DNA of 64,000 bases from Bernardetiaceae bacterium (GTDB lineage Bacteria; Bacteroidota; Bacteroidia; Cytophagales; Bernardetiaceae). Each line of letters opens with the position of its first letter. Within the stretch, counting starts at the first letter, position 1. A program made the position numbers and the translations under genes. The notes under the pieces were generated by a model. It did not search any database, was not told the origin of the DNA, and saw only the letters and a program-made list of their open reading frames with translations. This document shows, piece by piece, positions 1-64,000 of the stretch. The DNA lies in contig JAFIER010000242.1 of NCBI GenBank assembly GCA_020832465.1, positions 1-64,000 on the forward strand, written 5' to 3'.

Positions 1-594
1 AGTTCCATACGATTAGGAGAAACCTATGGTATTTTTAAAGGAAATGGAATTATCAAAATTCATAATCGGGTGTATGAGCAAGTCATTTACATTTATATGA
101 CTAACAACAGATTAGCAAAAAGTATTCGTGAGCAGCAGCATAATTTCAGAGATACTTATTTAGGCACTCAATTCACAAAAGACGCCGGCAGCTTAGACTT
201 AGAACCCGTGTTGCGTAAGTTCCAAGCTTTTATGAAAGAACAGTACAGCAAAAAAGACAATAAAATGTTAGAACGGGAATGGCGATTGATTTTCTTGGCA
301 TTTTTGAAACCCATTCTAAACGGACAAGGGCATGATTTTAAGGAAGTAGAAACGTCAGAAGAAAAACGCCTTGATATTGTCGTTACCTATTTGCAATGGA
401 AATACATCATCGAACTCAAACGTTGGGCGGGGGATAAGTCGCATGAAAAAGGCTTGAATCAATTAGCAAATTATTTGGAGATTCATGGCGTAGAGGAAGG
501 CTTTTTATTGATTTTTGATGAGCGTGAAAATCCAAGTTGGAAAGAGGAATTGATACAGCACAAGGGCAAAGAGATTTTTGCCGTGTGGGTGTAA
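1..594 (+). CDS. C-terminal part of an AAA-ATPase-like protein with PD-(D/E)XK nuclease-like domain (5' truncated by window)
   Basis: The reading frame is open from base 1 to the stop at 592-594, so this is the 3' end of a longer gene; an internal Met at 70 is not a convincing start because the frame continues upstream with family-like residues. The visible part matches the tail of Bacteroidota AAA-ATPase-like proteins (IHNRVYEQ linker near bases 58-80) that end in a restriction-endonuclease fold. Asp (bases 373-375), Glu (412-414) and Lys (418-420) in RLDIVV...YIIELK form a plausible PD-(D/E)XK centre. Family members are usually uncharacterised. The ATPase part with its Walker motifs is outside the window. 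Confidence 0.75.
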   Translation, partial: SSIRLGETYGIFKGNGIIKIHNRVYEQVIYIYMTNNRLAKSIREQQHNFRDTYLGTQFTKDAGSLDLEPVLRKFQAFMKEQYSKKDNKMLEREWRLIFLAFLKPILNGQGHDFKEVETSEEKRLDIVVTYLQWKYIIELKRWAGDKSHEKGLNQLANYLEIHGVEEGFLLIFDERENPSWKEELIQHKGKEIFAVWV

Positions 595-600
595 TATTTC

Positions 601-711
601 TGTCTGAATCAGGATTCAAAGATTTGTAGCATAGACTTTAGTCTGTACCTTCTGCGCTGAAACAGACTAAAGTCCGTTCTACGGCAATTTTGCAAATCCT
701 GATTCAGACAA
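601..711. repeat. Large imperfect inverted repeat between convergent genes
   Basis: Left arm starts TGTCTGAATCAGGATT and the right arm ends with its exact complement AATCCTGATTCAGACA; inside it a second pair (GACTTTAGTCTGT / ACAGACTAAAGTC) continues the stem. It lies between two convergent genes, so it may act as a bidirectional terminator, but the size and nested arms look more like a foldback/MITE element. No second copy was recognised in this window. Confidence 0.7.
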
Positions 712-716
712 AAAAG

Positions 717-1766
717 TTATGCTGGTAGCGACTCGGAGGTTTTATGGTCTTTTGGCTCAAGTGCTTCGAGACTTAATTCTTTGAGTGCTTCAATCCAAAG
801 TGGGTGGTCGTTGAGGCTATCAACAAGTGCCCAGTGTTCTCCTCCTTCTTCTTCAAATAGTTCTTTATACTCTTCACCTACTTCTATGGTAGTTTCCAAA
901 CAATCAGCTACGAAAGCAGGGCTAAATGCGAGTACATTTTTTTTACCTTCTTTTGCTAATTTTTTGATTACATCTTCGGTATAGGGTTGAATCCAAGGGT
1001 CATTTCCAAGACGGGATTGAAAGCATACGGTATAATCTTCGGGTTTGAGGTGTAGTGCTTCTGCAAGTTTACGTGAGGTTTCGAAGCATTGTGCGCGGTA
1101 GCAAAGACGGTTGCGTTGCGTATAGCTATCACAGCAACTACCGATTTTGCACTCTTTATCGGCCTTTTTGAGCTGTCGCTCTGGCAATCCGTGATAAGAG
1201 AGAATAAAATGATCAAAATCGTGCTCCGCCATGTGTTTGCGCGCACGCTCGGCAAAAGCCTCAATGAGCTTAGGGTGGGCAGGATAATTATCCAAAAGTG
1301 TTATTTTAGGAATAAGTTGCCACGTAGAAATAATTTCCATAACACGTTGATGCACAGAACCCGTAGTAGCTGAAGCATACTGTGGAAATAGCGGTATAAC
1401 AAGCAAATGCTCAAGTTGCATTTCTTTAAGCTCTTGCATAACTTTATCCATTGAAGGATTTTGATAACGCATAGCTAAATGCACGCTATACTGTGGAAGT
1501 TGCTCCTGTAAAAGTTCGCACATACGTTGGCTATAAAGCAATAAAGGAGAGCCTTCATCTGTCCATACTTTTTTATACTCCTTTGCAGATTTAGGAGCTC
1601 GAAAAGGAGCTATAATGCCATTTACCAACAAATAACGTGGAATCGTGGGAATATCTATAACCCGAGGGTCTAATAAAAACTCACGTAAGTATTTTCGTAC
1701 ATCGCCCGTATTAGGAGAATCAGGCGTGCCGAGATTGACTAACAATATCGCTTTTTTGACTTGCAT
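717..1766 (-). CDS. hemH: Ferrochelatase
   Basis: Inserts Fe2+ into protoporphyrin IX, the last step of protoheme synthesis. The 349-residue protein has the family start ILLVNLGTP, the active-site motif SYHGLP (His192) and the SPAFVADCLETTIE motif with the conserved acidic residues (Glu291, Glu295). Length is typical of bacterial ferrochelatases. Five cysteines cluster at residues 206-227 (C206, C211, C212, C222, C227); whether they bind a metal cluster cannot be judged from sequence. The ATG at 1766 directly precedes the conserved N-terminus. It stands alone and converges on the upstream nuclease-like gene. Confidence 0.95.
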   Translation of the reverse strand: MQVKKAILLVNLGTPDSPNTGDVRKYLREFLLDPRVIDIPTIPRYLLVNGIIAPFRAPKSAKEYKKVWTDEGSPLLLYSQRMCELLQEQLPQYSVHLAMRYQNPSMDKVMQELKEMQLEHLLVIPLFPQYASATTGSVHQRVMEIISTWQLIPKITLLDNYPAHPKLIEAFAERARKHMAEHDFDHFILSYHGLPERQLKKADKECKIGSCCDSYTQRNRLCYRAQCFETSRKLAEALHLKPEDYTVCFQSRLGNDPWIQPYTEDVIKKLAKEGKKNVLAFSPAFVADCLETTIEVGEEYKELFEEEGGEHWALVDSLNDHPLWIEALKELSLEALEPKDHKTSESLPA

Positions 1767-1855
1767 GCAAAAATATGGTTATATAGACATTCATAAGCCA
1801 AAACAATAATATTTATAGCTAAAAAACGTCTATGTAGTATGATACGTAAAAAAGA

Positions 1856-1916
1856 TATACGTCAAGTTGATAAATTGACTTAGATAGCTCATTTAACAAA
1901 ATTGCCGCATACCCCA
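1856..1916. mobile_element. Minimal C-family element (ends only)
   Basis: About 60 bp carrying ATACGTCAAGTTGATAAATT at the left and AACAAAATTGCCGCATACCC at the right, the two end sequences of the C family, joined without the internal A and B hairpins. Probably an internally deleted copy. The rest of the 357-base gap between hemH and the next gene shows nothing else recognisable. Confidence 0.55.
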
Positions 1917-2123
1917 TAAAAAAAGAGTTGCGCATTAAAGAACAAAGATATAAGCACAAAGTTTTGAATTTGCTGGTCGAATTTGTGTAATTTTGGCAAT
2001 AATATTTTTTATCCTTTGCCAACCTTTTGATAAAAAATCAATTTTCATACTTAGACATTTACCCCTAAGAACTGTTGGTTCTACAATGAATAGTAGTGTA
2101 ATCAATTTTAAATTTTTTGTATT

Positions 2124-3215
2124 ATGAAATGTGCGCTGATAGCTGCTGTTTTAAAGCCCGCCAATGATGTGCGCATGTATCATAAACTGGGTAAGTATAT
2201 AGCCGAAAAATACGATAAAGTACATATATTGGGCTACTCGAGTGCGCAACCAAAGGATTCGCCTTCAAATATTTATTTTTATCCAATCTTTAACTTTCAG
2301 CGTTTGCAACTTCGTCGCTGGTTGGCAGGCTGGACATTTTTTCGTTTAGCGTACCGGCTACAGCCCAACTTACTCATTGTATCGGCAGTAGAGTTATTAC
2401 CTTGGGCAATGCTTTATCGCTTATTCGCAAAAGTCAAAATTATCTATGATGTACGTGAAGATTATTTTAGCAATATTTATCATCAAAACCATTACCCCCT
2501 TTGGCTAAGATTACCATTAGCCCAGAGCGTGCGGCTCTGTGAATGGATTTCTCGAAGTTTTGTATCTGAATATTGGCTCGCAGAGCGAAGTTATGCCCAA
2601 AGCTGTACTTTTACCAAAGCGAGATTCAGAATTATAGAAAATAAAGCTATCCAAAATCATTTTCAAAAACCTATTAAACAGTCTTTAAAAACGCATTTTA
2701 AGGCCGTCATTGTCGGCAACTTTTCTGATACTTACGGAACGCTAAAAGCCCTACAATGGTTTGCACCCTATTTAGCTAAAGGCGCAACCCTATCAATTGT
2801 AGGAAAAGCCTCTGACAAACACTACAAAGATAAAATTATAGCCTATTGCGCTAATTACCCCAAAAGCATATATATACATATCAATACAAAACCAATTGCG
2901 TGGGAAGATATACAGCAAGTAATGCAAAAAGCCGACATCTTGTTGTTACCCTATACACAAAACCTAAGTACACAATATTGCATTCCAACCAAAGTATTTG
3001 AAGCCTTAGCGATGCACCTACCCATGGTTTTGCCTAAAAATCCGCTATGGCAAAGTTTATTAAATCCATACAATGCCGCTTTTTTTACCGATTTTGAGGA
3101 TTTTGCATACAAACCACAAATTTTTGATACAATTTTTTATACCAAAGCACCGCCAGCTGCCGTATATGACTGGACGCACGAAGCCCAAAAACTCGATAGT
3201 TTTATCGCAGAATAG
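2124..3215 (+). CDS. Glycosyltransferase, GT4-like
   Basis: A 363-residue protein with the two-Rossmann-domain layout of GT-B glycosyltransferases: an N-terminal half with a YDVRED segment near residue 110 and a C-terminal half beginning around residue 190 (VIVGNFSDTYG) with a nucleotide-sugar-site region ADILLLPYTQNLSTQYCIPTK around 280-300 that resembles the family-4 acidic/Pro/Lys pattern. It likely transfers a sugar to a cell-surface glycan or lipid; donor and acceptor cannot be told. Followed by a second glycosyltransferase of a different family, suggesting a surface-polysaccharide pair, although a repeat lies between them. Confidence 0.72.
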   Translation: MKCALIAAVLKPANDVRMYHKLGKYIAEKYDKVHILGYSSAQPKDSPSNIYFYPIFNFQRLQLRRWLAGWTFFRLAYRLQPNLLIVSAVELLPWAMLYRLFAKVKIIYDVREDYFSNIYHQNHYPLWLRLPLAQSVRLCEWISRSFVSEYWLAERSYAQSCTFTKARFRIIENKAIQNHFQKPIKQSLKTHFKAVIVGNFSDTYGTLKALQWFAPYLAKGATLSIVGKASDKHYKDKIIAYCANYPKSIYIHINTKPIAWEDIQQVMQKADILLLPYTQNLSTQYCIPTKVFEALAMHLPMVLPKNPLWQSLLNPYNAAFFTDFEDFAYKPQIFDTIFYTKAPPAAVYDWTHEAQKLDSFIAE

Positions 3216-3266
3216 TAACTTGCAATACAAATTTTGTGTTATATTTGTGTATAGAAAAATAGCAAA

Positions 3267-3384
3267 TGTACGTCAATTTCGTAAATTGAACCAAGACATT
3301 TTCATCAAAGCATCAAGACCTAACATTTTTCTAAAAACTATTAGGTCTAACACTCACTGAGTTGATTTGCCAACTTGACGTACA
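3267..3384. mobile_element. C-family-related element with both ends TGTACGTCAA
   Basis: Begins TGTACGTCAA and ends TTGACGTACA, a perfect 10-bp terminal inverted repeat; both ends resemble the GTACGTCAAGTTG end of the C family. A diverged inner hairpin (GACCTAACA ... TTAGGTC) occupies the position of the A hairpin. It ends 10 bases before the start codon of the GT2 gene. Confidence 0.55.
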
Positions 3385-3394
3385 AGCAACTTCT

Positions 3395-4444
3395 ATGAGT
3401 GCGCCTAAAGTACACCTTAAATCACTATTCATTATCAAAACAACAGACAGCCACCATATCAAAATTAGCGTGCTACTGGCAGTGCGAAACGAAGAGCATA
3501 GGATTTTACCTTGCTTAGAGGCTTTAGCTGCTCTCGATTTTCCGACAGAGCAGATAGAGGTACTCATTGGCGAGGATTGCTCTACGGATAATACAGCTAT
3601 GCTCATTGAGAATTTTATCAGTGATAAACCTCATTTTCGTTGTATTCCAATTAAAGATACACTAGGCGATGCACGTGCAAAGGCAAATGTATTGGCACAT
3701 TTAGCACAAGAAGCACGGGGTAAATTTTTTTTAATTACAGATGCTGATGTGCGTGTACCACCGACTTGGGCAAAGGCTATGCAACAAGCAGTAAATACAG
3801 AGCATGCCATTGTCAATGGCGTTACAGTTATTGAAGGTACAACATTTTTTGAACGTGCACAATCTGTAGATTGGATGTTAGCTATTTTTGTGCTTTATCA
3901 ACTTTCTAAAAGTGGGATACCACAAGCTGCTATTGGCAATAATATGCTATTGCGTGCCGAGGCTTATTTTGAAGTTGGCGGTTATGAAAACCTCCCTTTT
4001 TCAATAACAGAAGACTATCAAATGTTCTGTGAAACACAAAAAAAAGGCTGGGCTACCCAGCAACTTTTTGAGCCTGATGTACTCGCTCGCTCGGAAGCTA
4101 TGCCCGATGCCTCTGCTTGGTTTACACAGCGATTAAGATGGATGCGCGGTGCGATGCGCATTCCTCTACAGCTACGCCTGCCCTTGATGTTTTTGAGTTG
4201 GCAACTCCCTATTGTATTGGGTTTGTCTTTTTTCGCACCCTTATTGAGCTTGGGCATTTGGCTTAGTTTAGCGATTTTTAAAATTTGGCTCATCAATATC
4301 GCTTCGCAAAGACTTGGACTTCGCAAAACTTTTTTTGATGCTTTGCTTTATGTTTTCTATTTTCAAATTTTTTATGGCAGCCTCTTGCTATTACATTTTT
4401 TGCACAAAGACAAAAAGCTCGATTGGAAAGGGCGAAAGCTATAA
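3395..4444 (+). CDS. Membrane-associated glycosyltransferase family 2
   Basis: A GT-A fold transferase: N-terminal KISVLLAVRNEE strand, GEDCSTDNT (UDP-binding), ITDADVR (DxD-like metal site), EDYQM acidic site and QRLRWMRG, the Q/RxxRW motif of processive-type GT2 enzymes. Three hydrophobic segments after that motif (about residues 255-335) form a C-terminal membrane anchor. The frame can be opened at a TTG at 3362, but that stretch is the end of a repeat element; ATG 3395 (MSAPKV) is preferred, giving 349 residues. Probably extends a surface polysaccharide or glycolipid with the preceding GT4-like enzyme. Confidence 0.85.
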   Translation: MSAPKVHLKSLFIIKTTDSHHIKISVLLAVRNEEHRILPCLEALAALDFPTEQIEVLIGEDCSTDNTAMLIENFISDKPHFRCIPIKDTLGDARAKANVLAHLAQEARGKFFLITDADVRVPPTWAKAMQQAVNTEHAIVNGVTVIEGTTFFERAQSVDWMLAIFVLYQLSKSGIPQAAIGNNMLLRAEAYFEVGGYENLPFSITEDYQMFCETQKKGWATQQLFEPDVLARSEAMPDASAWFTQRLRWMRGAMRIPLQLRLPLMFLSWQLPIVLGLSFFAPLLSLGIWLSLAIFKIWLINIASQRLGLRKTFFDALLYVFYFQIFYGSLLLLHFLHKDKKLDWKGRKL

Positions 4445-4574
4445 CCTGTAACGCCTCCTTAGTGCAAATCAAAACTTCATAATCCCCGCCTCACAACTTA
4501 GCAATAGCATTGCTCAAAGAAATATCACAGTGCTCATACCTAAACACAATAATTTTTAAAGCCTAAATTTAGGC

Positions 4575-5282
4575 TTATCTAACTCTGCGCTCTCTTTTTT
4601 CAGGGGCTTTGAACCTTACAGTGCCAAAACCTCTGCTTGCACCCTTTCCGATACCGATGTAGTTAGGTAAAAACAAATTGGTTTGGAATCTGATAGAAAA
4701 AGCACTCAAAGGCGTAGTTTTATAAGGTACGACATAACTGCTTTCAATTTCCTCGATAAAAAGTTCGAATTTGTTCTCTATGTGCCAATCTAAACCTGAA
4801 GCCATGCTTAAAATATTACCTTTTAGTATGCACTCTAAAATCGAGATGCGTTCGCCAAGCCCCTTTGCATTTTGATATTTTTGATAATTTTCACTATTGA
4901 GCGCAAGCCAATAGTTGATGCTATAGGTGCGTAACTCTTCACAAACATTGAGTTCATACTTTTGCATATCGAGTTTTTCTATACGCAAATCAATTTCTTT
5001 GTTGTGTAATAGAATGCGCCAATCTGACTTTTCAAATAAATGATGAATCTCATCTACGGCATCACCTAAGCAAACCATAGCAGCCTTGCCAAAAAGACGT
5101 TTGTATTGAATACGAGGGTAGCGGTATAGCAATTTAGATTCGCCCGTCTCCTTATCTAAAAAATGATGATGAAAAGCCACGTGCGCCTCTCCCACTTTCG
5201 TAGCTACAGCCCCACGAAAGGCACTCACCTGCTCGAAATGAAGAGGGAGGTCAAAGCCCACTCGTAAATAGCGTAATTCCAT
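4575..5282 (-). CDS. cas6: Orphan CRISPR-associated endoribonuclease Cas6 (Cas6b type)
   Basis: Cas6 enzymes cut CRISPR transcripts at the 3' base of the repeat hairpin. This 235-residue protein shows the Bacteroidota Cas6 pattern: His cluster at 38-40, YRYPRIQYK at 53-61, the WLALN stretch near 125, GLDWHIEN at 163-170, and the C-terminal glycine-rich loop GIGKGASRGFG at 210-220 that ends the family. No repeat-spacer array, cas1, cas2 or effector gene is present in the 64 kb, so it is a stand-alone cas6 here, flanked by hairpin repeats. It may serve an array elsewhere in trans or have another RNA substrate. Family assignment is confident; the role is not. Confidence 0.85.
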   Translation of the reverse strand: MELRYLRVGFDLPLHFEQVSAFRGAVATKVGEAHVAFHHHFLDKETGESKLLYRYPRIQYKRLFGKAAMVCLGDAVDEIHHLFEKSDWRILLHNKEIDLRIEKLDMQKYELNVCEELRTYSINYWLALNSENYQKYQNAKGLGERISILECILKGNILSMASGLDWHIENKFELFIEEIESSYVVPYKTTPLSAFSIRFQTNLFLPNYIGIGKGASRGFGTVRFKAPEKRERRVR

Positions 5283-5324
5283 GATTTTGGTTTTAAGGTA
5301 TGATTATTTTTTGTCTAAAGTTGA

Positions 5325-5367
5325 ATATGAGAAATAACATTTCGGTAACAAATGTTATCTCTCATAT
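5325..5367. repeat. B-family hairpin
   Basis: ATATGAGAAATAACATTT pairs with a right arm ending TGTTATCTCTCATAT (one mismatch). The core AATAACATTT is shared with other B hairpins; the outer ATATGAG is private to this copy yet complementary. Confidence 0.7.
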
Positions 5368-5436
5368 CTAAAATATTTATTGCTCAATAGACTTTATCAC
5401 GTTTGATTTTGTAGTCTGAACTCTCCAAGTATTTCC

Positions 5437-5479
5437 ATATTAGAACTAACAGTTCTGGCAGAACTGTTAGTTCTAATAT
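5437..5479. repeat. A-family hairpin, perfect 20-bp stem
   Basis: Left arm ATATTAGAACTAACAGTTCT, spacer GGC, and an exact complementary right arm. It lies 8 bases from the 3' end of rocD and could terminate its transcript, though no long T-run follows. Confidence 0.75.
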
Positions 5480-5486
5480 ATTCCTT

Positions 5487-6725
5487 TTATTTAAAATCCA
5501 AAATTGTCTGCTCTATAATATCACAACAAGCATTGAGCTGCTCTTCTGTCATCACAAGTGGCGGTGCAAAGCGAATGATATTGCCATGCGTAGGTTTTGC
5601 CAAAAGTCCATTATCTCGCAGTTTGAGACAAATATCCCAAGCCGTGCTGCTATCTTCACTGTCATTGATAACAATGGCATTGAGCAAGCCCTTTCCTCTG
5701 ACAAGCGTTACTAAATCGCACTTTTCGGCGAGCTTTTGCATACGCTCACGGAATATTTTACCTAAGCGTTCGGCATTTTCGGAAAGATTTTCTTCTTTCA
5801 CTACCTCCAGGGCTGCCATAGCTACGGCGCAAGCCAGCGGATTACCACCATAAGTAGAGCCGTGCTCGCCTGGCTTAATGGAAAGCATAATCTCATCGCT
5901 TGCCAACACTGCCGATACGGGATAAACCCCACCTGAGAGCGCCTTACCCAAAATCAAAATATCGGGCTTAAAGCCTTCATGTTCGCAACAAATCATCTTA
6001 CCCGTGCGTGCAATGCCCGTTTGCACTTCATCAGCAATGAAAAGTACATTTTTCTCACGGCACATATCGTAGGCTTTTTTCAAATAGCCATCATCTGGGA
6101 CGACTACACCCGCCTCACCTTGAATAGGCTCGACCATAAAACCGGCTACATTAGGGTCTTCTAATGCTTTCTCGAGGGCTGCTAAGTCATTATAAGGAAT
6201 TAGCTCATAACCCGGCATATAAGGACCGAAGCCTTCATAGCTCGAGGGGTCTGTAGAAGATGAAATCGCTGCCAAAGTGCGCCCCCAGAAGTTGCCCTCT
6301 ACAAAAATAATTTTTGCCTGATTTTTAGGTACTCCTTTTACCGTATAAGCCCACTTACGGCAAAGTTTGACAGCAGTCTCTCCGCCTTCAACGCCTGTAT
6401 TCATCGGCAAAACTTTATCGTATCCGAAATATTCGCAGATATATTTTTCGTATTTGCCCAACACATCGTTGTGAAAAGCGCGCGAAGTGAGCGTAAGCGT
6501 CTGCCCCTGCTCATAAAGTGCTTTCAGAATTTTGGGATGGCAGTGCCCCTGATTGACAGCCGAGTAAGCCGCCAAAAAATCATAATATTTTTTGCCTTCT
6601 ACGTCCCAAAGATATACGCCTTCGCCTTTAGAAAGTACTACGGGAAGTGGGTGATAATTGTGCGCGCCATACGCTAATTCTAAATCGATGGCTTCCTGAC
6701 TTGTATTGATGTCGGTAGTGTTCAT
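5487..6725 (-). CDS. rocD: Ornithine aminotransferase
   Basis: PLP enzyme that moves the delta-amino group of ornithine to 2-oxoglutarate, giving glutamate semialdehyde for proline or glutamate metabolism. The 412-residue protein has the class-III aminotransferase features: [16 protein letters not shown] (phosphate cup), ADEVQTG with Asp232, and the Schiff-base Lys261 in ILGKALSGG. The [14 protein letters not shown]-terminus is diagnostic of ornithine aminotransferase rather than acetylornithine or GABA transaminases. Stands alone. Confidence 0.93.
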
Positions 6726-7240
6726 ATTTTTTTTTAAGATTGATAATTTGCATTTGCGTCACTTTGATAAAGCCTTGGGGTAAAGTTCAAAACTGTATTG
6801 TGTTTGCTGAGGACCGCAAAAACGGCAGGTGTAGTTGTTTTTAGACTGTTCTAGAACTACCTACACCCAATTGCGCCCTTAAGCCCCCAGCTTGCTCAAA
6901 GTGAAAAATAAAGATACAATTTTTTTTGTAGCAAACCAAAAATAAGCACCAGCACTTTTTTATTACTCCTACAGGTATCTGTTTATGAACTGATTAGCTA
7001 AATAATAACTGGAATTACGCAGCTTCATAACTAACAGTTTTCAAAAAACTGTTAGTTATTGTTTATCAGCATGTTGAAAAATAACATTTCTCAGAGAAAT
7101 GTTATTTGTAGTTTTTACATTTTTTTACAAAAAAAGCGATAAAAAATTTTGAAAAAAAAAAAAAAAAATAAATTACTTTTACAATATAAATTTAGCTAAG
7201 TGTATTTTTTTTATATTTTGTACTTTAAACTATTTATTTT
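6726..7240. other. Gene-free gap: repeats and an A-tract
   Basis: Contains an inverted repeat around 6823-6870 (AGGTGTAGTTGTTTTTAGA / TCTAGAACTACCTACACC), a partial K-family element (7006-7110), and a run of 16 or more A residues near 7151-7168 upstream of the small secreted protein gene. No coding frame is convincing. Confidence 0.6.
7006..7110 (+). mobile_element. Partial K-family composite element
   Basis: Starts TAACTGGAATTACGCAG, then an A hairpin (7027-7059), the linker TATCAGCATGTTGAAAAA, and a B hairpin (7077-7108). The same order occurs on the other strand at 10692-10830. The distal end is missing or diverged in this copy. Confidence 0.65.
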
Positions 7241-7453
7241 ATGAAACAATTTATTTTGATAGCTGTACTGGTTGTTCTTCTTACCGTACCTTTACTTCCT
7301 CCTGTTTCCCTTTCTCAAAATCAACAAGATTATGACAACGATTGCTTCACAGAAATGGGAGACAACCAAGTTCGTTATAGTTTTGATGGTGAGCCTAATA
7401 ATTTCAAAAATATGCAGATTTCTATTTGCTATGGACACCAAACACGGCGATAG
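7241..7453 (+). CDS. Small secreted Cys-pair protein (paralogue 1)
   Basis: A 70-residue product with a clear signal peptide (residues 1 to about 25, ending near SLSQ) and a short mature part with two cysteines. The segment YSFDGEPNNFKNMQISIC resembles the second small protein encoded at 8731-8928 (FSYDDKPEEVRNLGNVNVN), so the two are paralogues. The last residues (HQTRR) and the stop codon come from an E-family repeat, so the original C-terminus has probably been replaced. A lipoprotein gene follows 150 bases downstream. I recognise no known family; a secreted peptide or signalling role is only a guess. Confidence 0.55.
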   Translation: MKQFILIAVLVVLLTVPLLPPVSLSQNQQDYDNDCFTEMGDNQVRYSFDGEPNNFKNMQISICYGHQTRR

Positions 7454-7545
7454 TAGCTGTCTTTAGCTGAATTATAGAACTAACAGTTTTCGAAAAACTG
7501 TTAGTTCTTGAAACTACCTAAGTCGATTTGCTAACTTGACATACA
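7430..7545 (+). repeat. E repeat + A hairpin + right end of C element
   Basis: In order: GGACACCAAACACGGCGATA (E motif), a perfect A hairpin at 7476-7508, and CTAAGTCGATTTGCTAACTT leading to GACATACAC (the C-family end). Looks like a truncated C element into or next to which E was inserted. Confidence 0.6.
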
Positions 7546-7602
7546 CTCGCAAGAAGTCTAAAACTAATTATTTATTTTACACACACTAAAATTACAAGTA
7601 TT

Positions 7603-8313
7603 ATGAAATTTCAAAGTATAGTTTATGCCATTGTTATGGTATTCTTATTTTCGGCATGCCAAAAAGAGACACAGCAACTCACCGAACTTTCGGAAAAAGA
7701 GCGTGCCAAGCAAGAGTTTATAGCCGAACTTCCAAAAATGATTGAGGAGAGCAAAACATGGTCTTTTGGAGTGAGACCCAATGTATCGCAAGAGGAGCAT
7801 GCCGCTTTTTTGAAGCGTGAGCCGGGTGCAAAATATACCTTGAGCTTAATGAGCAACAAAAATTTCGACGGCGATTGGCGTAAAGCCTCTGCTATTGTAC
7901 GCCAAAATAATGAAGATTGGGCAGATATGCCTGCCGCTTTTATGACCGCTCAAGAGCAAAATGGTGCGATGCTCAAAGATTGGCTTTTAAAAGAAGAAAG
8001 CACGCCTGAAGTGCAAGAAGCTATGGCGTACCATTTGCAAGCCTTAGTCGATTTTGGCAATCATGATTATCGCCTGATTGCACGCACCCTCAATGCACTC
8101 AAAGGACATTGGACAAGCGAAGAGATACGCAATTTCGCCACACCTTGGCAGCAGAAATTAGCCGAGCACAAACGCAAATTGGAGCAACCTTTAGAAACCG
8201 AGGGACTTAGCGAAGGCAAAATTGAGGCGCAGAAACTAATACGTAGCAATGGTATTTATATTGCTCAAGATGCTGAAAAGTGGTTTGAGCGTGCGCTTAC
8301 GCCAGTGAGGTAA
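7603..8313 (+). CDS. Lipoprotein of unknown function (paralogue 1)
   Basis: A 236-residue protein with a lipoprotein signal peptide and lipobox FSAC (Cys19). The rest is mostly helical and charged without a recognised domain; WSFGVRPNVSQEEHAAF around residue 50 and a C-terminal KLAEHKRKLEQPLETEGLSE segment stand out. The latter resembles KLAEGRKKVTDPTPKEGFES in the lipoprotein at 8966-9655, which also follows a small secreted protein gene, so the pair was probably duplicated. A perfect B hairpin with a T-rich tail follows the stop codon. Confidence 0.7.
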   Translation: MKFQSIVYAIVMVFLFSACQKETQQLTELSEKERAKQEFIAELPKMIEESKTWSFGVRPNVSQEEHAAFLKREPGAKYTLSLMSNKNFDGDWRKASAIVRQNNEDWADMPAAFMTAQEQNGAMLKDWLLKEESTPEVQEAMAYHLQALVDFGNHDYRLIARTLNALKGHWTSEEIRNFATPWQQKLAEHKRKLEQPLETEGLSEGKIEAQKLIRSNGIYIAQDAEKWFERALTPVR

Positions 8314-8326
8314 GCAAAAAAAATTA

Positions 8327-8381
8327 AGATATAACAAATAACATTTCTTAGAGAAATGTTATTTGTTATATCTTTTTCTTT
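8327..8381 (+). terminator. B-family hairpin acting as rho-independent terminator
   Basis: A perfect 22-bp stem (arm starts AGATATAACAAATAACATTT) with a 3-base loop lies 14 bases after the lipoprotein stop and is followed by TTTTTCTTT. The outer ten bases of the stem (AGATATAACA) are unique to this copy but fully complementary. The following 300 bases to 8678 are AT-rich and show no gene. Confidence 0.75.
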
Positions 8382-8678
8382 ACTGCTCCGTATCATAGGG
8401 TGTTTGAAATATTACAAATTCGTATATTATTACAGTGTTATCAAGTCAGTAATAGTATTTATTGAAGGGGTATTACTATTAAATCGCCTTTCAAAAATAT
8501 AAGATTCTTAGCACTAAATCGTATAAAAAGAATAATATCACCATAATTTTATGTAAAATCAAAAAAAAACAGTTAAAATATTTGCTTTTTTTTTTTTCAA
8601 TATATTGCTTTTGATATATCAATTTTATTTAAAATGTAGTATTGCATTGTATTGTTTAACATTTAATGATTTTTAATT

Positions 8679-8928
8679 ATGAAAAAATTATTGTTAATCA
8701 TCATTTTCTCAATGACTTATTTATTGTCTTTTGGAAATGGTTGTGGTAGCAGGGCAAGATGATAATGGTCCTTTTACCATTCAAATAACTTATGAATCTA
8801 GTGGACCTTGCGATGATTACGCTAGCGTAGATTTACGTAGTGGTCAAGGCTTTTTCTCTTATGACGATAAGCCAGAAGAAGTCAGAAATTTAGGAAATGT
8901 TAATGTGAATCCTTGTTTCTCAAATTAA
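8679..8928 (+). pseudogene. Small secreted Cys-pair protein (paralogue 2), apparently frameshifted
   Basis: ATG 8679 encodes a good signal peptide (MKKLLLIIIFSMTYLLSF) but that frame stops soon after (near 8760). The mature part lies in the next frame (8731-8928, ending NPCFSN) and carries the FSYDDKPEEVRN segment shared with the protein at 7241-7453 and two cysteines. A one-base change near 8730-8750 would join signal peptide and mature domain at the expected length (about 80 residues). Either a real frameshift mutation or a sequencing error; less likely the second frame is translated alone from ATG 8737 without export. Confidence 0.6.
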
Positions 8929-8965
8929 TTATTGTGTTTTATCACCTTTAATCCCTTATATCATC

Positions 8966-9655
8966 ATGAAATATGTAATTATTTTTATTCCATTACTTTG
9001 TTTGCTTTTTGCTTGCAAAGAGTCAGAGTCTGTTACGACAACAGCAAAAGTCCCACAACCCATAAGTGCGTCGCAGCCGCTGCTTCTTGATCATTCACCT
9101 GATGGACTCGGGCTTGTATTCATATGCAAAGAAGGCACAAAAATGAAGGTACTTCATTCAGGCATCTACAACGAAGTCCGTAATGTTTTTTATGATAACC
9201 ATTCGGACAATCACGAGGCGACGCATGAGTTTATGCAAAACTATTTGCAAGACATTGCAGACGAAGATGTGCGCTATGTAGCCGAGCAATTGGTCGCTCA
9301 ATACATGCTTATAGAAAACCTTTTGCCTTACGCAAGCCAAAAGAATCCAGAGATACAAAAGCTCATTGGTTTTTATGTAGAGGAATTGATAGCAAAAGAA
9401 AATAGCGAGATGACTTTAATCTATAACGGCATTGTCGCTATGGAGGGCTATTTAAGCCTTGATGTGCAGCAGGCACTTGCGCACCGTGCGCTTGCCATCG
9501 CCGAGGAGCGTGAGCAAAAACTTGCAGAGGGCAGGAAGAAGGTTACTGATCCTACTCCGAAAGAGGGCTTTGAGTCTGTGCACACCCTCATGAAAAAAGA
9601 GCATGAAGCTCGCTGTGAAGCTGTCGTACGTTTGAAAGCATTGGTAAATTCGTAA
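8966..9655 (+). CDS. Lipoprotein of unknown function (paralogue 2)
   Basis: A 229-residue protein with signal peptide and lipobox LFAC (Cys17). The body is predicted mostly alpha-helical. A segment ALAIAEEREQKLAEGRKK and the following TDPTPKEGFES match in pattern the end of the lipoprotein at 7603-8313. It starts 37 bases after the frameshifted small secreted gene, repeating the order seen in the first unit. Probably anchored in the outer or inner membrane facing the periplasm or surface. No family recognised. Confidence 0.7.
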   Translation: MKYVIIFIPLLCLLFACKESESVTTTAKVPQPISASQPLLLDHSPDGLGLVFICKEGTKMKVLHSGIYNEVRNVFYDNHSDNHEATHEFMQNYLQDIADEDVRYVAEQLVAQYMLIENLLPYASQKNPEIQKLIGFYVEELIAKENSEMTLIYNGIVAMEGYLSLDVQQALAHRALAIAEEREQKLAEGRKKVTDPTPKEGFESVHTLMKKEHEARCEAVVRLKALVNS

Positions 9656-9673
9656 AAAATTTACATCATACAC

Positions 9674-9710
9674 AAAAAGCCCATTGCTCCCGAAAGGCAG
9701 TGGGTTTTTT
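9674..9710 (+). terminator. Rho-independent terminator
   Basis: AAAAAGCCCATTGC pairs with GCAGTGGGTTTTTT (one G-U pair) around a short loop, 20 bases after the lipoprotein stop. Not related to the A or B hairpins. Confidence 0.8.
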
Positions 9711-9733
9711 CTGTTATTTTTGGTATTCTCACT

Positions 9734-9857
9734 CATACGACTATACATTTTTCCATAGCATGGGGTTTGCAACTTTCACGCTATGGAAAAATGGGCTTAG
9801 AAATAATATTTCTTTGAGCAATATTATTTCTGGCTGCCAAATGTCTATTTAGTATAG
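9734..9857. mobile_element. D-family MITE-like element
   Basis: Starts CATACGACTATACATTTTTC, has the inner palindrome TTTCCATAGC...GCTATGGAAAA, GGGCTTAG, then a B hairpin in which both arms carry the same change (AATAATATT/AATATTATT), and ends with a diverged AATGTC...AGTATAG. Ends 60 bases from the next gene's stop. Confidence 0.65.
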
Positions 9858-9916
9858 TTCTCACTAAATAGCAATTGAGTAGTTTTGAAATATACCCAAA
9901 ACTCTACGTCTAATAA

Positions 9917-10387
9917 TTACATTTTTTGAATACTTCTAACTACTTTAATCGCCACATCTGCATTATTATGTAATATGGTAATGATAAAATTTAGCTCTCC
10001 GTCGGGGTCTAACATGCAAGCAAAAAAAGTCGGTATGCCCTCAATGTCGCCTTCTGCATAATAGCCATAAAAACCATTAAATTCAATTTCAGAAGCTTCA
10101 TCAACCTGCATACCACTTTCTGATGCCATAGCTACTAAGAAATCTTCTAAGTTTTCCATAGTAAGATTTGCATCAGCAATAGGATAAAGTCCAAAAAGGG
10201 TAAGGCCCGCCCGCTCTGCACTGCCTTCAAACTTATCCCCAGTACTGGCACTGGCTTTAAAACCTGCTGGGACTGAAAAACTAAGCCCATAATCGTCCCA
10301 TTCGTAAGCAGTTTGGGCTTGAACAGTACTGAACCCTAAAAGGGCAGCTACCAATAGAAAATAAAACAAAATAGATTGTTTTGACAT
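9917..10387 (-). CDS. Secreted protein of unknown function
   Basis: With the start at ATG 10387 the 156-residue product begins with a standard signal peptide (MSKQSILFYFLLVAALLGFS, cleavage near VQAQ). The mature part begins YEWDDYGLSFSVPAGF, a pattern seen in small periplasmic proteins of the PsbP/DUF1795-like kind, and ends VVRSIQKM. A longer frame to 10426 only adds non-signal residues. Exported, probably soluble; no enzyme motif seen. Confidence 0.6.
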   Translation of the reverse strand: MSKQSILFYFLLVAALLGFSTVQAQTAYEWDDYGLSFSVPAGFKASASTGDKFEGSAERAGLTLFGLYPIADANLTMENLEDFLVAMASESGMQVDEASEIEFNGFYGYYAEGDIEGIPTFFACMLDPDGELNFIITILHNNADVAIKVVRSIQKM

Positions 10388-10573
10388 ATAAAAATAAGGG
10401 TTTAAATACAAACTTAGCCTTATCAAATATCAAACCAAAATATAAAAATAATACAATCCCCAAAAAAATAATAATTAAGTCCACACTCAATCTTGTAATA
10501 AGTGTAGGTTAAGTTGATAAATTGACTTAGGAGGTTTCAGCACTAACAGTTTTCACGGTGCAGATACTTAAAA

Positions 10574-10620
10574 TAAAATTAGAAATAACATTTTTTCAAA
10601 AAATGTTATTTCTAATTTTA
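10574..10620. repeat. B-family hairpin, perfect 23-bp stem
   Basis: The left arm TAAAATTAGAAATAACATTT plus TTT mirrors the right arm exactly around a single base. The outer arm TAAAATT is specific to this copy. Confidence 0.75.
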
Positions 10621-10691
10621 TTGCATTATTCCTATAATCAACAAAAATATGCCACTTAGCCATCACTCAAAAAAACGTATAGCCGTGTTAT

Positions 10692-10830
10692 TAACTGAAG
10701 TTACGCATATAGCGTCAAAATAGCCTAAAAATAACATTTCTCGAAGAAATGTTATTTTTCAACATGCTGATAGACAATAACTAACAGTTTTCAAAAAACT
10801 GTTAGTTATGAAACTGCGTAACTCCAGTTA
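10692..10830 (-). mobile_element. K-family composite MITE-like element, complete copy
   Basis: 139 bp with terminal inverted repeats TAACTGAAGTTACGCA and (complement of) TAACTGGAGTTACGCA, 15 of 16 matching. Inside lie a B hairpin (10727-10759) and an A hairpin (10777-10809) separated by a linker that also occurs, inverted, at 7060-7077. Confidence 0.7.
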
Positions 10831-10967
10831 TTAACTATACTACTTTTTTGCCTTAGTTTGGCATGCTTAGAAGCCTAAAATCGATAATTTTAGTGTTTTT
10901 TGCTTTTAAATTTAGAAATTTCAACTACAGTCATTATATTGCCTATTCGTTAAATATTCAAAATCTT

Positions 10968-12254
10968 ATGGTTAGCAATATGCAAGGAAATGTAATTGTA
11001 ATTGGTGCGGGTGCGGCAGGGATTTATGCTGCTTATTTACTTAAAAATCAAGGTTTTGAGGTGCAAATTTTGGAAGCCTCTGAACGCTGGGGAGGTCGCA
11101 TTTTTTCTTATGATGGGTTTGATACTCGTTCAATAGAGCTGGGTGCTGAATTTGTGCATGGGAAGCGTACCATATTCCACCAAATGGCAATAGATAAAGG
11201 TATTGCTATTTTGAAAAATTTAGGTAAAGATTATTATTGGTACAAAAATGAAATCATCAAAAGCAAAAAACTTGAGCATAATCCTGACTTTATAAACTAT
11301 TGGGAATTTCACGACTATCATTACAATTATAGGGGGGAGGAAATCGGTGTAGCGGATTATTTACACAGCTTTGATATACCTGCGGATATGTGGCATATCT
11401 ATGAAGATTTTGCTGCCGAGTATGGTACATCACTCTCTCGTTTGGGTATGCAAAGCTTGGCTATAGAGTCTAATCGCTGGGACGCTGGCGAAGAGAACTA
11501 CCGCTTGCAAAATACTACATTTTCGGCTTTGCTTTCAGATTTGCATAGCCGCATTGCGGATTGCATCGTGTACGGTGCAGATGTACGGCATATAAGTCAT
11601 ACTGCGAGTGGGGTGCAAGTCGTTAGCAAAGATTGCAAAATGTATGTTGCCGATAGGGTCGTGATTAGCGTACCGCTCACTATACTAAAATCTGGAATTA
11701 TAAATTTCGAGCCCACACTGGGCGAGCGTAAACAAGTGGCTATCCGTCAGATTGGCATGGACAAAGCGGGTATTAAAGCCTTTTTTAAATTTGATAAACC
11801 CTTTTGGAAACGCAAAATGGGATTTTTAATTGGTGCGCAAATAGCCAACGAATATTGGGTATCGCATTACGACCCGGAGCTGCAAAGCAACATACTTTGT
11901 GCCTTTATCATGGGAGAGAAAGCCGAGCGGCTGGCAAAGCTTGGTAAAAAGGCAGGCATAGAGCAACTTATCGCAGAGCTTGATTCTATGTTTGACGGAG
12001 AGCCTTCGCGCCGCCTTACTGATTTTTATTGGAAAGATTGGGGGCAAGACCCTTTTATTCAAGGTGCCTACTCCTACCCCTCACCACACTCTGCCAAATT
12101 GCGCAAAGCACTTGCACGCCCTATAGAAAATAAAATCTTTTTTGCTGGTGAAGCTACAAATTTTAACGGGCATTTTGCCACAGTACATGGTGCATTAGAA
12201 ACCGCCGAGCGCGTCACCGAAGAGATTTATGAGAGTTTTTTAAGACCCGTATAA
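10968..12254 (+). CDS. FAD-dependent amine-oxidase-family oxidoreductase
   Basis: The N-terminus VIVIGAGAAGIYAAYLL is a dinucleotide-binding GxGxxG fold, followed by ILEASERWGGRI, the second FAD motif of flavin monoamine oxidases and phytoene-desaturase relatives. The C-terminus FFAGEATNFNGHFATVHGAL is the amine-oxidase FAD motif (usually GE-x(5)-G-x(2)GA). So it oxidises an amine or related substrate with FAD; the substrate is unknown. The frame is open from 10863, but the FAD motif lies just after ATG 10968 (MVSNMQ) or ATG 10980, giving about 428 residues. Confidence 0.85.
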   Translation: MVSNMQGNVIVIGAGAAGIYAAYLLKNQGFEVQILEASERWGGRIFSYDGFDTRSIELGAEFVHGKRTIFHQMAIDKGIAILKNLGKDYYWYKNEIIKSKKLEHNPDFINYWEFHDYHYNYRGEEIGVADYLHSFDIPADMWHIYEDFAAEYGTSLSRLGMQSLAIESNRWDAGEENYRLQNTTFSALLSDLHSRIADCIVYGADVRHISHTASGVQVVSKDCKMYVADRVVISVPLTILKSGIINFEPTLGERKQVAIRQIGMDKAGIKAFFKFDKPFWKRKMGFLIGAQIANEYWVSHYDPELQSNILCAFIMGEKAERLAKLGKKAGIEQLIAELDSMFDGEPSRRLTDFYWKDWGQDPFIQGAYSYPSPHSAKLRKALARPIENKIFFAGEATNFNGHFATVHGALETAERVTEEIYESFLRPV

Positions 12255-12337
12255 CATTAAATTTGTTTTTTAGAACAAAATATCGTTTTTTGCGTACAAA
12301 TCACAATCATATCAAAGTTTGTAACACATGCTCTTAT

Positions 12338-12378
12338 GATAACAGCTAACAGCATTCAAAGCACTGTTAGTTGTTATC
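12338..12378. repeat. A-related hairpin
   Basis: GATAACAGCTAACAG pairs with CTGTTAGTTGTTATC with one mismatch; the loop CATTCAAAGCA is longer than usual. Sits in the 208-base gap before the symporter gene. Confidence 0.6.
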
Positions 12379-12462
12379 TCACAAGGCTAAGACATTCAAA
12401 AGTTATATTTTTTTTTCACACCTACTTAATGATTATTACAAAATACCATCAAATACGTTCAC

Positions 12463-14109
12463 ATGAAACTATTCTACCGTTATTTACTCGTCTTTTTTTG
12501 TGCATTAAGTCTATTACTTCTTCTTTCAGTACCCCAACAAGTCGTAGCACAAGAAGAGCACCCCCCCGAGGACACTGAGCAGGTCCAAACAGAAGAAGCA
12601 GCAGATATTCCTATTGATGAGCAGATTGATAAATCGTTTCAGCCCATAGTAGATGCAATGGCTACCGTGCTTTTCTTTGATCCATTTTCAGCCATCGGAA
12701 TTTATGATCCTCAAGTGTATGATGCCAAAGGCAATCTTGTTTTAGATGCTCAAGGTAAACCCGTGCGTTCTGAAATTCCGCTTGTTGTAGTTTGGCTTAT
12801 CTTAGGTGCCATGTTTTTTACTGTGCGCATGGGTTTTATCAATATTAGTGGCATGAAGCACGCCTTCAACTTAGTGAGGGGCAAATATGATGATCCGAAT
12901 AATGAAGGAGAGGTCTCTCATTTTCAAGCACTTACAACTGCACTTTCGGCTACAGTAGGGCTTGGCAATATTGCTGGTGTAGCTGTAGCAATTACTTTGG
13001 GCGGTCCGGGTGCTATGTTTTGGATGATTGTAGCGGGCTTTTTAGGCATGTCTTCAAAGTTTGTAGAGTGCACCTTAGGTGTAAAATATCGGCAAATTAA
13101 GGACGGTATTGTTTTTGGCGGTCCGATGTATTATTTGAGTGAAGGCTTAGCCAAACAAAATAAAAAAGGATTAGGCAAAGTATTGGCAGCTGTTTTTGCC
13201 GTGCTTTGTATTGGCGGTTCTTTTGGCGGTGGTAATATGTTTCAGGTAAATCAGGCTTATAGCCAGTTATCACAGCAGATGACGTTCTTAGAAGGTTATG
13301 GATTTTTGTTTGGAATCTTTTTTGCGATTGCCGTAGGTATAGTTATTATTGGCGGTATTCGTTCTATTGCTAAGGTAACAGATAAAATAGTGCCTTTTAT
13401 GTGTGGCATGTATGTATTAGCAGCCTTAGTAGTTATTTTGATGAACTACGACAAGATAGGCTGGGCATTTGGTGAAATATTCCAAGGTGCTTTTGCCGCT
13501 GATGCAGCTTTAGGTGGTTTTGTAGGTGTATTGATTCAAGGATTTCGCCGCGCGGCCTTCTCTAATGAAGCGGGCGTAGGTTCTGCCTCTATTGCACACG
13601 CAGCCGCCAAAACCAAAGAACCTGTAAGCGAAGGCACTGTAGCCCTGCTCGAGCCTTTTATAGATACAGTAGTAGTCTGCACAATGACTGCCCTTGTCAT
13701 TATCATTACGGGTAGTTATAGCGATGGACAAGGCTTAGAAGGTGCTGCCCTGACCTCACAAGCCTTTGGCTCGGCTATTACTTGGTTTCCTTATGTACTG
13801 ACCTTAGCTATTGTGCTTTTTGCCTTTTCTACAATGATTTCTTGGTCTTATTATGGTGAAAATGCATGGGCTTACCTCTTTGGAAAAACGCCAGCATCTA
13901 TCTTGTTTTACAAAGGGTTATTCTTGATATTTGTCGTTATTGGCGCATCTACAAAAATGAATGCCGTTATTGACTTTTCCGATATGATGATTTTAGGTAT
14001 GGCATTTCCCAATATTTTGGGGCTTGTATTGCTCTCACCAGAGGTCGCCAGAGAAATGAAAATTTATTTTAAGAAAATCAAAACAGGTGAAATACCGACC
14101 TATAAATAG
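12463..14109 (+). CDS. Alanine/glycine:cation symporter (AGCS family)
   Basis: Sodium-coupled uptake of alanine or glycine across the inner membrane. Contains the AGCS hallmark TALSATVGLGNIAGVAVAI and GGPGAMFWMIVAGFLGMSSK, with many hydrophobic segments spanning residues 105-540. Unlike classical AGCS proteins it has an N-terminal signal-peptide-like segment (residues 1-29, ending VVAQ) and an acidic periplasmic extension (residues 30 to about 100) before the first core helix. ATG 12463 is chosen because it gives this signal segment. Confidence 0.9.
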   Translation: MKLFYRYLLVFFCALSLLLLLSVPQQVVAQEEHPPEDTEQVQTEEAADIPIDEQIDKSFQPIVDAMATVLFFDPFSAIGIYDPQVYDAKGNLVLDAQGKPVRSEIPLVVVWLILGAMFFTVRMGFINISGMKHAFNLVRGKYDDPNNEGEVSHFQALTTALSATVGLGNIAGVAVAITLGGPGAMFWMIVAGFLGMSSKFVECTLGVKYRQIKDGIVFGGPMYYLSEGLAKQNKKGLGKVLAAVFAVLCIGGSFGGGNMFQVNQAYSQLSQQMTFLEGYGFLFGIFFAIAVGIVIIGGIRSIAKVTDKIVPFMCGMYVLAALVVILMNYDKIGWAFGEIFQGAFAADAALGGFVGVLIQGFRRAAFSNEAGVGSASIAHAAAKTKEPVSEGTVALLEPFIDTVVVCTMTALVIIITGSYSDGQGLEGAALTSQAFGSAITWFPYVLTLAIVLFAFSTMISWSYYGENAWAYLFGKTPASILFYKGLFLIFVVIGASTKMNAVIDFSDMMILGMAFPNILGLVLLSPEVAREMKIYFKKIKTGEIPTYK

Positions 14110-14168
14110 CTAAAAATGTTATTCTGACTTATACTTATTTCTAAAAGATAGGCTAGGTAAAAACAAAC

Positions 14169-14321
14169 GGGTGTACGTCAAGTTGGTCAATCGACTTAGA
14201 TAATTTCAGAACTAACAGTTTTTGAAAAACTGTTAGTTCTTGACAATTAGCAAGTTATAGAAATAACATTTCTGCCAGAAATGTTATTTCTGGGCATATT
14301 TAGCAAAGTTGTCGTACACCC
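14169..14321 (+). mobile_element. C-family MITE-like element, complete 153-bp copy
   Basis: Ends GGGTGTACGTCAAGTTG and CAAAGTTGTCGTACACCC form the terminal inverted repeat. Inside: an A hairpin (AGAACTAACAGTTTTTGAAA... at 14208-14240) and a B hairpin (14258-14291). AAACAAAC occurs on both sides, but four bases off the right end, so the duplication is uncertain here. Same length as the copy at 25658-25810. Confidence 0.75.
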
Positions 14322-14357
14322 AAAAAAACAAACTTAGCCTGTCTTTTTCCTAAATTT

Positions 14358-14813
14358 ATGTGTTACTATACTTATCTACTGAGCAATAAAAAAACATCAT
14401 CTTTGGTATATTATTTTACAATATGCTACTGTATGTTTATTAGTTTTTCAGCATGCGTAGGACAAGCCCAATACTCTGACGATGCCTACAAACGCACCCA
14501 GCGAATCAGAGAAGAAACCTTGCAAATTATGAATAGAGCTACAGAACCCTTCGAAAACTACAAAAACTCCGCACAAAATCTTATCTATATACTCAAATAC
14601 CATTACGAAGAAGAAAAAAAAAGACCTCAAAACAAAAAAAATACAGAGCTACTCGCACAGCTCCTCGATGAAAAACAAGGAAAACTTCATCTTTTTCTTG
14701 AGCTTTGGAAAGAAAACGAAAAGCTCCCCGTCTTTACCGTAGTCGAACAAAGAAAGCATATTATTCATATTTTTGATAATATGCTCGAAAATGAAAAAAA
14801 TAAATCACAATAG
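14358..14813 (+). CDS. Small exported coiled-coil protein, unknown function
   Basis: A 151-residue protein whose first 35 residues contain a hydrophobic stretch ending FSACVGQAQ, compatible with a lipoprotein (Cys33) or ordinary signal peptide. The remainder is highly charged with heptad-like spacing (QRIREETLQIM, HYEEEKKRPQNKKN), so probably helical. Codons are A-rich like neighbouring DNA. No family recognised. Confidence 0.5.
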   Translation: MCYYTYLLSNKKTSSLVYYFTICYCMFISFSACVGQAQYSDDAYKRTQRIREETLQIMNRATEPFENYKNSAQNLIYILKYHYEEEKKRPQNKKNTELLAQLLDEKQGKLHLFLELWKENEKLPVFTVVEQRKHIIHIFDNMLENEKNKSQ

Positions 14814-14894
14814 CATAGCCCACACCATAAGATTCCTACCTAAAGCATTAGCCCTAATGCCAAAATCATAAGACTAAACATTCTCCAACTATAA

Positions 14895-14990
14895 ATAACA
14901 TTTCTATCAGGCATGTTATTTATAAGCAAGCTCATTTTTCCATAGCGTCATGAGGCTTGCAAACCCCACGAAGCTATGGAAAATAGCTAA
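14895..14990. repeat. Diverged D element with B hairpin
   Basis: A B hairpin (ATAAATAACATTTCTATCAGG ... ATGTTATTTAT at about 14892-14925) is followed by the D palindrome TTTTTCCATAGCGTCATGAG...CTATGGAAAA and a degraded AATAGTATG end. The 238-base gap to the transaldolase holds nothing else. Confidence 0.5.
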
Positions 14991-15051
14991 TAGTATGTGC
15001 CCAAACTATGATTATATCAAAGGATATAGCCTCAAATTTATTGAAAAGCGT

Positions 15052-15708
15052 CTAAAGATTGAGCTTTTTGCCATCAGCCAAAAACTGCTCAAGCCCTCTA
15101 TCTGTCAAAGGGTGATTAAGTAAAGAAGTGATTACTTTAAGTGGACAAGTAGCAACATCTGCACCTATTTTAGCGCACTCAATGATGTGCATAGGGTGGC
15201 GAATAGAGGCTGCCAATACTTCCGTTGTATAAAGATAATTGCTGTAAATATCTACAATCTCATGAATGAGTGCCAAACCATCATTAGAAATATCATCAAC
15301 CCTGCCAATAAAAGGAGATACATAAGTAGCGCCCGCCTTAGCAGCCAAAAGTGCCTGCCCTGGTGAAAAAATCAATGTACAATTTGTCTTGATGCCTTTA
15401 TCAGAAAAGTAGCGCAAGGCTTTTACACCATCTTTAATCATCGGTACTTTTACGACTATCTTATCGTCTATCTCGGCAAGCTCCTCGCCTTCGCGTATAA
15501 TATTTTCAAAATCAGTAGCCAATACTTCTGCACTTACATCGCCACTTACAATATCGCATATCGCTTTGTAATGCCTAAAAATATTGTCTTTGCCCTCCAC
15601 ACCTACTTTTGCCATAAGAGAGGGATTAGTCGTAACGCCATCTAAAACGCCAAGGGATTGCGCCTCACGAATCTCATCGAGGTCAGCTGTATCTACAAAA
15701 AATCGCAT
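15052..15708 (-). CDS. Transaldolase / fructose-6-phosphate aldolase-type enzyme
   Basis: Short (218-residue) class-I aldolase of the TalC/FSA subgroup. N-terminus MRFFVDTADLDEIREAQSLG and GVTTNPSLM are typical; the Schiff-base lysine is Lys87 in VVKVPM; TLIFSPGQALLAAKAGATYVS and PFIGRVDD follow. Catalyses transaldolase in the pentose-phosphate pathway or the F6P aldolase reaction; sequence alone does not decide which. ATG 15708 is preferred to the longer frame because the conserved fold begins there. Confidence 0.9.
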   Translation of the reverse strand: MRFFVDTADLDEIREAQSLGVLDGVTTNPSLMAKVGVEGKDNIFRHYKAICDIVSGDVSAEVLATDFENIIREGEELAEIDDKIVVKVPMIKDGVKALRYFSDKGIKTNCTLIFSPGQALLAAKAGATYVSPFIGRVDDISNDGLALIHEIVDIYSNYLYTTEVLAASIRHPMHIIECAKIGADVATCPLKVITSLLNHPLTDRGLEQFLADGKKLNL

Positions 15709-15756
15709 AAAAACTATGAATCTAAATTCTGAAAAAAAATTTAAAATAAAAAAGAT

Positions 15757-15810
15757 TATCACGTTTGATTTACGTCCGTAGCGTATGATAAATTCCTAAA
15801 CGTGATAATA
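15757..15810. repeat. G-family inverted repeat
   Basis: ATTATCACGTTT at the left and AAACGTGATAAT at the right enclose about 30 bases. One arm with the flanking TAGGAATT recurs at 50930-50960, and a shorter piece (TTATCACGTTTGATTT) at 5396. Confidence 0.55.
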
Positions 15811-16007
15811 TTCAAAGATGCTACAAAGATGCAATTTTTTTGGCGTAATTACGAATTGCCATATTAGAATTTTAGCCACGCATAACTACAACCCCACAAA
15901 TTAAAATTGTATGCTTATGCAATATTAAAAACTCAATGCCGTTCTGCATATATACAAACATATATGTTTTCAATCCAATTTCAAAACTTTATAACGAATC
16001 AATTGTC

Positions 16008-16913
16008 ATGAACATTATAAAAAGTAAGATTTTGATATGTTTGCTACTTATTTCTATGGTAGCCATATCTGCAAACACCCAAGCCCAAGAATTTTATAAC
16101 CAAGATTTGGCACAATCTTATAATACGCAATCCGTAGCCTCAAAGCAGGTACATAACGCCTATAAATTTTATCAAAAAACCCTTTGGTTTCAAATAGATT
16201 TTACCGAAAAGCAAAACCACGCCCTCATGGCACGCGGAAACGAACTGCCAACTATCATTATAGAAGCTGCTAAAAACGGAATTATAAGACCTTATCAATC
16301 TGATGCGCTCAAGATGCGTATGGATAATGAAACGTTTAGCAATAACCTACTCCTGCCCGGCGAGGGGAGCGGACTCACACCTGAAGAAGAAGCCATCTTT
16401 GGAAACAACCAAAATGACGGATGGGGAAATGATGGCTGGGTTACTGATGAATGGGAAGACGACGAAGTTACTGAAATAAGTGATGAATTTTTTGCCAAAG
16501 ATTTTTCGCTTATGCGTGTGAAAGAAGACCTCTTTTTTGATAAAACACGTGGACGAATGATACACGATATTCAATCCTTAGAAATCATTCTACCCGCTGA
16601 AAAAAATATCGAAGGTGGTGGTATAGATAAAACAATTGCCGTCTTTTCTTACAAAGAAATTGTGAATAATCTTTTTAGAGGAAACCCCGAAGCTACTTGG
16701 TACAACGCACACAACAGCGCAGCCAACAACCACAGAAACTTAGAAGAAGCCCTTGAGTTGCGACTTTTTGCTGCCAATATAGTCAAATACGACAATCCCA
16801 ATGAAGATTTCATTATTGATATGAGTGGCAATGATGAAAGAAACAAAATTCTAAAGGCTATGCAATACGAGGCAGACCTCATAGCCTACGAAAGCCACCT
16901 TTGGGAAAACTAA
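16008..16913 (+). CDS. Gliding motility / type IX secretion protein GldN (PorN) family, stand-alone copy
   Basis: GldN/PorN is a periplasmic part of the type IX secretion and gliding machinery, normally encoded last in gldKLMN. This 301-residue protein has a signal peptide (cleavage near ANTQA-Q) and the family pattern: KTLWFQIDFTEKQNHAL (like WRRIDLREKMN), EDLFFDKTRGRM (like EDWIFDKQRS), EEALELRLFAANIVKYDNP, and a C-terminal YEADLIAYESHLW. An acidic/Trp-rich insertion lies at about residues 125-155. No gldK, L or M is nearby, so it is probably an accessory paralogue. ATG 16008 gives the signal peptide. Confidence 0.7.
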   Translation: MNIIKSKILICLLLISMVAISANTQAQEFYNQDLAQSYNTQSVASKQVHNAYKFYQKTLWFQIDFTEKQNHALMARGNELPTIIIEAAKNGIIRPYQSDALKMRMDNETFSNNLLLPGEGSGLTPEEEAIFGNNQNDGWGNDGWVTDEWEDDEVTEISDEFFAKDFSLMRVKEDLFFDKTRGRMIHDIQSLEIILPAEKNIEGGGIDKTIAVFSYKEIVNNLFRGNPEATWYNAHNSAANNHRNLEEALELRLFAANIVKYDNPNEDFIIDMSGNDERNKILKAMQYEADLIAYESHLWEN

Positions 16914-16936
16914 AGAACACAATTATAGCTTTTTGA

Positions 16937-17053
16937 TCATACGACTTAGACATTCTCCATACAGAAATAACATGAAATTTTTAGAAATAACATTTCTGAC
17001 AGAAATGTTATTTCTAAAAATTTTCCATAGTATAGAGCTTGCAAAGCCTATAA
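16937..17053 (-). mobile_element. D-family element, diverged, inverted
   Basis: Starts CATACGACTTAGACATTCTC (the complement of the usual D right end), holds a perfect B hairpin with a 23-bp stem at 16975-17023 (arm AAATTTTTAGAAATAACATT), then TTTTCCATAG...GCTTGCAAAGCC and a degraded end. Confidence 0.55.
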
Positions 17054-17119
17054 TATGCCCCCCCCATACTTACTGCTTAGTACACAGCCAAAAGTATTAG
17101 ATTTCAAATCGTGTTAGAC

Positions 17120-17243
17120 CATACTACTATACATTTTTGCATAGGGCGTGGGGTTTGCAAACCCCACGCTATGCAAAAATCGGCTTAGAAATAACATTTC
17201 TCAAAGAAATGTTATTTCTATATGGAGAATGTCCAGTAGTATG
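17120..17243 (+). mobile_element. D-family MITE-like element with 9-bp flanking duplication
   Basis: Terminal repeats CATACTACTATACATTTTT and GTCCAGTAGTATG; inner palindrome GCGTGGGGTTTGCAAACCCC; B hairpin near 17188-17220. Flanks GTGTTAGAC (17111-17119) and GTATTAGAC (17244-17252) match at 8 of 9 bases, as expected for an aged target-site duplication. Confidence 0.8.
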
Positions 17244-17293
17244 GTATTAGACTACAAAACCCCAAGCTATGGAAAAATATATAGTGATATGAC

Positions 17294-19282
17294 TTATCCT
17301 AATTCTTTCAACTCTCTCTCAAAGCCACTTGAAAGTATCGGAAAGCGACACCAAGTTTTGGGGTCGAGGTTTTTGTCATCTAAATGAAAGGAGGGTGCGT
17401 AACGCTCTCGTTTCCATTGATTGCGACTCCAAAGTGTAAAAAATCGCTTTATCCAAACTAAAAGTTGGGCATGCGTATATTGCGGGAAACGATTTTGCAT
17501 CAAAAGCAAACACTCCGCAGGCATTTTTTTGTCTCTAATGGCAGCCTCTTCGATTTCATCGAGCAAGTCATAGGGCATTAAATCATCTTCATCGGTTTGT
17601 TTGCTCTCCTGTGGTCGTAGCTCGGCAGTGGGCTGTTGGCTATTGATATAGGAAAGCCCTTCGATACGCAAAGTATCATTGATACCGTACTTTTCGAGCC
17701 AAACCAGCCATTTTCGTAAAAATGCTTTATCAATACCAGCAATAGGACTAAGCCCGCCCGAGGTATCTCCATCCATAGTAGCATAACCTACGGCTGCTTC
17801 GGAGCGGTTGCTCGTCGAAAGTAGCAATGCACCTTGTATGTTTGCCAACATCCAAACAGAGGGGGCGCGCACCCTTGCTTGAATATTTTGCAAAGCAATA
17901 TCATCGTTCTGCCAGCTAAGTTTGCGATTAAGACTACCCTCAATAATAGCGTGATAATTTTTAACAATATTATTGATGTCCATTTCGCTATGGTTAGCAG
18001 AGATAGATTTTGCGACCTCCTCGGCAGCACGGCGCGTAATTTCGGAACTATTTTCACTGGGCTGATAAGCCGTAGTGATAAGTTGCATTGCTATTTCTTC
18101 GGCACTTGTACAGTCTTTGAGTGCAACGATATAATCAATTTTAGCTTTAAAAGCCTCTAATCCAATACTTTCTATGCCTAATTTGATAGCTAAAAAGCAG
18201 CATACGGCTACTGCGGCAGAGTCAGCCCCCCCACTTAGCGAAATGACAAATCCCCTTGAGCGGCTTTTTCTCATATAATCGAAAAGCCCTAAGGCAACGG
18301 CACGTGCAAACTCCTCTTCTTTACGCGTCTCGCTATACTCCCAGTCTCTTTCTTTTTGGTCAAAAGGTCGGGTAGTCATGCTTGGAAAAGTAAACTGACT
18401 TTGAATGCGGCGGTCTAAGAACTCCGGCACTTCAAAGAGTGTACTTGCTTGCGATTGTGCAATGCGATTCGCATTGATATCGATAACCGCATCAGTAACC
18501 AATACATCGTGAAAAGATAGCCTTCTTCCAATATTAGCAATTTCGCCCGAGGAGGCTATAATTACGCCGCCGTCGTAAATAGCACGCCCCGCTTCGTTGC
18601 CCAAAAGATTGGAGTAAAGATAAGCGACCCCAAAAGCCCGTGAACCTTCAAGTACGAAACGCTTACGCACATCGATTTTATTAAATGCAAAATGGCTTGC
18701 ACTGGGGTTCATGATTAAATCAATACCGTATTGATAAAGTTTGCGCCCAGGACGATTGGCTACCCAAGCATCTTCGCAAATTTCAAAACCAATTTTAATA
18801 CCGCTTACTTCAAAAAATATATCGCCAAAAGGATATTTATGCGCCTGCCCTTCATTGTCTTTAATTTCAATCATCACACGCTTTTCAGATGTCCAGGGCG
18901 TAAACCAGCGCGGTTCGTAGTGTATGCCATTACCAGCCAAAAACTGTTTGGCAGCAAAACCTTCTATTTTGCCATCGACAATCATAGCACATACATTAAA
19001 AATGCGATTTTGATACATCATAGGCAAACCCAAGCAAGTAATAATACCTTTTGTATGGGGTAAAATATCAAAAAGTGTACGCACCGAAGCCTGCCAAAGC
19101 CCTGGCGCATAAAACATATCCTCACACCCATAACCCGAAATGCAAAGCTCGGGGAGGCACAAAATACTCACCTGCCTACGCTTGGCCTCTTGAAGGGCTG
19201 CAATAATACGGTTTTGATTACCCTCCCAATCCATAGGCGTTTGATTAAGGGCTGCACCAGCTACTTTGATATAATCGGACAT
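17294..19282 (-). CDS. nadE: Glutamine-dependent NAD+ synthetase
   Basis: Amidates nicotinic acid adenine dinucleotide to NAD+, with ammonia from glutamine. N-terminal nitrilase-type glutaminase domain (residues 1 to about 290) with the triad Glu45, Lys112, Cys169 (LPELC, AKQFL, FEICEDAW). C-terminal ATP-binding synthetase domain with the P-loop SLSGGADSAAVAV and STSNRSE. The start at 19282 (MSDYIKVAGAALNQTP) matches the family N-terminus; the frame extends to 19324 without support. 662 residues, usual for the two-domain form. Divergent from the DivIVA-like gene. Confidence 0.95.
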   Translation of the reverse strand: MSDYIKVAGAALNQTPMDWEGNQNRIIAALQEAKRRQVSILCLPELCISGYGCEDMFYAPGLWQASVRTLFDILPHTKGIITCLGLPMMYQNRIFNVCAMIVDGKIEGFAAKQFLAGNGIHYEPRWFTPWTSEKRVMIEIKDNEGQAHKYPFGDIFFEVSGIKIGFEICEDAWVANRPGRKLYQYGIDLIMNPSASHFAFNKIDVRKRFVLEGSRAFGVAYLYSNLLGNEAGRAIYDGGVIIASSGEIANIGRRLSFHDVLVTDAVIDINANRIAQSQASTLFEVPEFLDRRIQSQFTFPSMTTRPFDQKERDWEYSETRKEEEFARAVALGLFDYMRKSRSRGFVISLSGGADSAAVAVCCFLAIKLGIESIGLEAFKAKIDYIVALKDCTSAEEIAMQLITTAYQPSENSSEITRRAAEEVAKSISANHSEMDINNIVKNYHAIIEGSLNRKLSWQNDDIALQNIQARVRAPSVWMLANIQGALLLSTSNRSEAAVGYATMDGDTSGGLSPIAGIDKAFLRKWLVWLEKYGINDTLRIEGLSYINSQQPTAELRPQESKQTDEDDLMPYDLLDEIEEAAIRDKKMPAECLLLMQNRFPQYTHAQLLVWIKRFFTLWSRNQWKRERYAPSFHLDDKNLDPKTWCRFPILSSGFERELKELG

Positions 19283-19434
19283 ACAGTATTGATTTTTAGT
19301 TTTTTTGAAATGATTTTGAAACAATAAAAGGCAGTATAAACTAATTTTGCTATTTTTACAAAAAAATATAGCTACGGGTTTTAGATTATAAGTAAATTTT
19401 CGTAAAATTAGACTTCTCTTGCTTTATGTTGCCT

Positions 19435-19442
19435 TATCTTTG
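19435..19442 (+). promoter_or_regulatory. Candidate Bacteroidota -7 box (TATCTTTG)
   Basis: Exact match to TAnnTTTG about 100 bases before the DivIVA-like gene. No clear TTTG at the -33 distance, so moderate support. Confidence 0.35.
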
Positions 19443-19542
19443 CGCACAATTTAGCAAGAAACTACAAAAATTCCTATTCTAACGATACAAAAATGGCGTT
19501 GTAAAAAAGCCTTTTTTTGTACGCATTAAATCGAGTATTGAT

Positions 19543-20361
19543 ATGAAATCAAGGGTAACACCAGACGACATCGAAAAGCATTCATTCCGACGCGCAACCT
19601 TTGGTGGCTATAAGCCCTCAGAAGTTTCGGAGTACCTTGCCGATATTGCTGAAAATTTGCGTCGTTTAGATATGCACAATCAAGAACTTGAAAAGCGCAT
19701 CAACGAAGCCAACGAAGAGCGAAAAAGATTGCGCTATGCAGAAGCTGCACTGCATAAAACACTGATGCAAACCCAAGAGGCTAACCAACTTACCGTTGAC
19801 CAAGCACGTAAAAAAGCAGATTTAATGATACTCGAAGGAAAAGTACGCGCAGATACACTACTCAAAGAAGCCAAAGAGCAGTCTAAGTTTATGATGCGAA
19901 AAGCACAGCAAGTCGCAGAGGATACGCTCGTCGAAATGAAAAAACAAGTGCTTCGTATGGAAAACGACTACAGACAAGTAGAAAAACTCAAACACGAGAC
20001 ACTACAAGAATTATCTGACTTCTTGAAAGATACATTTCAAAAAGTACAGAAAATTGCTATCAAAAACGATGCGCATTCCGTCGCACAGCTCATAGCACGC
20101 ACAGACGAACTCATAGAAAAAAATCATAAGCACGTGCATTATCAAATCGAGCGAATCAATGCCAATGAAATGCCCGAAGACTTCGTACCCGAAGCATATC
20201 AAAGACCCGGAGAAGCAGAAAAAAAACAAGCAGAGGCTACAGCTGCAAATACAAAACAAACTCAAAGCAAAGAAAGCCATATTGCAAACATCAAAACTGA
20301 ACCCGAGGATATAGGGCGAGGAGGGCTTGTGTTTGATACGGCTATGTTTGAAAATTTATAA
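19543..20361 (+). CDS. DivIVA-domain coiled-coil protein
   Basis: The N-terminus (TPDDIEKHSFRRATFGGYKP, residues 6-25) is the DivIVA lipid-binding motif (P-x-I-x-x-x-x-F-x-x-x-x-x-GY), followed by long heptad coiled coil to about residue 170 rich in Glu, Lys and Gln. The C-terminal 100 residues are low-complexity and charged, ending GGLVFDTAMFENL. DivIVA proteins mark curved or polar membrane in Gram-positives; in Bacteroidota the role is less known (envelope or division scaffolding is a guess). Confidence 0.8.
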   Translation: MKSRVTPDDIEKHSFRRATFGGYKPSEVSEYLADIAENLRRLDMHNQELEKRINEANEERKRLRYAEAALHKTLMQTQEANQLTVDQARKKADLMILEGKVRADTLLKEAKEQSKFMMRKAQQVAEDTLVEMKKQVLRMENDYRQVEKLKHETLQELSDFLKDTFQKVQKIAIKNDAHSVAQLIARTDELIEKNHKHVHYQIERINANEMPEDFVPEAYQRPGEAEKKQAEATAANTKQTQSKESHIANIKTEPEDIGRGGLVFDTAMFENL

Positions 20362-20373
20362 AACAAATATACT

Positions 20374-20433
20374 ATACTACTATACACTTTTTCATAGCGC
20401 GGGGTTTGCAAAGCTCTGCGCTATCTAAAAAAT
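20374..20433 (+). repeat. Truncated D element
   Basis: TATACTACTATACACTTTTTC then GCGCGGGGTTTGCAAAGCTCTGCGC, the left end and inner palindrome of the D family; the B hairpin and right end are absent. Lies just upstream of the aldehyde dehydrogenase. Confidence 0.6.
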
Positions 20434-20479
20434 AAGTAACTTAGACATAAGACTTCTTGGCACTAAGCTACACCAAATT

Positions 20480-21925
20480 ATGCAGGAAAAAATACAAAAC
20501 CTTATTGGAGGCAAACTCTGCCCCCCTATCAATCAAACTTATTTTGATAATATCAATCCCGCCACAGGCGAGGTATATGCACAAATACCAGATTCACAAG
20601 CCGAAGATGTAGCCACTGCTATTGAGGCCGCTGAGAAAGCCTTTCCGAGCTGGAGCAGCTGTGGGCAGGAGCTACGTTCAAAATTTTTACATAAAATTGC
20701 CGATGCCATTGAAGCTAACCTCGATGCGCTCGCCCTCGATGAGTCTATCGATAACGGCAAACCATTGAGCTTGGCTAAATCCGTGGATATTCCACGTGCG
20801 GTGTCTAATTTTCGTTTTTTCGCCTCAGCAATTTTGCATACGCACAACGAATCGCATTATACCGAACCGATAGCCATTAACTACACACACCGAAGTCCGC
20901 TGGGTGTAGTAGGTTGTATATCGCCTTGGAACCTGCCTCTTTATCTTTTTACTTGGAAAATCGCCCCCGCTTTAGCCGCTGGAAATTGCGTTGTGGCTAA
21001 ACCATCTGAAATAACGCCCATGACTGCCTATCGCTTATCGCAAATTTGTGTAGAGGTAGGGCTACCTGCGGGTGTGCTCAATATTGTACACGGTTTTGGT
21101 GCTTCAGTAGGAGAGCCTATAGTCGTTGCGCCTACAGTTAAAGCCATTTCGTTTACGGGCGGTACGCAAACCGGTGCACGCATCGCAGCACTCGCTGCAC
21201 CTATGTTCAAAAAATTATCCCTTGAGCTGGGCGGAAAAAATGCCAACCTTATCTTTGCCGATTGCAAGCTCGAGGAAGCCGTAGCGACAAGTGTGCGCAG
21301 TTCGTTTGCCAATCAAGGGCAGATTTGCCTCTGTGGCTCACGCATTTTGGTAGAAAAATCTATTTATGAAGATTTCAAAACCGAGTTTATCAAACAAGTA
21401 AAAGCCCTAAAAACTGGCGACCCGCTAGACGAGCATTCCAACTTAGGGGCAGTCGTTTCAGAAGCACATCAGCAAAAAGTGCTCAGTTATATTGCCTTAG
21501 CACAAAAAGAAGGAGGCAAAATACTAACGGGTGGGAATGCTGTAAAACCCGAAGGGCGATGCGAAAATGGATTTTTTATTGAGCCTACAGTCATCGAAAA
21601 CCTCAATCAAAATTGCCGTACAAATCAAGAAGAAATCTTCGGACCCGTAGTTACACTCGATACTTTTGATAATGATGCCGAAGCCTTAGCCAAAGCCAAT
21701 GCCACTACTTACGGACTTGCAACAAGCGTATGGACAGAAAATCTCACCCGTGCACACAACTTAGCCCAAAAGCTCGAGAGCGGAGTCGTATGGATAAACT
21801 GCTGGCTGTTGAGAGATTTGCGCACGCCCTTTGGAGGCATGAAGCAATCGGGCGTAGGCAGAGAGGGCGGTTTCGAGGTGCTCAAATTTTTTAGTGAAGA
21901 AAAAAATATTTGTATCAAACTCTAA
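20480..21925 (+). CDS. Aldehyde dehydrogenase, 2-aminomuconate-semialdehyde dehydrogenase type
   Basis: NAD(P)-dependent oxidation of an aldehyde to a carboxylate. 481 residues with Asn151 (ISPWNLP), Glu249 (LELGGKN) and nucleophile Cys283 (GQIC). The C-terminal signature VWINCWLLRDLRTPFGGMK and the ending FFSEEKNICIKL are those of the 2-aminomuconate / hydroxymuconic semialdehyde group (ALDH8-like), which acts late in kynurenine or catechol meta-cleavage breakdown. A kynurenine 3-monooxygenase gene 7 kb downstream supports the kynurenine assignment. Monocistronic. Confidence 0.82.
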   Translation: MQEKIQNLIGGKLCPPINQTYFDNINPATGEVYAQIPDSQAEDVATAIEAAEKAFPSWSSCGQELRSKFLHKIADAIEANLDALALDESIDNGKPLSLAKSVDIPRAVSNFRFFASAILHTHNESHYTEPIAINYTHRSPLGVVGCISPWNLPLYLFTWKIAPALAAGNCVVAKPSEITPMTAYRLSQICVEVGLPAGVLNIVHGFGASVGEPIVVAPTVKAISFTGGTQTGARIAALAAPMFKKLSLELGGKNANLIFADCKLEEAVATSVRSSFANQGQICLCGSRILVEKSIYEDFKTEFIKQVKALKTGDPLDEHSNLGAVVSEAHQQKVLSYIALAQKEGGKILTGGNAVKPEGRCENGFFIEPTVIENLNQNCRTNQEEIFGPVVTLDTFDNDAEALAKANATTYGLATSVWTENLTRAHNLAQKLESGVVWINCWLLRDLRTPFGGMKQSGVGREGGFEVLKFFSEEKNICIKL

Positions 21926-21935
21926 ACTCAACGAG

Positions 21936-21985
21936 TGTTTGGTGAGGACACCCAAACACGGCGAGCCACAGCGCAGGTCTTTAAG
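21936..21985 (+). repeat. E repeat copy
   Basis: GTTTGGTGAGGACACCCAAA then CACGGCGAG, 11 bases after the dehydrogenase stop, followed by a hairpin GGTCTTTAAGACC. Confidence 0.6.
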
Positions 21986-22039
21986 ACCGACCTGCCAATA
22001 CCGATTTTTTCGGCACAAGCTCTAAGTTAAATTATCAGC

Positions 22040-22067
22040 AACTAACAGTTTTGCAAAACTGTTAGTT
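22040..22067. repeat. A-family perfect palindrome
   Basis: 28-bp uninterrupted palindrome: AACTAACAGTTTTG and its complement, no loop. Between the E repeat and the next gene. Confidence 0.75.
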
Positions 22068-22104
22068 CTGAGATTCTCTAAAACAAACCAAATAATTTTA
22101 TTAT

Positions 22105-22746
22105 ATGAAACTTACTTTTCGTTTATTTTTCCTTTTGCTTTTGCTCAGTACGACGGCTTGTATGTATAGCCCCGAGGATTTGCCTCGTTTTAAGAAAAAA
22201 TTCAAAAAGCAAATAGAATCTTTTTCAAAGCAAAAAGAAAAAACTGATGAGCTTGTCATCAAAAGTGTAGAAAAACTCAGTGCGTTACAGCAAGCCATTG
22301 CTAATGCGCGTAACGTAGATAAAGAGTTCAATCAAGTTTATGGAAGTTGGGAGCGTGTCAATAACAAAGTCAAGAAGCTCAATAAAGAGTACGAGCAACT
22401 TCGCTCACGTGCGGAGGAGCTTTTCTTAGCCATAGAAAAACAAGTCAATGGGTTGAATGATGAGAACAACAAAAGGCAACTGCTCGCTGCTTTGGCTAAA
22501 TCACGTCAGGCTTATGAGCAACAGCTCGTCAAGACAGAGAAAGCCATTGGCAAACTGCGCACACTACATACCTTAGCTACGGATAATATCAAAGCCTTAG
22601 AAGCAGCAGTAGCGATTGGTCAGATTGGAGAAATCAATACTGGATTGAGCAATATTGAGTCGCAAGTAAGTGAGATTATGAACGATTTGGATATGACTGT
22701 GAATGAGAGCAAAAAGCTTTACGAGCAACGCATGGGCGAGCTGTAA
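22105..22746 (+). CDS. Coiled-coil lipoprotein, unknown function
   Basis: 213 residues with signal peptide and lipobox TTAC (Cys19). Residues 25-205 form almost continuous charged helix with heptads (KQKEKTDELVIKSVEKLSAL, EYEQLRSRAEELFLAI), so probably a periplasmic rod or helical bundle. Converges on the GAF-domain gene with only three bases between stops, so the two must share or overlap termination signals. Confidence 0.7.
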   Translation: MKLTFRLFFLLLLLSTTACMYSPEDLPRFKKKFKKQIESFSKQKEKTDELVIKSVEKLSALQQAIANARNVDKEFNQVYGSWERVNNKVKKLNKEYEQLRSRAEELFLAIEKQVNGLNDENNKRQLLAALAKSRQAYEQQLVKTEKAIGKLRTLHTLATDNIKALEAAVAIGQIGEINTGLSNIESQVSEIMNDLDMTVNESKKLYEQRMGEL

Positions 22747-22749
22747 GTT

Positions 22750-24243
22750 TTAGTCTTCACCCACAATAAGATATTGATTAGCAGATGCCTTATTTTCTTT
22801 AAGTTTTTGATTTTCAGCACGCAATTTTTTGTTTTCGCTATTAACTTTAAAGAACCTCATTTCTATATTATGCAATTCTTGCGTGAGGTCTGCAATGCGG
22901 TTGTTAGCATCTTTTTGTGTTAGTCTTAGCTCTTCTATAAATCCTCTCATTTGCTCTTCCGCAGTAGATAGTTGCTCGGAGTATTGCTGTGAGGCTTCGA
23001 GGAGCATTTGAGTTTGCTCGTTCATGTGTGTATTATGAATGGTCGTGGCTATACTCTCGCTGAGGCGGTCGAGGAAGTCGAGTTGATAATCTTCCATTTC
23101 ATAGAGCGAAACAATTTCTAATATACCGACTTTCATATCAGAACTAATAAGCGGGACGAGGACTACGCTTCTTGGTTGTACTTCATCGAGCCCATGCTGG
23201 ATGTACGTATAACGCTTGGGTAGGTCTGTCATATAAGTAATTTTACCTTCGAGAAAAGTTTGCCCGAGAATGCCCTCTCCGGGATACATACTTTTTTCGA
23301 GGATTTTCTTTCTGTCATAGGCATAAAAGGATTTGAGTACGATTTCAGCCTCTTGCCCTTCTTCCTCTTCGGCATATACTCCATTTTCGTTAGAAATAAA
23401 TAATCCTGCTTGTGCGGCGTTCAAAAATCTTACTAAGGCAAAGGTAAGTTTGTCGTATAGCGATTGTAAATCTTCATTATGACGGCTCATAAGCTCTGCA
23501 AACATAGCCATGCCGTCTATAATTTTTTTACGGTTTTGGTCTTTTATTATTGCTTCTTGAAGTTTTTGCTCTATATTTTTGAGTGGCTTATAGAGTTTAT
23601 CGCCTTCAAATCCTTCGTAATCAATCCCTGTATTGCCCTCTATTAAGTTATTCATATAGTCAAGGGTTCGCTTTTTTTGTTTGATTTCAGCTTCCCTTAG
23701 TGCTTCTGTATGCTCAAAACGCAATTGTATTTTTTGATAAACTACGGACAAAAACGCACAAAGCAGTAAAAATGCAGACAAAAATAACAGATGCCATACC
23801 AAATCTTTCATATCCCAATTTAGATTGATAAAATAAGGCTGTAGGTCATAAAATTTTTGATAATCAATATAAAAAAGTGCGCCGTGGTAGCATACTATAA
23901 GCAAACCAAAAATTACAAATAAAATGGGCTTTCGAAAACGAATCAATGAGACAGCATAAAAAGCGATAAGCCATTGAAAAGCATAGCTACCGCTCATTTG
24001 TGCCAAATACTGAAAAATAAAAAAAGCATAAACTAATGGACTGAACCATTTTAAAAGCTCTTCATTATTCCAAATATAGCGTACAGTTAGATACAAAAAC
24101 AGATTTAAACCACCGGCTACAATAGCTATGGACCAGCTTTGAAAAAATGTAGCCAGTATAAGCCCCACTACAAATGATGTCCAGACAATAGTATCTGCAA
24201 CGTCGTAGTTAGAAAATCTATTGAAATAATTTTTCTCTGGCAT
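22750..24243 (-). CDS. Membrane protein with coiled coil and GAF domain
   Basis: 497 residues. About six hydrophobic segments in residues 15-190, then a helix-rich linker, then a GAF domain (about 260-410; GEGILGQTFLEGKITYMTDL and SVVLVPLISSDMKVGILEI are GAF-like), then a long C-terminal coiled coil. No kinase, cyclase or HD output domain, so it is a signal-sensing or scaffold protein whose output is unknown. The resemblance is to GAF-containing membrane proteins common in Cytophagales. Confidence 0.75.
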   Translation of the reverse strand: MPEKNYFNRFSNYDVADTIVWTSFVVGLILATFFQSWSIAIVAGGLNLFLYLTVRYIWNNEELLKWFSPLVYAFFIFQYLAQMSGSYAFQWLIAFYAVSLIRFRKPILFVIFGLLIVCYHGALFYIDYQKFYDLQPYFINLNWDMKDLVWHLLFLSAFLLLCAFLSVVYQKIQLRFEHTEALREAEIKQKKRTLDYMNNLIEGNTGIDYEGFEGDKLYKPLKNIEQKLQEAIIKDQNRKKIIDGMAMFAELMSRHNEDLQSLYDKLTFALVRFLNAAQAGLFISNENGVYAEEEEGQEAEIVLKSFYAYDRKKILEKSMYPGEGILGQTFLEGKITYMTDLPKRYTYIQHGLDEVQPRSVVLVPLISSDMKVGILEIVSLYEMEDYQLDFLDRLSESIATTIHNTHMNEQTQMLLEASQQYSEQLSTAEEQMRGFIEELRLTQKDANNRIADLTQELHNIEMRFFKVNSENKKLRAENQKLKENKASANQYLIVGED

Positions 24244-24282
24244 AGCAAAATATATGATAAATAAAATCCATTAGATAAACTG

Positions 24283-24402
24283 AGGGTGTACGACAACTTT
24301 GCTAAATTAGCTCAGCAATAACAGCTCTGACGGAAATCTTATTTCTATCATTTAATGCTATTACTGTAATTTGATTTGACAATTTAGCAAAATTGCAGTA
24401 CA
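24283..24402 (-). mobile_element. Diverged C-family element
   Basis: Left end GGGTGTACGACAACTTTGCT, right end CAATTTAGCAAAATTGCAGTAC. Both ends here carry the same (right) type of end. The inner hairpins have decayed. Confidence 0.55.
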
Positions 24403-24447
24403 TTTCTTTGCAATAATAAGTTTTGTTTACAAAATATTATTTTTAGG

Positions 24448-25122
24448 CTACTGCCCCGCTGAGCCTTCAGTAGTTCGAAGTTTCTTTTTTAAATCACCAT
24501 CTCTTAAAGATTTAATAAACCTAGACCATGCAAAAGGATTTGTCAGTGGCAATGCAGGGTTAAAGTAACGATTAGCTTGAGCAAGGTCTCGCTGGTTCAT
24601 GTGGTAGCGATAATTTGCACCCGCACTCATAGGCATAGTAGCTGACATTTCGGAGAGCCGTTCTTTGCTCAACTCTTTTCTGACCCGAGCGATATCACTC
24701 TCTGGAAACTCTAATGCCAAAAATGCTTCTTTAAACTCACGCTCATTAGCAAAAGGAAAAACCTCAATTTCGCTAAGCGTCATAATATCTTCTTGCATAT
24801 CTATCAAAACAGAGTATCGAGATTCGCCCCTACGAGGTATAACAATAGTCTCGGTTTTATAACCCACGGCACTAATCTGTACAGTATCCCCTTCTAAACT
24901 TGTAAGCGTAAAATAACCCAAACTATTCGTAACCGCACCACGACCCGCACGAGGAACATAAACGTGTACGCCAGGAATACCATAAGCACTATCCCCCTCC
25001 ACAATTAAGCCCGTAAAACTCACCACCTGTCGCTCTCCTTGACCATAAGATGCTAAAGGCATTAAACAAAATAAAAAAGCAATACATAGCATAAACACAA
25101 ACAAAAGTCTGTTGTATTGCAT
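24448..25122 (-). CDS. Secreted CarboxypepD_reg-like domain protein
   Basis: Start ATG 25122 (MQYNRLLFVF) gives 224 residues with a signal peptide cleaved near ASYGQ. Residues 35-115 form a CarboxypepD_reg-like beta-sandwich (FTGLIVEGDSAYGIPGVHVY, TNSLGYFTLTSLEGDTVQIS, SAVGYKTETIVIP), as found at the N-terminus of TonB-dependent receptors. The remaining 100 residues are helical. Short stand-alone versions are common in Bacteroidota with unknown function. Confidence 0.8.
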   Translation of the reverse strand: MQYNRLLFVFMLCIAFLFCLMPLASYGQGERQVVSFTGLIVEGDSAYGIPGVHVYVPRAGRGAVTNSLGYFTLTSLEGDTVQISAVGYKTETIVIPRRGESRYSVLIDMQEDIMTLSEIEVFPFANEREFKEAFLALEFPESDIARVRKELSKERLSEMSATMPMSAGANYRYHMNQRDLAQANRYFNPALPLTNPFAWSRFIKSLRDGDLKKKLRTTEGSAGQ

Positions 25123-25447
25123 AATACAGAATATAAATTTAAGTTTTAGAACTTGCATATAGTTGTGATTAATATATATTAAAATTAAAACCACTATTTT
25201 ATGCCTAAAAATAAGCAATTTTATCCGAAAAAAGAAAATATCACCGCACCTTATTTACCTTATATCGGTAAAACCTCATAAAAAATCGATTAAGCGTACA
25301 GATTTTTAAGCACAGCACAAAAAAAGTGCAAATTGCAGTTTCTATTAAATATTATTGTCCCTTTGGGATATATAGAAATAATATTTTGACCAGAAATATT
25401 GCCTCTAATGCCGAAACCAGATAATCTTTAATCTTCTAAAATCTTCA

Positions 25448-25528
25448 TCAACAAATAACATGTCTCAAAGAAATATTATTTATAAACCCTTTTTTCCATA
25501 ACGCTATGGAAAAATGTATAGCAGTATG
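25448..25528 (-). repeat. Inverted D copy
   Basis: B hairpin with one arm altered (AAATAACATGTCTC... AATATTATTT), then TTTTCCATAACGCTATGGAA and ATGTATAGCAGTATG, the D end in reverse. Confidence 0.6.
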
Positions 25529-25642
25529 ATCAATACCTAATAGTTTTAGAAAAAATGCTAACACTGAAACTAACTAAACCAACTGACCAAATTGATATAC
25601 ACCTTTTTTTGAAACAATGGCATTTTTTTGTAGTTTTGATGT

Positions 25643-26139
25643 TGAAGCTGTTTAAAAGGGCGTACGACAACTTTGCTAAATTAGCTCAGAAATAACATTT
25701 CTGCCAGAAATGTTATTTCTATGATTAACTAATTATCAATAACTAACAGTTTTCGAAAAACTGTTAGTTTTGAATCTTCCTAAGTCGATTTACCAACTTG
25801 ACGTACACCCGTTTAAAAGAACTAAGTACTTGCATAAATTTAGCTTATATCATTATTTGTGTTTGGTGGGGACTCCAAACACGGCGATAGTACCTGTCTA
25901 TGGCTGAATTTTAGATGTAGCCTTCAACCACCCCCTGCCCCTCCTAATCTTAGGAGGGGAGCTCGAAAATCCCACTCCCCTCCTTAAAAAGGAGCGAATT
26001 AAGGGGTGGTTCTCTCGCAAAGAGGGGACTAAAGGGTGGTTGAAAAATGCCTTACAAAAGCACACAAGCCAATGTACGCCTGTAGCTATTGTAAAAGCTA
26101 ATCTTATTGAGTTTTAAGAAATATTTTTAAACAGCCTCA
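25643..26139. mobile_element. I-family element with nested insertions
   Basis: Ends TGAAGCTGTTTAAAA and (complement) TGAGGCTGTTTAAAAA form an inverted terminal repeat. A 153-bp C element sits in the left terminal repeat and an E repeat at about 25859-25912. The inner part has CAACCACCCCCTGCCCCTCC and several GGAGGGG/CCCCTCC palindromes. A related unit lies at about 28590-28712. Confidence 0.6.
25658..25810 (-). mobile_element. C-family MITE-like element with exact 8-bp target duplication
   Basis: Terminal repeats GGGCGTACGACAACTTTG and CAACTTGACGTACACCC; inner B hairpin (25688-25721) and A hairpin (25739-25771). GTTTAAAA stands immediately before (25650-25657) and after (25811-25818). Same 153-bp length as the copy at 14169-14321, inverted. 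Confidence 0.85.
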
Positions 26140-26147
26140 TTAAAATA

Positions 26148-26279
26148 CATACCACTATAACTATACCTTTTTATGTAGCCTATAGGGTTTGCAAACCCCA
26201 CGCTATAACAAAAATGGGCTTAGCAATAACATTTCTTTAAGACATGTTATTGGCGGGCTGGCGAATGTCCAGTAGTATG
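26148..26279 (+). mobile_element. D-family element with degenerate 9-bp duplication
   Basis: CATACCACTATAACTATACC at the left, GGGTTTGCAAACCCCACGC inner palindrome, B hairpin, and GAATGTCCAGTAGTATG at the right. Flanks ATTAAAATA and GTTAAAGTA agree at 7 of 9. Confidence 0.65.
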
Positions 26280-26334
26280 GTTAAAGTATATTTGTTATCA
26301 TTTTTAGAAAATACTATATTTAGGCAACACAATC

Positions 26335-27339
26335 ATGGAAGTAGGCGATAAAGTAAGATTATTATCAGACAAAGAAGAGGGTGTAATTACAAATTTTTTA
26401 TCTAATGCACAGGTAGAGGTAGAAATTAGCGACGGTTTTCGTATCCCTGTATTGCGGAGCGAAATCGTAGTTATTCAAGAGGAGGAGGCACAATATTTTG
26501 GAAAAGGCAAAATAAGCCTACCGCCGCCAAGCACGAGTGCGTCGCGCCCAAGAGCTGCGCAGGCACAAAAAATAAATTTAGAACAAGGCGTTTTTTTAGC
26601 CTTTGTACATTTTAATGACCAAATTTTAGATGTATATCTACTCAACTGTACGGATTTTGAAGTGCTTTTTGCGATAAGCGAACAAACTCAAAGCATACAA
26701 AAAGGCATTGCAGCACATAAAATTGGTAAACAAAAAATGCAAAAAATTCATCGCTGTGATTTGACTCATTTTGAAAATTGGAAACCGCTTATTACACAGC
26801 TTATTTTTTTTAAACAAGACCAAATGACCTTTCAGCCACCCGTAGTACGCACTTTGGGATTCAAAAAAACTACTTTTTTTAAAAGTAAAAAACAAGCACC
26901 TTTAATTTTTAAAGATGCCTATCTCTTTCGTATAGACGAATCTGATAAAGCAAGGCAACAAGCCGCGCCTATCCTGCCACCTATTGATAGTCAGAAAATT
27001 AGAGAACAAATGCTCGAAGGCGAACCTAAGAAAACAATGCCTTATAAAGTCAATAAACCCAAAGCAGAACTAGATTTACATATAGAAGCACTCGTAGAAA
27101 AACCAGAAGAGATGAACCCCGCAGATATTTTACAGTATCAACTCCAGCGTTTTGAACAAAATTTAGAAAATGCTATAGCCGCAGCTATGGATAAAATTAC
27201 ATTTATTCACGGCGTGGGCAATGGCAAATTGCGCATGGAGATACACCGAATTTTGAGTAAGCACCCACAGGTTCGTTTTTATGAAGATGCGCAAAAAAAT
27301 CGCTTTGGGTACGGTGCAACAGTCGCATATTTGAAGTAA
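26335..27339 (+). CDS. DUF2027 / Smr-domain protein (MutS2-like tail)
   Basis: 334 residues. N-terminal small beta domain (GDKVRLLSDKEEGVITNF, residues 3-20) typical of Bacteroidota DUF2027, a middle region of beta strands (about 75-190), and a C-terminal Smr domain (about 243-334): ELDLHIEAL with the LDLH motif, FIHGVGNGKLRMEIH with HGxGxGxLR, and the closing FGYGATVAYL. Smr domains nick or bind branched DNA or cut RNA in collided ribosomes; which applies here is open. Monocistronic. Confidence 0.85.
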   Translation: MEVGDKVRLLSDKEEGVITNFLSNAQVEVEISDGFRIPVLRSEIVVIQEEEAQYFGKGKISLPPPSTSASRPRAAQAQKINLEQGVFLAFVHFNDQILDVYLLNCTDFEVLFAISEQTQSIQKGIAAHKIGKQKMQKIHRCDLTHFENWKPLITQLIFFKQDQMTFQPPVVRTLGFKKTTFFKSKKQAPLIFKDAYLFRIDESDKARQQAAPILPPIDSQKIREQMLEGEPKKTMPYKVNKPKAELDLHIEALVEKPEEMNPADILQYQLQRFEQNLENAIAAAMDKITFIHGVGNGKLRMEIHRILSKHPQVRFYEDAQKNRFGYGATVAYLK

Positions 27340-27370
27340 AATTTTATGTAACCATACAGTCAGAAATTCA

Positions 27371-27440
27371 TAACTAACAGTTTTCGAAAACTGTTAGTTA
27401 TGAAACAACCTCTGTAGATTTACTCACTTGATGTACACCC
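27371..27440 (+). repeat. A hairpin plus C-family right end
   Basis: ATAACTAACAGTTTTCGAAA and its complement (27371-27402) followed by TAGATTTACTCACTTGATGT and ACACCC. The left half of the C element is missing. Lies 30-100 bases after the Smr gene. Confidence 0.6.
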
Positions 27441-27469
27441 AATTACACTAAAAATTATTTTTTTTCGTT

Positions 27470-27477
27470 TATCTTTG
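27470..27477 (+). promoter_or_regulatory. Candidate -7 box (TATCTTTG)
   Basis: Exact TAnnTTTG, 112 bases before the DUF6913-like gene and just downstream of a repeat. No -33 TTTG at the standard distance. Confidence 0.35.
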
Positions 27478-27588
27478 TAGTAGCCTAAGGTTTCTCAAAA
27501 AGTACTTAGTGCTTATCATCTCGCCACTTCAATTTGTAAGGCGTAATTACTGGGTCTTTTACCCCAAATTATACTAAATATTTTTTTT

Positions 27589-28125
27589 ATGCAAAAGCAT
27601 ATTATATCCTTGCTAAGGCGTATAGAAAAGCAATGGGGGGCTGGAAAAAGCCATGTAAAACATCATTCAACCCCTTTCAAAGCACTTCGCTCAATAGCTA
27701 TTTTAGCAGATAAGCAACAAAAACAAAGCCTATATCCATTCTTACAAGGTATTGAAAATCAAAATATTGAATATCAAATCCTCCTTTTTAGTGCCGATAC
27801 ACAAAAAGAGCCAAGCACTACAGAGCTTAACTTATCTGAAAAAATTACAACACAAATATTGCACTGCTCGCCACAAAGTTTTGCGATATGGGGAACGCCA
27901 AAAGACGAAGGTTTGCAGTCTTTTTTACAAAAATCTTTTGATTATTTGATTTGTCTAAGCGATAATCAAAATCCTTTTATAGAGCGTATCCTACACAAAA
28001 GCCAAGCCCATTGCCGTATCGGACTAAAGCAACCCGATTCTGATGATAATTTATTCGAAATGCTTATCCAAAGTCCCATAGAAGACGCACCAAAAGAAAT
28101 TCTATCCCTGCTCAAAAAAATATAA
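27589..28125 (+). CDS. Conserved Bacteroidota protein, DUF6913-like
   Basis: 178 residues without signal peptide or membrane segment. The pattern (basic N-terminus, SIAILADKQQKQSLYPFLQG, a central SFDYLICLSDNQNPFIERI and RIGL near the end) matches the short DUF6913 family of Bacteroidota, whose function is unknown. The fold looks like a Rossmann-type alpha/beta domain. ATG 27589 has no upstream in-frame alternative. Confidence 0.6.
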   Translation: MQKHIISLLRRIEKQWGAGKSHVKHHSTPFKALRSIAILADKQQKQSLYPFLQGIENQNIEYQILLFSADTQKEPSTTELNLSEKITTQILHCSPQSFAIWGTPKDEGLQSFLQKSFDYLICLSDNQNPFIERILHKSQAHCRIGLKQPDSDDNLFEMLIQSPIEDAPKEILSLLKKI

Positions 28126-28133
28126 AAGATTGC

Positions 28134-28216
28134 CCACAAATAAATTTGTAGGCTTAATCAAGTAAAACCCGCAATTTTAATCCTGGGAGCTAAAAAGCCG
28201 TATAAATCGTAGCAAT
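28134..28216 (+). repeat. J repeat, copy 1
   Basis: CACAAATAAATTTGTAGGCT ... CAATTTTAATCCTGGGAGCT then AAAAAGCCGTATAAATCGTA. The same order is at 55403-55480, there with intact hairpins. Confidence 0.6.
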
Positions 28217-28589
28217 AACATTTCTTTAAAACATGTTATTGCTATGATTACTTGACTTACACCCATTTGAAATTTTCCGATGCCAATACCGATGTAATTA
28301 CACATAATTTTTGTAAATTTACGTCCTTGAATGTATGAAATGCGAGTAGTTTTATCCTCTGATAAGCAGGCGCTAAGCCTATCAATTATTCACATCTTCT
28401 GTAGCATAGGCTTTCCGCAGTAGCGAGAGCAGATTGAAACTTAATATTCATTAAACAAATGATTATCAATTTTTTAGCTACTAAATTTTATTCTAAAACC
28501 CAAACTCATGAACAAGTTGTTAGAAGCAAATAACAGCACCCCATGCTACATAGACTTAATACATAGATTTACCGCTGCTATATAAAAAA

Positions 28590-28712
28590 GGACTTAGAAA
28601 AAGAGGGGCATTTAAAGCCCCCCTACTAAGATTAGAAGGGGTTGGGGGTGGTTGAAAGCCAAAAACAAGATATACGTACTTGGTTTTAATATTATTTTTT
28701 AAACAGCTTCAT
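28590..28712 (-). mobile_element. Partial I-family element
   Basis: AGGGGTTGGGGGTGGTTGAA and the end TTTTTTAAACAGCTTCA repeat, inverted, the left and central parts of the element at 25643-26139. The distal boundary is unclear. Ends 40 bases before kmo. Confidence 0.5.
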
Positions 28713-28751
28713 AGATAACTTATTACTACCCAAACATTGACACATAAAAAT

Positions 28752-30101
28752 ATGATGAACGAAAAAATTATGATTGTAGGCGGCGGCTTAGTAGGCTCGT
28801 TGCTCTCTGCTTGCTTAGGCAAAAGAGGATATACTGTAGATGTATATGAAAAAAGACCTGATTACCGGCAAAGTGGCGGTCCTGGTGGTCGTTCTATCAA
28901 CCTTGCTTTAAGCGATAGGGGCTGGCGCGCTTTGCAACAAGTAGGTGCTGATGAGGCGGTAAAACCTTTTGCAATTCCAATGTATGGACGCAGGTTACAT
29001 GCTATAGATGGCAAGCTTGATTTTCAATCTTACGGAAAAGCCAATCAAGCAATTTATTCTATTTCACGTGCGGGGCTGAATGCCAAGCTCATAGATATAG
29101 CCGAGGGTTATGATAATGTAAATTATCACTTTTCACATGCCTGCGAAGAGATAAACTTAAATGCAGGTGAGGTCATTTTCACAGATACCCATCAACAACA
29201 TAAAAAAGCTACTGCCGATGTTATTTTTGGTGCTGATGGTGCATTTTCTGCCGTAAGGCAACAGATGCAAAAAATGCCAAGATTTAACTATTCGCAATAC
29301 TACCTCCCGCATGGCTACAAAGAACTCACGATTCCGCCTACGGCAGAGGGTGAGTTTAGAATGGAAAAAAATGCACTGCATATTTGGCCTCGCAAAGATT
29401 TTATGCTCATTGCACTTCCCAATCCTGACGGTAGTTTTACTTGTACGCTATTTTTAGCCTTTGAAGGTAGCGAAGATTCTTTTGCAGCTTTGGATAGCCC
29501 AAAAGCGGTACGTCATTTTTTTGAAAAGTATTTTAAAGATACGCTACCACTTATTCCAAACTTAGAAACCGAGTTTTTTGAAAATCCTACATCTGCACTT
29601 GTTACGGTGCGTTGCAACCCTTGGATATATGATAATCGTTTTGCACTCATAGGTGATGCCTCCCATGCCATAGTGCCTTTTTACGGGCAAGGTATGAACT
29701 CTGGGTTTGAAGACTGCCGAGTGCTCAATGATATGATTGATTTACACAAAAATGATTGGCAACGCATACTCCCTGCTTATCAGCAAGAACGTGTACGCAA
29801 TGCCGATGCTATTTCAGACTTGGCACTGCAAAATTTTATTGAAATGCGAGACAAAGTCGCTGACAAAGATTTTTTATTGCGCAAAAAAATTGAAGCCAAA
29901 ATCAATCAACGCTATCCCGATAAATGGATACCGCTATATTCTATGGTAACATTTAGCCATATACCCTATGCAGATGCCCTCGCTATGGGAAAAAAACAAG
30001 AAAAGGTCATGGATAAAGTCATGCAATCTGAAAATATTCATAACAATTGGGAAAACATCAATACTGATGCAATTATAGCAAGTTTGGAAGCTGAAGGCTA
30101 A
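28752..30101 (+). CDS. kmo: Kynurenine 3-monooxygenase
   Basis: FAD and NADPH-dependent hydroxylation of L-kynurenine to 3-hydroxykynurenine. The 449-residue protein has IMIVGGGLVGSLLSACL (FAD), YEKRPDYR, the family-specific GRSINLALSDRGWRAL (residues about 46-61) and YGRRLHAIDG, and the FAD motif LIGDASHAIVPFYGQGMNSG. A C-terminal hydrophobic tail as in mitochondrial KMO is absent. A TTG at 28737 extends the frame by five codons; ATG 28752 or 28755 is more likely. Converges on the HAD gene through a B hairpin. Confidence 0.93.
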   Translation: MMNEKIMIVGGGLVGSLLSACLGKRGYTVDVYEKRPDYRQSGGPGGRSINLALSDRGWRALQQVGADEAVKPFAIPMYGRRLHAIDGKLDFQSYGKANQAIYSISRAGLNAKLIDIAEGYDNVNYHFSHACEEINLNAGEVIFTDTHQQHKKATADVIFGADGAFSAVRQQMQKMPRFNYSQYYLPHGYKELTIPPTAEGEFRMEKNALHIWPRKDFMLIALPNPDGSFTCTLFLAFEGSEDSFAALDSPKAVRHFFEKYFKDTLPLIPNLETEFFENPTSALVTVRCNPWIYDNRFALIGDASHAIVPFYGQGMNSGFEDCRVLNDMIDLHKNDWQRILPAYQQERVRNADAISDLALQNFIEMRDKVADKDFLLRKKIEAKINQRYPDKWIPLYSMVTFSHIPYADALAMGKKQEKVMDKVMQSENIHNNWENINTDAIIASLEAEG

Positions 30102-30108
30102 AAATAAT

Positions 30109-30145
30109 TTAGAAATAACATTTCTTTGAGAAATGTTATTTCTAA
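30109..30145. terminator. B-family hairpin between convergent genes
   Basis: Perfect 17-bp stem TTAGAAATAACATTTCT with TTG loop, 7 bases after kmo stop and 25 before the stop of the opposing HAD gene. Probably terminates both, though T-runs are short. Confidence 0.55.
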
Positions 30146-30170
30146 TATCCAACCTTGTAAATTCCATTTA

Positions 30171-30875
30171 TTAGAGGTAGTTTTTGATTTCGCTAAGGCA
30201 ATGCACAACTTGCACTTGCGGGATTTGCTCTTTCTCTTCTTTTTGAGGGTTATAAAATATGGCTGCAAGCCCTGCGGCTACTGCTCCTTTTATATCAGCC
30301 TCCCAGTTATCGCCGATCATAATTGCTTCTTCTGCTTGGCAAGGGGCAATGCTTAGTGCATACTCAAACATATTTCGGTGTGGTTTGCGTGCACCCGTAG
30401 TTTCAGAAGTTATGATATGACTAAAAAATTGTGTAATATCCGTAGCTTTGAGTTTGCGATGTTGCGTACCATCAAAACCATTTGATAAGATATGCAGTTT
30501 ATAGTTTTTGTGTTGCAAATACTCGAGCACTTCACGTGAATAGGGTAGCAAAATTTTACCATCAGGACCGAGCATTTGATAGGCATTTTCTAATTGTTCT
30601 ATATCTTTCGGCGTAGGCACACTCAATATTTCAGCAATATGAGCAAATCTATGGGTATGTATATAGATTTTATCAATTTCCAAACGATTGTATCTATCCC
30701 AGAGCGCATGAGTAGCTTGGCGAAACGCTCGCTCAAAATCTTGTAAGGCTACCTGCCACACCTCCTCGAGTTTATAATTAGCATATACCTCTGCCAATGC
30801 TACGGCAGAGTTGCGTTCATAATCCCAAAGTGTATGGTCTAAATCAAAAAATATGTGTTTAAATTTATTTTTCAT
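30171..30875 (-). CDS. HAD-family phosphatase, YjjG-type nucleotidase
   Basis: 234 residues. HAD motif I FFDLDHTLWDYERN (nucleophile Asp11, second Asp13), motif II LSNGFDG, a conserved Lys in ARKPHRNMFEYAL, motif IV MIGDNWEADIKGA. The YjjG group is marked by DHTLWDY and the helical cap; these enzymes dephosphorylate non-canonical pyrimidine nucleotides. Exact substrate is inferred only by subgroup. Confidence 0.85.
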   Translation of the reverse strand: MKNKFKHIFFDLDHTLWDYERNSAVALAEVYANYKLEEVWQVALQDFERAFRQATHALWDRYNRLEIDKIYIHTHRFAHIAEILSVPTPKDIEQLENAYQMLGPDGKILLPYSREVLEYLQHKNYKLHILSNGFDGTQHRKLKATDITQFFSHIITSETTGARKPHRNMFEYALSIAPCQAEEAIMIGDNWEADIKGAVAAGLAAIFYNPQKEEKEQIPQVQVVHCLSEIKNYL

Positions 30876-31027
30876 AAAGACTAAACCACGAATTTATACG
30901 CAGATGTTTAAAATTTTAATAAATTGCACTTGATTCTTAATTCTTTCTCATAGCAAGCAGTATGCATATAGCCTGCTTTCACAGACTAAGTTACTGACAA
31001 ACTATCAAACACCAATTATTTAAGTTT

Positions 31028-33031
31028 ATGTATTTACTTTTTGATACAAGCCTACCACTGCAAGACCCAGTGCTCACCTTTGCACTCGTATTGTTTATTA
31101 TTTTGCTCTCTCCTGTATTGCTTACACGTATTAAAGTACCTTCTGTAGTGGGGCTAATTATTGCTGGTGTGATTATAGGACCTCACGGTCTTGATATTTT
31201 AGAATACAATATTGCCATTATTTTGTTCAGCACGGTTGGCTTGTTGTATATTATGTTTTTAGCTGGGCTTGAGTTGGATATTATAGAATTTAAGAAAAAC
31301 CGCAATAAGAGTCTTATCTTTGGGGCCATTACATTTATAGTGCCTTTTGGTATCGGGACTTTGATATGCTATTATTATCTGAACTATGGCATATACTCTT
31401 CTTTGTTGGTCTCGAGTATGTTTTCGTCTCATACTTTGGTAGCTTACCCTATTGCAAGCCGTTTAGGACTTACTAAACATGAGGTAGTCATTATTGCAGT
31501 AGGTGGTACAATTATTACAGATACCGCCGTGCTTTTAGTTTTAGCGATTGTTAAAAGCATGTTTTTGGGCGATGCAGATTTGATATTTTGGTTATTATTT
31601 ATTTTAAAAATATCTGCCTTTACATTTACAGTAGCTTGGGGCTTCCCCCGCATAGGACGTTGGTTCTTTAAAAATGTAGAGCCTGACAACGTAAACTCAT
31701 ATATTTTTATCATACTTATGGTGTTTATAGCTGCTTCACTGGCAGAATTGGCAGGTGTAGAGGCTATAATAGGTGCTTTTTTAGCGGGGCTTTCGCTCAA
31801 TCGGCTTATTCCACATCATTCATTACTCATGAACCGCATTGAGTTTGTAGGGAATGCTATTTTTATACCCTTTTTCTTGATAGGAGTGGGTATGCTTGTC
31901 GATGTCAAAGTGCTTTTTTATGGCTTAGAAGCGTTTGAAGTTATTGTAGTGCTTTCTATCGTTGCAATCATGAGTAAGTTTGTAGCAGCTTGGATTACAC
32001 AGCTTTTGTTTAAGTACAACGGGCGTTTACGAAATTTTTTATTTGGGCTTAGTAGTGCGCACGCTGCTGCTACACTTGCTGTTATTATGGTAGGTTTTAA
32101 TATTGGACTTGTAGATGATAATGTACTTAATGCTACCGTAGTTTTGATTTTAGTAACTTGCATGGTTAGTTCTTTTGTTGTTGAAAATGTAGGTAAAAAA
32201 CTTGCTGCCGAGCTTGAAACAGAAATAGACTTCTCGCACTTCCCAGAGCGTATTCTCGTACCCATTGCCAATCCAAGCAATATTGCTAACCTTTTAGAAT
32301 TAGCTTATAGCTTTAAAGGAAATCATAGCGCACCCATAGTACCGCTTGCTATTATCAAAGACGATGAGCAGGCAAGAGAAAAAGTGCAAATCAATAAACA
32401 AGCCCTCGATAGAGCTATTCAAAATGGTAGAGTATCTGCTGATGAACTACAACCTATCACACGTATTGATTTGAATATTGGTGGCGGAATTTTACGTGCT
32501 GTAAAAGAAATGATGGTTACGCACGTTATAGTCGGTTGGAATGGTGAAGTAAAGCAAGGCGATAAACTCTTCGGTTCTATTTTAGATAATCTTATTATCA
32601 AAACAGATAGTATGCTTACGGTAGCTAAAATCAAAAACCCAACCAATACATTAAGCAAAATACGTATCGTTATTCCGCCGAAAGCGGCGCAAGAAGTTGG
32701 ATTTAGAGACTGGCTCAAGAGTATGCACAGGTTAGCCAAAAGAATAGATAGTGATATCGTGCTTTTAGGTGATAACAGCACTACTGCACAAGCAGCGGAT
32801 ATACTACTTGCTAAACAAGATGTAGACCTTAATATAACAGAATTTGATGACTGGGAAAACTTTGCAAAACTCAAAAAAATCAATTCAAAAGACGACTTAC
32901 TTGTCGTCATCAGTGCAAAGGCGGGCAGTGTATCGCATAATCCTTACTTAGATAAGCTCCCACAACTTTTAGCAAGAGAGTTTGCCGAGCATAGTTTTCT
33001 TGTTGTCTATCCTAAGCAAGATGCGGACTAA
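31028..33031 (+). CDS. Cation:proton antiporter (CPA2) with C-terminal USP-like domain
   Basis: 667 residues. About 12 hydrophobic segments in residues 1-390 (VPSVVGLIIAGVIIGPHGLD, AGVEAIIGAFLAGLSLNRL) are of the KefB/NapA Na+(K+)/H+ antiporter superfamily. The soluble C-terminal part (about 405-660) has two alpha/beta repeats resembling universal stress domains (RILVPIANPSNIANLLELAY). No TrkA-N domain. Likely exchanges Na+ or K+ for protons at the inner membrane. Monocistronic. Confidence 0.87.
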   Translation: MYLLFDTSLPLQDPVLTFALVLFIILLSPVLLTRIKVPSVVGLIIAGVIIGPHGLDILEYNIAIILFSTVGLLYIMFLAGLELDIIEFKKNRNKSLIFGAITFIVPFGIGTLICYYYLNYGIYSSLLVSSMFSSHTLVAYPIASRLGLTKHEVVIIAVGGTIITDTAVLLVLAIVKSMFLGDADLIFWLLFILKISAFTFTVAWGFPRIGRWFFKNVEPDNVNSYIFIILMVFIAASLAELAGVEAIIGAFLAGLSLNRLIPHHSLLMNRIEFVGNAIFIPFFLIGVGMLVDVKVLFYGLEAFEVIVVLSIVAIMSKFVAAWITQLLFKYNGRLRNFLFGLSSAHAAATLAVIMVGFNIGLVDDNVLNATVVLILVTCMVSSFVVENVGKKLAAELETEIDFSHFPERILVPIANPSNIANLLELAYSFKGNHSAPIVPLAIIKDDEQAREKVQINKQALDRAIQNGRVSADELQPITRIDLNIGGGILRAVKEMMVTHVIVGWNGEVKQGDKLFGSILDNLIIKTDSMLTVAKIKNPTNTLSKIRIVIPPKAAQEVGFRDWLKSMHRLAKRIDSDIVLLGDNSTTAQAADILLAKQDVDLNITEFDDWENFAKLKKINSKDDLLVVISAKAGSVSHNPYLDKLPQLLAREFAEHSFLVVYPKQDAD

Positions 33032-33036
33032 CATTA

Positions 33037-33167
33037 TCGTCAGACTAAGTAGTCATACAGAATTTAGGCCTTTTAGTTTTTAATGATAGAAATAGCATTT
33101 ATAAACCCATTTTTCTATAGCATAGGGTTTGCAAACCCTATGCTATAGAAAAATGTATAGCAGTATG
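33037..33167 (-). repeat. D-family element, inverted, partly decayed
   Basis: CCATTTTTCTATAGCATAGG, GGGTTTGCAAACCC, CTATAGAAAAATGTATAGCA and GTATG at the right: the D left end in reverse. The B hairpin is reduced to ATAGAAATAGCATTT. Confidence 0.55.
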
Positions 33168-33200
33168 GTTATCCATTTTTAAATTGTTCACTTACTTACT

Positions 33201-34367
33201 ATGCGATTTATACATTTATTTAGCTATGCAATAAGCAGTCTGCGCCGTCATCAAAGTAAATATATAGCTCTTACGCTGATTTATGCTATTGTCGTAGGCT
33301 TTTATGCCTCTGTAGTATTTTTTACTACGGCTTTGCGTGAGGAGACCCAAAGTGTATTGCAAGATTTGCCCGAGCTATGGGTGCAGCAGCTTGCGGGCGG
33401 GCGTTTGACTCCTATTTCTAAGGGGGTCGTTAATGAGCTTGCGCAGATACGAGGTGTAGCCGAGGTGCACCCAAGAATATGGGGATATTATTTTGATGAA
33501 ACAACAGGGGCAGTTATGACTTTGATGGGTTCTGATAGGGCTTTATCAGAATGGGCATTCCTGACTACTGATTTTCAAGAAAAATTACAGCGTGGAAAAG
33601 CCGTTTGTGGTACGGGCTATTTAGAAGTGCGTGGCTTAGAAATCGGAGATTTTATATCGCTCAATAATCCAGAAGGGGTTGCCGAGAGTTTCGAGATTGT
33701 AAGTAGCTTTGAAGCTGCATCTGATTTGCTCACACGCGACTTGATTGTTGTAGATCATGCCTCTGCACAGCGCCTTTTGGGCTTAAAGCCCAATGAGGCT
33801 ACAGATATTGCACTTAGTGTGTACAACGAAAGCGAAGTGCCTAATATCGCTCGTAAAATTACGGCAAAATTTCCAAACTTGCGCTTAGTAGCTTTGCAAC
33901 AGCTAAAAGCGACCTATCAAACACTGTTTTCCTGGCGTGGTGGTATTTTTGTATATGGTGCAATGGTTTCAGTATTGGCATTCTTGCTACTTGTATGGGA
34001 GCGCGCCTCTGGGCAGAGTGGTACAGAAAAAAAAGAAGTCGGAATTTTGAAAGGCTTGGGCTGGCAGGTAAGCGATGTGCTTTTATTAAAACTTTTTGAG
34101 CACGCTACAGTTTCTATTATAGCGACACTTTTGGGCATGCTTATGGCTTATTTTCATGTTTTTATATTAAATGCGCCATTACTTAAGCCTTTTTTAATCG
34201 GTTGGTCTGAATTATATCCATCTTTTTCCTTATCTTTGCAAATTCAAACGGGAGACGTGCTTGTTATTTTTGCGCTATCTGTAGTGCCTTATTTGAGTGC
34301 TACTTTGATTCCCGCTTGGCAAATTTCCATCACAGACCCAGCAGAAGCTATGCAGGGTGGAAAATAA
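33201..34367 (+). CDS. FtsX-like ABC-transporter permease
   Basis: 388 residues: one transmembrane helix near residues 20-40, a periplasmic domain (about 45-235), then three helices (about 245-385). The C-terminal part has the FtsX-like pattern (KKEVGILKGLGWQVSDVLLLKLFEH). Such subunits work with a LolD/MacB-type ATPase in lipoprotein or substrate extrusion; no ATPase gene is adjacent, so the partner must be elsewhere. Family assignment good; function open. Confidence 0.8.
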   Translation: MRFIHLFSYAISSLRRHQSKYIALTLIYAIVVGFYASVVFFTTALREETQSVLQDLPELWVQQLAGGRLTPISKGVVNELAQIRGVAEVHPRIWGYYFDETTGAVMTLMGSDRALSEWAFLTTDFQEKLQRGKAVCGTGYLEVRGLEIGDFISLNNPEGVAESFEIVSSFEAASDLLTRDLIVVDHASAQRLLGLKPNEATDIALSVYNESEVPNIARKITAKFPNLRLVALQQLKATYQTLFSWRGGIFVYGAMVSVLAFLLLVWERASGQSGTEKKEVGILKGLGWQVSDVLLLKLFEHATVSIIATLLGMLMAYFHVFILNAPLLKPFLIGWSELYPSFSLSLQIQTGDVLVIFALSVVPYLSATLIPAWQISITDPAEAMQGGK

Positions 34368-34455
34368 TCTTTGATGGTAACTATTTGATTTACAATTTAT
34401 TGATTTATAAAGAGCTAATTTTAACATAGTATTTTTTAAGCAATTGCATTTAATA

Positions 34456-34487
34456 TTTGCGAAATACAAATGCAAATACTAACTTTG
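34456..34487 (+). promoter_or_regulatory. Bacteroidota promoter upstream of HU
   Basis: TTTG at 34456-34459 and TAACTTTG at 34480-34487, 20 bases apart, match the Bacteroidota housekeeping consensus TTTG-N19-TAnnTTTG. It lies 70 bases before the HU start and probably serves the HU - TPR pair. Confidence 0.6.
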
Positions 34488-34557
34488 CAATCTTAAAACT
34501 AATTGATACATAGTTATTTACTTAGTTCAGTTATTCTAATTAAACAAACATCGCACA

Positions 34558-34911
34558 GTGACTAAAGCAGATCTTATAGCTCAAATCTGTAAAACTACAG
34601 ATTTAGACAAGTTTATTGTTCAAGACGTATTAGAGGAATTTTTCGAGGCTGTCAAAGAAAATATGGCGGCTGGCGAAAATATTTATGTACGCGGTTTTGG
34701 TAGTTTTGTGAATAAAAAACGCGCCAAAAAAATTGGTCGTAACATTTCACAGAAAAAACCTGTTGTTATCGAAGCACATTACGTGCCGAGCTTCAAACCC
34801 TCTAAACTGTTCGTTGAAAGCGTCAAGAACAGCAAGAAAGTATGGGAGGCTAATGAAGACGACGACAAGGAAAGTCAGCGCAAAGAAGAAACCGTTGCGC
34901 AAAACGCTTAA
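34558..34911 (+). CDS. HU family DNA-binding protein
   Basis: 117 residues, longer than the usual 90 because of an acidic C-terminal tail (about residues 100-117). N-terminal MTKADLIAQICKTTDLDK, ENIYVRGFGSFVNKKRAKK and the DNA-contact arm region NISQKKPVVIEA are of the HU/IHF fold. The start is GTG at 34558; no upstream ATG is in frame. Binds and bends DNA. Directly followed (12 bases) by the TPR gene. Confidence 0.93.
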   Translation: MTKADLIAQICKTTDLDKFIVQDVLEEFFEAVKENMAAGENIYVRGFGSFVNKKRAKKIGRNISQKKPVVIEAHYVPSFKPSKLFVESVKNSKKVWEANEDDDKESQRKEETVAQNA

Positions 34912-34923
34912 TTTTCTAAAACA

Positions 34924-35754
34924 ATGCCTAAATCTCAAATTTTGTTGGTAGTAGCCGGTATTTTACTGCTTGTTACACTCATGTTTTTACCCAAAATCGT
35001 TGTAGAAAACGAGCGAGAAAAACTTGCTGCTACCACACAAGAGGCTGGCTCAAATAGCGAAAGCCAAACACAAGATGTAGCCGAGCAAATGCACCATACA
35101 ACGCTCGCAGAGGAAGAAAAACCACTGCTCGAAGCATGGATAGCTAAACTCCAAAGCGCAGAAAATAAAGATGATGCAATACAAGCACTCGATTCTGTTA
35201 TTATGTATTTGCGAAAAGCAACACTCTTTGATAGCGCTGCTTATGTTGCCGAACGGACAGCACAAAGATTCCCAAGTCTCGAAACAGATAGAATCGCTGC
35301 CAAAGCATATTATGAAGCCTATAGCTTTGCTATAAATCCAGAAAAAATGGCAAACTTAGGAAAAAAAACGGCGCAGCTTTATCAAAAAGTCTTGGAAAAA
35401 GACCCTAATGATTTAGATGCAAAAGCCAATTATGCCATGACATTCGTAACGACAGAAACACCTATGCAAGGCATAACACTACTACGAGAAATCGTAACAC
35501 AAGATCCTAAGCACGCCAAAGCATTGACAAATCTCGGATTATTATCTATGCGCTCAGGGCAATATGCCAAAGCCGTAGCACGTTTTGAAGTATTATTAGA
35601 AAATTATCCCGATGATTTGAACGCTTACCTCTATTTAGGTGTTAGTTATATAGAAGTGGGTAGAAAAGAAGAAGGGCGAAAACACCTTGAGTATGTCATA
35701 GAACATGCCAAAGATGAAGCCCTACGAACTACTGCCAAACAGTACCTAAAATAA
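34924..35754 (+). CDS. Membrane-anchored TPR protein
   Basis: 276 residues. A single N-terminal transmembrane helix (residues 5-24, ILLVVAGILLLVTLMFLP), a charged linker, and TPR-like helices from about 60 to 275, clearest at YQKVLEKDPNDLDAKANYAM, KALTNLGLLSMRSGQYAKAV and AYLYLGVSYIEVGRKEEGRK. A periplasm-facing protein-interaction module. It follows HU by 12 bases and precedes the mini ribosomal protein and RNase G, an arrangement I know from other Bacteroidota. Confidence 0.8.
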   Translation: MPKSQILLVVAGILLLVTLMFLPKIVVENEREKLAATTQEAGSNSESQTQDVAEQMHHTTLAEEEKPLLEAWIAKLQSAENKDDAIQALDSVIMYLRKATLFDSAAYVAERTAQRFPSLETDRIAAKAYYEAYSFAINPEKMANLGKKTAQLYQKVLEKDPNDLDAKANYAMTFVTTETPMQGITLLREIVTQDPKHAKALTNLGLLSMRSGQYAKAVARFEVLLENYPDDLNAYLYLGVSYIEVGRKEEGRKHLEYVIEHAKDEALRTTAKQYLK

Positions 35755-35877
35755 ATCCAAAAGCATTGAGCTATATCATTAGTTAGCATAGCTTTTGGTA
35801 ATTTGATATTTTTTATTTGTCAAAAATTATTATTTGCAAAATAAAAAGTTTTTATATTATTTATTTTTTAAACAAAA

Positions 35878-35884
35878 AAGGAGA
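35878..35884 (+). promoter_or_regulatory. Strong Shine-Dalgarno sequence for the mini ribosomal protein
   Basis: AAAGGAGAC, 5-6 bases before ATG 35890. Strong Shine-Dalgarno sites are rare in this window and in Bacteroidota in general. Confidence 0.7.
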
Positions 35885-35889
35885 CAATT

Positions 35890-35979
35890 ATGCCATGTGG
35901 TAAAAAACGTAAAAGACATAAAATTGCGACACACAAACGCAAAAAAAGATTACGTAAAAACAGACACAAAAAGAAATAA
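35890..35979 (+). CDS. AURKAIP1/COX24-domain mini protein (bS22/mS38-like ribosomal protein)
   Basis: A 29-residue, extremely basic product beginning MPCGKKRKRHK and ending RHKKK; 18 of 29 residues are Lys, Arg or His. It matches the short AURKAIP1/COX24 proteins of Bacteroidota, relatives of mitochondrial mS38 and mycobacterial bS22, which sit at the decoding region of the small subunit. A strong Shine-Dalgarno site and a following hairpin terminator support it as a real gene. Function by homology only. Confidence 0.75.
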   Translation: MPCGKKRKRHKIATHKRKKRLRKNRHKKK

Positions 35980-35997
35980 GAATTTTTAATTCTTATA

Positions 35998-36036
35998 CGA
36001 TACGCCTATTGCCTTACAGCACATAGGCGTTTTCGT
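35998..36036 (+). terminator. Rho-independent terminator-like hairpin
   Basis: TACGCCTAT pairs with ATAGGCGT around TGCCTTACAGCAC, followed by TTTTCG, 20 bases after the mini protein stop. Confidence 0.6.
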
Positions 36037-36388
36037 ATTTGTAATACTGTTTTACAACAAGACTGAAGATTTTGTATGCCCACACACCAAAGGCAAACCA
36101 AAATTTTAATGCTAAATAAAAATAAAGCAGGCTGTGCTTTGTATATTTTTACAAAACAAAAGCCATGCACGATTACATAAAGTAGCAAGTCTTTTTTATC
36201 AAGAAGGTATTTTTGAGTAAAGGCTCATACTACTATACATTTTTCCATAGCGTTATGGAAAAATGGGCTTAGAAATAACATGTCTCAAAGAAATGTTATT
36301 TCTTGATGGAGAATGCATAGTAGTATGGTAAAGGCTTAAAAATCCTCTTGCTTTGACCTATTTTATTCACTTTTAACTTCTCATTACA
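36037..36388. other. 350-base gap before RNase G
   Basis: A stretch with no clear gene or repeat to about 36215, then the D element below, then 60 bases to the RNase G start. Confidence 0.5.
36226..36327 (+). mobile_element. D-family MITE-like element with exact 9-bp target duplication
   Basis: 102 bp: CATACTACTATACATTTTTC at the left, GAATGCATAGTAGTATG at the right, inner TTCCATAGCGTTATGGAA and a B hairpin. GTAAAGGCT stands directly before (36217-36225) and after (36328-36336). A compact version of the family lacking the GGGGTTTGCAAACCCC part. Confidence 0.88.
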
Positions 36389-37948
36389 TTGAGCTGCGAG
36401 TTAGTCATCAACGCAAACGACGAAGGAGGTCGAATTGCGCTTTTGCAAGATAGAAAATTAGTTGAATTTCATTACGATGACAGTCAGAACAGCTTTACAG
36501 TAGGAGATATTTATCTCGGTACGGTGCGCCGTATTGTGCCGGGTCTCAACGCCGCTTTTATAGATATTGGCTACGAGAAAGATGCTTTTTTGCATTACTT
36601 GGACTTAGGTCCGAACATACGTTCATTGACAAAATACACGCGTGCTATCAAAAGTAGCAGACGCAATGCGAGTTACAAACTCAGTGGGTTTCCTATGGAA
36701 CCAGAGATTGATAAACTTGGCAAAATCGGAGACGTACTTAAGCCCAACCAACAAATACTGGTGCAAGTCGTCAAAGAACCCATTTCTACAAAAGGTCCGC
36801 GCCTCTCTTGTCAGCTCTCATTAGCTGGGCGCTACCTCGTACTTGTACCTTTTAGTGATAAAGTGCTTGTATCGCGAAAAATAACACGAAAAATGGAAAA
36901 AAGAAGGCTTGAAAGACTCTTAGAGTCCATTAAGCCCGAACATTTTAGTGTTATTGTACGCACTATGGCTGAAGATAAAGATGTAGCAGAGTTAGACCGA
37001 GATTTGAGTGCACTATTAGATAAATGGAAAAACGGAGTTGAAAAACTTACACGCGCCAAACCCAATGATAAAATTATTGGAGAAATGAGCCGCGCTACTT
37101 CCATTTTAAGAGATATGCTCAATGAAACCTTTGATTCTATTACCGTAGATGAAGAAGAAACTTACGATGCTATTAAAGGATTTATCCATAAAATTGCGCC
37201 TGATAAAGAAAAAATTGTCAAGCTATACAACGGAAAATCTAAAATCTTTGAAGCCTTTGGTATTGAAAAGCAACTTAAAATGCTTTTTGGAAAAACGGTA
37301 AACCTACCTAGTGGTGGATATATCATTATCGAACACACCGAAGCGCTACACGTCGTAGATGTAAATAGCGGTAATAAATCCAGTAGAGAAGACGACCAAG
37401 AATCTACTGCACTAAAGGTAAATATAGAAGCCGCAAGCGAAATTGGAAGGCAATTACAACTCCGAGATATGGGCGGAATTATAGTCATCGATTTTATCGA
37501 TATGAAAAAAAGTGAGCACAGAAAGCAGTTGTACGCTCACATGAAAGAATGTCTAAAAAGAGACCGCTCAAAACATACCATACTCCCACTCACTAAATTC
37601 GGACTGATGCAAATTACAAGACAACGCGTCAGACCCGAACTCAATATTATTACAAGAGAAAAATGCCCCACCTGCGACGGAACTGGTAAAGTAGCCGCTA
37701 CAATTGCCATTTCTGATAACATCGAGACCCAACTCGACTATATCCTTACGAAGCAAAATGCACCAAGCATTAGCCTCAACGTTCACCCTTATTTGCACGC
37801 TTTCTTTACCGCCGGATTCCCATCGAGAAGAATCAAATGGTTGTTTAAGTATTACAAATGGGTAACCATTGTCAAAGATACCTCCCTTGCCCTCAATGAG
37901 TTTAACTTCCTCAATAAGCAAGGCGAAAAAATAGAACTGTCCGTCTGA
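36389..37948 (+). CDS. rng: Ribonuclease G/E family endoribonuclease
   Basis: Cuts single-stranded AU-rich RNA in rRNA and mRNA processing. 519 residues: S1-like domain at the start (GDIYLGTVRRIVPGLNAAFI), catalytic DNase-I-like region with HVVDVNSGN and GGIIVIDFIDM (Mg-binding Asp residues), and the Zn-link pair CPTCDGTGK. The long C-terminal scaffold of RNase E is absent. Start is TTG 36389: the protein then begins MSCELVINANDEGGRIALL, as in other Bacteroidota RNase G proteins; no ATG fits. Confidence 0.92.
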   Translation: MSCELVINANDEGGRIALLQDRKLVEFHYDDSQNSFTVGDIYLGTVRRIVPGLNAAFIDIGYEKDAFLHYLDLGPNIRSLTKYTRAIKSSRRNASYKLSGFPMEPEIDKLGKIGDVLKPNQQILVQVVKEPISTKGPRLSCQLSLAGRYLVLVPFSDKVLVSRKITRKMEKRRLERLLESIKPEHFSVIVRTMAEDKDVAELDRDLSALLDKWKNGVEKLTRAKPNDKIIGEMSRATSILRDMLNETFDSITVDEEETYDAIKGFIHKIAPDKEKIVKLYNGKSKIFEAFGIEKQLKMLFGKTVNLPSGGYIIIEHTEALHVVDVNSGNKSSREDDQESTALKVNIEAASEIGRQLQLRDMGGIIVIDFIDMKKSEHRKQLYAHMKECLKRDRSKHTILPLTKFGLMQITRQRVRPELNIITREKCPTCDGTGKVAATIAISDNIETQLDYILTKQNAPSISLNVHPYLHAFFTAGFPSRRIKWLFKYYKWVTIVKDTSLALNEFNFLNKQGEKIELSV

Positions 37949-37997
37949 ATTTTGACATTTTATTTGCAAAAGCAGTCCTTATTCCCTCCTTTAAGTC

Positions 37998-38044
37998 AAA
38001 AGTCCGATTTTACACTAAAATTAGTGTAAAATCGGACTTTTCTT
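37998..38044. terminator. Bidirectional terminator rng / pdxA
   Basis: AAAAGTCCGATTTTACACTA and its full complement form a 20-bp stem, with an A-run before and TTTTCTT after. It serves two convergent genes. Unrelated to the A and B families. Confidence 0.85.
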
Positions 38045-38071
38045 GTTCGAGCATATATCATCTATAATGAG

Positions 38072-39181
38072 TTAGTCTTCAAACCCGCGCTTACTGCCTT
38101 TTTTACGGCTAGGGCGCAAAGCCTTAGGCGCACTTTTGCGTTGCTCGAGCCACGCTTCATGAGCTTTTCTATTTTTGACAATATCGCAGGCCAAAAATAA
38201 GGATTCTCGTAGCGAAGTAGCATCAGCTATATTTTTACCCGCAATATCGTAAGCCGTTCCATGATCTGGGGAAGTCCGAACTACAGGCATACCAGCTGTA
38301 TAATTTACGCCATTAGCAAATGCTAAAGTTTTGAAAGGGGTAAGCCCTTGATCGTGATACATGGCTAAAATAGCATCAAATTTTTGGTATTGCAAAGATC
38401 CAAAAAGACCATCAGCAGGAAGTGCACCAAATACAAAATGCCCTTTTTCTTTGAATTGCTTAATAACGGGATTGATTATCTTAAGCTCCTCATTGCCGAG
38501 CAAACCCTCTTCGCCTGCATGAGGATTTACGCCAAGTACTGCCACACGAGGGCGTTGAATGCCAAAATCTTGCTTTAATGATGCTAACAAAATATCTAAT
38601 TTTTCAGCGATTAGCTCTTGAGTAAGGCTTTCGCTTACTTTAGATAAGGGAATATGACCCGTAACGACACCCACACGCAAGCTACCACTCACAAGCAACA
38701 TCAAGTTTTGCTTAACACCAAACCTATCAGCATAATACTCCGTATGCCCAGCAAACTGAAAACTATCAGATTGCATATTATGCTTATTGATAGGTGCTGT
38801 TACTACCGCATCTATAAAACCATTTTTGAGTGCCTCGGTGCTTTTTTCTAATGCCATGTGCGCACAAGCACCAGCCTCAATAGTGCTTTTGCCCGGTTGC
38901 AAATTTACACTATCTAACCAGCAATTGAATATATTGATTTTGCGCTCATGCAAATTTTCACGCTCAAATTTATTGTTTTGATGGTAGGCAAAATCCATAT
39001 TGAGCACGCGTTTATAGTTTGCCATAAGCCGACCAGAAGCAAAAATAATCGGTACGCAATAATTTTTTATACGCTCATCTTGTAGCGTTTTGAGTACGAC
39101 TTCTAAGCCTATGCCATTGAAATCACCAACGGTAAGTCCTATGTGAGGCAAATATTTCGTACTTTTTTTATCTGATGACAT
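38072..39181 (-). CDS. pdxA: 4-hydroxythreonine-4-phosphate dehydrogenase
   Basis: NAD-dependent oxidation step of DXP-dependent vitamin B6 (PLP) synthesis. 369 residues with the family features: IGLTVGDFNGIGLEV, VTAPINKHNM, FAGHTEYYADRFG, VTGHIPLSKV (metal His), NPHAGEEGLLGNEE, MYHDQGLTPFKTLAFANGVN (metal His in YHDQ) and RTSPDHGTAYDIAGKN. A basic tail (SRKKGSKRG) follows. Monocistronic. Confidence 0.94.
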   Translation of the reverse strand: MSSDKKSTKYLPHIGLTVGDFNGIGLEVVLKTLQDERIKNYCVPIIFASGRLMANYKRVLNMDFAYHQNNKFERENLHERKINIFNCWLDSVNLQPGKSTIEAGACAHMALEKSTEALKNGFIDAVVTAPINKHNMQSDSFQFAGHTEYYADRFGVKQNLMLLVSGSLRVGVVTGHIPLSKVSESLTQELIAEKLDILLASLKQDFGIQRPRVAVLGVNPHAGEEGLLGNEELKIINPVIKQFKEKGHFVFGALPADGLFGSLQYQKFDAILAMYHDQGLTPFKTLAFANGVNYTAGMPVVRTSPDHGTAYDIAGKNIADATSLRESLFLACDIVKNRKAHEAWLEQRKSAPKALRPSRKKGSKRGFED

Positions 39182-39223
39182 ATTTCAAGACATGTTTTTG
39201 CGTTTATAAAAAGGCTTACAAAC

Positions 39224-39258
39224 AAGCACTAACAATTCTCAAAAAATTGTTAGTGCTT
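39224..39258. repeat. A-related hairpin with compensatory arm changes
   Basis: AAGCACTAACAATT pairs perfectly with AATTGTTAGTGCTT. Compared with the A core (CTAACAGTT) both arms carry G-to-A / C-to-T changes. In the 410-base gap upstream of pdxA and of the malic enzyme; nothing else recognised there. Confidence 0.65.
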
Positions 39259-39591
39259 CTTTGTGGCACACTTAACTTGTATATAACATAAACTTTATGC
39301 TAATACTTGCGCTAATATACGATTTTTTGAGTAATTAGGGCTTCTTAATCGCTTTAAAGTTGGAATAATGATTTTTTTTGATTAAATTTCAATTGAAAAT
39401 TATGCTTTTTAAAATTTTACTTGTAAATTCATAAATGCTTAAGAGGTTACAAATAAATAGCTAACACTTTCAGGTAGTTATAAGCTATTTAGCAAAATGC
39501 AGTCTATTCGTTACAAACAACCCACAGGGCAAGAAAAACCGTGAGTTGTTGCATATTTATAAAACAAAACACACCAATCCACACGTACAAA

Positions 39592-41925
39592 ATGGCAAAA
39601 ATTAGAAGAGAAGAAGCCCTTGATTATCATTCAAAAGGTAAACCGGGTAAGATAGAGGTCATTCCTACCAAAGCAACCAAAACACAGAGAGACCTTGCTC
39701 TGGCTTACTCACCAGGCGTAGCAGAACCATGTAAAGAAATTGCCGCCGATGTCGAAAACGTATATAAGTACACTGCTAAAGGAAATCTTGTAGCCGTTAT
39801 TTCTAATGGCACAGCAGTACTTGGACTGGGAGACTTAGGACCAGAAGCATCTAAACCTGTAATGGAAGGTAAAGGTATTTTATTTAAAATTTTTGCGGGT
39901 ATTGATGTATTTGATATCGAAATCAACTCGCGCGAAATAGAAGAAATTATCACCGTAGTAAAAGCCTTAGAACCTACTTTTGGAGGAATAAACCTCGAGG
40001 ACATCAAAGCACCCGACTGTTTTGAAATCGAGCAAAGACTCAAAAAAGAACTCAAAATTCCAATTATGCATGACGACCAGCACGGCACTGCCATTATAAC
40101 GGGTGCCGCACTGCTCAACGCCTCTGAACTTTTAAATAAACCCCTCGAAACCCTACGCATGGTCGTATCAGGTGCAGGTGCCTCAGCGATTTCTTGTATC
40201 AAAATCTTTGTAGATTTGGGTATGAAAAGAGAAAATATTATTGTCTGCGATAGCAAAGGCGTGATTAGAAAAGATAGAACCAACCTCGATGCCATTAAAG
40301 CACAGTTTGCTACAGATACTGATGCCCATACGCTTGATGACGCTATCGAAGGTACGGATATATTCCTTGGTTTATCAATGGCTGATGTCCTTACGCCCGA
40401 AATGCTGATGAAAATGGCAGAAAGACCCATAGTATTTGCACTCGCTAATCCAGACCCCGAAATTAACTACGAACTAGCCATGGCAACAAGAGACGACATT
40501 GTCATGGCAACAGGGCGATCTGACTATCCAAACCAAGTCAATAACGTACTCGGATTTCCTTTTATTTTTAGAGGCGCACTCGACGTAAGAGCTACAGAAA
40601 TCAATGAAGAAATGAAACTCGCAGCAGTACGTGCCATTGCACAACTTGCAAAAGAACCCGTACCAGACCTCGTTAAACTCGCTTATAACCAACAAAATAT
40701 GAGCTTTAGCGAAAACTATATTATTCCTAAACCATTAGACCCACGACTGCTCACTACAGTAGCGCCTGCCGTAGCAAGGGCAGCTATGGAAAGTGGAGTC
40801 GCAAAAGCACCTATCACAGACTGGGTAGCTTACGAAGACGAACTCGTCGAAAGACTTGGAAGAGACCAAAGCCTTATCCGAAGACTTAACAGCACAGCTA
40901 AACAAGACCCCAAAAGAGTCGTATTTGCAGAAGCTGATAATGCTAAAGTCCTCGTTGCTGCACTTATGGCAAAAGACGACGGAATTGCAGAACCCATACT
41001 ACTCGGTGATAGAAAGCGAATAGAAATACTTATCGCTGAAAATAACCTCGATTTAGATGGCGTTACAATCATAGACCCAAGAGGAGATGAAGCCGAAGAA
41101 AAACGTAAAATCTATGGTGATATCTTCTTCGAAAAACGCAAAAGAAGGGGTTACAACAGATACGAAGCGCATAAAATGATGAAAGAACGAAATTATTTTG
41201 GCGCAATGATGGTTGAAGAAGGCGAGGCTGATGCCTTAATCTCCGGGCTTACCCGAAAATATGCCGATACAATAAGACCAGCACTCGAAATTATTGGTAC
41301 ATATCAAGAAGGAAAAAAAGTATCGGGCATGTATCTGATGCTCACCCGAAAAGGTCCGCTTTTCTTCACTGATACAACAGTAATTCCAAATCCTACTGCT
41401 GACGAACTTACTGATATCGCAGCACACGCAGCAAGAGCTATCAAAGAGTTTGGAATCGAACCGAGAATTGCATTTCTGTCTTATTCTAATTATGGCTCAT
41501 CAGAAGGAGAAGAACCTCAAAAAGTCAGACAAGCCGCACAAAAACTCCGTAAACTATATCCAAACCTACTCATAGACGGTGAAATTCAAGCTAATATCGC
41601 TTTTAATAAGGATATTTTAGAAGAAAATTATCCATTCTCTGACTTCACAGGCCAAAGCCCGAATGTATTGATATTCCCAAACCTCTCGGCTGGAAATATT
41701 GCATACAAACTTATTCAAGAACTCGGAAATGCAGAAGCCATAGGGCCTATACTCCTCGGACTTAAAAAGTCCGTACACGTATTGCAACTCGGTAGCTCCG
41801 TCAGAGAAATCGTAAATATGGTTACGATTGCAGTAGTAGATGCCCAACTCAAAGAACGAGTAAATAAGCACGAACAAGATAAACTACAAATAGAAGAACT
41901 CCCCGCAGACCTCTCTATGAAGTAA
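39592..41925 (+). CDS. maeB: NADP-type malic enzyme with phosphotransacetylase-like domain
   Basis: Oxidative decarboxylation of malate to pyruvate, feeding NADPH. 777 residues: malic domain (about 1-170; LALAYSPGVAEPCKEI, LGDLGPEASKPVMEGK), NAD(P)-binding domain (about 170-420; VSGAGASAISC, DDQHGTAI), then a phosphate-acetyl/butyryltransferase-like domain (about 430-760), usually regulatory (acetyl-CoA) and without PTA activity. GTG 39541 is upstream in frame, but MAKIRREEALDYHSKGKPGK at 39592 is the family N-terminus. Confidence 0.94.
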   Translation: MAKIRREEALDYHSKGKPGKIEVIPTKATKTQRDLALAYSPGVAEPCKEIAADVENVYKYTAKGNLVAVISNGTAVLGLGDLGPEASKPVMEGKGILFKIFAGIDVFDIEINSREIEEIITVVKALEPTFGGINLEDIKAPDCFEIEQRLKKELKIPIMHDDQHGTAIITGAALLNASELLNKPLETLRMVVSGAGASAISCIKIFVDLGMKRENIIVCDSKGVIRKDRTNLDAIKAQFATDTDAHTLDDAIEGTDIFLGLSMADVLTPEMLMKMAERPIVFALANPDPEINYELAMATRDDIVMATGRSDYPNQVNNVLGFPFIFRGALDVRATEINEEMKLAAVRAIAQLAKEPVPDLVKLAYNQQNMSFSENYIIPKPLDPRLLTTVAPAVARAAMESGVAKAPITDWVAYEDELVERLGRDQSLIRRLNSTAKQDPKRVVFAEADNAKVLVAALMAKDDGIAEPILLGDRKRIEILIAENNLDLDGVTIIDPRGDEAEEKRKIYGDIFFEKRKRRGYNRYEAHKMMKERNYFGAMMVEEGEADALISGLTRKYADTIRPALEIIGTYQEGKKVSGMYLMLTRKGPLFFTDTTVIPNPTADELTDIAAHAARAIKEFGIEPRIAFLSYSNYGSSEGEEPQKVRQAAQKLRKLYPNLLIDGEIQANIAFNKDILEENYPFSDFTGQSPNVLIFPNLSAGNIAYKLIQELGNAEAIGPILLGLKKSVHVLQLGSSVREIVNMVTIAVVDAQLKERVNKHEQDKLQIEELPADLSMK

Positions 41926-41955
41926 AGAACAAACGCATATAATGCTATACCTGTA

Positions 41956-41996
41956 TTTGATTACTAACAGTTTTCACACAACTGTTAGTAATCAAA
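41956..41996. repeat. A-family hairpin, 17-bp stem with private arms
   Basis: TTTGATTACTAACAGTT pairs exactly with AACTGTTAGTAATCAAA. The TTTGATT arms occur only here. Confidence 0.7.
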
Positions 41997-42002
41997 ATAC
42001 AT

Positions 42003-42050
42003 CAAAAAAAAAGTAGATGCTTACAAAACGTAGCATCTACTTTTTTTTTA
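42003..42050. terminator. Bidirectional terminator, malic enzyme / tRNA-Arg
   Basis: A-run, GTAGATGCTTAC...GTAGCATCTAC stem, T-run of nine. Serves maeB on + and tRNA-Arg on -, which are convergent here. Confidence 0.85.
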
Positions 42051-42053
42051 CCT

Positions 42054-42130
42054 TGGCGCGCTCGGGAGGATTCGAACCCCCAACCCTCAGAGCCGAAATC
42101 TGATATTCTATCCAGTTGAACTACGAGCGC
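42054..42130 (-). tRNA. tRNA-Arg (anticodon UCG)
   Basis: The complement folds as a tRNA: acceptor GCGCTCG/CGAGCGC, discriminator G, encoded CCA; D arm region AACTGG; anticodon stem TCAGA/TCTGA with loop TTTCGGC, anticodon TCG; T arm GGGGG-TTCGAAT-CCTCC. Reads CGA (and other CGN with modification). A bidirectional terminator lies at its 3' side. Confidence 0.92.
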
Positions 42131-42200
42131 AATAAAAACTAAATAAGAATGCAAAAATACAAAGTTCGAACGAAAAAAACAAAAAATTATCCGTAAATAT

Positions 42201-42301
42201 CATACTACTGTACCATTTTTCCATAGCGTGGGGTTTGCAAACCCCACGCTATGGAAAAATGGACTTAAAAATAACATTTCTCTTGGAAATGTTATTTCTT
42301 A
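42201..42301 (+). repeat. D-family element truncated at the right by murG
   Basis: CATACTACTGTACCATTTTT, then a perfect palindrome TTTTCCATAGCGTGGGGTTT and its complement, and a B hairpin AATAACATTTCTCTTGGAAA. The right terminal repeat is missing; 45 bases separate it from murG. Confidence 0.7.
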
Positions 42302-42345
42302 TCTTCTTTTTGGCAAGCTGCTTCTTTTTTTGTTTATTTGCAACT

Positions 42346-43458
42346 ATGAAACTAAGAGTAATTATAAGTGGTGGGGGCACAGGTGGGCACATCTATCCTG
42401 GTATTGCTATTGCAAAAAAAATCAAGGATTTAGAACCCCAATCTGATATCCTTTTTGTAGGCGCTAAGGGTAAAATGGAAATGGAAAAAGTGCCAAAAGC
42501 TGGATTTCCTATCGAAGGCTTGCCTATTCGTGGCTTGCAGCGCAAACTCACGCTCAGCAATATCTCTTTTCCATTTCGTTTGGCTGCCAGCCTTTGGCAA
42601 GCAGACCGCATCATACGGCGATTCAGCCCCCATATCGTTATCGGTACGGGTGGCTATGCCAGTGGGGCTATGCTACAAGTCGCTACTTGGCACAAAATAC
42701 CGACCCTTATACAAGAGCAAAATAATTATGCTGGACTGACCAATCGCTTATTAGCCAAAAAAGTAAGTATCGTTTGTGTGGCTTATCCCAATATGGAAAA
42801 GCATTTTCCCAATACAAAAATTGCGCTTACTGGCAATCCTGTGCGTCAAGATTTAGAAAATATTCCAGAAACAGCAGCCCAAGCACGCGCATTTTTTCAA
42901 CTTAATCCTGATTTACCTACGGTGCTCGTTATGGGTGGGAGTGGCGGTGCGCTGCGTATCAATAATTGCATTCGCCACGGCATTGAAAAAATGATTGAAG
43001 CCGGTGCACAACTCATTTGGCAAACAGGCGCAAATTATTATCCTGAAATAAAATCTTTTTTAGAAGCAAATCCCCCTTCTATACCCGAACGAATTTTTGT
43101 ATCGGATTTTATTTATGATATGCCAAAGGCTTATCGTGCTGCTGATTTGATTGTCGCTCGTGCAGGCGCGCTTACAGTAGCCGAGCTGGCAATTGTAGGC
43201 AAAGCAAGTATTTTGGTGCCTTCGCCTAATGTCGTGGCAGACCATCAAAACAAAAATGCAACAGTACTTGCCGATGCTCAGGCCGCACTCTTAGTAAAAG
43301 ATAATCAAGCAGAAACCATGCTTATGCCTCATATTATATCCCTACTTTCGGACAATAAAAAACGGGACAGTTTTGCACAAGCTATTCGTCAGTTTGCTTT
43401 TCCCCAAGCTGCATTAAATATTGCAGAGCTGGCTTTAGCTTTGCGCAATGCAGTCTAA
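42346..43458 (+). CDS. murG: UDP-GlcNAc--(pentapeptide)pyrophosphoryl-undecaprenol GlcNAc transferase
   Basis: Adds GlcNAc to lipid I to make lipid II at the inner-membrane face. The start MKLRVIISGGGTGGHIYPGI contains the first G loop; second G loop VLVMGGSGGALRIN; RAGALTVAELAIVGKASILV and DHQNKNA are the C-terminal UDP-GlcNAc site. 370 residues is normal. The frame opens at 42235 and would add a hydrophobic N-terminus, but that part is the D repeat, so ATG 42346 is chosen. Unusually, no other mur or division genes flank it. Confidence 0.95.
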   Translation: MKLRVIISGGGTGGHIYPGIAIAKKIKDLEPQSDILFVGAKGKMEMEKVPKAGFPIEGLPIRGLQRKLTLSNISFPFRLAASLWQADRIIRRFSPHIVIGTGGYASGAMLQVATWHKIPTLIQEQNNYAGLTNRLLAKKVSIVCVAYPNMEKHFPNTKIALTGNPVRQDLENIPETAAQARAFFQLNPDLPTVLVMGGSGGALRINNCIRHGIEKMIEAGAQLIWQTGANYYPEIKSFLEANPPSIPERIFVSDFIYDMPKAYRAADLIVARAGALTVAELAIVGKASILVPSPNVVADHQNKNATVLADAQAALLVKDNQAETMLMPHIISLLSDNKKRDSFAQAIRQFAFPQAALNIAELALALRNAV

Positions 43459-43586
43459 GAGTTTGAACTTTTGAGAATAGAATTTTCGCAATTCAGCATT
43501 TTATGCGTACTTTTACGAAACCAATAAGACAATACGATATATCAAATCAAAAAACCTTTTTTATCCCACATCAAGATTAAAAAATT

Positions 43587-44363
43587 ATGGAATTCGTGAA
43601 CTTACATCTCAGCCTCGAAGCGGGCATACTTACTATCAAAGTCAATAGACCTACAAAACTCAACGCACTGAATATCAAAACTATGGAAGAGGTTTCCGCT
43701 GCTTTTGATAAAGTCTATGACGAAGATGACATCAAAGGTGTTATCTTGACTGGCGAAGGAGAAAAAGCCTTTGTAGCAGGTGCTGATATCAAAGAAATTG
43801 GTGAACTTAACCCTATGAGCGCACGTAAGTTTGCTGAAAAAGGACAAGAAACTTTTGCTAAAATCGAAAATTGCGGTAAGCCTGTCGTAGCTGCAGTCAA
43901 TGGTTTTGCTTTAGGAGGTGGCTGCGAATTGGCTATGTCTTGCCATATTAGATTAGCAGCTGAAAATGCACGCTTCGGACAGCCCGAAATCAACCTCGGT
44001 ATTATTCCCGGCTATGGCGGTACGCAGCGTTTGCCTATGCTCATTGGCAAATCTAAAGCCCTTGAGCTCATGCTTACAGGTGATATGATTAACGCCGAGC
44101 AAGCACTCCAGCTCGGATTAGTCAATGCCGTATATCCACAAGCAGAACTATACGAAAAAGCACAAGCTATGGTGCAGAAAATCATTACAAAAGCACCTAT
44201 TGCTATCGGACAAATCGTAGATAGCGTAAATGCCTTTTATAATAGCGAAGACGGATACCAAACAGAAGCCAATGCCTTTGCTAACTGTTGTAAAACCGAA
44301 GACTTCAAAGAGGGTACGGCTGCATTTTTAGAAAAAAGAAAGCCCGAGTTCAAAGGAAAATAA
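43587..44363 (+). CDS. Enoyl-CoA hydratase (crotonase family)
   Basis: Hydrates trans-2-enoyl-CoA in fatty-acid or amino-acid breakdown. 258 residues with oxyanion-hole motifs AFVAGADIKEI and ALGGGCELAMSCHI, and both catalytic glutamates (Glu114 and Glu134, the latter in FGQPEINLGIIPGYGGTQR). Short-chain hydratase (crotonase) rather than isomerase is suggested by the Glu pair. Downstream ABC exporter is 175 bases away across an A-like hairpin, so probably a separate unit. Confidence 0.92.
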   Translation: MEFVNLHLSLEAGILTIKVNRPTKLNALNIKTMEEVSAAFDKVYDEDDIKGVILTGEGEKAFVAGADIKEIGELNPMSARKFAEKGQETFAKIENCGKPVVAAVNGFALGGGCELAMSCHIRLAAENARFGQPEINLGIIPGYGGTQRLPMLIGKSKALELMLTGDMINAEQALQLGLVNAVYPQAELYEKAQAMVQKIITKAPIAIGQIVDSVNAFYNSEDGYQTEANAFANCCKTEDFKEGTAAFLEKRKPEFKGK

Positions 44364-44483
44364 GCAATTAGATATTTAGCACGCTTGAGCTGGTCCTTGT
44401 CCCTACTCATAAGGCTTAAAAACAGATTAAAGCTCGTTTTGCGTACTTTATGAATGCTAAATGAGTTAATATCTATTGAGCAT

Positions 44484-44516
44484 AGAACTAACATTTTTTT
44501 GAAAAGTGTTAGTTCT
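44484..44516. repeat. A-related hairpin
   Basis: AGAACTAACATTTTTTTGAA ... GTGTTAGTTCT; central mismatches, intact outer stem. Just before the ABC exporter start. Confidence 0.55.
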
Positions 44517-44538
44517 TGCATCAATTTTATAAAATTAT

Positions 44539-46371
44539 ATGCGCATATTCAGACGACTTATTAGCTATTTAGAGCCACTTCATATTTTTATACCTGTTTA
44601 TTTTGTAGTGCTTCTGCTCGGTGTTATTTTCGGAGCAGCTAATTTTACATTACTCATACCGCTTTTAGATTTGCTTTTCGGAACGAGCAGTATAAGTACG
44701 GATTTGCAAGCCGCCCCTGATTTTTCGTTTAGTATTAGCTATATCAAAGAGAGCTTTCAGTATCATTTTATTACCTACTCTGAAGCCAATGGCAAAGTAG
44801 CTACTTTGTGGTTTGTGTGTAGTATTTTGATTATCACGGTTTTTTTCTCTAATTTTTTTCGGTATATAGGGCATGTCATGGTCAATCGCAAGCGTTTGAC
44901 GGGAATTACGGCTTTGCGCAAAGCACTTTTTGAGCATGTGATGCGCCTGCCGGCAGCTTATTTTAGCAATGAGCGCAAAGGCGACCTTATGGCAAGGCTT
45001 TCTTCTGATGTACGTGAAGTGGAGGTATCGGTATATAATCAAATCAAGGTCGTGATTAAAGAACCGATTACGGCGGTGGTTTATATCGGTTTGTTGCTTT
45101 TTATCTCTTGGGAACTGATGTTTTTTTCGCTTATATTTCTCACTTTAGCGGGCGGGCTTATCGGCACTGCCAAACGCCAACTTCGCCGCACAGGACGAGA
45201 AGTGCAGGGTTTGTCTGGTGATTTACTCAATACGATTGAAGAGTCTTTGTCTGGCATTAAGATTATTCAGGCTTTTACGGCAGAGCGTTTTATATTAGGT
45301 CGTTTTTTTTATCAAAATGACGCATATCGCAAAGTGGCCACAAAAAATGACAACAAAAGAGATTTAGCTTCGCCACTTTCGGAATTTTTGGGCGTAGCTA
45401 CTTTAGCAGGCATTGTTATCTATGGCGGTTCTTTGGTGCTTTCGGAAGAGAGTACGCTAAGTGCTTCAGCATTTGTAGCTTATGCCGCTTTGTTTTCGCA
45501 GGTCATACCGCCCTTACAATCGGCACTCAACGGCATTAGCACTATGCAACGTGGACTCGCCTCAGGAGAGCGCATTTTAGCAATTATGGATACTATACCC
45601 GATATTACTTCTCCTCAAAATCCTATTCATATCAAAAGTTTTGAAAGAGAAATAAGCCTGCAAAATGTTTGTTTTGCCTATGATGAGAAAATGGTATTAG
45701 ATAAGCTCAACCTCGATATTCCCAAAGGCAAAACAATTGCACTTGTAGGGCCTTCGGGAGGTGGAAAATCCACCGTAGCGGATTTAATACCTCGTTTTTA
45801 TGACCCCATAGCAGGTCAGGTAATGATTGATGGTATAGATATAAAAGATGTAGCACTCGAGGATTTACGCCAGCTTATGGGGGTCGTTACTCAGGAAGCT
45901 ATTCTTTTTAATGATACTATTTTCAATAATATTGCCTTTGGTATAAGCAAAGCAAGCGAGGAAGATGTAATCAAAGCAGCTAAAATTGCGAATGCGCACG
46001 ATTTTATTATGCAAACCGAGGCGGGCTATCAAACCAATATTGGCGATAGAGGCTCAAAACTCTCGGGCGGGCAACGGCAGAGAATAAGTATCGCCAGAGC
46101 AGTGCTTAAAAATCCGCCGATTCTAATCCTTGATGAAGCCACCTCTGCCTTAGATTCTGAATCGGAGAAACTCGTACAAGAAGCCCTCGAAAATCTTATG
46201 AAAAATCGTACTTCACTCGTCATTGCTCATCGCTTAAGCACGATTCAACATGCTGATAAAATTATCGTTTTGCAAGAGGGCAAAGTCATCGAAGCTGGAA
46301 CGCATCACGAATTATTAAAACAAGAAGGTGCATATCATAAGCTCCTAAGCATGCAAAATATGAAGTCATAA
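44539..46371 (+). CDS. ABC exporter, MsbA-like (fused permease and ATPase)
   Basis: 610 residues: six-helix exporter domain (about 15-320), then an ATPase with Walker A GPSGGGKST, Q-loop VTQEA, signature LSGGQRQR, Walker B ILILDEATS, and His in IAHRLST. MsbA-type half transporters flip lipid A core or export lipids or peptides; substrate cannot be told. A homodimer is expected. Confidence 0.9.
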   Translation: MRIFRRLISYLEPLHIFIPVYFVVLLLGVIFGAANFTLLIPLLDLLFGTSSISTDLQAAPDFSFSISYIKESFQYHFITYSEANGKVATLWFVCSILIITVFFSNFFRYIGHVMVNRKRLTGITALRKALFEHVMRLPAAYFSNERKGDLMARLSSDVREVEVSVYNQIKVVIKEPITAVVYIGLLLFISWELMFFSLIFLTLAGGLIGTAKRQLRRTGREVQGLSGDLLNTIEESLSGIKIIQAFTAERFILGRFFYQNDAYRKVATKNDNKRDLASPLSEFLGVATLAGIVIYGGSLVLSEESTLSASAFVAYAALFSQVIPPLQSALNGISTMQRGLASGERILAIMDTIPDITSPQNPIHIKSFEREISLQNVCFAYDEKMVLDKLNLDIPKGKTIALVGPSGGGKSTVADLIPRFYDPIAGQVMIDGIDIKDVALEDLRQLMGVVTQEAILFNDTIFNNIAFGISKASEEDVIKAAKIANAHDFIMQTEAGYQTNIGDRGSKLSGGQRQRISIARAVLKNPPILILDEATSALDSESEKLVQEALENLMKNRTSLVIAHRLSTIQHADKIIVLQEGKVIEAGTHHELLKQEGAYHKLLSMQNMKS

Positions 46372-46595
46372 CCCCATACAAAAGCAAAGAAGCTGAGTGC
46401 ATCTCACTTAAAAGTCATAAAAATGGGCTAAATTTCTGAAAATTCATAATTTTGATTATTTTTGTGAGAACTAACATATAGACGAGTTAATCGGTATTTT
46501 TTATAGATTTTGAGCATAATTCTCAATAAAATCAGAATTTTATCGCAATAGAAATATTTTTTGTGTAATTTACATCAAACTACTATACATTTTTC

Positions 46596-46686
46596 GGTAG
46601 TCTTAAAGATGTAATGCTCAAAGTCTTTCAAAACTAACAGTTCTCAAAGAACTGTTAGTTCTAAGCATTACTTGTTATACACTACC
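46596..46686 (-). mobile_element. H-family 91-bp element, copy 1
   Basis: Ends GGTAGT / ACTACC; contains an A hairpin (ACTAACAGTTCTCAAAGAAC). Preceded by ACTACTATACATTTTTC, a D-family left end. Identical over all 91 bases to the complement of 63265-63355. Confidence 0.85.
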
Positions 46687-46731
46687 AATTCATATACTGA
46701 ATAACGATCATAACGCTTATTTTTTATTCTT

Positions 46732-48441
46732 ATGCTTTTAGACAAGACAGTCAATAATCTGAATCGAATCCGTCAGGTTTTGCAGGTACTTATCAAATAC
46801 GGTTTTGAAGATGTCATTACTGGTACGCCTGCGCTTAAGCGTCTTGTTCCTCCGAAGCAGCAGTTGGCTTGGAGCCGTGCGGAGAAGTCTGTTTTTGAGT
46901 ATAATCGCTGGGAGCGTCTTCGTATGATTATCGAGGAGCTTGGTCCTACTTTTATTAAGCTTGGTCAGCTATTAAGCAATCGTCCTGATGTATTGCCTAA
47001 GGGTTTGATTCAAGAGTTTGAGAAATTGCAAAGTAATGTTGCGCCTTTCAATGCAGAGACTGCCCGTAGCATTATTGAGCAGGAGCTGGGCAGCCCTATT
47101 GAGGAGACCTTTCTTTATTTTGATAATGTGCCGATAGGTTCTGCTTCTATCGGTCAGGTGCACCGCGCGCGCTTGCGCAATGGCGATGATGTCGTTATTA
47201 AGGTACGCCGTCCGAATATTTATATGAAAGTGCAGACCGATCTTTCGCTTTTGCGCGAGTTTGTAAAGCTCACTGAGAGCTATTTCATAGGTATTGGCAT
47301 TCTGAATCCTTTGGATATTGTCGATACTTTTGAGCGCAGTATGCGTTCAGAGTTAGATTATAACAACGAGGCGCGGCACATGGAGCAGTTTCGTAAAATT
47401 TATAGAGACGAGACGCTATTTTATGTTCCACGTCCTTATAGGGAATACTCTACCGACCGTATTTTGATTATAGAATTTGTGAGCGGTTGCAAAATTACCG
47501 ATGTTGCCCAGCTTGTTTCTTGGGGGCTTAACCCCGAAGAGGTGGCTGAAAATGGCATGCATATCTATTTGAATCAAATATTTAACTACGGATTTTTTCA
47601 TGCTGATCCTCATCCGGGTAATGTATTGGTAAAACCGAGCGGTATGATTGTACTGATAGATTTCGGTATGGTCGGAAAGCTCATGCAACAGCAAAAATAT
47701 GCTTTTGCGGGTGTATTTATCAGCCTTGCACAGCAAGATGCCAAGATGATGGCATTAAATCTACGCAAATTAGCTATTGATAGTGAAATTCCAGATATGC
47801 AGCGTTTTGAGCAAGATTTATCAGAATTAATAGAGGATTTTGTCGTGCTCGATGTCGATGATATGGGTATGGCAGAGCTTACAAGCCGTTTGCAACAGAT
47901 TATTTATCGCTACCGTTTGCAAGTGCCTGGTTCGATATTTTTAATTTTGCGTGCGTTAGCCATTTTAGAAGGCATTGGCAAAACGCTTCACCCCAAAATG
48001 CAAACCCTCGAGTATATCAAACCTTATGGTGTAAGCATTCTTGCAGAGCAGTTTTCTTGGGATAATATTACGAATGAGTTGCGCTATTCTTTTTCGCAGC
48101 TCGTCTCGATGCTCTATGGTGCACCTATAGAGGTTAAGTATATTTTGAAAAAGTTGCGCAAAGGTGAGCTTACCTTCAATCATCGCTTACTCAACTACGA
48201 ACCTATAATCAGAAGTTTTGACGGCATGTTTAATCGCTTGCTAATGGCTTTGATTGTAGCGGCTTTGATTATTGGTGCATCTATAACGACGCTTACCCCA
48301 GCGCCAGCGCATCTCACCTCTGAGTTGTTGGGGTTGCCTTATGTCAGTATTTTGGGTTTTAGTTTGGCCATAGGGCTTACACTTATCATATTTGCTTCTA
48401 ATATTTTGAAAGAACGAGGGAGGCGAAAAAGAAGAGACTAA
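46732..48441 (+). CDS. ABC1/UbiB/AarF family atypical kinase
   Basis: 569 residues. UbiB-type kinase-like fold with the KxGQ motif (FIKLGQLLSNRPD, residues about 79-91), a Lys in DVVIKVRRP, GFFHADPHPGNVLVK (catalytic loop) and VLIDFGMVG (metal Asp). Two hydrophobic helices near residues 505-560 anchor it in the membrane. The family has ATPase/kinase activity linked to isoprenoid quinone (here probably menaquinone) lipid handling; the substrate is unknown. Confidence 0.9.
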   Translation: MLLDKTVNNLNRIRQVLQVLIKYGFEDVITGTPALKRLVPPKQQLAWSRAEKSVFEYNRWERLRMIIEELGPTFIKLGQLLSNRPDVLPKGLIQEFEKLQSNVAPFNAETARSIIEQELGSPIEETFLYFDNVPIGSASIGQVHRARLRNGDDVVIKVRRPNIYMKVQTDLSLLREFVKLTESYFIGIGILNPLDIVDTFERSMRSELDYNNEARHMEQFRKIYRDETLFYVPRPYREYSTDRILIIEFVSGCKITDVAQLVSWGLNPEEVAENGMHIYLNQIFNYGFFHADPHPGNVLVKPSGMIVLIDFGMVGKLMQQQKYAFAGVFISLAQQDAKMMALNLRKLAIDSEIPDMQRFEQDLSELIEDFVVLDVDDMGMAELTSRLQQIIYRYRLQVPGSIFLILRALAILEGIGKTLHPKMQTLEYIKPYGVSILAEQFSWDNITNELRYSFSQLVSMLYGAPIEVKYILKKLRKGELTFNHRLLNYEPIIRSFDGMFNRLLMALIVAALIIGASITTLTPAPAHLTSELLGLPYVSILGFSLAIGLTLIIFASNILKERGRRKRRD

Positions 48442-48562
48442 CGAATTAGGTGCGGGAGCAAGTTCAAGCATCAGAAATATTATATTCTTTAAGACGAAAA
48501 AATAACATTTTACGGCGCATCTTGTTTTGAGTTTTTATACTTACTATTTTTCTATAAACTTC

Positions 48563-48961
48563 ATGCAACTCAAACTAACTCATTTCATATTTTTTTGCTG
48601 TTTGCTTATGCTCTCAGCTTGCGGTTCGGATATTGATAAAGGAGATTTTGATAGCAATACTTGGAAACAAGACCCTTTAGCTTGCCAAGATAAGCGGAGT
48701 GCGCTACTGCCCGAGTTTGAAATCATAGAAAAAAATATTATCGGTGCGAGCGAGGCGGCAGTGCGTCAGCTTTTAGGCAAGCCCGACTATACCGAACTCT
48801 ACAAAAGAAGGCAAAAATTCTATTATTACTACATAGACAAAGGCACACAATGTGTGGACTACCAAGGCGATATCAATAAGCTTGCACGCAAGCTACAAAT
48901 TCGTTTTGATGCAGTCAATGAAGTCAATGAAATCGTCATTACTGCCCCTAAGCCCATGTAA
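48563..48961 (+). CDS. Small lipoprotein, BamE/SmpA-like
   Basis: 132 residues with lipobox LSAC (Cys20) when started at ATG 48563; the longer frame from 48527 has no signal function. IIGASEAAVRQLLGKPDYTE and YYYYIDKGTQC resemble the SmpA/OmlA (BamE) beta-beta-alpha pattern (a Gly-x-x-x-x-x-V-x-x-L-x-G-x-P motif). BamE is part of outer-membrane assembly, but many such proteins are unrelated to BAM, so this is only a fold suggestion. Confidence 0.6.
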   Translation: MQLKLTHFIFFCCLLMLSACGSDIDKGDFDSNTWKQDPLACQDKRSALLPEFEIIEKNIIGASEAAVRQLLGKPDYTELYKRRQKFYYYYIDKGTQCVDYQGDINKLARKLQIRFDAVNEVNEIVITAPKPM

Positions 48962-49037
48962 CTTGAAGGCATCTTCTAAAAGAAAATGCTGAAAGTATAG
49001 TGCTAAGATTTCTCGGGTGCATCTCAAAACTACCTAT

Positions 49038-49072
49038 TTGATGTTTGGTTTGGATACCAAAACACGGTTGTT
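49038..49072 (+). repeat. E repeat, diverged
   Basis: GATGTTTGGTTTGGATACCA then AAACACGG, about 77 bases after the BamE-like stop. Confidence 0.5.
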
Positions 49073-49086
49073 TAATATGCGTTTTT

Positions 49087-50862
49087 CTATTCAAAATTCA
49101 TTTCTTTTTTAAGGTTATCAATCATTTCTTTGGGTACTTCTTCTAAGTCTAAAATCATAAGCCCGTCGAGTGCGTCGTTGAACTTAGGGTCTATATTAAA
49201 GCTAATAATTTTTGCATTTTGTTTGATATATTTTTTGAGTAGAATAGGCATATTAAAGTGAGCCATTTCTATGTCGCTAATAATTTTATCAAATTTTACT
49301 AAATCATTTTGTGCTGTTTCGAGTAGAATTTCGGCATCAATGGTCTCAAGTTTGGGTTTGAATCCTTTTCTTGGACGCACAAGTGTAGCCATTTCGTGGT
49401 TATAGTAATATTTTTTGATAAAAGCGACAATCATACTTTTCGAGACTTCTGAGTAGTCATTGCTAATACTTACAGGGCCGAGCAGATAGCGATATTCTGA
49501 ATTTTGCATCAAAAAATACAAAATGCCTTTCCAAAGTAAGAAAAGAGGAAGTCGTTTTTGTTGATAAGTTTTGAGAATAAAAGAGCGTCCGAGTTCGATG
49601 GTTTGTTCTAATACGGGGAGCATTTCGTCTTTCATTTCAAAAAGACTTTGCGTATAAAATCCTTTTTTTCCGTATTTTTCTAAAATATCTTTGCCTTTAC
49701 CTAATCGATAAGCCCCTGCTACGATTTTGGCTTCTTTGTCCCATAATATCAAATGGTGGTAGTACAAATCATATTCATCAATATCACGGCTCAAGTTTGT
49801 ACCTTCTCCGACAGCCCTAAAAGTAAGTTCGCGTAGCCTACCAATTTCGTTGAGCGTTTTAGGAATCTGGCTGGCGTCGGCGATATAAAGCTCAAACTCT
49901 GCTTGTGCGTGCAAGCGTTGTTTGGGTGGTAGGTTTGTAATTTCTTGTGTGAGTAGTTCTGTAGCAATCGGCTCTGCAAGGGGTTGTATATTTTTCTTAG
50001 TCGTTCTGCTTTTAATAGGATTTTTAAAAAAAGATTTGACTTGCAGTGCAGAACCCAGCGAATAAGTTTTGGCACGCAGATAGCGCCCAAAGGTTTCGAA
50101 ATCCGTACCAAAAGCCTGTTGTTCTTTTATGGTAATGGGCTTACCGATACGAATACGAATTTCGGCTTTTTTCTTATTAAAAAGTTCACGTGGCAGCGAG
50201 GCAGTGCGCAAAAGTGGGTGAATGCGCCCTACCAAATGAAAAATTTTGCTATTGCTACCCTCAAAATAAATGGGTATGATGGGTACGCCTGCGCGCAAAA
50301 TTAAACGAATAGCGGAGCTATGCCACTCTCTGTCTGCAATTCTGCCTATATTAGGCTGATAGCTCGATACCTCACCAGCGGGGAAAATTCCGATAGGTGT
50401 ACCACCTCTTAGTAATGATAGTGTAGTTTTGATGCCCGTAAAGCTACTACTCACGTGCTGATGACTTTCAAATGGATTGACGGCTACAAAATAGTCGCCA
50501 ATAGGGTCTATGCGCTTGAGTAGAAAATTTGCCATAACCTTAAACTCTGGACGTATAGCTACAATTGTTTTGATAAGTAAAAGTCCATCAATTGTACCAT
50601 ACGGGTGATTAGATACCGTAACAAAAGCACCTGTTTTGGGAATATGATGCAATTCTTGCTCATCTATTACCGCACGTATTTGCTGTGAGTCTAAAAAAGC
50701 ATTGACAAAATCAATTCCTTGATGCTCTGATATTTTATCATACAATTTATTGATTTTGTTGATTTTTGTAAGCTCCATCAACAAACCCGCTACTTTTTCA
50801 ATTTGAAATTTTCTCAAATTTGTAGCTTCTACAAAATCATTTTTTCCAATTAGTTTCTTCAT
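49087..50862 (-). CDS. Bifunctional acyltransferase, ornithine-lipid synthase (OlsF) type
   Basis: 591 residues with two modules. N-terminal PlsC-type acyltransferase (about 45-260): NHPYGTIDG (H-x5-D), IFPAGEVSS and PIIPIYFEGSNS. C-terminal GNAT/hemolysin-like module (about 310-560): ELTFRAVGEGTNLSRDIDEY and LGRSFI, LFLLWKGILYFLM, LGPVSISNDYS. This order is that of OlsF, which makes ornithine lipids by adding both acyl chains, reported in Flavobacterium and Serratia. Ornithine lipids are common in Bacteroidota. Activity not proven. Confidence 0.78.
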   Translation of the reverse strand: MKKLIGKNDFVEATNLRKFQIEKVAGLLMELTKINKINKLYDKISEHQGIDFVNAFLDSQQIRAVIDEQELHHIPKTGAFVTVSNHPYGTIDGLLLIKTIVAIRPEFKVMANFLLKRIDPIGDYFVAVNPFESHQHVSSSFTGIKTTLSLLRGGTPIGIFPAGEVSSYQPNIGRIADREWHSSAIRLILRAGVPIIPIYFEGSNSKIFHLVGRIHPLLRTASLPRELFNKKKAEIRIRIGKPITIKEQQAFGTDFETFGRYLRAKTYSLGSALQVKSFFKNPIKSRTTKKNIQPLAEPIATELLTQEITNLPPKQRLHAQAEFELYIADASQIPKTLNEIGRLRELTFRAVGEGTNLSRDIDEYDLYYHHLILWDKEAKIVAGAYRLGKGKDILEKYGKKGFYTQSLFEMKDEMLPVLEQTIELGRSFILKTYQQKRLPLFLLWKGILYFLMQNSEYRYLLGPVSISNDYSEVSKSMIVAFIKKYYYNHEMATLVRPRKGFKPKLETIDAEILLETAQNDLVKFDKIISDIEMAHFNMPILLKKYIKQNAKIISFNIDPKFNDALDGLMILDLEEVPKEMIDNLKKEMNFE

Positions 50863-50922
50863 AATATTCTAACCTGCTTAGTATAGGGCAAAGAGGCAAT
50901 TTATTTATGTACGTAAAACAAA

Positions 50923-50960
50923 GATTATCACGTTTAGGAATTAGCACCTTCCCAATGGTG
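50923..50960. repeat. Half G repeat
   Basis: AAAGATTATCACGTTTAGGA and following ATTAG repeat one arm of the palindrome at 15757-15810. Confidence 0.5.
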
Positions 50961-51070
50961 TGGGTAGTAAGTCAGACGTAGTTAATGTCCAATAAAAGTT
51001 GCAAAATATTTTAAAACTGTATAATTGACTTACTCAAGCAATAAGCATACAAAATTCATAAACCAAGCCT

Positions 51071-51152
51071 CATACTACTATACATTTGCTAGCCAGAAAT
51101 AACATTTCTTTGAGAAATGTTATTTCTGGGTATTAAGTGTCATAGTAATATG
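51071..51152 (+). mobile_element. D-family short element
   Basis: CATACTACTATACATTTGCT, perfect B hairpin (51093-51129; arm CCAGAAATAACATTTCT) and CATAGTAATATG at the right. No flanking duplication could be seen. Confidence 0.65.
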
Positions 51153-51157
51153 AATTT

Positions 51158-52438
51158 TTATAATGCACCAATTTCTCTTTGAAATCCTTTAAGCTCGATG
51201 AGTTTTTGTTGGCTTCTACCTATTCGTCCTTCGGGTGTATCCGAGAAGCTACCATTGATTAAATAATGTATGGCTTCTGCGGTACAGAGTTCTTCGGGGT
51301 CTCCAAAGTCTCTGCTTAAGTCGTCTTTCACATAGGCATCAGCGGGTATTCCATCAAAATAATCAGCTTGCAAATCGGCATTTCTCACTTCAAAGCATAC
51401 GGGTCCGATGATAAATCCTTCAAATCTAAATCCGTATTGCCCTACGGGTTTTCCGTAAGTATCAGAGCCTACAACCTTTACAGGCATATAAGGACGCATG
51501 CCGTTGATCATAACTTCGCTTGCCGATGCTGAACCCCCTGTAGCAATAACTATCATACGAGAGATTGAGGTTAAACCTTCGGAGGTATTTTCTATCAAAA
51601 ACGCTTTATTTTCGTCTTGCTGTTCGCTATTATGATTAGTTTCGACAAGGAGCTTATCTTGCAAAGCGGGCGATGCAATAAGCCCAGCAAGGTATTGGGC
51701 AACGCCAAGCCTTCCCCCACCATTATAACGTACATCGAGGATAAGCTCTGTTGCACCCTGCGCACTAAAATAAGCAAAAGCCTCTTGCAACTCGTCCCTT
51801 GAGGTTTCTAAAAAGCTATTAAAAGCTAAATAAGCAATTTTTTTGCCCGAAACATCAAAGACATCTCTTTTCAACACTGTATTCATCGTAACTACTGCCT
51901 GTGCAATATTTTCTGTAATAACCTCACCATCTGGTCCGTCAAACTCAAAAGTAGCCGAGCGTCCTACTTGACTTGCACCAAGGGCAGCACCAAAATCAGT
52001 GATACTTCTCACGTCGTTGTTATTGATTTTGTAAACCTGTGCGCCTCGTCGCATACCCGCTTCATAAGCTGGAGAGGCTTTATATACAAAAGCGACGCGC
52101 AGCTCATTATTTTCGTCCCATTTAAGACTAAAACCATATCCAGCATACTGCCCTGCCTCGTAAAGCTGGTCGAATACTTGCTCGGTTTGCATAAAGCTCC
52201 AAGTATCGTATCTTGTGTACCTCAATGCGTTGAGTAGCGCACCAGCGTTGGGATAGTCATCGGGGTTTACATCGGGCATTTGGTCTTTCCAAAAATACCA
52301 TCGTTGCATAATTTGCCATACAGCAGCTTTGAGCCTATCTTCTTCGGAAAGTGTAGGCGCTACATCATCGTCGTTGCGACAGCCCGTGAACAGTAGGGTG
52401 GCTATCAAGAGATATAGACTTATTTTTTTTACGTTCAT
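51158..52438 (-). CDS. S41-family C-terminal processing peptidase, lipoprotein
   Basis: 426 residues with lipobox FTGC (Cys20). An N-terminal helical region, a PDZ-like region (about 105-170; YGFSLKWDENNELRVAFVYK, AGMRRGAQVYKINN), and the S41 protease core with Ser in GGSASASEVMING and Lys in TYGKPVGQYGF. Nucleophile and general base are thus present. LILDVRYNGGG is the usual core strand. Periplasmic or surface protease; substrate unknown. Confidence 0.88.
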   Translation of the reverse strand: MNVKKISLYLLIATLLFTGCRNDDDVAPTLSEEDRLKAAVWQIMQRWYFWKDQMPDVNPDDYPNAGALLNALRYTRYDTWSFMQTEQVFDQLYEAGQYAGYGFSLKWDENNELRVAFVYKASPAYEAGMRRGAQVYKINNNDVRSITDFGAALGASQVGRSATFEFDGPDGEVITENIAQAVVTMNTVLKRDVFDVSGKKIAYLAFNSFLETSRDELQEAFAYFSAQGATELILDVRYNGGGRLGVAQYLAGLIASPALQDKLLVETNHNSEQQDENKAFLIENTSEGLTSISRMIVIATGGSASASEVMINGMRPYMPVKVVGSDTYGKPVGQYGFRFEGFIIGPVCFEVRNADLQADYFDGIPADAYVKDDLSRDFGDPEELCTAEAIHYLINGSFSDTPEGRIGRSQQKLIELKGFQREIGAL

Positions 52439-52514
52439 AATGATTTGGGTTTTCTATTGAATTGTATTGAAAAATAATAAATAATTAAAAAAACAGAACC
52501 AACAGTTTGCAAAG

Positions 52515-52707
52515 GGGTGTACATCAAGTTGGTAAATCAACTTAGATAGTTTCAGCCTTCACAGTTTTTAAAGCTGTAGCCCGAAGCTCCAGCTTCGGAA
52601 GTAGCTTATAGAAGCTGGAGCTTCGTACTACCGGCAGTAAAGATATTAGATGTCAAATTTTTAGAAATATTATTTCTGAGATAATTTAGCAAAATTGTCG
52701 TACACCC
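52515..52707 (+). mobile_element. C-family element with F insertion and near-exact 8-bp duplication
   Basis: Ends GGGTGTACATCAAGTTGGTA and AAATTGTCGTACACCC. The A-hairpin position holds an F element (CCCGAAGCTCCAGCTTCGG and AGAAGCTGGAGCTTCG hairpins, 52573-52660). Flanks TTGCAAAG (52507-52514) and TTTCAAAG (52708-52715) match at 7 of 8. The rest of the gap to 52946 shows only the promoter below. Confidence 0.78.
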
Positions 52708-52875
52708 TTTCAAAGTATTGTTAGTACATGTATGTGTATTGCAAAACGCAATAACATGGAAGCATACTAAGCGAGAATTAAACCTTCAAGTGGCTTTTTG
52801 GGTTTTGAAAAGCCTAAAATTGGATTAGTTTAGCGTTTTTAAAAACAAAAAAACGTATTATTCACAATAAATACG

Positions 52876-52883
52876 TAATTTTG
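52876..52883 (+). promoter_or_regulatory. Candidate -7 box for der (TAATTTTG)
   Basis: Exact TAnnTTTG, 64 bases before der. -33 element not clear. Confidence 0.45.
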
Positions 52884-52946
52884 CGAAATAAAATCGCTAA
52901 CAAGAGCATTTTTTTTTAAATCTATTTTATTCAAGGACACAATTTC

Positions 52947-54254
52947 ATGCAAAATATAGTAGCCATTGTAGGTCGCCCGAACGTGGGTAAATCTACACTT
53001 TTTAATCGTCTTATAGAGGAGCGCAAAGCCATAATGGACGATGAGAGTGGCATTACAAGAGACCGCCACTACGGACAAGCGGAGTGGAGCGGCAAATTTT
53101 TTACAGTTATAGATACAGGTGGGTATGTAGTCGGTTCTGATGATGTATTCGAAACTGCTATTCGTGAGCAAGTCGAGATTGCTTTACAAGAAGCATCTGT
53201 ATTGATATTCATGGTAGATGTAAGTGCTGGAATTACAGGCTTAGATAAAGACTTTGCCAACGTACTCCGTCGCTCGAAAAAGCCCGTACTGCTCGTTGCT
53301 AACAAAGCCGATTCGCACGAAAAAGCCTATGCCGCTGCCGAGTTTTATGCTATGGGTTATGATGAGATTTATCCTATATCAGCCGCTACGGGTAGTGGTA
53401 CTGGTGATTTATTAGATAAAGTAATATCGTTTTTTCCGTCAGAGGGCAACGAAGACCCCCATGCGGGCTTACCGCGTATTGCTATTGTCGGAAGACCTAA
53501 CGTAGGTAAATCTTCTTTTTTAAATGTACTGCTTGGCGAATCGCGTACAATTGTATCAGATGTAGCAGGTACTACGCGCGATGCGATAGATACGGTGTAT
53601 AAGGCATACGGCAAAAATTTTATCTTAACCGATACGGCTGGAGTTAGACGCAAAGCCAGAGTAAAAGAAAATATAGAATTTTATTCCGTGATGCGCTCTA
53701 TTAAAGCCTTAGAAGAGTCTGATGTATGTATTTTGATGCTCGATGCCACACAAGGATTGGAGTCGCAAGATATGAACTTAATTCGCTTGGCGCAAACTCG
53801 CCGCAAAGGTATTGTGCTTATGGTAAACAAATGGGATTTATTGGAAAAAGACAGCAAAACCGCTGCTGAATATACCAAAGACCTCAAAGAAAAACTCGCA
53901 CCCGCAGATTATATTCCCATTATTTATACGTCTGTCTCGGACAAAAAACGCATTTTTCAAACCCTTGAAAAAGCTATTGAAGTCTATGAAAATAAGTACA
54001 AACATATTCCTACTTCTGCGCTCAACGATAAATTACTGCCAGAGATTGCACATAATCCGCCACCAGCGCATAGGGGAAGTTTTATCAAAATCAAATACAT
54101 TACACAATTACACGGCAAATCCCCTAATTTTGCCTTTTTCTGTAATCACCCTAAGCATATCAAAGAAAGCTACAGACGCTTTTTAGAAAATAAAATACGA
54201 TTGCATTTTGGCTTCGAAGGTGTGCCTATAAAGTTAGTCTTAAAGCAAAAATAA
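52947..54254 (+). CDS. der: Ribosome-assembly GTPase Der (EngA)
   Basis: Two consecutive GTPase domains and a KH-like C-terminal domain, the mark of Der, which acts in 50S subunit assembly. Domain 1: VGRPNVGKST, DTGGY, NKAD; domain 2 (from about 175): VGRPNVGKSSFLN, DTAGV, NKWD; C-terminal region from about 350 (IKIKYITQLHGKSPNFAFFC). 435 residues, normal. ATG 52947 gives MQNIVAIVGRPNVG. Confidence 0.96.
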   Translation: MQNIVAIVGRPNVGKSTLFNRLIEERKAIMDDESGITRDRHYGQAEWSGKFFTVIDTGGYVVGSDDVFETAIREQVEIALQEASVLIFMVDVSAGITGLDKDFANVLRRSKKPVLLVANKADSHEKAYAAAEFYAMGYDEIYPISAATGSGTGDLLDKVISFFPSEGNEDPHAGLPRIAIVGRPNVGKSSFLNVLLGESRTIVSDVAGTTRDAIDTVYKAYGKNFILTDTAGVRRKARVKENIEFYSVMRSIKALEESDVCILMLDATQGLESQDMNLIRLAQTRRKGIVLMVNKWDLLEKDSKTAAEYTKDLKEKLAPADYIPIIYTSVSDKKRIFQTLEKAIEVYENKYKHIPTSALNDKLLPEIAHNPPPAHRGSFIKIKYITQLHGKSPNFAFFCNHPKHIKESYRRFLENKIRLHFGFEGVPIKLVLKQK

Positions 54255-54316
54255 ACCTAAACAAGCACAAATATAGCCCACAAGAGCTAATCAAATAGTT
54301 TCTCAAAATTATACCA

Positions 54317-54370
54317 CTATATATTTTTCCATAACGCAAGATTTGCAACCCCTACGCTATGGAAAATAAG
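54317..54370 (+). repeat. Decayed D element left half
   Basis: ACCACTATATATTTTTCCATAACGC then CCCCTACGCTATGGAAAA, the D left end and inner palindrome with changes. Confidence 0.55.
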
Positions 54371-54418
54371 CTTAGCCATAACATTACTCAAAGAAATATT
54401 ATGGCTAAGGTTTTTTTG
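54371..54418 (+). terminator. B-related hairpin with T-run after der
   Basis: CTTAGCCATAA pairs with TTATGGCTAAG around a B-like core (CATTACTCAAAGAAATA) and is followed by seven T residues: a terminator built from a D/B repeat. Confidence 0.7.
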
Positions 54419-54465
54419 AATACAGCCTATTTTTGATGATTATGCACTAATTATGATGCTTAGCA

Positions 54466-54497
54466 TTTGGATTACTGGCAAAAAATGCTTATATTTG
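54466..54497 (+). promoter_or_regulatory. Bacteroidota promoter upstream of rpsO
   Basis: TTTG (54466-54469) and TATATTTG (54490-54497) with 20 bases between, the expected -33/-7 layout, 107 bases before rpsO. Confidence 0.65.
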
Positions 54498-54603
54498 CAA
54501 TCCTTATAAGAGACTTACAGGCAATTTATCCCGAAGCCAAACGATACTTGCTGGTAGTTTTCTTCTTAAATTTATTTTCTTTATCAAAACACAGAAACGC
54601 AAT

Positions 54604-54891
54604 ATGGCACGAGCAGCATATCTCACGAAAGAAGTAAAATCGGATTTGTTTGAAAAGCATAGCCGAGAAAAAACAAAAAATGATACAGGTTCAGCAGAAG
54701 CGCAAATTGCACTTTTTACCCACCGTATCACTTATCTTAACGAGCATTTGAAAAAACACAAAAAAGACCATGCTACTCGCCTCGGTCTGCTCAAATTAGT
54801 AGGTAAGCGTCGCCGTTTGCTTACATACTTACAAAAAGTAGATATTACAAGATACCGTGCTATCATCAAAGAACTCGGTATTCGTAAGTAA
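54604..54891 (+). CDS. rpsO: 30S ribosomal protein S15
   Basis: 95 residues with the S15 pattern: [25 protein letters not shown] (split here across residues 17-40), [20 protein letters not shown] and [16 protein letters not shown]. Binds the central domain of 16S rRNA. A few residues longer than the E. coli protein at the N-terminus ([14 protein letters not shown]). Own promoter and terminator; the 107-base leader could carry an autoregulatory site but none was recognised. Confidence 0.96.
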
Positions 54892-54925
54892 GCAGTCATT
54901 CAGCTTTATGTAATTTTAGCTTATA

Positions 54926-54970
54926 TAAAAATCCTCCTTGTACTTTTTTAAGTACGAAGAGGATTTTTTA
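54926..54970 (+). terminator. Rho-independent terminator of rpsO
   Basis: AAAATCCTCCTTGTACTT pairs with AAGTACGAAGAGGATTTT (two mismatches), followed by TT. Confidence 0.8.
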
Positions 54971-54975
54971 GTATT

Positions 54976-55040
54976 GGGTGCACAACAACTTTGAAAAATT
55001 AGCTCCGAAATGTTGCTGGCAGAAATGTTATTTCTAAAAT
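54976..55040 (+). repeat. C-family half element
   Basis: GGGTGCACAACAACTTTGAA, TTAGCTCCGAAATG and half a B hairpin (CAGAAATGTTATTTCT). The second half is missing. Confidence 0.5.
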
Positions 55041-55126
55041 TAAATAGCTTTTAAATACCTATGATACACACTTTTGAGCAGCTGAGTAGTTACGATTTTT
55101 TTTAATTCAATCAAATTTTTATTTTT

Positions 55127-55393
55127 ATGCGTATTTCCTTAGAAATTAGCCTTTACCCACTGAATGCAGATTATAAGCCTTTGGTTAAAGGTTTTATTGC
55201 CTTGCTTTCCTCAAATAATCATTTAGAAATTCGGGTCAATGGCATGAGTACACAAGTTTTTGGAGAGCTTTCAGAAGTTATGCCTACACTTGAAAAGGCA
55301 ATTGCACAAAGTTTTGAAAAAGATAAAATGGCTGTAGTCATGAAAATGCTCGCTACAGATGTAAGCCAATACGAGTACAAACCATTAACTTAA
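55127..55393 (+). CDS. Thiamine-binding / YkoF-like small protein
   Basis: 88 residues. MRISLEISLYPLNADYKPLV and VNGMSTQVFGELSEVM match the Bacteroidota members of the YkoF / MTH1187 (Thiamine_BP) ferredoxin-fold family, in which the STQ..G segment is well conserved. Characterised members bind thiamine or thiamine-like ligands, but function here is not shown. No thiamine biosynthesis gene is nearby. Confidence 0.75.
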   Translation: MRISLEISLYPLNADYKPLVKGFIALLSSNNHLEIRVNGMSTQVFGELSEVMPTLEKAIAQSFEKDKMAVVMKMLATDVSQYEYKPLT

Positions 55394-55402
55394 AGTTTTC
55401 TC

Positions 55403-55480
55403 ACAAATAAATTTGTGAGCTCCCACGATTAGCTCCCACAATTTTAATCGTGGGAGCTAAAAAGCCGTATAAATCGTAGA
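55403..55480. repeat. J repeat, copy 2
   Basis: CTCACAAATAAATTTGTGAG (hairpin), then CTCCCACGATTAGCTCCCACAATTTTAATCGTGGGAG (two overlapping inverted repeats, written as arms CTCCCACGATTA / TAATCGTGGGAG), then AAAAAGCCGTATAAATCGTA. Twelve bases after the thiamine-binding gene, so may also end its transcript. Confidence 0.6.
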
Positions 55481-55537
55481 AGAACCAAAAATATTTTTGC
55501 TCTTTTTTACGGCATTTCAAAAATTCTTTGTTACTTT

Positions 55538-56140
55538 TTGGTTTTTTCAGTATTATGTACATACAAAAAAACAGATTTTCTTTTGCATCATACTTCCGAA
55601 GATATAGCTCTTGAAGAGAAGCACATTCGTCAGGCGCAGCGCAATCCCAAGCACTTCGAATGGCTTTATAACAAATATTTTGAGCCTATTTATGCTTATC
55701 TTTTTCGCCGTACGGGCGATGCAGATTTGGCTGGAGATCTCTGTAGCCAAACTTTTTTGAAGGCACTCGCAAAGCTTTCTACTTACAAGCCCTGCGGTTT
55801 GCCTTTTGGGGCTTGGCTTTTTCGTATTGCTTCTAATGAGCTCAATTTATATTATCGGGAAACTAAAAAAAGTACTTTGTATAGCCTCGAAGCAATGCCA
55901 CTTAGCGATATGATAGATAGCTCCTCGTCAGGGCTTGAAAAAAAAGAAGAGCAGGAGCAACTTAAAATATCGCTCTCACGCCTACCACCTGCCGATTTAG
56001 AGGTCATTACGCTACGGTTTTACGAAGAGCTATCTTTCAAAGAAATTGCATATATACTCGCTACAAGCGAAAGCGCGGCTAAAATGAGGCTTTATCGAAG
56101 TTTAGAAAAATTGAGACTGTATTTTGAAGAGTTTTTATAA
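55538..56140 (+). CDS. RNA polymerase sigma factor, ECF (sigma-70 family)
   Basis: 200 residues. Region 2 (WLYNKYFEPIYAYLFRRTGD, DLCSQTFLKALAKL) and region 4 (LSRLPPADLEVITLRFYEEL, SFKEIAYILATSESAAKMRL) of extracytoplasmic-function sigma factors. Start uncertain: no ATG in frame near the N-terminus; TTG 55538 or TTG 55583 are candidates, the latter giving a protein that begins near HHTSEDIALEE. The downstream membrane protein gene is separated by 245 bases of repeats (E, F and B elements). Confidence 0.85.
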   Translation: MVFSVLCTYKKTDFLLHHTSEDIALEEKHIRQAQRNPKHFEWLYNKYFEPIYAYLFRRTGDADLAGDLCSQTFLKALAKLSTYKPCGLPFGAWLFRIASNELNLYYRETKKSTLYSLEAMPLSDMIDSSSSGLEKKEEQEQLKISLSRLPPADLEVITLRFYEELSFKEIAYILATSESAAKMRLYRSLEKLRLYFEEFL

Positions 56141-56156
56141 AAAATCATACTATTAA

Positions 56157-56350
56157 ATGTTGGGTGAGGACAGCAAACACGGCTAAAGCAAGCAGTAAGT
56201 ACTAAAATTTAGCTGTAGCCCGAAGCTCCACAGCTTCGGATATAAGCTAAAACGAAGCTGGTGCTTCGTTAATGCAGGTAGTAGAGATATTTGATGTCAA
56301 ATAAAATTTTAGAAATGACATTTCTGACAGAAATGTCATTTCTAAAATTT
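56157..56350 (+). repeat. E repeat + F element + B hairpin array
   Basis: GTTGGGTGAGGACAGCAAAC (E), then GTAGCCCGAAGCTCCACAGC / CTTCGG and AACGAAGCTGGTGCTTCGTT (F), GATATTTGATGTCAAATAAA, then a perfect B-variant hairpin at 56304-56350 whose arms both carry ATGACATT instead of ATAACATT (compensatory change). Confidence 0.7.
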
Positions 56351-56385
56351 AACAAGATAAAAAAACAAAACCGAAAAGTAACAAC

Positions 56386-57006
56386 ATGGATAAGGAAAAA
56401 AATAAAATTGTTTTTCGCAAAGAAAAGCTTAGCTCAGACGAGATAATGCCTTACAAAAACTTTGCAAAAGTGCTTACTACACACCAAAATAGCAAGCGTA
56501 GATTATTGTGGGTACGCTTATCAGCAGTAGCAGCAGGGGTTTTGCTATTTGTTATGCTGGGGTGGGGCTGGTTGTACCTCTCTCCAAAACCTCAAATTAG
56601 TACTATAGAAGCACAAAAATCCTTGAGCTTCCCTACAGTGCTTGTAAAGGAAGAGGATTGGGCGCAAGCCTTTGTATCGAGCGGTACGCCTGCTACGGAA
56701 AATTATAAAAGCAGGGGGCAACAGCAAATCGCTTTTCGGACTACAGTGCTGGAACAAAATGCCGAGCCTAATGGTGGATTAGAAAATCTGAAAAAAGATT
56801 TAATTCATACAAACTTAAGTTGCAATGCTAAGGAGGGATTGCAATTTTTGAGTTTTGTCATTGACGAGCAGGGTCGCCTTGAGAAAGTTTCTACGTCCGA
56901 GGCATACTGTACGGAAAAGGTTATGCAGTTTTTGCAAGATTATGAATGGCAACCCGCACAGATGCAAGGAATCAAGCTAAGGCAGCGCATTGTACTTGCA
57001 ATTTAA
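56386..57006 (+). CDS. Single-pass membrane protein with TonB-C-like domain next to ECF sigma
   Basis: 206 residues. Cytoplasmic N-terminal 40 residues (basic/charged), one transmembrane helix (about 43-66, LSAVAAGVLLFVMLGWGWLYL), a linker, and a C-terminal domain (about 130-206) with FVIDEQGRLEKVSTSEAYC and YEWQPAQMQGIKLRQRIVL, the TonB_C pattern (beta-alpha-beta, W-x-P-A). Because it follows an ECF sigma gene it may act as an anti-sigma or as the signal input to it. No zinc-finger anti-sigma motif is visible. Two Cys (residues about 145, 170) may bond. Confidence 0.6.
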   Translation: MDKEKNKIVFRKEKLSSDEIMPYKNFAKVLTTHQNSKRRLLWVRLSAVAAGVLLFVMLGWGWLYLSPKPQISTIEAQKSLSFPTVLVKEEDWAQAFVSSGTPATENYKSRGQQQIAFRTTVLEQNAEPNGGLENLKKDLIHTNLSCNAKEGLQFLSFVIDEQGRLEKVSTSEAYCTEKVMQFLQDYEWQPAQMQGIKLRQRIVLAI

Positions 57007-57103
57007 AAGTACAATCAATGGCTTACTTTTTGAATGATTTATTATATTATTGCTACAATTTGCTACTTTCGTACAAAATCTAAGTATCTAAATCTACAAA
57101 AAT

Positions 57104-57967
57104 ATGAAGCCCTTTTTTGTCATCGCTTACCTCTTGCTTTGCCTATTGCTTTTGGGCTGCGTACCCAAAAAAAAGTGGGTTGCACAAGTCAATGAAAATA
57201 TCAGGCTTGAGCAGCAACAGCAACGTTTGATGCGACAGCTCGAAATGACCCAGCAACAACAAAAACAGCTTGTTACTGATACATTACGACTCACAGCCTC
57301 GCTCCGTACTAAAGATAGCCTTATTGCGATTCAAAACCAAAGCCTCGAACAGCTTACAAAAGATTTAGAAATTGCAACAATAGAAATCATAGCCAAAGAA
57401 ACAAAAATCAATGAGCAAAATCGCAATCTAAGCCAGCAACAAAAAACAGTCAATAACCTACAACTCAAAGTACAGCAGCAGCAAAATCAAATGAGTAATA
57501 TCCGACAAAAAGTAGATCAAGCTATGCCTAAGCTCAAGCTCGAGGGCATGACCGTACAGGTAAAAGAAGGAAAAGTAAGGGTGCTACTCCCCGATGCCAT
57601 GCTATTTCAAACAGCCTCTGCTACTATCGAACCCGCAGGGCGCGAAGCCTTACGCAAACTCGCTGATGTATTGAAAAATTATAAGGATTTTGATATTTAT
57701 GTAGAAGGGCATACTGATAACGTCCCCGTAACAAACGATGAATTGGCTTTCAAAGATAATTGGGATTTGAGTGCGCTGCGGGCTGCTGCCGTTGTCAAAA
57801 TATTACAAGAATATAACATATCGGGCAAAAAACTCATCGCAGCAGGCAGGGGAGAGTTCAATCCCGTAGCCGCCAATGATAGCCCTGAAAATCGTAGTAA
57901 AAATAGACGTACAGAAATCATACTTGCACCCAAACTCGATGATATGCTCAAAATTTTAGAAAAATAA
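57104..57967 (+). CDS. OmpA-family peptidoglycan-associated lipoprotein with coiled coil
   Basis: 287 residues. Lipoprotein signal ending LLGC (Cys19), coiled coil (about 25-140, Gln-rich), then OmpA_C domain (about 165-280): FDIYVEGHTDNVPVTNDEL, NWDLSALRAAAVVKIL, GRGEFNPVAANDSPENRSKN and RRTEIIL, which bind the peptidoglycan. Unlike Pal it has a long coiled-coil spacer. Structural or motor-coupling role in the envelope is inferred. Confidence 0.88.
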   Translation: MKPFFVIAYLLLCLLLLGCVPKKKWVAQVNENIRLEQQQQRLMRQLEMTQQQQKQLVTDTLRLTASLRTKDSLIAIQNQSLEQLTKDLEIATIEIIAKETKINEQNRNLSQQQKTVNNLQLKVQQQQNQMSNIRQKVDQAMPKLKLEGMTVQVKEGKVRVLLPDAMLFQTASATIEPAGREALRKLADVLKNYKDFDIYVEGHTDNVPVTNDELAFKDNWDLSALRAAAVVKILQEYNISGKKLIAAGRGEFNPVAANDSPENRSKNRRTEIILAPKLDDMLKILEK

Positions 57968-58011
57968 CCCAAAAACTAAACTTTTAGCACTTATTTTAGT
58001 AACTTTGAACA

Positions 58012-58190
58012 TACTACTATACATTTGCTAGTTAGCACTAACATTTCTTTGAAAAATATTAGTACTAACCCTATTTTATATCAATTTTAGAACTAACAGT
58101 TCTGGCAGAACTGTTAGTTCTAAAATTCAGCCATAGACAGCTACTATCGCCGTGTTTGGCGTCTTTACCAAATACGTAAATGCAAACTAA
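58012..58190. repeat. D left end, A hairpin and inverted E repeat
   Basis: CATACTACTATACATTTGCT and a diverged B stem (58034-58074), then a perfect A hairpin with a 21-bp stem (58083-58127; arm AATTTTAGAACTAACAGTTC), then GCTACTATCGCCGTGTTTGG (E, inverted). Confidence 0.7.
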
Positions 58191-58259
58191 ATTTATGCAA
58201 GCACTTATGATGCTAAACACTTTATTATTTTACGATATTTTTCTTTTTTTGATTTTGAT

Positions 58260-58661
58260 ATGGATAAAAACATTCACGTAGAAAGCGCAAAACTACAAAA
58301 AGCCATAGAATCGCATTTGGGTATAGAGGCTTCCAACTTAGTATATGACTATGTATCTGATGCTCATGGTATAAAACTTAATTTGATTACAGTAAATCCA
58401 AGGCATAGCCAATCTTTTCTTTTTCGTAGCGAAATCGGCACCGACCGCATAGATGCGCTTGAAAAAATGCTTGCCTATGTAAAAAACTACAAAGAAAAGG
58501 ATAACTCCTATACAATCCAATGGGCAGTGCGCGAATCTGGGGATTTACAAACTTCCTATTTTAGAGCGCACGATGTATATGAAGCCTTAGATAAACTTTA
58601 TTTTGATAGGGAAATAAACTCTATTACCGTTTTTAGTGTAGTGATGAACCCACTTACTTGA
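58260..58661 (+). CDS. Uncharacterised soluble protein
   Basis: 133 residues, no signal peptide or membrane segment. The mix of ESHLGIEASNLVYDYVSDAH, LEKMLAYVKNYKEKDNSYTI and a closing VFSVVMNPL suggests a small alpha/beta domain. Seen in my memory only as a conserved Cytophagales-type protein; no functional motif. Confidence 0.55.
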   Translation: MDKNIHVESAKLQKAIESHLGIEASNLVYDYVSDAHGIKLNLITVNPRHSQSFLFRSEIGTDRIDALEKMLAYVKNYKEKDNSYTIQWAVRESGDLQTSYFRAHDVYEALDKLYFDREINSITVFSVVMNPLT

Positions 58662-58807
58662 AACTAAAATACTTCCAAAAGCGTTAGTATTGATGCTTAA
58701 AGCACGATTTTTTTGCTCTGAGAGCAAGTAATCATTGTGCGGAATGCTAAAATTTCTCAGTATCTACTACTTTTTTTTACAGCACTTATATAAATCCACA
58801 TTCAAAT

Positions 58808-59134
58808 ATGATTCAAGTTACAGATAAAGCAGTTTCTCAAATTCACGTTTTGAGAAGCGAAGAAAATCACGCAGAAGATGCCAATGTACGAGTTTCTGTC
58901 AAAGGCGGCGGTTGCTCGGGGCTTATGTATGACCTCTCTTTTGATACCAAAGTAGAATCCTCTGACCAGGTATTCGAAGATAAAGGCGTAAAGATTCTTG
59001 TTGATAAAAAAAGCATGCTCTACCTTTTAGGCACAACCTTAGATTTTTCTGATGGGCTTAACGGCAAGGGCTTTCAATTTATCAACCCAAACGCCTCACG
59101 TACTTGTGGCTGTGGCGAAAGCTTTTCAGTCTAA
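58808..59134 (+). CDS. HesB/IscA-family iron-sulfur assembly protein
   Basis: 108 residues with the three conserved cysteines: one in VKGGGCSGLMYDL and two in RTCGCGESFSV. A-type Fe-S carrier or scaffold. The usual suf or isc operon is not adjacent, so it is probably a stand-alone ErpA/IscA-like copy. A hairpin with arms AATAAGGTCTTG / CAAGACCTTTATT follows at 59182-59217. Confidence 0.92.
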   Translation: MIQVTDKAVSQIHVLRSEENHAEDANVRVSVKGGGCSGLMYDLSFDTKVESSDQVFEDKGVKILVDKKSMLYLLGTTLDFSDGLNGKGFQFINPNASRTCGCGESFSV

Positions 59135-59181
59135 ATGTCTCTAAGAGCGCGCTTTAACGGCAAAACCTCTTTTACTGCTGC

Positions 59182-59217
59182 AATAAGGTCTTGGCTCACG
59201 AGGTCAAGACCTTTATT
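59182..59217 (+). terminator. Hairpin after the IscA-type gene
   Basis: Arms AATAAGGTCTTG and CAAGACCTTTATT, 47 bases after the stop; short T-run, so a terminator role is only likely. Confidence 0.5.
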
Positions 59218-59275
59218 CGTAGTTTATTCTTTTAGCACACTTTTATTTGTTATTCAAAATCTATATTTCTAACTT

Positions 59276-60274
59276 ATGTGCCTTACCAAACTACCCAAGT
59301 GGTATGTTGTGCTTATTTTAGTAGCACTTATTTTTTCCGTAGCTTGCGAAGATAAAAGCTCAAGCCAAAGCAGTACTGATACTGAAAAAAAGATAGATTT
59401 GCCTATGGCAGAAGCACCTGATTTTAATGCAGATTCTGCCTATTTTTTTGTAGAAAAACAAGTCTCTTTCGGACCTCGTGTGCCCAATAGCAAAGGGCAT
59501 TACCAATGTGGTGAGTATTTAATTGCTACGCTTGAGCGTTTTGCAGATGAAGTCATCGTACAACCTTTGCAAATCAAAGCGCATAATGGCACAATGCTGT
59601 CAGGACGAAATATTTTTGCCGCTTTCAATCCCGAAGCCACAAAAAGAGTCATGCTCGCCGCACACTGGGACACACGCCCCGTTGCCGACCAAGATGCAGA
59701 ACGACAAGATGAACCTATACTCGGCGCTAACGACGGCGCAAGTGGCGTAGGCGTACTCCTCGAAATCGCTAGATTACTTGCCCAAAGTGAGGCGCAGCCA
59801 CAAGTAGGCATCGATATTGCACTTTTTGATTTAGAAGACTATGGCGTGTCTGAAGTACAAGATTCTTACTGCTTAGGTTCGCAATATTGGGGTGATAATA
59901 AGCACAAACCAAAATACGCTGCCTTTTATGGTATTTTGTTGGATATGGTAGGGGCCAGAGATGCTAAATTTGCCAAAGAAGGATTTTCTATGCAAAATGC
60001 ACCATTAGTTGTAAATAAAGTATGGGAAACAGCTCAAAAAATTGGATATGGTGAGTTTTTTATCAATCAAACCTCACCTCCTATTATCGATGACCATTAC
60101 TACATCAACAAAAAAACCAAAATTCCTTTTATAGATATCATAGAATACGAACCTTCAAACGATAACTACTTTGGTAGCTATTGGCACACACACGACGATA
60201 ATATGGACATCATAGATAAACGAACACTTAAAGCCGTAGGGCAAACAGTATTGCAAGTAATTTATAATGAGTAA
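59276..60274 (+). CDS. M28-family peptidase, lipoprotein
   Basis: 332 residues. Lipobox SVAC (Cys24). Zinc-peptidase core: AAHWDTRPVAD (first His/Asp), ANDGASGVGVLLEIARLL (Asp), FDLEDYG (acidic), DDHYYIN and SYWHTHDDNMDI (last His). The spacing is that of the glutaminyl-peptide cyclotransferase-like M28 subgroup, so either aminopeptidase or cyclase activity is possible. Exported; probably in the periplasm or on the surface. Confidence 0.88.
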   Translation: MCLTKLPKWYVVLILVALIFSVACEDKSSSQSSTDTEKKIDLPMAEAPDFNADSAYFFVEKQVSFGPRVPNSKGHYQCGEYLIATLERFADEVIVQPLQIKAHNGTMLSGRNIFAAFNPEATKRVMLAAHWDTRPVADQDAERQDEPILGANDGASGVGVLLEIARLLAQSEAQPQVGIDIALFDLEDYGVSEVQDSYCLGSQYWGDNKHKPKYAAFYGILLDMVGARDAKFAKEGFSMQNAPLVVNKVWETAQKIGYGEFFINQTSPPIIDDHYYINKKTKIPFIDIIEYEPSNDNYFGSYWHTHDDNMDIIDKRTLKAVGQTVLQVIYNE

Positions 60275-60305
60275 ATGAGTAGTTATGGTGGTTAGATTCA
60301 CTGGT

Positions 60306-60365
60306 CAGTTGGTGTTTGGTACAGCCCCCAAACACGGCGAGAGTAGTTGTCTTGGTGCATAAATA
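60306..60365 (+). repeat. E repeat copy
   Basis: TTGGTGTTTGGTACAGCCCC then CAAACACGGCGAGAGTAG, 32 bases after the peptidase stop. The remaining 160 bases to the next gene show nothing recognisable. Confidence 0.6.
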
Positions 60366-60523
60366 TACTACTGAATCAATGCATAATGCACGCTCTCTAT
60401 GCGAGTATGCCTATACAAGTGTAAAAATACCATAAAATTTGAAAAAGAGGTAATTTTTTGCTATCTTTTCGTTACTTTTGAAAGTAGCATTTTATGAACC
60501 CCAATTTTTAACGCTCAGAATTT

Positions 60524-61120
60524 ATGTATAACCGTTTACTTCATATCGCTACTTTGAGTTGTAGCATTTTACTTTGCCTTTGTGTATTTGTAGGCTGCCG
60601 TACGATTCAGGATTTGCGTAATTTTGCACGTTGCCAATTTCGTATTCAAAATGTAAGCAATATCTCGCTCGCTGGTATCAATTTAGATAATCTAAAAAAT
60701 CCTTCGGATATAAATGTAGTAGATGGCGCACGCATAGCTGGGGCCTTAGCCTCTGGCAACTTGCCCCTTGCCCTTCAACTCAATATAGATGCACGCAATC
60801 CTAATAATGATAGGGCAGCTATGCAACGCATGGATTGGATTGCTGCCCTTAAAGGAACACAAATTGCAGAAGGTGCATTAAACGATCGCATTGAAATACC
60901 ACCTAATAACGGAGTTGCATCATTCCCGCTCCCCGTTCAAAGCAATCTAAACGAAATATTTAAAGGAAAAAATCAAAGAGAAATATTAGGTATGAGCTTT
61001 GATATCGCTGATAGCGAGCGCAAACCTAAGGATTTGTCTCTGCGTGTGCGTCCGAGTATAAATATTGGTGGTGTAAATTTGCGCTATCCTGGTTATATAG
61101 ATGTAGGCAAAAATTTCTAA
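60524..61120 (+). CDS. LEA14-like / WHy-type lipoprotein
   Basis: 198 residues. Signal ending FVGC (Cys25), then a beta-rich domain (about 35-190) with FRIQNVSNISLAGINLDNLK and ALQLNIDARNPNNDRAAMQRM, as in the water-stress/hypersensitive-response (WHy) / LEA14 fold. Function unknown; periplasmic anchored lipoprotein. Not obviously in an operon. Confidence 0.65.
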   Translation: MYNRLLHIATLSCSILLCLCVFVGCRTIQDLRNFARCQFRIQNVSNISLAGINLDNLKNPSDINVVDGARIAGALASGNLPLALQLNIDARNPNNDRAAMQRMDWIAALKGTQIAEGALNDRIEIPPNNGVASFPLPVQSNLNEIFKGKNQREILGMSFDIADSERKPKDLSLRVRPSINIGGVNLRYPGYIDVGKNF

Positions 61121-61254
61121 TTTTCTTATTTGCCTTACCTATTGTGCTTTTTTGAAGGTGCAAAGGCAAAGCAAAAGGTCATTATTGAATTTTTTAATTG
61201 CGATAAGCAAACGCAAATCTATAACTTATCATTCATAACTTATCATTATTTGGC

Positions 61255-62196
61255 ATGAATAAACTATTGCGCATGTTATTAACTTTAGGGCTTATTTTGG
61301 GATGCTTGCCTATGCCACTTCATGCGCAATTTGAGTATCCTAAAGGTCATTTTCTAAAAAAACAAGAACAAAAAAGTACTGATAGTATTGGCGCTTACTG
61401 CTTTTATGCTATTTCTTTTAGGCATCGCCCCGATGTGGAAGTTTTTTTTCCTGATTCAACAAGTCGTTTTGGCAACTTTGAGTACGTCTTCCATGAATAT
61501 TTTCCAACTCGTACTAACTTCGGCACTCAAGTAAGTCTTGATAGTGCAATTTATACATTGCGTACTTTCAGCATGGATACGCTACAACGACTCAAGACCT
61601 CTGTTTTGATTATACAAAAAGGAGGCGATTCGCTTGTTTTAGCTACCAACGAAGATAGCTTACGGCTTGGATTTGCACTTAATTCAAGCATTTTAGAAGC
61701 CGCAGAATCTACACCAGATTCTTTATTTTTGCACACGAATAGCCTAGCCGTAGCGATACCTTCGCCATTTAATTATCCACTTTGGATTTTAATATGTATG
61801 GGATTATCACTTATAAGCATTGCCGCCTATTTGCTTTTTGGAAAACGAGTAAGTCGTTATTACCATCTTCGCCGTTTAGAAAAATTGCACGAAAATTTTA
61901 TGCTTGAGTATGAATATACGATTAGTAAAGCAGAAATTGAACGCGCAGAACAAGCCTTACGCATTTGGAAAAACTATATCCAGAAAATAAGAAAAGAACC
62001 CTTTTCAAGTTATACCTCCAAAGAAATTGCCCAAATTACGCAAAATACAAGCCTTAGTGAAGGGCTACATGCCATAGACAGAGCTGTCTATGCCAAAAGA
62101 TACGACACAAAAAAAATAGAAAAAGCATTTTTAGATTTAAAACAATTTGCTTTAGATAATTACAAACAAAAAATAGAGGAGTTCAAACATGCCTGA
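61255..62196 (+). CDS. Aerotolerance (Bat) operon-associated membrane protein
   Basis: 313 residues. Signal peptide (cleavage near PLHAQ), periplasmic domain (about 25-170), one transmembrane helix (about 173-194, PLWILICMGLSLISIAAYLL) and a charged cytoplasmic C-terminal region of 115 residues. This matches the protein encoded between DUF58 and BatA in Bacteroidota aerotolerance operons. It overlaps batA by 8 bases (ATGCCTGA), so translation is coupled. Confidence 0.75.
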   Translation: MNKLLRMLLTLGLILGCLPMPLHAQFEYPKGHFLKKQEQKSTDSIGAYCFYAISFRHRPDVEVFFPDSTSRFGNFEYVFHEYFPTRTNFGTQVSLDSAIYTLRTFSMDTLQRLKTSVLIIQKGGDSLVLATNEDSLRLGFALNSSILEAAESTPDSLFLHTNSLAVAIPSPFNYPLWILICMGLSLISIAAYLLFGKRVSRYYHLRRLEKLHENFMLEYEYTISKAEIERAEQALRIWKNYIQKIRKEPFSSYTSKEIAQITQNTSLSEGLHAIDRAVYAKRYDTKKIEKAFLDLKQFALDNYKQKIEEFKHA

Positions 62197-63220
62197 ATGG
62201 TTTTCAATAGAATGGTTTACGCTAAGTAAATACCAAGAGATGGATTGGGAATATCCTATCTTTTTATACGCAATTGCATTGATTCCCTTAGTTTTTATAC
62301 TCAAGTGGTTGCTTTTTTTGCGATTCAGACAAAAGCTCGAGGTTGCCTTTCCTGAAAAGCGTAACTTTTCTGACCCTCTTGCACTTTTGCGTCACGTTCC
62401 AAAGCTATTTTTTGCTTTGAGTTTGGCACTCATTTTAGTAGCATTAGCACGCCCTCAAAAAACAGATGAAGTGGTAGAGCAATGGTCTGAGGGCATAGAT
62501 ATTGTCTTAGCATTAGATATTTCAGAATCAATGGCAGCCATCATGGACTTCAAACCCAATAGGCTCGAAGCTGCCAAAGAAGTAGCTATGGATTTTGTAA
62601 GCGAACGCAAAAATGATAAAATCGGTATTGTCCTTTTTGCTGGTGATGCCTACTCGCTCTCCCCCCTCACTACCGATACAGATATGCTTTTGCAATACAT
62701 AGCCGATATAGACCCAAGCCTTATACCCAAAGGGGGCACTGCCATAGGCAATGCAATTGCCGTAGCTACCAATAGGCTTAGCGAAGACAATAGTGCTTCA
62801 AAAGTACTTATACTGCTCACTGACGGTGAAAATACAGCTGGAACAATAGACCCCATCACCGCTGCAAAATTAGCAGTTTCTAAAAATATTAAAATCTATA
62901 CAATTATTATTGCACGTCCTGGTAGAGTGCCTTACCGAAACCGTCATGGCGGTGTTTCTTATATCAACGAAACTATAGATGAGCAGTCTATGAAAGAAGT
63001 AGCTAAAATAGGTAATGGATACTTTTTTAGAGCTACGGATAGCGATGCTTTAGAGCAGGTTTTTGAACGCATAGATACCCTTGAAAAAAGTGAAATACAA
63101 GAAAGTCATTATAAGAACATACAAGATTTTTATCAAATCTATCTTATATGGGCAATGATTAGTTTTTTGATTTGGCTATTGCTCAAAAATACTTTTATGA
63201 TGAGTGCCATTGAAGATTAG
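62189..63220 (+). CDS. batA: VWA-domain protein BatA (aerotolerance)
   Basis: 343 residues. Two N-terminal transmembrane helices (about 22-42 and 67-87), a VWA domain (about 105-300) with the MIDAS motif ALDISESM (DxSxS) and Thr/Asp in LLTDGEN, and a C-terminal helix (about 312-332). BatA works with BatB and the MoxR ATPase in the Bat complex linked to oxygen tolerance in Bacteroides. MoxR and DUF58 are absent upstream here and no batB follows in the 470-base gap. Confidence 0.88.
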   Translation: MPEWFSIEWFTLSKYQEMDWEYPIFLYAIALIPLVFILKWLLFLRFRQKLEVAFPEKRNFSDPLALLRHVPKLFFALSLALILVALARPQKTDEVVEQWSEGIDIVLALDISESMAAIMDFKPNRLEAAKEVAMDFVSERKNDKIGIVLFAGDAYSLSPLTTDTDMLLQYIADIDPSLIPKGGTAIGNAIAVATNRLSEDNSASKVLILLTDGENTAGTIDPITAAKLAVSKNIKIYTIIIARPGRVPYRNRHGGVSYINETIDEQSMKEVAKIGNGYFFRATDSDALEQVFERIDTLEKSEIQESHYKNIQDFYQIYLIWAMISFLIWLLLKNTFMMSAIED

Positions 63221-63264
63221 GGAGCATATAAATGCTACCCCCATACTACTCTATACATTTTCCA

Positions 63265-63355
63265 GGTAGTGTATAACAAGTAATGCTTAGAACTAACAGT
63301 TCTTTGAGAACTGTTAGTTTTGAAAGACTTTGAGCATTACATCTTTAAGACTACC
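63265..63355 (+). mobile_element. H-family 91-bp element, copy 2
   Basis: GGTAGTGTATAACAAGTAAT ... TCTTTAAGACTACC; identical in all 91 positions to the complement of 46596-46686. Inserted within a D element: CATACTACTCTATACATTTT stands before it and ATTTTCCATAGC after. Confidence 0.85.
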
Positions 63356-63439
63356 ATTTTCCATAGCGTTATGGAAAAATGGGCTTATAAATAACATTTC
63401 AAATTTGCCCAGAAATAACATGACTTTTAGTCTGACCAT

Positions 63440-63545
63440 TTGGCATCAAATATCTCTACTACCCCCTGTGTATTAACGAAGCACCTGCTTCATTATAGGA
63501 GGCTACTTCCGAAGCAGGCGCTTCGGGCTACAGCTATTAAACTTC
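63440..63545 (-). repeat. F element, inverted
   Basis: GCATCAAATATCTCTACTAC, AACGAAGCACCTGCTTC, TTCCGAAGCAGGCGCTTCGG and GCTACAGCT are the F features in reverse; other copies at 52573-52660 and 56212-56300. Confidence 0.6.
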
Positions 63546-63626
63546 TGCTGACTGAACTCCCCCCCCACGCTATAGAAAAATGTATAGTGGTGGTATGTTC
63601 AATCATAAAATAAGTTGGCAGAAAAA

Positions 63627-63670
63627 AAATAACGAACAGTTTTCAGAAAACTGTTCGTTATTTTTTTTTA
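63627..63670 (-). terminator. A-variant hairpin with A/T runs, terminator of nqrE
   Basis: A-run, AACGAACAGTTTTCAGAAAA...CTGTTCGTT and nine T residues. Both arms carry the same T-to-G / A-to-C exchange against the A core (CTAACAG to CGAACAG), so the stem is intact. Lies 20 bases past the nqrE stop. Confidence 0.8.
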
Positions 63671-63690
63671 TAGTAATTTTGTTAGCTTTC

Positions 63691-64000
63691 TTAGAGTTTG
63701 ATCCCCATAAAAGACATAAAAGCTAATCCCATAAGTCCTGTGATAATAAATGTAATTCCGAGACCTTTCAAAGGTGCGGGTACATTAGAGTATTGCAATT
63801 TTTCGCGAATTGCAGCGAGTGCAATGATGGCTAACCAAAAACCTACACCAGAGCCAAATCCGAAAAATACAGATTCAACAAAATCAAACTCTTTTTGCAC
63901 CATAAAAAGTGAAGAGCCTAAAATAGCGCAGTTTACAGCAATAAGAGGGAGGAAGATACCGAGCGAACCATAAAGCGCGGGCGATACTTTTTCAATAACC
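63691..64000 (-). CDS. nqrE: Na+-translocating NADH:quinone reductase subunit E (3' part, cut by window end)
   Basis: The frame stops at 63691 and is open to the window end. The readable C-terminal 103 residues ([59 protein letters not shown]) match the last three helices of NqrE. NqrE is a membrane subunit of the sodium pump at the start of the respiratory chain. The rest of nqr is outside the window. Confidence 0.93.

Follow-up and report, generated by a model that had tools for sequence, protein, structure and literature searches.

The window, the whole 64,000-nt stretch of DNA analysed here, holds a locus that the initial annotation had described as a tandem two-gene unit, with a small secreted protein bearing a pair of Cys followed by a lipoprotein, twice in a row. 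Its genes and repeats are as follows.

7241 to 7453, plus strand: ORF1, 70 aa, with a signal-peptide-like start and its last codons in a dispersed repeat; may be what is left of a gene for a small secreted Cys protein
7418 to 7546, plus strand: copy of a dispersed intergenic repeat that overlaps the 3' end of ORF1 and takes up the greater part of the spacer before lipoprotein 1; its left end is diverged or truncated
7476 to 7508, no strand: perfect palindrome AGAACTAACAGTTTTCGAAAAACTGTTAGTTCT inside the 7418-7546 repeat
7603 to 8313, plus strand: lipoprotein 1, 236 aa, lipobox FSA/C; belongs to the family and has a predicted domain of helical hairpins
8326 to 8374, no strand: palindrome of a second flavour, AAATAACATTT, just 3' of lipoprotein 1
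8679 to 8762, plus strand: ORF2 part a, a signal-peptide-coding frame from the ATG at 8679, with a stop after 27 aa
8731 to 8928, plus strand: ORF2 part b, a Cys-bearing body whose frame is +1 to that of part a and opens only with TTG
8966 to 9655, plus strand: lipoprotein 2, 229 aa, lipobox LFA/C; paralogue of lipoprotein 1

Both lipoprotein genes were backed by codon statistics (z 9.6 for lipoprotein 1 and 7.4 for lipoprotein 2), and their products aligned with 26% identity across 108 aa (BLASTP E 3e-7), a score that none of 2000 shuffles reached. Judged by their sequences, the two are true paralogues. The KLAE segment singled out in the initial annotation is indeed common to both (KLAE-x-[KR]-[KR]-K) but forms part of a longer homologous stretch rather than an isolated motif, and the run after it, taken to be Thr/Pro-rich, is not notably so. 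In Bacteroidetes lipoproteins, the minimal surface-export motif is K-(D/E)2 or Q-A-(D/E)2 after the lipid Cys (PMC5080379). By this rule the motif is absent from both window lipoproteins, which read CQKETQ and CKESES from the lipid Cys onward, and because it is missing behind their lipoboxes, a periplasmic face is more likely for both proteins. A structure model of lipoprotein 1, built on three sequences, was all helical with hairpins (pLDDT 75), and a PDB fold search with this model matched no solved fold, nothing falling below E 0.19. Against PADLOC-DB, which covers anti-phage defence, the sole match was weak and partial (lipoprotein 2, E 0.007).

A search of 148 relatives returned one good lipoprotein match, in genome G039, with no related small gene alongside at that locus. 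A three-row profile run against 390 genomes of the order then gave matches in about 20 genomes (best E 1.8e-19), and 20 matched loci were retrieved, the genomes being a sample rather than an exhaustive set. Held-out profiles of the mature domain (alignment A4), built from other genomes only, with no window sequences and with the lipid-signal regions excluded, recovered lipoprotein 1 at E 4e-13 and lipoprotein 2 at E 9e-15; a held-out profile recovered the G039 member at E 5e-13, the best shuffle reaching E 7.7. Three sets of candidates were discarded: locus L143, which had been included in the family alignment and then failed the held-out profile test; the matches of a class-wide search, mostly limited to the lipid-signal end; and a viral match (L108) of 13 residues only. 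The lipoproteins matched no family in profile searches of Pfam, NCBIfam and PDB; the Pfam matches of 30 family members included no TPR family, and in PDB a TPR2A domain came up at no better than E 0.08. On this sequence evidence, the lipoproteins constitute an established and undescribed family of the order.

Tandem family lipoproteins were present in seven other genomes (G574, G606, G725, G731, G746, G554 and G635), most of these pairs having no small gene between the two lipoproteins. Of the supposed two-gene unit, it is the tandem lipoproteins that recur more widely, and the small-gene neighbourhood less so. In a tree of the family, tandem duplication apparently occurred more than once, with the window pair left unplaced. 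No third unit was found in the 1.6 Mb of the home genome (4.6 Mb in all) that were read directly with the better profile; in genomes of the same taxonomic family the flanking genes were present but not together, and a plasmid comparison gave no match.

Whereas ORF1 and the two lipoprotein genes were open as initially annotated, the second miniprotein had no intact frame, its signal peptide and Cys body lying in different frames. The frame of the ORF2 body is closed by a stop at 8713-8715, and, as read from the sequence, joining the two parts would call for a shift of frame somewhere from that stop to about 8757; part b ends 37 nt before lipoprotein 2. The gap from ORF1 to lipoprotein 1 is 149 nt. 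Codon statistics gave z 2.4 for ORF1 and 2.3 for ORF2, with an antisense control also at 2.3, and therefore decide on neither. The two miniproteins had been presented as a related pair sharing two Cys. Their likeness proved marginal (BLASTP E 0.027 in a single comparison; shuffle p 0.01-0.04), and an ORF2 query against its own genome at E≤1 found only itself, not ORF1. The second Cys of ORF1, together with its tail and stop (ICYGHQTRR and the stop codon), is encoded by the edge of the dispersed repeat, copies of which elsewhere in the genome read, when translated, VVCVCWGHQTRR or AVCVWFGHQTRR, each ending in a stop. Because the ORF1 copy of this residue comes from the repeat, the shared second Cys is unusable as a mark of a family. 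Mature ORF1 modelled alone (44 residues) gave an unusable model (pTM 0.34), and PADLOC, Pfam, NCBIfam and PDB profile searches placed the small proteins in no family. The small genes of the window are probably remnants, and ORF1, with its weak codon signal and repeat-derived end, may be no gene at all. We infer decay rather than sequencing error, the frame break of ORF2 being known from one draft assembly.

Searched against the genome, the region returned more than 100 other matches, nearly all short, to 7418-7546 and around 8336-8364. The core of the first repeat, CAAACACGGCGATAGTA, occurs with at most 2 mismatches at 76 places in the home genome and at 0-1 in each of ten relatives of the family, and other copies start TAAGTACTTGCATAAATTTAGTTTACATTATTAT and run on to CAAACACGGCGATAGTAGCTGTCTATGGCTGAATTTTAGAACTAACAGTT. 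This element, MITE-like and about 170 bp long, has a conserved left end and a central palindrome; it lies in the window at 7418-7546, 25855-25920 and 58089-58174 and on many other contigs, and is specific to the home genome among the relatives. The strict form of the palindrome was counted 266 times in the home genome and 6 times in another genus of the family, and was absent from the rest. Within the window, palindromes stand at 30 places (for example 5437-5479, 7027-7059, 7476-7508, 10572-10622, 16975-17023 and 58081-58129), with a four-part symmetry, AGAACT AAC AGTTCT nnn AGAACT GTT AGTTCT, and also in an AGAAAT/ATTTCT form; a third flavour, CATTTTTCCATAGCGTGGGGTTTGCAAACCCCACGCTATGGAAAAATG, lies at 33108-33155 and 42213-42262 and is repeated in the genome. 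None of the window palindromes falls inside an ORF of at least 130 aa. A role as terminators is unlikely, with 10 of 28 placed between divergent genes, and the retrieved flanks of the three Y1 transposase genes held no such palindromes. A Cas6b gene (Pfam E 3e-33) lies on the minus strand at 4575-5282 of the window, and the neighbours examined included no further cas gene. The palindromes number in the hundreds, are scattered between genes and in part lie within an element of about 170 bp, which recalls REP/BIME and MITE-type intergenic repeats, although the home-genome repeats were unmatched here in sequence to a described family. Small repeats fused to reading frames have been described for enterobacterial RU elements (Delihas 2007, PMC2759123). 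ORF1 is alike in that a small dispersed repeat ends an exported-looking reading frame; it differs in that the repeat is another one, in another phylum, and the fused frame may be dead.

In five other genomes, a family lipoprotein gene is preceded on the same strand, at 23-39 nt, by a gene for a small secreted Cys protein. Four of these five loci are orthologous (G078, G537, G635 and G751), and the independent count is therefore two, the other locus being that of G554, whose small protein has 8 Cys. The small proteins of the first locus are 43-98% identical to that of G078, which argues that the gene is maintained. A sixth genome, G546, has a pseudogene (L133:7747-7902) of the 8-Cys gene of G554 type (L126) before an intact lipoprotein, the same state as that of ORF2 and lipoprotein 2. 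As a control, 2 of 99 lipoprotein-like genes outside the family had such an upstream neighbour, and most family lipoproteins have no small neighbour gene. At the g54 locus, a tRNA-synthetase-like gene is followed by a helix-turn-helix gene of 52 aa, a secreted Cys protein of 93-100 aa, one or two family lipoproteins and an epimerase; G554 has a LuxR-type gene, then the 92-aa 8-Cys protein, the lipoprotein and, 438 nt on, a second lipoprotein. We take the unit of small Cys protein and lipoprotein to be real in other genera. In the window, the 37-nt spacing of ORF2 falls within the range of these genomes, and within about 60 nt upstream on the same strand neither lipoprotein has a Cys gene with signal peptide and intact frame, the frame of ORF2 being broken and ORF1 lying farther away. 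ORF1 and ORF2 showed no similarity to the KPCK...CC...GC small proteins of the g54 locus (p 0.5-0.85). Because no common sequence was detectable among the small proteins of the three lineages (window, g54 locus and G554), these are tied by neighbourhood alone. The proposed adjacency of the two families in related genomes accordingly holds for a small secreted Cys gene upstream of the lipoprotein, but the genes concerned are unrelated in sequence to ORF1 and ORF2, and those of the window look damaged.

Considering these results, we tentatively favour, at somewhat less than an even chance, a family of helical envelope lipoproteins that in some lineages pair with a fast-changing secreted Cys partner, the partners in the window having apparently decayed. 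The locus would then consist of two tandem members of the undescribed family, each N-terminally lipidated, with an all-helical, hairpin-repeat-like domain, and most likely placed in the outer membrane facing the periplasm. Each would act as the binding partner, a docking or adaptor protein, of a small, fast-diverging exported Cys ligand. ORF2 would have been compromised by a frameshift and ORF1 by the dispersed repeat from which its 3' end now comes. As both small genes look compromised, the window lipoproteins may persist without functional partners. A bolder version is rather doubtful: an undescribed two-part envelope system in which the lipoprotein keeps its fold, whereas the small Cys partner is easily lost and gives way to unrelated proteins in different lineages.

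It is also possible, if somewhat unlikely, that the lipoproteins are the sole genes here, ORF1 and ORF2 being no more than chance frames in AT-rich spacers, and that the small-gene neighbourhood elsewhere has no connection with this locus. The broken frame of ORF2, the repeat-derived end of ORF1, the indecisive codon statistics, the marginal likeness of the miniproteins and the many family loci without a small gene are all consistent with chance frames, but in each spacer a plausible signal peptide precedes a Cys-bearing body, ORF2 sits at a spacing known from other genomes, and the two bodies align slightly better than shuffles. An unlikely alternative draws on gene neighbourhood in genus g281, where the lipoprotein might serve as an NlpI- or LbcA-like adaptor that presents clients to an S41 C-terminal processing protease, with the small Cys proteins as clients or modulators. 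The usual order there is a gene resembling Zn-dependent phospholipase C, one or two family genes, a PDZ-S41 protease and a homogentisate-dioxygenase-like gene, identities that come from Pfam for G746 only and were matched by eye (N-termini and lengths) in the other genomes; at loci with two family genes, the first paralogue lacks a lipobox and has a membrane anchor in its place. In all seven g281 genomes (L125, L127-L132), a family gene directly precedes a gene for a protein of about 550 aa; Pfam identifies the one in G746 as a PDZ-S41 (CtpA-like) protease. CtpA is activated by LbcA, a lipoprotein of the outer membrane with helical repeats (PMC8764530), and the family resembles LbcA and the Prc adaptor NlpI in being lipoproteins with a predicted all-helical hairpin domain and, in g281, in adjoining such a protease. 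The window lipoproteins differ from both in having no TPR match, no sequence relation that could be found and no S41 neighbour, and they are much shorter than LbcA with its 11 TPRs; nor was an S41 gene seen near the f10 members. Decidedly unlikely, finally, is a secreted small Cys toxin aimed at neighbours or kin, paired with a membrane-anchored lipoprotein that confers immunity and whose gene outlasts the lost toxin gene. Such an arrangement would fit several observations: an exported small Cys protein is encoded immediately ahead of an anchored partner, the small proteins of separate loci are unrelated, the partners occur in tandem, and in G546 and the window intact lipoproteins stand next to broken small genes. 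However, the g281 lipoproteins are conserved without a small gene, beside an S41-type protease, which fits an envelope role, and the toxin families of PADLOC, Pfam and NCBIfam were unmatched.

ORF1 illustrates that a dispersed repeat can end a reading frame and mislead gene prediction. The lipoproteins form a family that matches nothing in Pfam or NCBIfam and recurs in a repeatable arrangement, as tandem copies and beside a small secreted Cys gene or an S41 protease, which provides testable partners for a putative envelope function.
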